Virus record (IMG/VR): IMGVR_UViG_3300025889_000938 | Location: 1 to 24,011 of that record | Direction: 5' to 3' (one strand) | Source: a virus | DNA length: 24,011 nt | In this document: piece after piece, positions 1-24,011 of the stretch | Layout: every line of letters starts with the position of its first letter | How positions within the stretch are numbered: position 1 is the stretch's first letter | Notes under the pieces: generated by a model | The model's input: only the letters and a program-made list of their open reading frames with translations | Told to the model about the DNA's origin: nothing | Databases searched by the model: none | Made by a program: the position numbers and the translations under genes

Positions 1-86
1 CGACGGGGTGCGTCGATGTGACCATCCAGCAACGGTGTCTGGATGCCCCCATTAAAAGTGGTTTGTATTGGAGATGCGCTAGGCAT
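1..86 (-). CDS. Tail nozzle / tail tubular protein B-like, N-terminal fragment
   Basis: Only the first 28 codons are inside the window; the gene continues beyond position 1. The start ATG (84-86) lies two bases after the stop of the gp11-like gene. The visible peptide begins MPSASPIQTTFNGG and continues with a PLLDGHIDAPR stretch. That is the 'F-x-G-G ... S/P-x-L-x-G-R/H-x-D' opening typical of podovirus tail nozzle proteins (T7 gp12-like). In T7-type gene order gp12 follows gp11, which agrees. The protein would form the distal tail tube. The assignment rests on a short N-terminus plus synteny. Confidence 0.6.
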   Translation of the reverse strand, partial: MPSASPIQTTFNGGIQTPLLDGHIDAPR

Positions 87-88
87 TA

Positions 89-670
89 TTAAGCCCTCGC
101 TTTAATCCACTCATCCTGCACGTAGTAGTACGCATTATCTTCCTGTCCGTTGTACCGCTTAGCACGAGTCATTGTGGTTTCATACTCGCGGTACAAGTAG
201 TCCTTTTTCGTATTGGATTGCGTAATCTTCTCGCAAGCGTCGTATGCTAAACGAAACGCCAGTGCTTCTGTGAACAGCGGGTCCATGCGACTGACATCGG
301 TAACGCGAGAGACATAGCGGATACTGAGAGTTCCGCCTGCTACGCCGTTCGTTGCGTCAGACAGAATGTTGCCGCCCTCAATCGTGTAGTCCGTTGCACC
401 ATCCGTCTCCATCATATACAGGAAGTCGGTCGGCAACGGGTAGAGATACCCAAAGTCACCCCATACCGGAGTGCCACTGGACGACAGCTTGACGCGCTTG
501 ACCGCAAAGTTCCACGGACACTCGCGCAAGATACGGTCGCGAGTGTTGTCGTAGATGGCATCCATCACGCGAGCGCGTTCGTTATTCTCACTACGCGACG
601 AAATAACCCTGTCGCCAAGAAGCGTCAGGGCTTTATTGATAACGTCTATTTCGGTAGTGATCAAAGACAT
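89..670 (-). CDS. Tail tubular protein A / head-tail adaptor (T7 gp11-like)
   Basis: 193 residues, close to the usual length of gp11-like adaptors. The N-terminus TEIDVINKALTLLGD, followed by R-x-x-x-x-YDxxRDxILRxCPWNFA, is the characteristic signature of the family. It is followed by a PLPxDFLYM segment and a C-terminal helical part (FTEALAFRLAYDAC). The protein forms a ring between the portal and the tail nozzle. The start ATG (668-670) overlaps the preceding stop as TAATG, so translation is probably coupled. It sits directly before the gp12-like gene, as in T7. Confidence 0.9.
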   Translation of the reverse strand: MSLITTEIDVINKALTLLGDRVISSRSENNERARVMDAIYDNTRDRILRECPWNFAVKRVKLSSSGTPVWGDFGYLYPLPTDFLYMMETDGATDYTIEGGNILSDATNGVAGGTLSIRYVSRVTDVSRMDPLFTEALAFRLAYDACEKITQSNTKKDYLYREYETTMTRAKRYNGQEDNAYYYVQDEWIKARA

Positions 671-1104
671 TAGGCGACGGGAAAGTCCATCTGTGCAATA
701 GCATCTTCAAGTTTCTCGATGGTATCAAGAATCTGAGACTTCTTAAAGCCTTGCGTAAATCCACCCTCCACAGTAATGTCAACACCTGAACCGGTGGCAA
801 TACCAGACGACCCGTCATGGAATCCAGTATATCCCTCAGTAGATCCGATACCAGTCTTGCCGCCCACCCCAGTAAAGTAATACCCAATTCGATTGGACGA
901 GACCGCAGCGTTACGCTCAATGTCGTTCTGGATAAAGTTCTTTACTTTAGTGAGTGTGTCGATAAGCAGTGCTTTGGTTGTTACGGTCGTGGTGTCCCAC
1001 GCGATAGTAACATCTTTTGCATAAGTACCAGTAAGCCCGGAAGTACCAATAGTGGCTTCACCAGGAAGTTCGTCGCGGTCCATCTGAATATGATGTTCAG
1101 CCAT
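670..1104 (-). CDS. Hypothetical virion-region protein, 144 aa
   Basis: I do not recognise the family. The sequence is rich in Gly, Thr and Ser, with a helical C-terminal end (SQILDTIEKLEDAIAQMD) and no membrane segment or signal peptide. It lies between a capsid-region protein and the gp11-like adaptor, where podoviruses often carry head-decoration or adaptor proteins, so a structural role is inferred from position only. The start ATG at 1104 has an AGGAGA ribosome site about eight bases upstream. A very stable hairpin (1128-1163) lies just before that site and may limit its expression relative to the capsid genes. Confidence 0.75.
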   Translation of the reverse strand: MAEHHIQMDRDELPGEATIGTSGLTGTYAKDVTIAWDTTTVTTKALLIDTLTKVKNFIQNDIERNAAVSSNRIGYYFTGVGGKTGIGSTEGYTGFHDGSSGIATGSGVDITVEGGFTQGFKKSQILDTIEKLEDAIAQMDFPVA

Positions 1105-1127
1105 TACATTCTCCTAAACTCCGATTC

Positions 1128-1163
1128 GGGCGGCGCGGGGAAAGGAAGAAACCCGCGCCGCCC
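1128..1163 (-). promoter_or_regulatory. Very stable intercistronic hairpin
   Basis: GGGCGGCGCGGG (1128-1139) and CCCGCGCCGCCC (1152-1163) are perfect 12-bp inverted arms. A further CCGAT/ATCGG pairing lies outside them with a small bulge. The loop is purine-rich on this strand. There is no T-tract on either side, so it does not look like an ordinary intrinsic terminator. Lying between capsid and tail genes, it could protect the 3' end of the abundant capsid mRNA or attenuate downstream transcription. Confidence 0.8.
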
Positions 1164-1180
1164 TATCGGATGATGGGGGC

Positions 1181-1690
1181 TTAGCCGTTAATCAGGTATT
1201 CGACTTTGTAGGACAAAGTACCGCCCTGACCGCCAGACGCAGCGTTCACATGCAGTACGAGGTCAAACACGCCATAGGCAGGACGCGCCGAGAGTGCGCC
1301 GACTTCCCATGCAGGCATGTTGCACGTATTGATGTTTGCGGCCTCGTAGCGATACTCGGTGAAGGCGACACCGCCATCAATGTTGACAGCCGTAGCAAAG
1401 CAGTCGTCATCGACAGCAGAAGCTGCAACGCCGTCCGTGAAGCCCTCGTAGAGTCCGAGGTCAACCGTGATAGAGGTCGTCGCGAGGTCGTCACAAGCGA
1501 TCTTAAGGCTGGTGATGATGGCATCCACCGGGATGCGGCACAGGACAACCGTGTCGTCCGTAGCCAGTGCCGTGACTTCCATCGTGTCGGTTGCGACAAC
1601 CAGCGTCGAACTACCGCCTGCGTATCGTTCCGCGAGTCGCGGAGGAGTGGCCTCATAGAGAGCCACATTGGTCATGTTTTGGTTAGCCAT
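1181..1690 (-). CDS. Putative head decoration/structural protein, 169 aa
   Basis: The gene follows the major capsid gene by twelve bases, in the position of decoration or minor head proteins. The sequence is beta-rich, acidic and Ala/Thr/Val-rich. It has VALYEATPPRLAERYAGG near the N-terminus, a central VLCRIPVDAIITSLKIACDD and a C-terminal segment ending in SYKVEYLING. These patterns are common in phage capsid-associated proteins, but I recognise no named family. The ribosome site is AGGAGATATAACC before the ATG at 1690. It is probably cotranscribed with the capsid gene from the promoter at 2744-2772. Confidence 0.75.
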   Translation of the reverse strand: MANQNMTNVALYEATPPRLAERYAGGSSTLVVATDTMEVTALATDDTVVLCRIPVDAIITSLKIACDDLATTSITVDLGLYEGFTDGVAASAVDDDCFATAVNIDGGVAFTEYRYEAANINTCNMPAWEVGALSARPAYGVFDLVLHVNAASGGQGGTLSYKVEYLING

Positions 1691-1702
1691 TGGTTATATC
1701 TC

Positions 1703-2608
1703 CTATGCTTCCGAGCATTTGATTTCGACGACCTTCTCTTCTTCGAGACGGGTCGCGCCGAAAACGGCGTTTACGGTTACGTGGAAAGGCTCACCAGTGA
1801 TCTCGTCGCGCTTCACAACGCTCGTGGTCAGGTCGCGCCACAGACCAAGGCCCATGCCGGACATACACCAGAACGGGTTGCGGCGGTAGGAACTGCCGTC
1901 AACATCGAGGCGTTCCGATACGATGAAGTTGATACCGAACCACTCCTTAAGGCTCGTGCCGTTACCGGCAAGAACCGCCTGGTCCTGGTAGTCCTTGTTC
2001 ACGATCTTGGTCTGCTCAAGCAGGTCACGTTCCTGAGCCGCACTGATGGCGCAGAACATCTTGTTCATCGGGTCATCAATGTCTACTTCGTTAGCCATGA
2101 TGATCTCGCGAGCCGCCAGCAGCTTATCGACGTTCATGCCGGTTGCTGCGCCAGCACCTTCCGTTACTGCGACAACATTGGTGCCGGTCGGGAAGGCTTC
2201 ACTGTCACCACCGGAACGACCCGTCAGTGCGGTAGCGAAGAACTTGGACACAATCTCATCGTCAATCTGACGGTTGATTGCGTAGTTACCCTGACGGGTG
2301 TACGGACCCTCAAGGGCGATGTTCATCTTGAGTTTGTCGAGATCCTCGACCATTGCGCCCCACTCGAACTTGCGGGGGTGCGCCCAACGGCGGTCGTGGG
2401 TCTGCTCGATGTTCACCTTGTCGGCGTAACGAGTGGTGACTTCCTGAGCCTCGGACGATGCCAGTGTTTCAAGGAAGGCTACACCTTCACCTTTAACGGA
2501 CTGGGTCATCACGGCATTACGGAAGCGAGAGGGCTGCTGCTGAGACAGGAGCCGAAGCGAATCGGCATACGTCTCAACGTAACTGAGATAGGTTGAAGAA
2601 TCAGCCAT
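1703..2608 (-). CDS. Major capsid protein
   Basis: 301 residues, consistent with HK97-fold major capsid proteins lacking a fused protease. Features seen: the N-terminal MADSSTYLSYVETYADSLRLL, the R-N-AVMTQSVKGEGVAFLETL stretch, H-DRRWAHPRKFEW, and C-terminal TSVVKRDEITGEPF and ATRLEEEKVVEI. This layout is typical of podovirus capsid proteins whose N-terminal segment mentions a Q/E loop with 'R-W-x-x-P'. The gene follows the scaffold gene and precedes tail genes. It has its own promoter, a 130-base structured leader and a strong GGAGG ribosome site, all fitting a highly expressed virion protein. Confidence 0.88.
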   Translation of the reverse strand: MADSSTYLSYVETYADSLRLLSQQQPSRFRNAVMTQSVKGEGVAFLETLASSEAQEVTTRYADKVNIEQTHDRRWAHPRKFEWGAMVEDLDKLKMNIALEGPYTRQGNYAINRQIDDEIVSKFFATALTGRSGGDSEAFPTGTNVVAVTEGAGAATGMNVDKLLAAREIIMANEVDIDDPMNKMFCAISAAQERDLLEQTKIVNKDYQDQAVLAGNGTSLKEWFGINFIVSERLDVDGSSYRRNPFWCMSGMGLGLWRDLTTSVVKRDEITGEPFHVTVNAVFGATRLEEEKVVEIKCSEA

Positions 2609-2737
2609 TGCTGAATACCTCCATTGTTAAGCTAAAGTTAAATAGAAATACAATTTACTTTGGCTTGTCCGCAGAGCGGGGCCGATTCCTCGGTCTTTCC
2701 CGTAGCGTCAATGGGGGCACTTAACCTTGTCCATTCT
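2609..2737 (-). promoter_or_regulatory. Structured 5' leader of the capsid gene
   Basis: The predicted start point near 2737 gives an unusually long untranslated leader. In RNA sense it holds a CCGA-GGAA-UCGG hairpin (2682-2693, GNRA-type loop) followed by a CCGC-UCU-GCGG hairpin (2669-2679). CCCCCAUUG (2709-2717) can pair at eight of nine positions with CAAUGGAGG (2618-2626), which contains the ribosome binding site. GGUUAAG (2720-2726) can pair with CUUAAC (2626-2631), which overlaps the same element. The two long-range pairings compete or form a pseudoknot. It matches no riboswitch class known to me. Confidence 0.5.
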
Positions 2738-2810
2738 GGACTAACTATACTACATGGGAACTTAAAAGTCAAGAACTTAATTATTCAGTTCGTGATTGTT
2801 AAGGACTTAA
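2719..2810 (-). repeat. Four copies of TTAAGTNC around the capsid promoter
   Basis: Read on the minus strand the octamer TTAAGTNC starts at 2810 (…CC), 2780 (…TC), 2765 (…TC) and 2724 (…GC). One copy lies in the promoter spacer and two lie upstream. Spacings are 30, 15 and 41 bases. AT-rich chance matches cannot be excluded, but all four share the C at position 8. This could be an operator array. Confidence 0.4.
2744..2772 (-). promoter_or_regulatory. Sigma70-type promoter for the capsid gene
   Basis: On the minus strand, TTGACT (2767-2772), a 17-base spacer and TATAGT (2744-2749). The surroundings are AT-rich and lie downstream of an intrinsic terminator. The predicted transcript starts near 2737 and reads into the major capsid gene. 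Confidence 0.8.
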
Positions 2811-2818
2811 CTATATCT

Positions 2819-2855
2819 ATAAAAAGAACCCCCACTACTGATGGGTAGCAGGGGT
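2819..2855 (-). terminator. Intrinsic terminator after the scaffold gene
   Basis: In minus-strand sense ACCCC-TG-CTAC and GTAG-T-GGGGGT form a stem around a six-base loop, followed by TCTTTTTAT. It would end transcripts coming from the terminase-portal-scaffold genes just before the capsid promoter. Confidence 0.8.
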
Positions 2856-2861
2856 AAGACC

Positions 2862-2904
2862 GCACCCCCGAAGGTGTGCAGGGCCGACAGGTACTACCTG
2901 CCGG
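2862..2904 (-). other. Two tandem hairpins upstream of the terminator
   Basis: Directly after the scaffold stop, the minus-strand RNA can form CCGGCAGGUA-G-UACCUGUCGG (2884-2904), with a nearly perfect ten-base arm and one G-U pair. It can then form GCACACC-UUCG-GGGGUGC (2862-2879), with a UUCG tetraloop closed by C-G and one mismatch. With the terminator this gives three hairpins in under 90 bases, possibly a 3'-end protection or processing element. Confidence 0.6.
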
Positions 2905-2911
2905 GTGGATG

Positions 2912-3730
2912 TCAAGCACTCTTTTCGCTATGGATGATCTCCATCAACTGCTTGTAGCGAGCGTAGTCGGGACCAGCCATAGCTGCGAACTGTTTACGCA
3001 CACTGTCGTCCGTCTGTGCGCGTTGCATGATCTGCTCTTTCTCGTAGCGAGCCATCTCAGGGGTACGCCCGAAGTCGCTGGGGCGTTCACCCTCGACAAA
3101 CGCCTTCTCACCCAGAGCCTCGGCAATACGACGAAACGTTTTCATCGCGCCATCGTAACCCATACCAGCGATGATAATCTCTTTGGCATCCTCGCTGAGT
3201 CCAATCTCCCGCGCACCCTTCTCGGCAAGGAACAGTGACTCGTCATACTTCGGCCCCCACTCATGCTTGAGATTGTTCTCCTGCTGTGCGCGTTGCTCCG
3301 CAAGCGTTCTCTCGAACATGGACCCGCCATCAATCTCATCCTGGACGAACTGACCAAACAGCTTCTTGAACGCAGAGTTAGAGATACCCGCCTCGTGAGC
3401 GATCTGCTGATACTTAGCCACGCGCTCGTTGTCCACTTGGAAGTTATCGGGAGCCTCAATCTCGTAGCCGTCAGGCGACTCAGGGCGGCCAAGGCGGTTC
3501 CAGATATCGCCCATGTTCTCAGGCAACTCATCTTCCGGCAACCGAATCAGATGCTTCTCATCGACTCCCTTGAACTTCTCAAGGTTCCGATACGAGTCCA
3601 GCACCTTAACTGGGTCATCGAAGCCCTTCGTCTGGATGTAGCCTACCGTCTCTTCATCGAGTTCGTAGTTGGAGTACCACGGCGTAGTTGACTCTACGGG
3701 CGTTGCAGGGTTGTCACTCGGTTCCATCAT
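2912..3730 (-). CDS. Scaffolding / capsid assembly protein
   Basis: 272 residues, strongly acidic, with Pro/Thr-rich N-terminus and predicted long helices (RVAKYQQIAHEAGISNSAFKKLF; ERTLAEQRAQQENNLKHEWG). An RLPEDELPENM...RLGRPESPDGYE segment followed by a helical K/E-rich region is characteristic of podovirus scaffold proteins. The gene lies between portal and capsid genes as in T7 (gp9). The protein would guide procapsid assembly and then leave. The start is ATGATG with GGGAGACAG upstream. It overlaps the preceding gene by 17 bases. Confidence 0.85.
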   Translation of the reverse strand: MMEPSDNPATPVESTTPWYSNYELDEETVGYIQTKGFDDPVKVLDSYRNLEKFKGVDEKHLIRLPEDELPENMGDIWNRLGRPESPDGYEIEAPDNFQVDNERVAKYQQIAHEAGISNSAFKKLFGQFVQDEIDGGSMFERTLAEQRAQQENNLKHEWGPKYDESLFLAEKGAREIGLSEDAKEIIIAGMGYDGAMKTFRRIAEALGEKAFVEGERPSDFGRTPEMARYEKEQIMQRAQTDDSVRKQFAAMAGPDYARYKQLMEIIHSEKSA

Positions 3731-4013
3731 CTGTCTCCCATTCTTTGATTATTTCATCAAGTTGTTCTATGTCCTTCTGGGACATATTCATAAAAAAGTT
3801 AATGCGCCCAAGCACCTCGATACGGCCAAGCTGCTTGACCATCTCGTGCTGGTCACCCGAGAACCGCGCCTGGTTCAGGCCACAGAAGTTCTGGAGGTCG
3901 TCAAGGAATCTGCCCTGAGCATCACCCGGTTTCCCATTCCACCCAAACGCTTCGCGGTATACCTTTACAAGTTCCCTGTTCTTCTTAGCGTCGAGATAAT
4001 CCCCAATATCCAA
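3714..4013 (-). CDS. Bbp19-like small phage protein, TTG start
   Basis: 99 residues. The segment VYREAFG...GDAQGRFLDDLQNFCG resembles the Bbp19-like family (Bordetella phage), which is encoded near portal genes in podoviruses and has no settled role. The N-terminal half is helical, followed by ...EMVKQLGRIEVLGRINFFM and an acidic tail. The only start that uses the whole domain is TTG at 4011-4013. It directly follows the portal stop (TAATTG) and has GGAG eight bases upstream. The next gene overlaps its end. Confidence 0.75.
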   Translation of the reverse strand: MDIGDYLDAKKNRELVKVYREAFGWNGKPGDAQGRFLDDLQNFCGLNQARFSGDQHEMVKQLGRIEVLGRINFFMNMSQKDIEQLDEIIKEWETDDGTE

Positions 4014-5645
4014 TTACACATCTCCCATTGTTTTCTGCGCCCGTGCGCCGTCCAGTGCCGCTCTAGCAACATTCGGTGCGGCCTGCGCCATCATCATAGC
4101 CTCTTCCTGCTGTTGCTGCTGCGCGGTGATCTGATCAACATCTTCCTTAGAGCGCAACACGATGGCGGGTGTGCTGTTCGACTCAGCAATCAGACGGTGG
4201 TATGCGTCGAAGTTTACGATGTTCAGTACCTTGGGGTCGAACTGGGCAGACGCGAAGATGGTCTGGATAGTCTGTGTTGCGCCCAATGCCTCATCTGCCT
4301 TCTGGGAGTTGGCGAGCGGCGAAGTAAACTCAATCTCGAATTCACCGCCAGCCTCAACCAGTGCGTCCGGCATCTTCGGCAACAGGTTCGGGATGCTGTT
4401 CAGGATATTCAGTTCGCGCTCGATAAGGACGGAGTGCGACTCGGTTTCTTCCTGAGCAGACATTGGCGACAACAGACGCGCCTGTTCCTGGGAGCGCGTC
4501 AGAATCTCGGTGGCCGTTGACTCACGCTCGACATTGCTGACAAACAGGTCCAACATAAAGGCTTCACGGATCTGCCCATGCTCGGCCATGAGGTTGGCCT
4601 CAGAGATATCGAAACGTGCGCCATGGTTCAGCGGCATAATCGTCGGGTTACCGTTAGCATCAACACCACCAGCAACTACACGACCAGGACGAAGGTCAAC
4701 CGTGTTAATTGAGCCGTCGTCGCGCATGAGAAGCGTGGGGCGCACATTCATGTGTGCAGCTTCGATGTGCGTTTTCTTCATCTGGTTGACCATCTTGACG
4801 TTCGGCAAGATAGCCATAGCGATACCGCGCCCGTAGATTTCGCGAGGCGACTTGCAATCGCGAGAGATGGAATACGGGAACGTACTGTAACCAGTGGTGT
4901 CCAGAATCGCCCTCTCGCTCTCGTTCAGAATGTAGTACGAGATGAACTTACGATGCTCTGGACGGATACTGTCGGGGTCATAATTCTTGTTGGGTTCACA
5001 CGTATGGAGGACTTGAACCTTCTCCATCGTGTTCTTGGACTTCTGCTTCTTGATGCCCTCTGGGATCTTGTCCTCGCCAAACTTCTGCTCAAGCTGGCGG
5101 TAGGTCATATAAATCTTGCGGTATACTGTGTCTACAAAGCCCCAAGCATCCTCGTCAATATAACACTCGCTAAGATGTATAGCTTTGTGCCGAATACGGG
5201 AACCCACAAGGTCTGTAAATATAATACCATTCCCAAAAGAGAACAAGCTGCGACACTGCTCTTGCCGCTGTGACGGGTAATTGGACCCCGGACCATACCG
5301 CATTTGGAACAAAATATCCTCCACGCGGTCGAAGTATTCTCTAACTTCTTGGTCCTCGTTAAGTTCAAAGTTCTTGCTTTTCAATCCGTGCCAACGCTTG
5401 TTGCGTGGCGTGGTTACTGCATCATAGAAGGCTGATGCGCGGTTCAGGGAAAGTTCGGCAACGGAATCGTACTGGGTGCTTCGTCGCTTCTCACCGGGCT
5501 GCGCGAAGTTCTGGAAGTTCTGGTCGCGTGGTGACGTTACTTCGGCCACCTCATCCCACTGCTGCTCAAAGACTGAGCGGTCGGACTTCATGTCCGAGAA
5601 TCTGTCGCAGATTCGTTGTACTATATTTTTCTCGTCCTGCGTCAT
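4014..5645 (-). CDS. Portal protein (head-tail connector, T7 gp8-like)
   Basis: 543 residues, the usual length of T7-type connectors. Features include the helical N-terminus (IVQRICDRFSDMKSDRSVFEQQWDEVAE), DSVAELSLNRASAFYDAVTTPRNKRWHGL, FSFGNGIIF followed by HLSECYIDEDAWGFVDTVYR, the GRGIAMAILPNVKMVNQM stretch, and the C-terminal QEQARLLSPMSAQEETE...RELNIL. These are all signatures of the head-tail connector family. Twelve copies form the DNA channel. Its ATG overlaps the preceding stop (ATGA). The C-terminus carries an QQQQQEEA run, often variable in portals. Confidence 0.95.
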   Translation of the reverse strand: MTQDEKNIVQRICDRFSDMKSDRSVFEQQWDEVAEVTSPRDQNFQNFAQPGEKRRSTQYDSVAELSLNRASAFYDAVTTPRNKRWHGLKSKNFELNEDQEVREYFDRVEDILFQMRYGPGSNYPSQRQEQCRSLFSFGNGIIFTDLVGSRIRHKAIHLSECYIDEDAWGFVDTVYRKIYMTYRQLEQKFGEDKIPEGIKKQKSKNTMEKVQVLHTCEPNKNYDPDSIRPEHRKFISYYILNESERAILDTTGYSTFPYSISRDCKSPREIYGRGIAMAILPNVKMVNQMKKTHIEAAHMNVRPTLLMRDDGSINTVDLRPGRVVAGGVDANGNPTIMPLNHGARFDISEANLMAEHGQIREAFMLDLFVSNVERESTATEILTRSQEQARLLSPMSAQEETESHSVLIERELNILNSIPNLLPKMPDALVEAGGEFEIEFTSPLANSQKADEALGATQTIQTIFASAQFDPKVLNIVNFDAYHRLIAESNSTPAIVLRSKEDVDQITAQQQQQEEAMMMAQAAPNVARAALDGARAQKTMGDV

Positions 5646-5974
5646 GCTGACGGGAGAGCCACTGAGATTGTTGCGTCACCCGACGTGGCCTCGCCTGCTG
5701 TGACATTTGGCCGGATGGTCGCACCAGATGGCAGCCACACACAGAAGTATGCGTCCGCCGCCGCACCGTCCACAGACTCAGACACCGCGTTACCGTTGAT
5801 GTCGTATAGGTCTACCCACGTACCGGCTGCGGTCTGGACCTCCCACTTCATCGTGGATGAAGCCGCGTAGGTAATCGAAGAAGCGATTACGCAGGGTCCG
5901 CCAGTGTGTCGGCTGGATGCGCCCGCCGCGCCCAGTTCAGAAAACGTGTATGATACATGACTATTTTGTGCCAT
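5642..5974 (-). CDS. Hypothetical beta-rich protein, 110 aa
   Basis: Ala/Ser/Thr-rich, with MKWEVQTAAGTWVDLYDINGN and a C-terminal TAGEATSGDATISVALPS, resembling small phage decoration or Ig-like 'sample versus noise' domains. No family is assigned. Its start (5972-5974) overlaps the preceding gene and its stop overlaps the portal ATG, so the three genes are translationally linked. A virion or portal-associated role is inferred only from position. Confidence 0.7.
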   Translation of the reverse strand: MAQNSHVSYTFSELGAAGASSRHTGGPCVIASSITYAASSTMKWEVQTAAGTWVDLYDINGNAVSESVDGAAADAYFCVWLPSGATIRPNVTAGEATSGDATISVALPSA

Positions 5975-6122
5975 TCTGTGTCCCGCCCAGTGTTGGTTTG
6001 TTTACGATATTGGTTGATGCCTCACCAGAAGCCACGCGTCGTCTGCGAAGTTCCTTAGCGCGAATCTTAGCTTGGTCAATATTTGGTTGTTCCGGCATAG
6101 ACGGACTGAAGAGAGATCCCAT
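5961..6122 (-). CDS. Small basic phage protein upstream of portal, 53 aa
   Basis: MGSLFSPSMPEQPN followed by an Arg-rich helix (AKELRRRRVASG) and STNIVNKPTLGG. A 'Pro-rich N-terminus, RRR-x-x-x-G-x-S-T-N/I-I ... LGG' layout is common in tiny proteins next to portal genes in many phages; their role is unknown. The start follows the preceding stop as TAATG. The stop lies inside the start region of the next gene. Confidence 0.75.
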   Translation of the reverse strand: MGSLFSPSMPEQPNIDQAKIRAKELRRRRVASGEASTNIVNKPTLGGTQNGTK

Positions 6123-6343
6123 TACATATTGCCTTTCATCAGCCCGCGTCTAATCTTGGGCTGCGTGAACCCTACGTTTTCCTTTGCCATACTGCTTCCC
6201 AAGCCGTTATTGAGACTCTTAGGATTCTTGCTAATGCCTGAACTTGGATGACTAGACATAGGACTAACCATGCCAAGGCCACCAACAGGCTGAGCCGCAT
6301 TTCGCTTAAGAGTCTTCTGGTCCTTTCCAATAGGTACACCCAT
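6122..6343 (-). CDS. Hypothetical protein, 73 aa
   Basis: No recognised family. The sequence is Gly, Ser, Asn and Met-rich and probably disordered (VGGLGMVSPMSSHPSSG) with a basic C-terminus (KIRRGLMKGNM). I chose the ATG at 6343 (MGVPIGKD) because AAGGT lies about ten bases upstream. An upstream ATG at 6373, which overlaps the terminase stop and has GGAG before it, would add ten residues and is a real alternative. Confidence 0.6.
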   Translation of the reverse strand: MGVPIGKDQKTLKRNAAQPVGGLGMVSPMSSHPSSGISKNPKSLNNGLGSSMAKENVGFTQPKIRRGLMKGNM

Positions 6344-6356
6344 AATAGTTAAGACC

Positions 6357-7919
6357 TTAAAAGTTAAGCACATCGTACTCCGCTATAACCTTAACATATT
6401 CCTTGTTGTTTTTCAAGCTTTTATGTATGGGTTCCGCGTAAGTCATTGCTATCACGTCACCGCCGTCAGGAGACTTCACGCCACGGGACTTCATATCCTT
6501 CTTGGACTCAAGCTGGAGTGCGCCCTTGGGGTTGTTGTAGTGGTATCCAGGAGCCATGAGGTCTGCCGCCAACTCGTCCTCGTTCGGAATCTCGTAGTCG
6601 CCGTCCTCCATATCGGCCTTCATGCGACCCCAGCACTGCGCCCTCAGATTTAAATACTTCGGGTTGCCGTTGTGATCCATGTCGGTGGACTTACCAGCAA
6701 AATTCACCGGCCTCACGATATGGCCGTAGCCCCAGTGCTTCAACGCCGAGTATACACCAGCACCGATACCGATGACATCAACAAACATACGGTCCAGCTT
6801 GTGTTTATTGATATAGTCCACGCATATCTGGGCAACCTCGGTCGGGTCTTTGTCGTTGTAGTACACGACCTCCTTGACGCGCTTACCGATACGGAACCCG
6901 ATACCTGTGCGGTCGCCCGTCCACGCAGGGTCACACGCGCCAATCGCAGGCAGGTCCATATCCAGCAAGTCAGGCTTCGGGATGCGGACCTTCGAGATTA
7001 GTTCAGGTCCAATATACGACTCGTCACCAGAGGTCTGGAACGCCTCGTGGATGTCCGCAGGATACTCCTGCTTGAACCGCCACTCAGAACCCAACTCAGC
7101 CGTCTTGAGGTAACGCCAATACATCTGCGCCCTCGTCAGGTCGTGACGGTCGGCGTAGTCCTGATCCTCCTTGCGAATCTCCCAGTCGTCCGGCGGTGTG
7201 TGCGTGTACTCTTCCTGCCAGAACCAGGGCGTGAAGATTACCTGATACTCGCTCTTGCCCTCAAGGGCTTCCATGCACATATCGTAGAACTTGCCCGTCA
7301 TCCCGTTGGCCGTGGACTCCAGCACAATCTCGGTGCCAAGCCCCATGTCACCCGTAGGAATAGACTGCATGACACCCATGAAGTGGATATCGGCATACGC
7401 CCAGTACGCGACCTCGGACCCGTGGAAGTATTGGATCGTGGAGCCACGACCCACATCTTTCGCGCCTGCCGTACCCACCGTGTATGTGCTGTCAATCTTG
7501 GAGAAGCGAAGTTCCGTCGTGGATGCCGCGTCAGTCTGGACCTTGAAGAGATCGTCGCAGTGCTTATGGTATCGGTGCGTAATACCAAACAGCTTCTTAG
7601 TGGTGTCCTGGGCGTGTGACAGGATGAAGGCGTTCTTCGCCTTGGACATCGTGATGCGCCAGTAGTAGCGACCCGCCGTGTATGTGGAGCAGCCCTGCTG
7701 ACGCGCCTTGACCACCAACGCACGAACGCGACCCGTGCGTTGTAGCTGCTCCTCAATCTTGGAGTGGATGTACAACTGGGCCGCGTTCAGTTTGAACGGC
7801 TCAATCCTGCCGTCCTTTGTCGCTATCTTGAGATTCTTCTCTGCGTAGAACGGGAAGTCCTCCGCCATACGCTTGCGAAGGGCAAACTCACCAGGGAATT
7901 TTTCCTTGGGTTTAGCCAT
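6357..7919 (-). CDS. terL: Terminase large subunit
   Basis: 520 residues from ATG 7919. The ATPase half shows a variant Walker A, KARQQGCST (71-79), a Walker B-type strand ending in E169 (TIQYFHGSE) and the coupling motif STANG (202-206). The C-terminal RNase H-like nuclease shows acidic residues in ACDPAW (D330), MFVDVIG (D381) and GDVIAM (D488). It is the packaging motor and genome-cutting enzyme docking on the portal. An in-frame upstream extension exists, but it overlaps the preceding gene deeply and is basic and low-complexity, so it was not used. Confidence 0.95.
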   Translation of the reverse strand: MAKPKEKFPGEFALRKRMAEDFPFYAEKNLKIATKDGRIEPFKLNAAQLYIHSKIEEQLQRTGRVRALVVKARQQGCSTYTAGRYYWRITMSKAKNAFILSHAQDTTKKLFGITHRYHKHCDDLFKVQTDAASTTELRFSKIDSTYTVGTAGAKDVGRGSTIQYFHGSEVAYWAYADIHFMGVMQSIPTGDMGLGTEIVLESTANGMTGKFYDMCMEALEGKSEYQVIFTPWFWQEEYTHTPPDDWEIRKEDQDYADRHDLTRAQMYWRYLKTAELGSEWRFKQEYPADIHEAFQTSGDESYIGPELISKVRIPKPDLLDMDLPAIGACDPAWTGDRTGIGFRIGKRVKEVVYYNDKDPTEVAQICVDYINKHKLDRMFVDVIGIGAGVYSALKHWGYGHIVRPVNFAGKSTDMDHNGNPKYLNLRAQCWGRMKADMEDGDYEIPNEDELAADLMAPGYHYNNPKGALQLESKKDMKSRGVKSPDGGDVIAMTYAEPIHKSLKNNKEYVKVIAEYDVLNF

Positions 7920-8112
7920 GCAGATTGTCTTTGAACTTCTCGATTGCCTTCGATGTGTCCATCTTAAACTCGCGAACCTCACGGGCGATCTCGGCGTACA
8001 GAGTACGCATGTCGTTCGTCACAGAGTTGCGCTCCCAGTTCATCCCAAGGATAAACCCAACAATAAGACCACCGCCACACCCACACAAAACCAAAATAAT
8101 GTTATCCAGCAT
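7912..8112 (-). CDS. Small N-terminally anchored membrane protein, 66 aa
   Basis: Residues 3-23 (NIILVLCGCGGGLIVGFILG) form one Gly-rich membrane segment after a one-charge N-terminus. A charged helical tail follows (ARDEV-type: AEIAREVREFKMDTSKAIEKFKD). Such an anchor plus coiled-coil layout is seen in phage i-spanins (Rz) and other small membrane proteins, but there is no lysis neighbour to support that. The start ATG (8110-8112) lies within the end of the zinc-finger gene, and its end overlaps the terminase start. Confidence 0.65.
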   Translation of the reverse strand: MLDNIILVLCGCGGGLIVGFILGMNWERNSVTNDMRTLYAEIAREVREFKMDTSKAIEKFKDNLHG

Positions 8113-8380
8113 TTTCTTTTTCCTTCCGCTCTTCGCGGCGTTGTTTTCGTATAGCCTTCCACTTCGGGGAAGAGCAATACTTCTTGTTATATGCGGCATC
8201 CCGTAAGCTGCGGCACTTCTCGCTACAGTACTTCGGCGGCCTACCCACCGATGACTCAAGACGTTTGATGCGACCGCACCAGCTGCACTTTATCTCAATC
8301 AGGTTCCTGCGCGTGAACTGCGTCTTGACATCCATGATGCCAGCAACCGAAATGCGCGGGATCTCTTTAACCTTTTTCAT
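8102..8380 (-). CDS. Small zinc-finger protein, 92 aa
   Basis: A central IKCSWCGRIKRLE ... KYCSEKCR gives a C-x2-C-x(~17)-C-x3-C zinc-binding knuckle, followed by a strongly basic tail (RKQRREERKEKE). It probably binds nucleic acid. The start at 8380 has AGG upstream. It overlaps both the gene before (stop 8367) and the gene after. Lying next to terL, it could be a packaging partner such as a small terminase-like protein, but the sequence alone does not show this. Confidence 0.65.
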   Translation of the reverse strand: MKKVKEIPRISVAGIMDVKTQFTRRNLIEIKCSWCGRIKRLESSVGRPPKYCSEKCRSLRDAAYNKKYCSSPKWKAIRKQRREERKEKENAG

Positions 8381-8531
8381 GGTACCTGTTAACAATCTCT
8401 TGAGCCTGAATCATGCGCGACACCAGATTGTCACGCTCTTCCTCGATATCCGACAACCGCTGTGTGACTGCTACCAACTCGCGGTACGCGGCCAACACAT
8501 CGAGCGACGGCCTTTTGATAGTGGCTTCCAT
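8367..8531 (-). CDS. Small helical protein, 54 aa
   Basis: The peptide begins MEATIKRPSLDVLAAYREL. It is predicted to be almost all helix, with a heptad-like AVTQRLSDIEEERDNLVSR and ending NRYHEKG, i.e. a short coiled coil. The ribosome site GGGGGG lies just before the ATG at 8531. It overlaps the zinc-finger gene start by 14 bases. Function unknown; a small packaging factor is possible from position. Confidence 0.65.
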   Translation of the reverse strand: MEATIKRPSLDVLAAYRELVAVTQRLSDIEEERDNLVSRMIQAQEIVNRYHEKG

Positions 8532-8547
8532 CTATTCCCCCCAATCG

Positions 8548-9777
8548 TTACTGTTGATATGTTATAAGACTGAATCTTCCCGTGACTACAGTATTGTCTT
8601 TGTCTGTGTCCGCAACAAAGTACAGGACGTCTGTTGGGTTTAGCGTGAAGCCAAGTGGGTCTCCAACAGACTCTGTATTCTCAACAGCCGTGTCGATATT
8701 CATTCTGAAAACTTCAAAGCGTGTGTCGATACCACGATTATAAACGTAACCTTTAACATTCACAATAGGATTGCCACCAGAGGTTTTGTTTATATTCATC
8801 CATAACCATCTTGCGTTTGCCGTTCTGTTACTAGCGACAAAGAACATCAACTGCTGTGTGACGCTCTGTTCAGCGGGGATAAATGCCTGCACAGTACCGG
8901 AGGTGGTCGCCGTGATGGTTATGTTGCTGGCATTGAATGTGTCGCCACCATTAGCCGATACCACGCAACGGTTGATTCCATACCCGCTAAACGACGTGGT
9001 GTCTGTGCCATCTGTTCCAAGTGTGTGTGTCGCGATAGCATCCAACCCGTCGCTGTCGATATAGTAAAACGTAAGTTGCGTTGCACCAGTTGTGCCAGCA
9101 CCATCAGTCGACCCGCCGCCCGTGCCATCATACGCGATATCAAACGTCTCAGCAGATGTCAGTGGGGTGAACGACGTTGCCGATGAAGCCCATATCGGAA
9201 CCTCGCCAGAGGCGGCGGCAATACCTGGGTTGTATCCAAACTTGTTGAACTTGCTGACACCAGAGCGCAGACCGCGAGCCACCTCGTCGTAGAAGTCGTT
9301 GCCGCGCACAGAAACCGCGTCAGCGTCAAGACCGATACTCTGGTTGAGCGGTGAACTGATCGGGAGGAAGGATGAGCCGAAGTATGTGTACAGACGGAAC
9401 GTGGACTGCGCCGAGGAGCCGTTGACATACCGCGCACGGAAGTAACGGCCACCCTTGACGGCAGTATGGAACTCAGGTACACCCGCAGCACACGCATACC
9501 CAGCGGTCGGAAACGCATGCCAGTTCGTTCCGTCAACCGACCAATCAAAGTACAGTGTGCCAGAAACGTCGGCGTATGAGTAGACCATAACGCACGGCTC
9601 AGAGTTCTGCTCGCCGGTGCCCGTGTAAGTAGCTTCGCTCGATAGTGGAGTCGTCGTAATGTTTCCCGTGGACTCGGAACCGGAGGTCATCGTGACGTGG
9701 AGCGGCGTATCTGCGCTGATATGCCCGCGATTGTGTGCGTTGAGATAGTCTATTTTATTTGAATCGTTGTATGCCAT
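8548..9777 (-). CDS. Putative virion fibre/receptor-type structural protein, 409 aa
   Basis: Residues about 65-130 contain SGTLYFDWSVDGTNWHAFP followed by GGRYFRARYVNGSSAQSTFR. This 'W-S-x-DG-x-x-W ... aRY-x-R-x-x-Y-x-NG' pattern is common in phage tail and fibre proteins with a beta-sandwich. The rest is Thr/Ser/Gly-rich and beta-rich with no trimerisation motif I can name. It has its own strong promoter (9785-9813), fitting an abundant virion protein. The ATG at 9777 has no ribosome site close to it. A TTG at 9813 would add twelve residues but overlaps the preceding gene and the -35 box. Confidence 0.7.
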   Translation of the reverse strand: MAYNDSNKIDYLNAHNRGHISADTPLHVTMTSGSESTGNITTTPLSSEATYTGTGEQNSEPCVMVYSYADVSGTLYFDWSVDGTNWHAFPTAGYACAAGVPEFHTAVKGGRYFRARYVNGSSAQSTFRLYTYFGSSFLPISSPLNQSIGLDADAVSVRGNDFYDEVARGLRSGVSKFNKFGYNPGIAAASGEVPIWASSATSFTPLTSAETFDIAYDGTGGGSTDGAGTTGATQLTFYYIDSDGLDAIATHTLGTDGTDTTSFSGYGINRCVVSANGGDTFNASNITITATTSGTVQAFIPAEQSVTQQLMFFVASNRTANARWLWMNINKTSGGNPIVNVKGYVYNRGIDTRFEVFRMNIDTAVENTESVGDPLGFTLNPTDVLYFVADTDKDNTVVTGRFSLITYQQ

Positions 9778-9784
9778 GGTGCTG

Positions 9785-9813
9785 ATTATACCATCCTGTA
9801 CCTTATTTTTCAA
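9785..9813 (-). promoter_or_regulatory. Strong sigma70-type promoter for the fibre-like gene
   Basis: On the minus strand TTGAAA (9808-9813), exactly 17 bases, then a perfect TATAAT (9785-9790). The -10 box ends eight bases before the ATG at 9777, so the expected start point falls on or next to the start codon. The -35 box lies inside the last codons of the preceding gene. Confidence 0.75.
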
Positions 9814-10126
9814 CCACTGTAGACTCTGGGTATTTATCTATAATCAATAAATCTGATGTAGATACGGAACCACTACTTCCATCGTGCTTATAGTATTCAA
9901 CAACGGTCTTGTATTTATACCTCCGTGTGGTGATCTTATCTATACCCTCTATAAGTATGTCATCAGATGGAATCCTGAGTATATAATCAAAATCAAGGTA
10001 TTCGTAAGATATTGAACTGCTGTGACTTATACTCTTGAAAGCAAAGGAAATAACCCAACACATTACGCATACCATGAATAGCGACACAACCATGTTTACT
10101 ATTTTTCTAATTTTATTTTCATTCAT
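9803..10126 (-). CDS. Small membrane-anchored protein, 107 aa
   Basis: A basic N-terminus (NENKIRKIVN) is followed by a membrane segment (residues about 12-30, VVSLFMVCVMCWVISFAF) and a hydrophilic C-terminal domain of about 75 residues with many Tyr, Ser and Lys (TTRRYKYKTVVEYY). That predicts an N-in, C-out topology or an uncleaved anchor. It is notably AT-richer than its neighbours, perhaps recently acquired. I chose ATG 10126 with AAGGTG upstream; a GTG at 10132 overlapping the prior stop is also possible. Function unknown; a spanin-like or exclusion role cannot be judged. Confidence 0.65.
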   Translation of the reverse strand: MNENKIRKIVNMVVSLFMVCVMCWVISFAFKSISHSSSISYEYLDFDYILRIPSDDILIEGIDKITTRRYKYKTVVEYYKHDGSSGSVSTSDLLIIDKYPESTVVEK

Positions 10127-10128
10127 AA

Positions 10129-10788
10129 TCACACCTTATTTTCCAGCTTCATTGGGTAAATTGTCGCCAGTTCACCGCCATCAATAATCGCGCATGACAC
10201 AAACGGTCGTTGGTGGTGTTTGGCATACTGGAAGGCGTAATGATGAAAGTCGTAGCCGACACCGACCTGGACAGCAAATAGCCTTTTGTCGGCACCAGCA
10301 AAGTGCTGAACGTAAGCAACAGTATGGTGATGCCCCTGAACAACAGACTTAAACTCTCGCTGTGCGCGAACATGGGCTTTGGGGCCGTCACCATGACAAT
10401 AAATCACATCATCAATCTCAAATGAATCTCCCCACTCCCATCTTGGTGTACCAAGCACATCATTGTAGTGCTTAATCCATACTGATGGAACACCGCCATC
10501 AAATGCTTTTCTTGCAATTATTCTATCGTGGTTGCCTATACAGACCTTCGCGTCCGGGAATGCCTTATACCACGGCTTAAGCTGCTCAATTGCTAATCTC
10601 AGTTCATCACCGGCACCATGACCATTGGGGTCAGATGTGTGAAATGACGCTGCACAGTTGTCAACAACATCGCCAATCATCACCACTTGGTCACACCTAT
10701 ACTTTCGTTTCTTCTCTTTACAGAAGTCGAGAAAGCCATCCATAATGAATGGGGCATGAAGATCAGGGATCACTAGAACTTTACTCAT
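10129..10788 (-). CDS. Calcineurin-like metallophosphoesterase
   Basis: 219 residues carrying the metal-binding motifs in order: IPDLH (D9, H11), GDVVD (39-43), GNHD (85-88), CHGD (131-134) and GHHH (152-155). The family hydrolyses phosphomono- or diesters with a dinuclear metal centre. Phage members have been tied to nucleotide or RNA-end processing, but substrate cannot be told here. The length fits a single-domain enzyme. AGGAGG lies seven bases before the ATG at 10788. It follows a 75-residue unknown gene by one base. Confidence 0.88.
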   Translation of the reverse strand: MSKVLVIPDLHAPFIMDGFLDFCKEKKRKYRCDQVVMIGDVVDNCAASFHTSDPNGHGAGDELRLAIEQLKPWYKAFPDAKVCIGNHDRIIARKAFDGGVPSVWIKHYNDVLGTPRWEWGDSFEIDDVIYCHGDGPKAHVRAQREFKSVVQGHHHTVAYVQHFAGADKRLFAVQVGVGYDFHHYAFQYAKHHQRPFVSCAIIDGGELATIYPMKLENKV

Positions 10789-10789
10789 T

Positions 10790-11017
10790 TTAATCCTCCT
10801 TTACCTTTATGACAGAGATGGTTATGCTATCCTCTTTGCCGCGTGTGCGGCTTACCCCGTGAGTCACGCCGATCCATTCACCCTTCATATTCACCACCTC
10901 ACGGACGATAGTAGCAACACAACGCGCCTGGGATTCCGTGAATAACTCACCCTTGTTTATGTATGATACCGAGAACCCGTCGCCATCACGAACACCAAGT
11001 TTCTGTCTATCACCCAT
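10790..11017 (-). CDS. Hypothetical protein, 75 aa
   Basis: No known family. MGDRQKLGVRDGDGFSVSYI begins a probably beta-rich small protein with a helix FTESQARCVATIVREVVNM and a C-terminal strand (SITISVIKVKED). The ATG at 11017 has AGGGGG seven bases upstream. Two GTG codons immediately before it are weaker alternatives. It is followed closely by the phosphoesterase gene, with which it is probably cotranscribed. Confidence 0.6.
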   Translation of the reverse strand: MGDRQKLGVRDGDGFSVSYINKGELFTESQARCVATIVREVVNMKGEWIGVTHGVSRTRGKEDSITISVIKVKED

Positions 11018-11028
11018 CACCACACCCC

Positions 11029-11295
11029 CTAACTAGTCAATGAACAGAACCCACGCTCTGGCTCAATCTGGTATAACATGCTAATCGTCTCACCACAATC
11101 GCTCTCAGCAACAAACACTGCGACAAGCGGAGAGCAGCGCATGTTGTGCATGGTGAAGACATCTATTGTTTTCACAATAAATACAACCCCATCTTTCACA
11201 TTAAATACAATCCCATCATAGTCCTCAATCACATCACCAACACAATACGGAAGCTTGTGCTTTACTGATAGCGCGTCGAAGTGATCGTTATCCAT
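11029..11295 (-). CDS. Hypothetical protein, 88 aa
   Basis: MDNDHFDALSVKHKLPYCVG opens a small acidic, beta-rich protein (DGIVFNVKDGVVFIVKTI). The repeated 'V-x-D/K-DG-V-V-F' strands suggest an SH3-like barrel, which is inference only. The start ATG (11293-11295) lies within the last codons of the metallopeptidase-like gene (overlap of eight bases). Longer in-frame readings upstream are antisense-like, Arg/Ser-rich and overlap the neighbour almost fully, so I rejected them. Confidence 0.6.
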   Translation of the reverse strand: MDNDHFDALSVKHKLPYCVGDVIEDYDGIVFNVKDGVVFIVKTIDVFTMHNMRCSPLVAVFVAESDCGETISMLYQIEPERGFCSLTS

Positions 11296-11641
11296 TCTTC
11301 TTCCTCCACAGGTCCACCATCTCGTCTGCCTTGCGCTGACACGCCTTCTCGCTGGCACCGGTCGAGTGCCACAACTCGTGCGAGAACGCCTTGACCCACT
11401 CCTCAGCCTCCGCTGCCCGACCACTGGTTGTCGGCGAAAACTTCGACACAGCAACACGAATCTTGTCGCCCCACCCGTAGTACCGAGTCCAACGACCGCG
11501 CCAGCTGCAACACTTGCTGCGCGTCTTACAGACCAACAACCGAATCGCGTCGTCGCGGACACCCATCTGGCGACGACACCAATGGAAGTGCTTAAGCACA
11601 TACTCGTCGCTGCGGTGCGACTTGTTCTTGAGTTCCATCAT
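11288..11641 (-). CDS. Putative small zinc metallopeptidase (HExxH protein), 117 aa
   Basis: The segment EEWVKAFSHELWHSTGASEK contains the zinc metallopeptidase motif HELWH (88-92), with E98 and E107 available downstream as possible third ligands. The HExxH motif near the C-terminal end of a small protein, with A/F before it, resembles SprT-like or ImmA/IrrE-like domains, but the overall fold cannot be proven. The N-terminal half is basic with Cys/Trp residues (CCSWRGRWTRYYGWGD). The start ATG at 11641 overlaps the preceding stop as ATGA. Possible targets include host regulators or virion proteins; unknown. Confidence 0.65.
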   Translation of the reverse strand: MMELKNKSHRSDEYVLKHFHWCRRQMGVRDDAIRLLVCKTRSKCCSWRGRWTRYYGWGDKIRVAVSKFSPTTSGRAAEAEEWVKAFSHELWHSTGASEKACQRKADEMVDLWRKKNG

Positions 11642-12024
11642 TCGTCGCCCTCCGCAAGCGTTTTGCCGATCTCGTGCCAACGCGACATGCCGTCGTCCTC
11701 CTTCTCCTCCTCGACTTCGTCCTTCGGTGTGGAGATAGACTTGTCGATGATCTTGTTTATCAGCGACAACCGAGCCTGCTGGCTCAGCATCTCGTCGCTC
11801 TCGATGATCTCACCCTCCGTAGACACGAAGTACTCGCGACCCGTCAACGCCATACGCACCACCAACTCGAGAAGGCCGGAGTCCAGGATGTTACGGCGCA
11901 ATACCGCCACCGTCAGCTTGTTGCCGCGATTGATCTCCGCGACCTCGGCAGCATCGTTCTTGCCGATAGCGATAACGCCCGTCTCGGCTGCCATCACAGG
12001 TGGATCTTTTTTCTTTCTAGCCAT
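11638..12024 (-). CDS. Hypothetical protein, 128 aa (possible small terminase-type)
   Basis: Basic N-terminus (MARKKKD), a central helical region (AEINRGNKLTVAVLRRNILD; LLELVVRMALTGREYF; SQQARLSLINKIIDKSI) and a highly acidic tail (KDEVEEEKEDD). A DNA-binding helical core with an acidic C-terminus fits small terminases in size and style, but no signature confirms it, and the gene lies far from terL. AAGGAAA precedes the ATG at 12024. It leads into the metallopeptidase-like gene by ATGA overlap. Confidence 0.65.
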   Translation of the reverse strand: MARKKKDPPVMAAETGVIAIGKNDAAEVAEINRGNKLTVAVLRRNILDSGLLELVVRMALTGREYFVSTEGEIIESDEMLSQQARLSLINKIIDKSISTPKDEVEEEKEDDGMSRWHEIGKTLAEGDE

Positions 12025-12033
12025 TGGGTTTCC

Positions 12034-12183
12034 TTATTTCTCAATCATCCAACCACGACCCCACAGAATGAAGTAGTGGTTCATACACTCAAGTGAGCAG
12101 CAACGGTCGCGCTCAGGGTGTTGCGCCCCCAAATAGAAGTCGAGTTCGCGCATCTTGAAGCCGCAGTTCGCGCAGTTGCTCAT
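12034..12183 (-). CDS. Tiny zinc-finger-like protein, 49 aa
   Basis: MSNCANCGFKMRE ... DRCCSLECMNHYF gives C-x2-C (residues 4 and 7) and C-x3-C (29 or 30 to 34), a treble-clef-like zinc knuckle common in small phage proteins. The start ATG (12181-12183) has AGGAGGCACC eight bases upstream. It lies eight bases after the previous stop. Role unknown; nucleic-acid or protein binding is likely for the family type. Confidence 0.65.
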   Translation of the reverse strand: MSNCANCGFKMRELDFYLGAQHPERDRCCSLECMNHYFILWGRGWMIEK

Positions 12184-12191
12184 GGTGCCTC

Positions 12192-12350
12192 CTAGTGCTT
12201 CACGGCGAACTCTACGCCGTAGTCGTCCTCGTCGTCCTCAAGAATCTCCATGTCCTCGCCCGACAACGGTGGTGGGCATACGCCCATCATCGACAACCAC
12301 ATCGCCTGTTTCCACGGCTCAATTGCTGAGTTGAGGTCGTATCTAATCAT
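12192..12350 (-). CDS. Hypothetical acidic protein, 52 aa
   Basis: A short amphipathic N-terminal half (SAIEPWKQAMWLSMMG) and an acidic run (EDMEILEDDEDDYG). No family. The start overlaps the preceding stop (ATGA), which supports real translation. Small acidic phage proteins often act as DNA mimics or inhibitors, but there is no evidence for that here. Confidence 0.55.
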   Translation of the reverse strand: MIRYDLNSAIEPWKQAMWLSMMGVCPPPLSGEDMEILEDDEDDYGVEFAVKH

Positions 12351-12576
12351 ATCACTGGCTCCAGGCCACGGGATTCACAAAACTCAATAAACTCATCAAC
12401 CTCGCTTTGCTTTTCGACGTAGCTTGCTTTTTCAATACGCCTAGAAACATTGTCCTTATAATGACCATACATCGAGAGTAGTGTCGGGGAACCCGATATC
12501 GCATGATTTACCATCGTTTTATAGTGTGTGTACAACACAATGGAGTCACCATACTTAGTCTCAATCATATCACTGG
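12345..12576 (-). repeat. Duplicated 14-base gene junction
   Basis: The same 14 bases, CCAGTGATATGATT on the minus strand, occur at 12345-12358 and 12563-12576. Each carries the last codons (P-V-I-stop) of one gene and the ATGATT start of the next. The coding sequences between do not look related. Confidence 0.8.
12347..12568 (-). CDS. Hypothetical protein, 73 aa
   Basis: Contains a short beta start (SIVLYTHYKTMVNHA) and a helical charged end (EKQSEVDEFIEFCESRG). No family recognised. It starts and ends in ATGA overlaps with its neighbours. Its last codons and the junction are identical to those of the gene upstream (see repeat at 12345-12576). Relatively AT-rich. Confidence 0.6.
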   Translation of the reverse strand: MIETKYGDSIVLYTHYKTMVNHAISGSPTLLSMYGHYKDNVSRRIEKASYVEKQSEVDEFIEFCESRGLEPVI

Positions 12577-12744
12577 TCCCTCCACGCTAACAGCAGTCCG
12601 ATAATAGCTATAGTCAAAATATACAACTTCATGTATACCATCGGCGCGTATCCCAATATGGACCACATTCGACAACGGAATCCGAAGGAAGTCGTATTCG
12701 TAGTGGTCATCAACAACACAGTAGTGAAGTTCCAAGAATTCCAT
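12565..12744 (-). CDS. First gene of the leftward operon, hypothetical, 59 aa
   Basis: MEFLELHYCVVDDHYEYDFL followed by a beta-rich, Tyr-rich C-terminal part (VVHIGIRADGIHEVVYFDYSYY). No family. It is the first coding region after the leftward promoter; its ATG (12744) is about 20 bases after the predicted transcript start, and no good ribosome site is visible, so initiation may be weak or near-leaderless. It overlaps the next gene by ATGA. Confidence 0.55.
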   Translation of the reverse strand: MEFLELHYCVVDDHYEYDFLRIPLSNVVHIGIRADGIHEVVYFDYSYYRTAVSVEGPVI

Positions 12745-12770
12745 GATTTAGTGTACCATATTCTGCTGTG

Positions 12771-12799
12771 AGATTACCATGTGGCGGGGTGTTTGTCAA
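12771..12799 (-). promoter_or_regulatory. Leftward sigma70-type promoter
   Basis: TTGACA (12794-12799), 17-base spacer, TAATCT (12771-12776), read on the minus strand. Upstream is an A/T-rich stretch that could act as an UP element. The predicted start is near 12764, feeding the operon beginning at 12744. Confidence 0.8.
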
Positions 12800-13119
12800 G
12801 AAAAATAATGTCTGGCAAAAATATACCAAAAAATTATAGAAGTTTGGCGTTTTTTGACCTCGGTTTGTATGCCTCTTTACAGCGCGTCCGAGCATCGCCT
12901 CGCCCTCCCCTGGGGCTTCGTCGCTGAAGGTATAGATACGTCCTGGCTTATTGATAACCCATTCTCATATCGTAATATCACGACATATCGATATATCTAT
13001 TATGGACACCTGTGTCCAGGATTACGTTAGGCCGGTCACGCTACAGCCTGTAGCCGGTCGGCTGCCAGTGTATTGACAGAATTAATACTCAGTATTGACA
13101 ACTTTGTGGAAAAAACCGG
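12800..13119. promoter_or_regulatory. Divergent control region with palindromes and direct repeats
   Basis: No gene fits in this stretch. It contains an operator-like palindrome TGGACAC-CT-GTGTCCA (13003-13018), a second GCTACA-GCC-TGTAGC (13040-13054) flanked by direct GCCGGTC copies (13031-13037 and 13053-13059), an AT-rich segment with two CATATCG copies (12966 and 12984), and two GTATTGACA boxes (13070-13078, 13092-13100). AACTTTGTG occurs at 13100-13108 and again at 13132-13140. Binding sites for a repressor or activator of both promoters are likely. No repressor gene was seen. Confidence 0.6.
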
Positions 13120-13147
13120 TTGACTTGATGAAACTTTGTGTTAAACT
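13120..13147 (+). promoter_or_regulatory. Probable rightward early promoter
   Basis: TTGACT (13120-13125), 16-base spacer, TAAACT (13142-13147). The -10 is imperfect, so an activator may help. Two further TTGACA boxes upstream (13073, 13095) have no -10 partner. The first early gene starts at 13201. Confidence 0.5.
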
Positions 13148-13200
13148 CAGGGTATAACATACAACAAACACAACGGCCACAGGCCAGAAAAGAGGAAAAG

Positions 13201-13374
13201 ATGAACATGTATAGGAAAATCCACATATACTCAAACGCCAAATATTGCGGAACGATATCTAATGTGTCGCAAAACGATATAAACCGTCTATTGTCAAATG
13301 GTGGTGTTTTCTATAATAACGGTAGTAATATTGCTACGATAAGTTATGAACAATTATGGCAACTACCCCAATAA
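13201..13374 (+). CDS. First early gene, hypothetical, 57 aa
   Basis: MNMYRKIHIYSNAKYCGTIS and a short helix VSQNDINRLLSNGG, ending in SYEQLWQLPQ. No family. AGAGGAAAAG lies directly before ATG 13201; a short GGCC-ACA-GGCC hairpin sits upstream. An upstream in-frame reading would begin inside the promoter and was rejected. AT-richer than the replication genes. Early phage genes of this size often alter host functions, but nothing here shows that. Confidence 0.65.
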   Translation: MNMYRKIHIYSNAKYCGTISNVSQNDINRLLSNGGVFYNNGSNIATISYEQLWQLPQ

Positions 13375-13380
13375 AATAAT

Positions 13381-13439
13381 CCGAAACGCGCTCACGCAGC
13401 GCGTCTACACACTGTGGCGAGTGTGTACTGATGATGGAA
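13381..13439 (+). ncRNA. Structured leader, copy A
   Basis: Two hairpins in tandem: ACGCGCT-CACGC-AGCGCGT (13386-13404) and TACACACT-GTGGCG-AGTGTGTA (13406-13427), then TGATGATGGAA. The same element with a compensatory pair change recurs at 13714. It lies between a stop codon and the ribosome site (AAGGGGAA) of the next gene. It is more likely a cis-acting mRNA structure than an independent RNA. Confidence 0.7.
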
Positions 13440-13465
13440 GCCAAAACAATGAAGGGGAACGACAG

Positions 13466-13708
13466 ATGAAATACACACCGAAACCATTCAAGGCAGCATT
13501 ATGGATACAGAGCGGCGAGGGCGAGAGCAGCAAGGCTGTAATATATACAGGCAAGATGGATATGCGATCTATCAGGTCACGGCTGACCCGTGAACGTTGT
13601 AACGGTGAACGATGGGCCTATGCATGCATCTATAGTAATTTCAGTCACGTCCAGCTAACAGATGAGCAATTGGAATATTTTGTGAGCGTCGACGGATATA
13701 TATTCTAA
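13466..13708 (+). CDS. Early protein, hypothetical, 80 aa
   Basis: MKYTPKPFKAALWIQSGEGE opens a small basic protein with a KMDMRSIRSRLTRERCNGERW segment and a C-terminal strand-helix pattern (SHVQLTDEQLEYFV). No family recognised. AAGGGGAACGACAG precedes ATG 13466. It is preceded by leader copy A and followed by leader copy B, so it is a self-contained cassette. Confidence 0.65.
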   Translation: MKYTPKPFKAALWIQSGEGESSKAVIYTGKMDMRSIRSRLTRERCNGERWAYACIYSNFSHVQLTDEQLEYFVSVDGYIF

Positions 13709-13713
13709 TAATT

Positions 13714-13773
13714 CCGAAACGCGCCCACACGGCGCGTCTACACACTTGGCGAGTGTGTACTGATGATGGAACG
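13714..13773 (+). ncRNA. Structured leader, copy B
   Basis: ACGCGCC-CACAC-GGCGCGT (13719-13737) and TACACACT-TGGCG-AGTGTGTA (13739-13759), then TGATGATGGAA. Compared with copy A, the closing pair of the first stem changes from T-A to C-G on both arms while the stem is kept. Other differences lie in loops. AAAGGGAACGAA and ATG 13800 follow. Confidence 0.7.
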
Positions 13774-13799
13774 CCAAACAAACCAAGAAAGGGAACGAA

Positions 13800-14039
13800 A
13801 TGAAAACAGTAGCAGATGTGCGAAAAGCCATTAAACCGTTGGGGTTTAAGGTAAAAACCACGGCTGTATCGTGGGGCAAGGCCGCGACCTACACCGACAC
13901 AAACGGTGCTAAGATGCCCGACATCTTCTTCACTAATGAGGCATTAGAACACTGGAAGCCCCTGATTGCTTGGCGTAAGGCTAATCGTGAGGCGTTGCAG
14001 GTTGTACGTGAAAATGAGGACTGCACGGGGTTGCTGTAA
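13800..14039 (+). CDS. Early protein, hypothetical, 79 aa
   Basis: MKTVADVRKAIKPLGFKVKT begins a basic alpha/beta protein with a helix (VADVRKAIKPLGF), KTTAVSWGKAATYTD strands and a C-terminal helix (IAWRKANREALQVVRENE). No family. Strong AAAGGG site before the ATG. The 'VADVRKAIKPLGFKVKT' opening resembles small phage early proteins of unknown role. Confidence 0.65.
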   Translation: MKTVADVRKAIKPLGFKVKTTAVSWGKAATYTDTNGAKMPDIFFTNEALEHWKPLIAWRKANREALQVVRENEDCTGLL

Positions 14040-14063
14040 TCAACCAGAAAAGGACATAAACAC

Positions 14064-14135
14064 ATGCAATCACTAATCGAAGCTGCAATCACTTTCGCGC
14101 TATTCGCGCGTCTAGGGGAAACCAATGTATTCTGA
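14064..14135 (+). CDS. Possible very small early peptide, 23 aa
   Basis: MQSLIEAAITFALFARLGET followed by NVF. It is hydrophobic in the middle and could be a short membrane peptide or a leader peptide. AAGGA lies about ten bases before the ATG. Its coding region holds a CGCGC-TATTC-GCGCG hairpin (14096-14110), and it overlaps the next gene start by eleven bases. Translation is plausible but unproven. Confidence 0.4.
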   Translation: MQSLIEAAITFALFARLGETNVF

Positions 14136-14250
14136 TTTTGAAAACGAAACGCGAGACGATATCGCCGCACAATACGCCGAAAATGGCATTGTTTACAACG
14201 AAACGTGCGCCGCATTTTGGGCCGCGCGTACCGATGAAACCGTAGTCTAA
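14125..14250 (+). CDS. Early protein, hypothetical, 41 aa
   Basis: MYSDFENETRDDIAAQYAEN and a C-terminal ETCAAFWAARTDET. Acidic, mostly helical, no known family. AGGGGAAACC directly before ATG 14125. The upstream hairpin at 14096-14110 and the palindrome over its stop give it the same hairpin-flanked layout as its neighbours. Confidence 0.6.
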   Translation: MYSDFENETRDDIAAQYAENGIVYNETCAAFWAARTDETVV

Positions 14251-14260
14251 CGCGCGTTAG
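14247..14260 (+). repeat. 14-base perfect palindrome over a stop codon
   Basis: CTAACGCGCGTTAG reads the same on both strands and contains the TAA stop of the 41-residue gene. As RNA it would fold CTAAC-GCGC-GTTAG just upstream of the next AAAAGGA ribosome site. Confidence 0.7.
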
Positions 14261-14279
14261 CGCAAAAGGAAACGCAACA

Positions 14280-14555
14280 ATGGACACCAAATTCACCCCC
14301 GCAATGGCAGCCTGGACCCGCTATATCCCCGCCAGTACTCACCGGAGCGCACGTATTCGCGTAGAATCCTGGTTTGATGGTTCACGCAAGTATTATCCCT
14401 ATGATTACAACGAATCCGGAACGGACGGAGCGCACCGAGCGGCGTTTCTACAGTGGTGCGTAGACACTCACCCCGACATGTCTACCCCCGCTGAAGTCCG
14501 TTATTCTGGCACCCCGGACGGACGGGGCTATACTTTCCAAATCGTTCGCGGCTAA
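14280..14555 (+). CDS. Early protein, hypothetical, 91 aa
   Basis: MDTKFTPAMAAWTRYIPAST, then a Ser/Tyr-rich middle (SWFDGSRKYYPYDYNE), a helix around AHRAAFLQWCVDTHPD and a C-terminal beta strand. No family recognised. AAAAGGAAACGC precedes ATG 14280. Followed by a 14-bp hairpin and the next early gene. Confidence 0.65.
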   Translation: MDTKFTPAMAAWTRYIPASTHRSARIRVESWFDGSRKYYPYDYNESGTDGAHRAAFLQWCVDTHPDMSTPAEVRYSGTPDGRGYTFQIVRG

Positions 14556-14562
14556 TCCCAGT

Positions 14563-14594
14563 ATTGACACATTCGCGCCGGCGAGTGTGTCAAT
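14563..14594 (+). promoter_or_regulatory. Hairpin leader, diverged copy
   Basis: ATTGACACATTCGC-GCCG-GCGAGTGTGTCAAT forms a 14-bp stem with a single T/G wobble. GGCGAGTGTGT is shared with leader copies A and B, and AAACCAAGAAA downstream is shared with copy B. The left arm is preceded by CAG and includes a CAGTATTGACA box (14559-14569) also found at 13090. No T-tract follows. Confidence 0.7.
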
Positions 14595-14636
14595 GCGGGT
14601 GATTAGGCCCTAATAAACCAAGAAAAGGATAAAGCA

Positions 14637-14801
14637 ATGAGTATCAAAGACCTTACTTCGCAGCAATTGAAACGTATTTACTGGCGGATTTACAATTCGC
14701 ACTCCGACTGCTACGGTCTGGACTGGCGCACACTGCGCATCGTCTCGCCAGGTGCAGCTTGTACGCTCGACGCGATCTTGCGCGAACTGCGCTCGCGATA
14801 A
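14637..14801 (+). CDS. Early protein, hypothetical, 54 aa
   Basis: MSIKDLTSQQLKRIYWRIYN and a basic helical end (AILRELRSR). No family. AAAAGGATAAAG lies just before ATG 14637. It is the last gene before the large inverted repeat and the non-coding region. Confidence 0.6.
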   Translation: MSIKDLTSQQLKRIYWRIYNSHSDCYGLDWRTLRIVSPGAACTLDAILRELRSR

Positions 14802-14808
14802 ATTAGCC

Positions 14809-14895
14809 CCTAGAATGCCCTGTAACGCGATTTCGTTCGCCGCTAAGGTAATCACACTACCTTAGCGGCGATCGTGCGTTCTGGGGCATTCTAGG
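14809..14895. repeat. Large two-part inverted repeat (87 bases)
   Basis: Outer arms CCTAGAATGCCC (14809-14820) and GGGCATTCTAGG (14884-14895) are perfect; inner arms CGCCGCTAAGGTA (14838-14850) and TACCTTAGCGGCG (14858-14870) are perfect with a seven-base loop. The middle can pair in part (AACGC/GCGTT). No T-tract follows on either strand, so it is not a standard intrinsic terminator, although it could stop or stabilise early transcripts. It separates the early genes from the origin-like region. Confidence 0.85.
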
Positions 14896-15036
14896 TGCCT
14901 TCCTGGGCGTCCTGGCGGTGCATCATAACCACGACACGCGGCCCCACGGTCTCGACATCCCGACAACAGGTGAATGTGTGGACCCGCCGGATTCACGGCA
15001 CCGCGCCGCGCCGCGCTGGATTCCGGCAACATACGG

Positions 15037-15115
15037 GCTAAAGTTGAACCCCCTCGTGCTAACGTTAAACCCCTGCGCCAGATTCTGACAACCCGCGTGC
15101 TAACATTGAACCCCC
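15037..15115 (+). repeat. Three iterons (GCTAANRTTRAACCCC)
   Basis: Copies GCTAAAGTTGAACCCCC (15037), GCTAACGTTAAACCCC (15058) and GCTAACATTGAACCCCC (15099). The start-to-start distances are 21 and 41 bases, i.e. two and four helical turns, with only a degenerate trace in the middle slot near 15079. All face the same way. Confidence 0.75.
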
Positions 15116-15170
15116 GCGCCCAGAAACCATGCGCGGGTAATTAATACAAAACTTTTCTACTTTATACTAA

Positions 15171-15248
15171 ATTATCTACTAAATTCGGATCGCGTAAACC
15201 CTTGCCCTGTCTATATATATATAGAGAGAGAGAGATTTAGTAGATAAT
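15171..15248. repeat. 14-base inverted repeat flanking a TA/GA tract
   Basis: ATTATCTACTAAAT (15171-15184) and ATTTAGTAGATAAT (15235-15248) are exact complements. Between them lies a (TA)n(GA)n tract (about 15211-15234). TCTACT-type copies recur at 15154, 15300, 15358 and 15370, two of them followed by AAATT, so the element is part of a wider repeat family. Confidence 0.75.
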
Positions 15249-15409
15249 ACTATACGGGGTCGCGGGGGGACTTGCCAGGCTTCCAGTAGGTGACCCCCAT
15301 CTACTTTTCGACTAAATTGAGTTTATTTGTAAAACTTTATATAGCAACGGCTTACGTATCTACTAAATTGTCTACTTAATACGCGCACTTTTGTATAAAT
15401 TATTATAAG

Positions 15410-15438
15410 TTGAATAACCGCCCGAATAGTAATATACT
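15410..15438 (+). promoter_or_regulatory. Sigma70-type promoter for the HNH gene
   Basis: TTGAAT (15410-15415), 17-base spacer, TATACT (15433-15438). The predicted start is near 15445 and reads into the HNH gene, and possibly on into the run of small genes after it. Confidence 0.7.
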
Positions 15439-15474
15439 TACACAGTCTGGAAACAACCAATTGGAGTGTTAATT

Positions 15475-15963
15475 ATGAAAGTGTGTCCGAAGTGTAAGAT
15501 TGAGAAAGACGAGTATATGTTTGGTGTGTGTAGGTCTAGGCGTGATGGGTTGCAACCATACTGTAAGCAGTGTAATATTGAGTATCAAAATAAGAGGCAA
15601 GCAGATGACCCTGAATCGTTTAAGGAATACCAGCGACGGTACTATAGGGAAAATAGGGATTCGCGCTTAAGGTATATTAAAGGAAGGATTGATGAGCGCG
15701 CCGAATTCCTAAGGGGTGTAAAAGAGTCTAATGGTTGTAAGCAGTGCGGTATCACAGACCACAGAGTGCTGCACTTCCACCATAGAGATCCATCACAAAA
15801 ATCATTCAATATAGCCTCTGGCAGCAGCAGGTCACTAAGTAAACTTCAACAGGAAATAGAGAAGTGTGACATACTTTGTGCTAACTGCCACGCGATACTA
15901 CACTATAAGCAAGAAAGGGATGGTACGTTAAAGGTTAATCGTGGCGCGCCACGCACATTCTAA
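15475..15963 (+). CDS. HNH endonuclease-type zinc protein
   Basis: 162 residues from ATG 15475, chosen because GGAG lies eight bases upstream; a GTG nine bases earlier overlaps that site. Two zinc parts are seen: an N-terminal VCPKCKIEK ... YCKQCN knuckle (C4, C7, C30, C33), and an HNH core with CKQCG (88-91), HFHH (100-103) and LCANCHAILH (C135, C138, H139). HNH enzymes cut DNA; free-standing phage ones are often homing endonucleases or packaging nickases. Its AT-rich codon use and its position next to an origin-like region suit a mobile gene. It is not next to terL, so a packaging role is less likely. Confidence 0.85.
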   Translation: MKVCPKCKIEKDEYMFGVCRSRRDGLQPYCKQCNIEYQNKRQADDPESFKEYQRRYYRENRDSRLRYIKGRIDERAEFLRGVKESNGCKQCGITDHRVLHFHHRDPSQKSFNIASGSSRSLSKLQQEIEKCDILCANCHAILHYKQERDGTLKVNRGAPRTF

Positions 15964-16093
15964 CATTACTTAAGCCATTAACTGTCTGGTTGTTGACTGT
16001 TAGATTCCGTCCGAAAATTTTTTTGGAATCGATGGAACCTTTGGGCGGGACGTGGGTATTAACCTGGTAGTCGCAACAAAAAGGAGGCGCGAT
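15964..16093 (+). other. Gap between HNH gene and small-gene operon
   Basis: Holds a GATTCC...GGAATC hairpin (about 16001-16030) around an AAAATTTTTTT run, and the strong AAAAAGGAGG ribosome site of the next gene. No convincing promoter or terminator was found. Confidence 0.4.
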
Positions 16094-16213
16094 ATGACTG
16101 AAAAGCAGGAACTAACCATTGCTACCGTGTGCGCGGTTGTCGCGTGCGCTGCGGTTCCGCTCGTGGTGCAGGCGTTCAACGTCTACCTGGCGTGGCGTGG
16201 ATGGGAGATTTAG
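16094..16213 (+). CDS. Tiny single-pass membrane protein, 39 aa
   Basis: The N-terminus MTEKQELTIATV is followed by a hydrophobic stretch (residues about 8-28: TIATVCAVVACAAVPLVVQAF) and a short YLAWRGWEI end. One membrane segment, no signal for cleavage. AAGGAGGCGCGAT precedes the ATG, the strongest ribosome site in this block. Such miniproteins in early regions may act on the host envelope, but nothing proves a role. Confidence 0.6.
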   Translation: MTEKQELTIATVCAVVACAAVPLVVQAFNVYLAWRGWEI

Positions 16214-16214
16214 T

Positions 16215-16370
16215 ATGCGTAAAGTAGACGAAATGATTGCCGACCTGAATCAGTTGGTCAACGACGAGGTGTATCATCTTGAACCGCACGATATCGAGCG
16301 GTTCATCGAGGAAATGGACACCCTGACGGATGAGTTATGGCTATGGCACCGCCGCGAGGCCAGCCTATGA
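16215..16370 (+). CDS. Small acidic helical protein, 51 aa
   Basis: MRKVDEMIADLNQLVNDEVY and a second helix DIERFIEEMDTLTDELWLWH. No family. GGGAG lies before the ATG at 16215. A longer reading upstream is out of step with its neighbour and overlaps the membrane protein, so it was not used. Ends in an ATGA overlap with the next gene. Confidence 0.65.
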   Translation: MRKVDEMIADLNQLVNDEVYHLEPHDIERFIEEMDTLTDELWLWHRREASL

Positions 16371-16531
16371 ATATCGAATTCATAGAAAAACAGAACCCGC
16401 GAAAATATCGCGCAGTTGATGTGGAACAAAAGCCGGATGATCGGGGTTACTACCTGAGTGACTGGCATTACAGCCGGGTGAAGTGCCTGGAACAAATCAA
16501 AAAGGAGGGTACACCTAATGGAAACAAGTAA
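16367..16531 (+). CDS. Hypothetical protein, 54 aa
   Basis: MNIEFIEKQNPRKYRAVDVE and a C-terminal SDWHYSRVKCLEQIKKEG. Basic, mixed alpha/beta, no family recognised. The ATG overlaps the preceding stop. It ends inside the start region of the next gene. Confidence 0.6.
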   Translation: MNIEFIEKQNPRKYRAVDVEQKPDDRGYYLSDWHYSRVKCLEQIKKEGTPNGNK

Positions 16532-16772
16532 TGTGACGCAGCTACACACGTTTGAGTTCCTCGCCAACGGCGAGGTGTTTGACCGCCGAATCGGCAACTG
16601 GTACACTGCACGGTGCTACGCACAGCACGTAAGCGACGAGACGGGCATGGCAATCGGGTTCTACGACGTGTTGTTGCCGCAGCATATGTCCACCGCAGCA
16701 TGGTGGACCACGGAATCGCCCAAAGAGGTTTACGCAGCCTACAATATTGAAAAGGAAGAAACCAATGACTAG
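16518..16772 (+). CDS. Hypothetical protein, 84 aa
   Basis: METSNVTQLHTFEFLANGEV followed by a Trp/Tyr-rich beta part (AAWWTTESPKEVYAAYN). No family recognised. Strong AGGAGG site before ATG 16518. Overlaps both neighbours by some bases, as is usual in this operon. Confidence 0.65.
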   Translation: METSNVTQLHTFEFLANGEVFDRRIGNWYTARCYAQHVSDETGMAIGFYDVLLPQHMSTAAWWTTESPKEVYAAYNIEKEETND

Positions 16773-16947
16773 AAAAGCAGCCGAGATTGGAATGGATATC
16801 ATTAAGCTGGTATCCGACGAGGGTATGCACCTTGAGGGTGTCGAGGAATATGAGATTCTCCGGTGGACCCTGCAAGAGTGCCTGGACGCGGTGAAGGCCG
16901 CAATCAAAAAGGAGGAAGCATATTATGAGCAACTGCAGCAGCTTTAA
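16765..16947 (+). CDS. Small helical protein, 60 aa
   Basis: MTRKAAEIGMDIIKLVSDEG, then YEILRWTLQECLDAVKAAIKK, predicted almost wholly helical with an amphipathic second half. No family. The ATG at 16765 has AAGGAAG about six bases upstream and overlaps the preceding stop by eight bases. Confidence 0.65.
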   Translation: MTRKAAEIGMDIIKLVSDEGMHLEGVEEYEILRWTLQECLDAVKAAIKKEEAYYEQLQQL

Positions 16948-17065
16948 CGAGAACGCGCTAAGTGCGGACGAACGTGAGGCGATGGACCTGGTTGCCGACA
17001 TGATACGCAGCCAATGGATGCAGGACGCGAATAGCTGGCTAGATGAAGCCATGGGGGAATACTGA
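16925..17065 (+). CDS. Hypothetical protein, 46 aa
   Basis: MSNCSSFNENALSADEREAM and a helical LVADMIRSQWMQDANSWLDE. No family. AAAGGAGGAAGC lies just before the ATG (16925). It overlaps the gene before and its last base is the first base of the next gene (TGATG). Confidence 0.6.
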   Translation: MSNCSSFNENALSADEREAMDLVADMIRSQWMQDANSWLDEAMGEY

Positions 17066-17211
17066 TGGACGAGCCATTAGACGAGCCATATTGCAGAATA
17101 TGTGATGGGGATGAGATGTGTGATGAACTCTATCCAATTGAAGACCCGTGGGGTGGTGTCTATGGATATATGTGCGCGGTATGCGCGGAAGGGAGACAAG
17201 GAAATGAGTGA
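17065..17211 (+). CDS. Tiny zinc-ribbon-like protein, 48 aa
   Basis: YCRICDGDEMCDELYP (C10, C13) and YMCAVCAEG (C37, C40) give two C-x2-C knuckles 23 residues apart, a zinc ribbon. Likely binds nucleic acid or protein. Starts at the previous stop (TGATG) and overlaps the next gene by eight bases. Confidence 0.65.
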   Translation: MDEPLDEPYCRICDGDEMCDELYPIEDPWGGVYGYMCAVCAEGRQGNE

Positions 17212-17458
17212 CTATATGCCTGACCGCCCCATTAACGACACGCTGCGCGAGGTAACTGAGGCCAGATTCGAGGATTTTGTTGAGGACTTGCCGGACGCAC
17301 TGGAATCTGAGTTGCGCGAGGTTTCGGATGCCCTTAAGGCGTTGAGTGATGCGCTTCGGAGTGAACTGTACTGTGCGGATTTCGACACGGACTGGCGCAG
17401 CTACGACGAAGAATTCTTTGTTGAACTGAAACGAACAATTGACTACTTTGGAGGCTGA
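17204..17458 (+). CDS. Acidic helical protein, 84 aa
   Basis: MSDYMPDRPINDTLREVTEA, then a long helical acidic run (DLPDALESELREVSDALKAL). No family. AAGGAA before ATG 17204; an upstream in-frame ATG overlaps the zinc-ribbon gene and was rejected. Followed by three bases and then the next gene. Confidence 0.65.
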   Translation: MSDYMPDRPINDTLREVTEARFEDFVEDLPDALESELREVSDALKALSDALRSELYCADFDTDWRSYDEEFFVELKRTIDYFGG

Positions 17459-17461
17459 CTA

Positions 17462-17995
17462 ATGCACACGCTAGTAATTTTCAGAGACAATAACGGGAAG
17501 TGGTGCGCCCCGCTAGAAGCTATCAACGGCAGAACTGGGGAGGTATACCCCGGCCACACCGCGCACCGCTTCACGGGCGAGGTTGATGCCGACGGGGTGC
17601 CGTGGTATGAAGGTGACGAAGGCTTCGACAAGTACGGGCGTCCGTTTGTTGTCGGGTTTTCGGAGGGATGTTTTTGGCAGAAGTACGTGGATAAATCGGT
17701 GATATTCACGACGCGCCTACTCACCTCTTCCACCCACACGCCACCCGTGAAGAAGTACAAGCGTCTACGCCCATTAGGTTGTCCAGTCATGGTCGAGGAC
17801 GAGCGCGTCAGCGACCGCCGCACAGGCACGAAGCGGCCAGAGCGAAAGACGGGGCGTATGGGTGTGCCATGTATGAAACCCTTCAAGGAAACAGATTCCG
17901 ATTGGCCTTGTAATAAACCCATAGGTCGCCGCAATGGACCAATGGACCGCCGCCACCCAATCAGCGAGCGCAGGCAGGAGAACCGCGATGCCTGA
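17462..17995 (+). CDS. Hypothetical protein with Arg-rich tail, 177 aa
   Basis: The N-terminal part is beta-rich and acidic (HTLVIFRDNNGKWCAPLEAI; VDADGVPWYEGDEGF). The C-terminal third is strongly basic with repeated DRR units (SDRRTGTKRPERKTGR; NGPMDRRHPISERRQENRD), probably flexible and possibly nucleic-acid binding. No family recognised. GGAGG precedes ATG 17462. It overlaps the next gene by eight bases. Confidence 0.65.
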   Translation: MHTLVIFRDNNGKWCAPLEAINGRTGEVYPGHTAHRFTGEVDADGVPWYEGDEGFDKYGRPFVVGFSEGCFWQKYVDKSVIFTTRLLTSSTHTPPVKKYKRLRPLGCPVMVEDERVSDRRTGTKRPERKTGRMGVPCMKPFKETDSDWPCNKPIGRRNGPMDRRHPISERRQENRDA

Positions 17996-18506
17996 CATTT
18001 ATATCACCGACCCCGAGCAGACCACGCTCGTGGTGCCGATGGAACGTCCTCCTGAATGGCAAGAGATTCATCACGGAAAACCGAGCAAGGTTTTTCTTGA
18101 TACGTTCGCGCCCCTCGCAGTCGGCGCACTGGTCCCGGTGCGCGAGGAGTGGCGGCTATTGGATTTCACGCTGTTACGTTCGGAACGCAAATATAAATTC
18201 ACTATTCAGTATCGAGATGGTCGATTAATGGATTACTTCTGCATCATGCAGAAGTTTGGATTGTATGTATCGTCGTTTGTTAAAAGTGAAGAGTTCACTA
18301 AAGGAAATGACGGAGACTGGCAACCCGCGTCCACGATGCCCGACTTCGCAGTCCGCGAGCATCGGCGCGTCTGCGCGGTGGAGGCAACAGAACTGATTGA
18401 GGGCGAACCGGGGCATGAATTTCGAGAATGGCTATGGCTCATCACGCTCGGCGACACGGTTTACCGTGACGACAACGGCGTGAAAGCGCGGAGGGTGAGT
18501 GAATGA
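17988..18506 (+). CDS. Hypothetical protein, 172 aa
   Basis: MPDIYITDPEQTTLVVPMER opens a mixed alpha/beta protein with a central YKFTIQYRDGRLMDYFCIMQ strand pair, and EFREWLWLITLGDTVYRDDN near the end. No family recognised. I chose ATG 17988 because AGGAGA lies about seven bases upstream; an earlier in-frame ATG overlaps the neighbour by more than 60 bases. The stop overlaps the next start (ATGA). Confidence 0.65.
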   Translation: MPDIYITDPEQTTLVVPMERPPEWQEIHHGKPSKVFLDTFAPLAVGALVPVREEWRLLDFTLLRSERKYKFTIQYRDGRLMDYFCIMQKFGLYVSSFVKSEEFTKGNDGDWQPASTMPDFAVREHRRVCAVEATELIEGEPGHEFREWLWLITLGDTVYRDDNGVKARRVSE

Positions 18507-18904
18507 TGGAAAAATTTACTGTTACTGATGGGATCATGACAGCAGATGATGACGCTGTTGTGGATGGTGGGAAATTCTACCTAGCGCACGAAGTAGACCA
18601 GCGCATCGCGGAACTGGAGAAAGAAGTAGATGAGTTGAAGAAAACGGCTGTAGCTTGCAACGAAGCGTATGAACTCGAAGAAACTGATAACGAGGTTTTG
18701 CATAAGCGCATCGCGGAACTGGAGGCGGAGAACGCGAGGTTGCGCGAGACGCGGGTGCCGGATGACTTGCTGGAGCGGCTTGTTGTATTCATGCTAGACA
18801 CCGGAGACTTTCAGGGTAGTGAGGATAAAACCTATGAGGAGGCAAGAACCATCCTCAATAATAGGAAGGAATATAATGAAGCAGCCAACAAAGAAACAGA
18901 TTAA
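18503..18904 (+). CDS. Coiled-coil protein, 133 aa
   Basis: After an acidic start (VTDGIMTADDDAVVDGG), residues about 28-82 form heptads with RIAELEKEVDELKKT and RIAELEAENARLRET; the RIAELE unit occurs twice. The C-terminal part is a helical acidic tail. It probably dimerises; no family or function assigned. The ATG overlaps the preceding stop. The last codons overlap the next gene. Confidence 0.7.
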   Translation: MMEKFTVTDGIMTADDDAVVDGGKFYLAHEVDQRIAELEKEVDELKKTAVACNEAYELEETDNEVLHKRIAELEAENARLRETRVPDDLLERLVVFMLDTGDFQGSEDKTYEEARTILNNRKEYNEAANKETD

Positions 18905-18998
18905 GCTACTGGAGAAGTATCTACTGTGGCCGTGTCCGGTGGACATGGTGCCGAAGATGCTGGAGCATATCGAGCGTATGACGGGAGACAGGCCATGA
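18876..18998 (+). CDS. Small protein, 40 aa
   Basis: MKQPTKKQIKLLEKYLLWPC followed by PVDMVPKMLEHIERMTGDRP. Basic, helical, no family. AAGGA lies about seven bases before ATG 18876. It overlaps the genes on both sides by 29 and four bases. Confidence 0.6.
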   Translation: MKQPTKKQIKLLEKYLLWPCPVDMVPKMLEHIERMTGDRP

Positions 18999-19354
18999 GA
19001 TGCCTTGTATGCGGTAAGCCGGGAGAGAGGCAGTACTGTAACCACGAGTGTGAAGCACTTGAGTTGGGTGAAAGCACAGCGCACAACACTATGCGTGGCG
19101 ACGACACGCGCAGCTACTATGGCTGTGGTCCGGTGCGGTTCTATAAGAGGGATATCGAGTTGTTGTCGATGACGCTAGACGAGGTGCCTGAGATTCTGGC
19201 TGGCAAGCGGTGGGTTGATGTCGGTAAGATAGATGATGGTATTCGTCGCGTCGTGGACTATGCGGGTTCACTTTCACAGCCCTCATCAGACACAGTGTTA
19301 ATTCAAACTAAGTATGTTAAGGAACAACACTACGTAACCAATTGGCTTCAATAG
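18995..19354 (+). CDS. Zinc-finger protein, 119 aa
   Basis: CLVCGKPGERQYCNHECEAL at the start gives C-x2-C-x8-C-x3-C, a small zinc knuckle. The rest is acidic, with DIELLSMTLDEVPEILAGKRW and a C-terminal YVKEQHYVTNWLQ. No named family. The start overlaps the preceding stop (ATGA); a longer in-frame reading was rejected because it covers the neighbour. Probably binds nucleic acid or protein. Confidence 0.65.
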   Translation: MRCLVCGKPGERQYCNHECEALELGESTAHNTMRGDDTRSYYGCGPVRFYKRDIELLSMTLDEVPEILAGKRWVDVGKIDDGIRRVVDYAGSLSQPSSDTVLIQTKYVKEQHYVTNWLQ

Positions 19355-19370
19355 CGGAAGGAACAAACTA

Positions 19371-19631
19371 ATGAGTTATGAACGCGCACAAAGAATGTAT
19401 GACAACCAGACTCCGTGGGACAACTACAAAGAATTGCCCGATGACTTGATTGATGCGTACAAGGATACAGAGGAGTACCAAGATTGGATTATGGAGGAGG
19501 CTGGTAACGGAGACTGGGTGTTGTGGGAAGAGAGAAACTACGACGCTATTGTTGAGCGAGCGACTGAGTATTGGGGCGACCAACACGCTGGTGCCGCCGA
19601 TGACTATACCGACCATAAGTGTGACAGATAA
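19371..19631 (+). CDS. Acidic conserved-looking phage protein, 86 aa
   Basis: MSYERAQRMYDNQTPWDNYK and several Trp/Tyr-acid pairs (YQDWIMEE; YWGDQH). 'YERAQR-x-YDNQ' openings recur in small phage proteins of unknown role encoded near replication genes. GGAAGGAAC precedes the ATG. Followed by the RusA-like gene. Confidence 0.65.
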   Translation: MSYERAQRMYDNQTPWDNYKELPDDLIDAYKDTEEYQDWIMEEAGNGDWVLWEERNYDAIVERATEYWGDQHAGAADDYTDHKCDR

Positions 19632-19644
19632 GGGGGGCTTTAGT

Positions 19645-20223
19645 ATGGTCTACAAAAAAACACCACGCCACAACATTGAGTCAGACGAGGCGCGATACCT
19701 TGCTGCGTTGCGTGAGATATATGACTACGCACGGGGGCATGAATTAGAATACATATGCGAGGTGATCGACGGTGTAACCAGCGGCAGCGAGACGTTGCCG
19801 CCACCCAGCATCGGCAACAACGTGCTTGAGTTCTCGATATCGGGCAAGCCACAGCCGCAGCTGCGGCCTCGTGTTACGAAGCGTGGCGGGTTTGTGAAGC
19901 TGTACGACGAACACAAGTGTGTTAAGGAGAAGCTGCGCGTAGCCAGTATCGCGGAACGCGCACACCACGGCAACACACCAATCAACACACCGATCCATAT
20001 TGACCTCACGTTCAGGATGCCGGTGCCGAAGGGCGCAGTAAAGACCACGCGCCTCGGTAGTCCACATGTAAAGAAGCCAGACATCGACAACCTGGTCAAG
20101 TTGGTGCTTGACGGCATCACAAAATCTGGCCGTGTGTGGTTTGACGACAACCAGGTCTGCGCGATATCCGCTCGCAAGATTTACAGCGAGTTGGTGGGTA
20201 CGGATGTGGTAATAAAGTATTGA
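19645..20223 (+). CDS. rusA: RusA-like Holliday junction resolvase
   Basis: The C-terminal two thirds match RusA: FSISGKPQPQLRPRV (about 63-77), then the signature KPDIDNLVKLVLDGI (144-158) with D146 and D148, and VWFDDNQV (164-171) supplying acidic residues. RusA-type enzymes resolve four-way junctions in phage recombination and replication. The protein is 192 residues; a ~58-residue helical N-terminal extension is unusual against the ~120-residue family norm. GGGGGG lies before ATG 19645. An earlier in-frame start overlaps the neighbour and was rejected. Confidence 0.88.
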   Translation: MVYKKTPRHNIESDEARYLAALREIYDYARGHELEYICEVIDGVTSGSETLPPPSIGNNVLEFSISGKPQPQLRPRVTKRGGFVKLYDEHKCVKEKLRVASIAERAHHGNTPINTPIHIDLTFRMPVPKGAVKTTRLGSPHVKKPDIDNLVKLVLDGITKSGRVWFDDNQVCAISARKIYSELVGTDVVIKY

Positions 20224-20248
20224 CAAACACGCAGTAGGGAAGTATACT
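20220..20248 (+). promoter_or_regulatory. Strong sigma70-type promoter for the recombination genes
   Basis: Perfect TTGACA (20220-20225), 17-base spacer, TATACT (20243-20248). It begins within the last codon/stop region of rusA and reads into the ATPase gene. The AGTATTGACA context is shared with boxes at 13091 and 14560. Confidence 0.85.
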
Positions 20249-20284
20249 GACGAGGGCTTTACGCCAAAGGAAAGGAAACAGCCA

Positions 20285-21067
20285 ATGAAGATCAGTAAGG
20301 GAATCATTGAGAAGCCACGCCGCGTCATGGTGTATGGACGGCAAGGCGTGGGTAAGACAAGCTGGGCGTGTTCCGCGCCGGAGCCGCTTGTGATTCAGAC
20401 AGAGGACGGGTCGGGGGACATCGACGTACACCGTACCGAGCGGCACGTATCGTTCGACTCATTCATGGGGGACTTGCGCTATCTGTACGAGGCCGAAGCT
20501 GGTAAGGTACCGTATCGCTCGCTGGTGGTGGATTCATTTGACTGGCTCGAGAAGTTGATTCATGAGCATGTTGCACTCAAGAATGGGGTATCGTCGGTAT
20601 CGGACGTCCCGTATGCCAAGGGTTATGATTACGCACTAGAATATGTTGGCAATGTATTGCTACTGCTTGAATTGATTCTCAAGAAGCACAACACGAACAT
20701 CATCCTGGTGAGTCACGCACGAATCACGCGCTTTGAAGATCCCAACAGCGACAGCTACGACCGCTACGTGCCATCACTACACGTAAACTCTAAGGGTAAG
20801 GGGGCGGGTCCGCTAGTGCAGGAGTGGTGTGATGAGGTATTCTTCATCCATGAGAAGGTGCGTACACGCGAGGTAGACCGTGGCTTTGGCGGCAAGTCCA
20901 TCAAGGCTATGGGTACTGGTGAGCGGATCATCTATACCGAGTGCCGCCCCGCATTTGACGCGAAGAGGCATCTTAAAATGCCAGACGAACTCCCATTTGT
21001 CGAGGGTCAAGGCTGGTCTGAATACTCAAAGTACTTTAACAAACCACAAACAGAAAAGGAGCAATAA
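20285..21067 (+). CDS. RecA-like ATPase, Sak4-type recombinase
   Basis: 260 residues with Walker A GRQGVGKTS (18-26), followed by VIQTEDGSGDID and a Walker B-like strand YRSLVVDSFDWLE (about 76-88), then ILVSHARITRFEDP (sensor region). This matches the AAA_24/Sak4 family: single-domain RecA cores that help strand annealing with a partner SSB. The next gene is such a partner candidate. AAAGGAAAGGAAAC precedes ATG 20285 under the promoter at 20220. Confidence 0.85.
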   Translation: MKISKGIIEKPRRVMVYGRQGVGKTSWACSAPEPLVIQTEDGSGDIDVHRTERHVSFDSFMGDLRYLYEAEAGKVPYRSLVVDSFDWLEKLIHEHVALKNGVSSVSDVPYAKGYDYALEYVGNVLLLLELILKKHNTNIILVSHARITRFEDPNSDSYDRYVPSLHVNSKGKGAGPLVQEWCDEVFFIHEKVRTREVDRGFGGKSIKAMGTGERIIYTECRPAFDAKRHLKMPDELPFVEGQGWSEYSKYFNKPQTEKEQ

Positions 21068-21069
21068 CT

Positions 21070-21552
21070 ATGAAACTGAATTTCAAGACGAGCGAAGTGC
21101 CGCAGGAAACCGGGTTCCAGCCCATCCCGAAGGGCCGCTACGAGGTCGTGGTGGACCGTATGGAGCCGAAGGCCACGAAGTCTGGGGGTACCATGCTGTC
21201 AACGGCGTACCAGGTTGTTGATGGTAAGTACAAGGGCCGTCTCATCTTCGAGAACATCAACATCGAGAACAAGAACAATGTTGCCGAGCGTATTGGTCGC
21301 GCTCGCCTCCGCGATATTGGACTGGCTTGCGGCATCACGGATGTCGAGGACACGGACGACCTGAAACACACCCCATTCGACATCGAGGTTGATGTGGAAT
21401 ACAGCGACTACCGCAAAGAGAACGAGAACGTCGTGAAGAAGATTTATTTCGATAAGAACGACGACCTTGTTGGGGTAAAGCAGGGTGTTGTTAATAAGAT
21501 GCGAGATGCTGAGCCGGCATCGGTTGGTGCCGACGACGATATCCCGTTCTAA
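21070..21552 (+). CDS. DUF669-type ssDNA-binding protein with SSB-like tail
   Basis: 160 residues, beta-rich core: GFQPIPKGRYEVVVDRMEPK, then KSGGTMLSTAYQVVDGKYKG, RLIFENINIEN, and FDIEVDVEYSDYRKENE. This fits the DUF669 family, often found beside Sak4 ATPases and thought to act as a single-strand binding protein. The last residues, ASVGADDDIPF, end in the same DDDIPF tip as E. coli SSB, which recruits host repair and replication enzymes. The gene starts two bases after the Sak4 stop. Confidence 0.8.
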   Translation: MKLNFKTSEVPQETGFQPIPKGRYEVVVDRMEPKATKSGGTMLSTAYQVVDGKYKGRLIFENINIENKNNVAERIGRARLRDIGLACGITDVEDTDDLKHTPFDIEVDVEYSDYRKENENVVKKIYFDKNDDLVGVKQGVVNKMRDAEPASVGADDDIPF

Positions 21553-21564
21553 AGTTTCCTCATT

Positions 21565-21619
21565 GTTGCGTCCCCGCGCCCAGACGTGTCCTGTTGACAC
21601 CGCTGCGGCGCGGGGCAAC
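21565..21619 (+). promoter_or_regulatory. Hairpin leader of the helicase gene
   Basis: GTTG-CGT-CCCCGCGCC (21565-21580) pairs with GGCGCGGGGCAAC (21607-21619), leaving a three-base bulge. An inner GTGTC-CTGTT-GACAC stem (21586-21600) nests inside. Thirteen plus five base pairs in all. AAAGGA then lies about nine bases before the TTG at 21645. It may tune transcription or translation of the helicase relative to the SSB-like gene. Confidence 0.7.
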
Positions 21620-21644
21620 CTTAACCCCCAAAGGACAGCCAGCC

Positions 21645-23276
21645 TTGGAACTTAGATACTACCAGAAAGACGCGATAGCCGACACATACAGCTATCTGCG
21701 CGAACATCCAGACAAGAACCCCGTCATCGTGTTGCCGACAGGCGCAGGAAAGACACCGGTTCTAACATCCATCAGCCGAGACGCTATCAAGTGGGGCCGT
21801 CGTGTAATGATTGTGTCCCACCGCAAGGAACTGCTCCAGCAACAGTTCAATACCAGCCTCAACTTCGATGACCTCAAGGGCAAGGTCGGCATCTACTCAT
21901 CCGGCCTCGACCAGCGCGACACAGACCACCCAATCATCATTGGCGGTGTCCAGTCGGTATACAGACGCGCCGACGAGTTTGGCTCATTTGACTTGTTAAT
22001 CATTGATGAGGCACATTTGATACCCGATAATGAGGGGTCAATGTACCAGCAGCTAATCGCCGTGATGCGCGACATCAACCCATCCATCAAGATACTTGGG
22101 TTGACGGCTACGCCATACCGCACAGACGGCGGGTATATCTACGGCGAGGGTCGTATGTTTGACGACATCTCATACGAGATAGACGTGCCTACCCTGATTG
22201 ACGGCGGGTTCCTGTGTCCGCTGCAATCCAAGTCAGGACTTGAGAAGTCGTGTATCAAGGTCGATGGCGTAGCCAAGCGAGCCGGTGATTGGAAGCTGGA
22301 CGAGTTGGGCGAACGCGCCACGGAAGATGGCATGGTGCGCTCGGCTATCGCAGACATTATAGAGCGTACACAAGGGCGAAAGAAAGTGCTGGTGTTCTCC
22401 GTGAACCTGGCGCACGGAGAGGAGATTGAACGTGAACTTTGTCGTCGAGGAGTTCGTGCCGTTTCGGTATCGGGCGATAATATCTTCCGCGATGAGATCA
22501 TCGCGGACTTTAAGACCAATCCGCAGACTCGGTTTCTTGTTAACTGCAACCTTCTTACTATTGGATTTGATTATCCTGAGATTGATTGCGTGGTGCTTCT
22601 TAGGCCCACATGCAGTGCTGGACTTTATTACCAGATGGTTGGTCGAGGCTTGCGTATACACCCAGCTAAAGATGATTGTCTCATTCTCGACTATGGCGGG
22701 AACATCCGCAGGCATGGACCTATTAACCGAGTGCGGGTGTCGAGCAGTGGTAATCCCGGACGACGAGATGTAGAGACGTACACCAAGCAATGTCCTATGT
22801 GCCACGAAGTTGTACCGTCAGGCACGACAAAGTGCTATGGTATGCTAGGCGACGAGGTGTGCGGTCATGTGTTCCGCACCGAGAAGCAGGAGGTCAGCCA
22901 CAACACGCAAGCTGCCGAAGACGACATCCTGGGTCCGCCGCGAATCGAGGACAAGAAGGTGAACCGCATCAAGTACGCCGTCCACGAGAAGGTTAAGGAC
23001 GACGGCGAGGTGTCGCGCACGATGCGCGTCGATTACTACTACTCAATTATCGAGAAGGTAAGCGAGTGGATATGTATAGAACACACGGGCTGGGCCGCGC
23101 AGAAGGCCGAGCGTTGGTGGCGCGACCGCACCAATGGCCCGTACCCAGCCGACTGCGAGGACGCAGTAGAACGCGCACTGGCTGGCGAACTGAAAGAGCC
23201 GAAGGCAATACGTATTAAGTACGCAACAAAGTATCCTGAGATTGTAGGCTACGGATTCGAGGAGGTGGCGGGATGA
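21645..23276 (+). CDS. Superfamily 2 helicase, DEAH-type
   Basis: 543 residues. Motif I LPTGAGKT (30-37), motif II DEAH (121-124), motif III TATP (154-157), motif V GFDYP (307-311) and motif VI QMVGRGLR (330-337) are all present, and a C-terminal zinc part follows (CPMC at 383-386, C397, C406). It unwinds or remodels nucleic acid by ATP hydrolysis. I set the start at TTG 21645 because AAAGGA precedes it and the upstream TTG (21594) lies inside the hairpin. Its C-terminal extension of about 130 residues is unassigned. Confidence 0.88.
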   Translation: MELRYYQKDAIADTYSYLREHPDKNPVIVLPTGAGKTPVLTSISRDAIKWGRRVMIVSHRKELLQQQFNTSLNFDDLKGKVGIYSSGLDQRDTDHPIIIGGVQSVYRRADEFGSFDLLIIDEAHLIPDNEGSMYQQLIAVMRDINPSIKILGLTATPYRTDGGYIYGEGRMFDDISYEIDVPTLIDGGFLCPLQSKSGLEKSCIKVDGVAKRAGDWKLDELGERATEDGMVRSAIADIIERTQGRKKVLVFSVNLAHGEEIERELCRRGVRAVSVSGDNIFRDEIIADFKTNPQTRFLVNCNLLTIGFDYPEIDCVVLLRPTCSAGLYYQMVGRGLRIHPAKDDCLILDYGGNIRRHGPINRVRVSSSGNPGRRDVETYTKQCPMCHEVVPSGTTKCYGMLGDEVCGHVFRTEKQEVSHNTQAAEDDILGPPRIEDKKVNRIKYAVHEKVKDDGEVSRTMRVDYYYSIIEKVSEWICIEHTGWAAQKAERWWRDRTNGPYPADCEDAVERALAGELKEPKAIRIKYATKYPEIVGYGFEEVAG

Positions 23277-23416
23277 AGATATCAAAAGAGTTGCTTGGAA
23301 GGCTTGAGGATTTCGCGGACGAGATGTACTACATGATAAACAATAATGAGCGGCTAACCCACGATGTCCTTGAATATTACATTGGAATCATTGAGAAGAT
23401 AAAAGAAGGGAGGTAG
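23273..23416 (+). CDS. Small protein, 47 aa
   Basis: MKISKELLGRLEDFADEMYY followed by VLEYYIGIIEKIKEGR. Charged, helical, no family. The ATG overlaps the helicase stop (ATGA). AAGGGAGG at its end provides the ribosome site of the next gene. Confidence 0.65.
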   Translation: MKISKELLGRLEDFADEMYYMINNNERLTHDVLEYYIGIIEKIKEGR

Positions 23417-23419
23417 CCA

Positions 23420-23608
23420 ATGACTGACACACGCTACTGCTTCCGCTGCAAGGCACCTTGTGTCGAGGACTACCACACCATCACGTTGATAGATAACTTC
23501 AACCGTGCCGAGCCGTATAGCCGCATTACTTCCTGTAAGGAATCGGAGGCCACATTCTGTGTTGAGTGTACGGCGTTAATCACCGCAACATTTTGGGGAC
23601 AACAATGA
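23420..23608 (+). CDS. Zinc-ribbon-like protein, 62 aa
   Basis: RYCFRCKAPCVEDYHT and ATFCVECTALI give two C-x2-C knuckles (C7, C10; C47, C50), with an extra Cys at residue 14. Likely zinc-binding; role unknown. GGGAGG precedes ATG 23420. Its stop overlaps the primase start. Confidence 0.65.
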   Translation: MTDTRYCFRCKAPCVEDYHTITLIDNFNRAEPYSRITSCKESEATFCVECTALITATFWGQQ

Positions 23609-24011
23609 CTGACTCAGAAAAAGAACAGCTACGCAAGGCACTGAACGACAACATCACGCGCATCGCAACCGAGTTGCTGCCAGGTGGTAAGTTCCGTGGC
23701 GAGAACTGGGTGTGCGACAACGTGTATGGCGGCGAGGGTCGCTCGTTCAATCTGTGTGTACGCGGCGACCGTGTGGGCCTGTGGCTCGACCACGCCACGG
23801 GCGAGTGCGGCGATGTGTTCGGCCTGATTATGGCGAACCGTGGCTGCGACTTCACCGCCGCTATTGAATGGGCGCAGGACTTCGCCAACTACGCACCAGC
23901 TGCAACCCAGTGCGAGGCACCCAAGGTGAGCCATAAGGTCTACGACGCACCTCCAGAGAACGCATACGTCTACTACAATAACGACGGCGAGGCTGTGCTA
24001 TGGGTAGAGCG
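23605..24011 (+). CDS. Phage primase/primase-helicase, N-terminal part (cut by window edge)
   Basis: About 135 codons are open to the right edge with no stop. SFNLCVRGDRVGLWLDHATG, then GDVFGLIMANRGCDFTAAIEW, is the layout of the N-terminal zinc-binding-type domain of phage primases ('S-F-x-V ... G-x-W-x-D-x-a-t-G-x-G-D-x-x-x-L'). The normal Cys/His zinc ligands are not evident: only C37, C51, C68 and C81 are present, not in the CHC2 spacing. The following PENAYVYYNNDGEAVLWVE resembles the domain before Toprim/helicase parts. ATG 23605 overlaps the preceding stop. The rest lies outside. Confidence 0.7.
   Translation, partial: MTDSEKEQLRKALNDNITRIATELLPGGKFRGENWVCDNVYGGEGRSFNLCVRGDRVGLWLDHATGECGDVFGLIMANRGCDFTAAIEWAQDFANYAPAATQCEAPKVSHKVYDAPPENAYVYYNNDGEAVLWVE

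Follow-up and report, generated by a model that had tools for sequence, protein, structure and literature searches.

The window analysed here is a linear piece of viral DNA of 24,011 bases from IMG/VR and encodes a terminase, a head-tail adaptor and a major head protein, together with several small early genes. Two of these small genes are preceded by near-identical leaders, each with two adjacent hairpins and then CTGATGATGGAA, which raises the question of what these leaders are and what they do to the transcript. A sequence-only reading had taken them for hairpins under selection that tune translation initiation. The leaders are indeed present, at 13379–13446 and 13712–13777.

Identity and architecture of the leaders

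In a covariance-model search against Rfam, both leaders matched family RF02276 over the full length of the model (positions 1–66), with 62.2 bits for the first and 43.3 bits for the second against a curated cut-off of 37 bits. On sequence grounds, both leaders are type II hammerhead ribozymes. The earlier statement that no such element was known was therefore wrong, as RF02276 has been described, including its clusters around single prophage genes (PMC3088659).

According to the covariance model and a descriptor, the catalytic core of both copies consists of CTGATGA and GAAA, with GTC as the cleavage site; the covariance model and the fold place closed loops on stems I and III and leave stem II open. 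Along the RNA, both copies run in the order stem II 3′ strand, GAAA, closed stem III, GTC, closed stem I, CTGATGA, stem II 5′ strand and finally a tail complementary to loop I. The two tandem hairpins reported earlier are both there; they form stems III and I of a single ribozyme, on either side of its cleavage site, and are not a leader acting on initiation. Hammerheads cut after the H of NUH, and the predicted products follow from this rule. The features of the region are as follows.

13120–13147, + strand: candidate early promoter ahead of the cassette, TTGACT-16-TAAACT, its second hexamer preceded by TG (consensus scan only)
13201–13374, + strand: first early gene, 57 aa, stop codon 8 nt before the GAAA of ribozyme 1
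13379–13446, + strand: ribozyme 1 (covariance model, descriptor and fold)
13380–13382, 13383–13386 and 13387–13403: ribozyme 1 stem II 3′ strand, GAAA and stem III hairpin
13405^13406, 13406–13427 and 13428–13434: ribozyme 1 predicted cleavage, stem I hairpin and CTGATGA
13435 and 13436–13438: ribozyme 1 extra U and stem II 5′ strand
13415–13418 with 13440–13443: ribozyme 1 pseudoknot, UGGC with GCCA
13406–13738, + strand: predicted released RNA, 333 nt, one complete gene
13466–13708, + strand: 80-aa gene between the ribozymes (open reading frame)
13712–13777, + strand: ribozyme 2 (covariance model, descriptor, fold and pseudoknot)
13716–13719 and 13720–13736: ribozyme 2 GAAA and stem III
13738^13739, 13739–13759 and 13760–13766: ribozyme 2 predicted cleavage, stem I and CTGATGA
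13767 and 13768–13771 with 13712–13715: ribozyme 2 extra U and stem II
13747–13751 with 13772–13776: ribozyme 2 pseudoknot, UGGCG with CGCCA (6 bp if U13746 joins)
13800–14039, + strand: 79-aa gene after ribozyme 2 (open reading frame, no known family)
14553–14636, + strand: probable decayed hammerhead leader (local alignment and hairpin)

The two ribozymes are about 90% alike, though they stand between unrelated genes. Loop I and the tail differ between the copies yet match again within each, giving a pseudoknot of 4 bp in copy 1 and of 5–6 bp, with a different sequence, in copy 2. As had been noticed before, the two copies differ at the terminal pair of the first hairpin, now stem III: T-A in one, C-G in the other. 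Taken alone, this single compensated pair is weak evidence; the full covariance-model matches and the re-matched pseudoknot are far stronger. The fold energies of ribozymes 1 and 2 are modest (z of −1.6 and −2.8 against shuffles), and stem II pairs in both only when one extra U is allowed after CTGATGA, as is also the case in 31 of 283 relatives. GAAA lies 8 and 7 nt past the upstream stop codon in the two copies, and the ribozymes stand 31 and 33 nt ahead of a start codon.

Neither the 80-aa nor the 79-aa gene has a match in Pfam or PHROGs. A relative of the former occurs in contig L251 (51% identity over part of the protein), a contig without an RF02276 match by covariance-model search; for the latter, the method used found no relative in IMG/VR.

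A third leader and the neighbouring hairpins

The sequence-only reading had included three further hairpins, at 14096–14110, 14247–14260 and 14563–14594, and had placed nearly every tiny early gene in a hairpin unit. The last of these is real: it belongs to a 16-bp hairpin at 14558–14600 with a z of −7.6 against shuffles, within a leader (14553–14636) that has, in order, the stop codon TAA, TCC, the hairpin carrying GGCGAGTGTGT and then AAACCAAGAAAAGGA, as after ribozyme 2. Compared with leader 2, this leader reached a local alignment score of 30, which none of 500 shuffles and none of 563 other window segments reached. The leader before 14637 and ribozyme 2 have the right side of stem I in common, as well as the spacer AAACCAAGAAARGGA; missing from this leader are GAAA, stem III and an intact CTGATGA core. 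The simplest reading, based on these two short common stretches, is that it is probably a decayed ribozyme.

The other two hairpins, also considered as degenerate ribozymes, were rejected: the one at 14096 gave a z of −1.1 and the one at 14247, of only 4 bp, a z of −1.4 against shuffles, neither with any above-chance likeness to the leaders. Since both lie within chance, the claim for nearly every early gene finds no support in the window, which holds two intact ribozymes and, probably, one relic instead of five units. The 14096 hairpin falls inside a possible 23-codon gene (14064–14135) with a good Shine-Dalgarno sequence, which overlaps the next start.

Further repeats lie downstream. Just past the last small early gene, nested inverted repeats at 14806–14898 (one of 23 nt at 83%, one of 17 nt at 94%) give a large RNA hairpin that lacks a T run and may mark the operon's end. 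Matches to miRNA families at 14835–14873 were far below their cut-off and were discarded. Three GTGCTAACGTTAAACCCCC-like repeat copies at 15013–15120, spaced by 21–41 nt, are iteron-like, and the A+T-rich stretch at 15138–15403, with CTACTAAATT repeated in both orientations and a TATATATA/GAGAGA stretch, is a possible replication origin.

Pairing and position in relatives

Relatives were collected with a regular-expression descriptor that requires stems I and III, applied to 2.4 Mb of fetched loci. It gave 299 matches against 2 with a scrambled core, a count that is not a frequency because most loci had been fetched by hammerhead pattern. Stem II and the pseudoknot are not demanded by the descriptor and therefore provide fair tests of its matches. 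Among 283 distinct relatives, 68% have at least three stem II pairs, against 23% when partners were dealt anew; a pseudoknot of at least 4 bp occurs in 58% (23% re-dealt) and one of at least 5 bp in 29% (6%).

The position of the ribozymes is equally regular. An upstream frame stops within 60 nt before the ribozyme in 92% of cases (30% for random positions), and in 79% of 269 ribozymes GAAA lies no more than 8 nt past that stop codon, compared with 7% of random positions in the same loci. Most copies have GAAA 1–6 nt past the stop codon, which often abuts stem II. A Shine-Dalgarno sequence and start codon follow within 120 nt in 91% of the 269 (42% at random), at a median of 26 nt after CTGATGA. 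Such tight spacing of genes and ribozymes may be mere compactness of phage genomes.

At least two copies were found at 45 of 118 loci, all on one strand at 44 of the 45, so that tandem pairs and arrays go well past the single pattern match expected from the way each locus was fetched. Genes between ribozymes are complete, with their own start and stop, and in 71 of the 106 stretches between neighbouring ribozymes the first gene runs up to the following ribozyme. We examined 129 genes that follow hammerheads: matches include ArdA, ArdC, Mu GemA, Mor and HU, usually with no more than one or two members per family, and most of the genes are without assigned function and largely unrelated to each other. 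One ArdA-like (antirestriction, Pfam) gene, at 10092–10670 of locus L005, directly follows a hammerhead, echoing the ardA context of PMC3088659.

Close relatives of the window were sought as well. None spanning the ribozyme region was found, and the examined relatives G004–G009 lack an RF02276 match. Searches from the terminase and the ATPase led to contigs that were short or without hammerheads, except for one descriptor match in L266. Ribozymes are rarer upstream of homologous genes with increasing protein divergence, a trend that is not evidence because the loci were chosen for having a ribozyme.

Long arrays and cultured phages

In two loci the descriptor revealed arrays in which nearly every gene is preceded by a ribozyme, with 10 copies in L083 and 8 in L005. 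A 57-kb contig (IMGVR_UViG_3300017605_000570, the contig of L014, here G001) has 24 RF02276 matches above the cut-off, all on one strand; its array at 9932–17520 (locus L284) extends over 7.6 kb with close to one ribozyme per gene. This contig, from a phage with a contractile tail, carries genes for terminase, portal, capsid and tail sheath. Its three ribozymes with loop GTCGCG have the tail GCAGCGA, and those with loop GTGGT have GCAGCC or GCAGCT, which is pseudoknot covariation inside one operon.

A BLAST search with the G001 array led to the Streptomyces phages Marav and Salutena and to Rhodobacter phage RcWaterboi; BLAST against cultured phages gave no match for the early region of the window or for the array region of L083. 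The fetched stretches contain about 12 RF02276 matches above the cut-off in each of Marav (L288) and Salutena (L289), and one in RcWaterboi. In Marav and Salutena the ribozymes lie in an operon of small genes, where the records list no features under the BLAST matches, and they are kept at orthologous boundaries between the two phages. At one such boundary, where the downstream proteins are 77% identical, both stems have been rewritten with their pairing kept. Streptomyces phages R4 and Paedore have 9 and 7 RF02276 matches, respectively; the ribozymes are unannotated in all four Streptomyces phages.

Some annotated "hypothetical proteins" overlap ribozymes. In R4 (L298, JX182370.1), three annotated proteins contain a hammerhead match on their own strand:

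1763–1846: gp60.1
4126–4218: gp67.1
7074–7175: gp75.1

Because each contains a same-strand ribozyme match, these three may not be real genes. A proposed relation between hammerheads and the aminoglycoside sensitivity of phages (PMC9239200) was rejected, as the most sensitive phage, Alderaan, has no RF02276 match.

Taken together, the positions, the kept pairings, the compensated stem changes and the arrays strongly support the earlier proposal of selected RNA structure before early genes.

Proposed function

Based on these observations, we propose that the tandem type II hammerheads probably serve as gene punctuation in an early phage operon, self-cleavage yielding single-gene mRNAs. The early operon would be transcribed as one RNA, in which each ribozyme would fold just behind the stop codon of its upstream gene and would cut itself at GUC. 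Hammerhead products carry a 5′-OH and a 2′,3′-cyclic phosphate. The upstream message would thus end in the stem III hairpin with the cyclic phosphate, and the downstream message would begin with a 5′-OH on a nucleotide paired in stem I, followed by the pseudoknot just before the Shine-Dalgarno sequence. In E. coli, a 5′-terminal stem-loop or a missing 5′ phosphate slows 5′-end-dependent decay; applied to the phage, this would shield the new ends and separate the fates of neighbouring genes. Since both ends would be structured, the 5′ base paired and the 3′ in a hairpin, we favour, in view of the known rules of 5′-end decay, processing into protected single-gene mRNAs. Cleavage in the cell, protective ends and a benefit to the phage are what we infer from ribozymes whose identity, position and kept pairing in relatives are observed.

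That the long arrays keep to one strand and have nearly one ribozyme for each gene strongly suggests punctuation of the message. There is about an even chance that some phages place a ribozyme at nearly every gene boundary of whole operons (about 24 in one contig, 7–12 in the cultured Streptomyces phage stretches) as RNA-only punctuation, such that most mRNAs of the operon would start with a 5′-OH pseudoknot and end with a hairpin and cyclic phosphate, the window being a reduced, partly decayed case. Two features of the window weigh against the proposed processing, namely the U inserted after CTGATGA in both copies, ahead of stem II, and the 4-bp pseudoknot of copy 1; one ribozyme reportedly became about 20-fold slower when its pseudoknot was cut from 6 to 4 bp (PMC3088659). 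As at least one leader in the same operon appears decayed, ribozymes appear to be dispensable at some boundaries.

Other explanations were weighed against single-gene processing. Simple uncleaved hairpin leaders for tuning translation initiation would suit the decayed third leader, which retains a strong hairpin and the Shine-Dalgarno spacer; however, both full copies keep the entire catalytic core and cleavage site, which tuning would not need, and we regard this as the least probable explanation. The likeness of the window copies between unrelated genes, and the mostly unrelated, unnamed genes after hammerheads elsewhere, would also fit recombination boundaries or a small mobile element, with ends conserved for cassette exchange and catalysis incidental. 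This is very improbable given that copies within a locus usually differ (median normalised similarity 0.63, with less than 1% of pairs reaching 0.9) and that orthologous stems change with pairing kept, which DNA homology alone would not require.

Tandem hammerheads on one strand, at a median interval of 398 nt (n = 96), would free ligatable ends, and an RtcB-type ligase could join 5′-OH to cyclic phosphate in gene-length RNAs to give stable circular mRNAs, as in retrozymes and viroid-like RNAs. However, multiples of three are not overrepresented among the interval lengths (23 of 85), so selection for an endless frame is not supported; the genes in between are complete, and PMC3088659, which sought circular or spliced products, reports none. 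We consider circular mRNAs quite improbable. Given the established footprint of a ribosome, one standing at the upstream stop codon would cover GAAA and stem III and block folding, and the ribozyme could then sense translation by cleaving only if translation of the upstream gene is poor. The short distance from stop codon to GAAA in most relatives is consistent with such a switch, but compact genomes alone predict the same spacing and the gaps in the window are longer, which leaves it unlikely. Both translation sensing and circular RNA have less support than processing into single-gene mRNAs.

Both the ribozyme and its occurrence in clusters around phage genes have been described before, and the window pair is a new example. 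For the long arrays of nearly one ribozyme per gene and the cases in cultured phages, we found no report in the mostly freely available literature searched, and earlier reports may exist. A 2017 review (PMC6155905) describes the function of phage and prophage hammerheads as an open question. The unannotated arrays found in cultured phages, R4 of Streptomyces coelicolor A3(2) among them, make that question testable.

Comparison with known systems

The start-associated sequence of mycobacteriophages, which we take to be GGGATAGGAGCCC, gave 3 matches in the window at 3 mismatches, against 4.4 expected by chance. In cluster K mycobacteriophages (PMC3203893) it is likewise a phage repeat close upstream of gene starts; it differs in sequence and is not reported there as a ribozyme. 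Theta ribozymes near phage tRNA genes (PMC10879173) are also self-cleaving RNAs in phage transcripts with a proposed role in RNA processing, but they have an HDV-like fold and lie in tRNA 3′ trailers. No tRNA gene was found in the window, and a reading as tRNA processing was therefore dropped.

Retrozymes and viroid-like RNAs (PMC4918200, PMC7761336) have, like the window, tandem hammerheads whose cleavage would set free an RNA of unit length. They are not phage operons, whereas the type II ribozymes of the window flank complete protein genes, with no signs of a retroelement. A retrozyme or circular-RNA element was rejected, as its unit is non-coding and that of the window holds a complete 80-aa frame.

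The ribozymes described by Perreault et al. (2011; PMC3088659) are the closest counterpart. The window copies agree with RF02276 in core, cleavage site, stem II-open permutation and loop I-to-tail pseudoknot, and in their phage setting between small genes without assigned function; they differ in the extra U between CTGATGA and stem II, the near-identical stems of the two copies and the probable decayed third leader adjoining them. In that study, tandem hammerheads self-cleaved in vitro, one triple set also in E. coli, and processing into single-gene or operon-length mRNAs was proposed. Its clusters surround single prophage genes, as in the triple set at ardA in Agrobacterium tumefaciens, and the window similarly has two same-strand ribozymes around the gene at 13466–13708. 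The genes of the window are not ardA, although ArdA is also found downstream of hammerheads in the relatives, whose arrays of 8–24 copies are longer than those that the text of PMC3088659 names.
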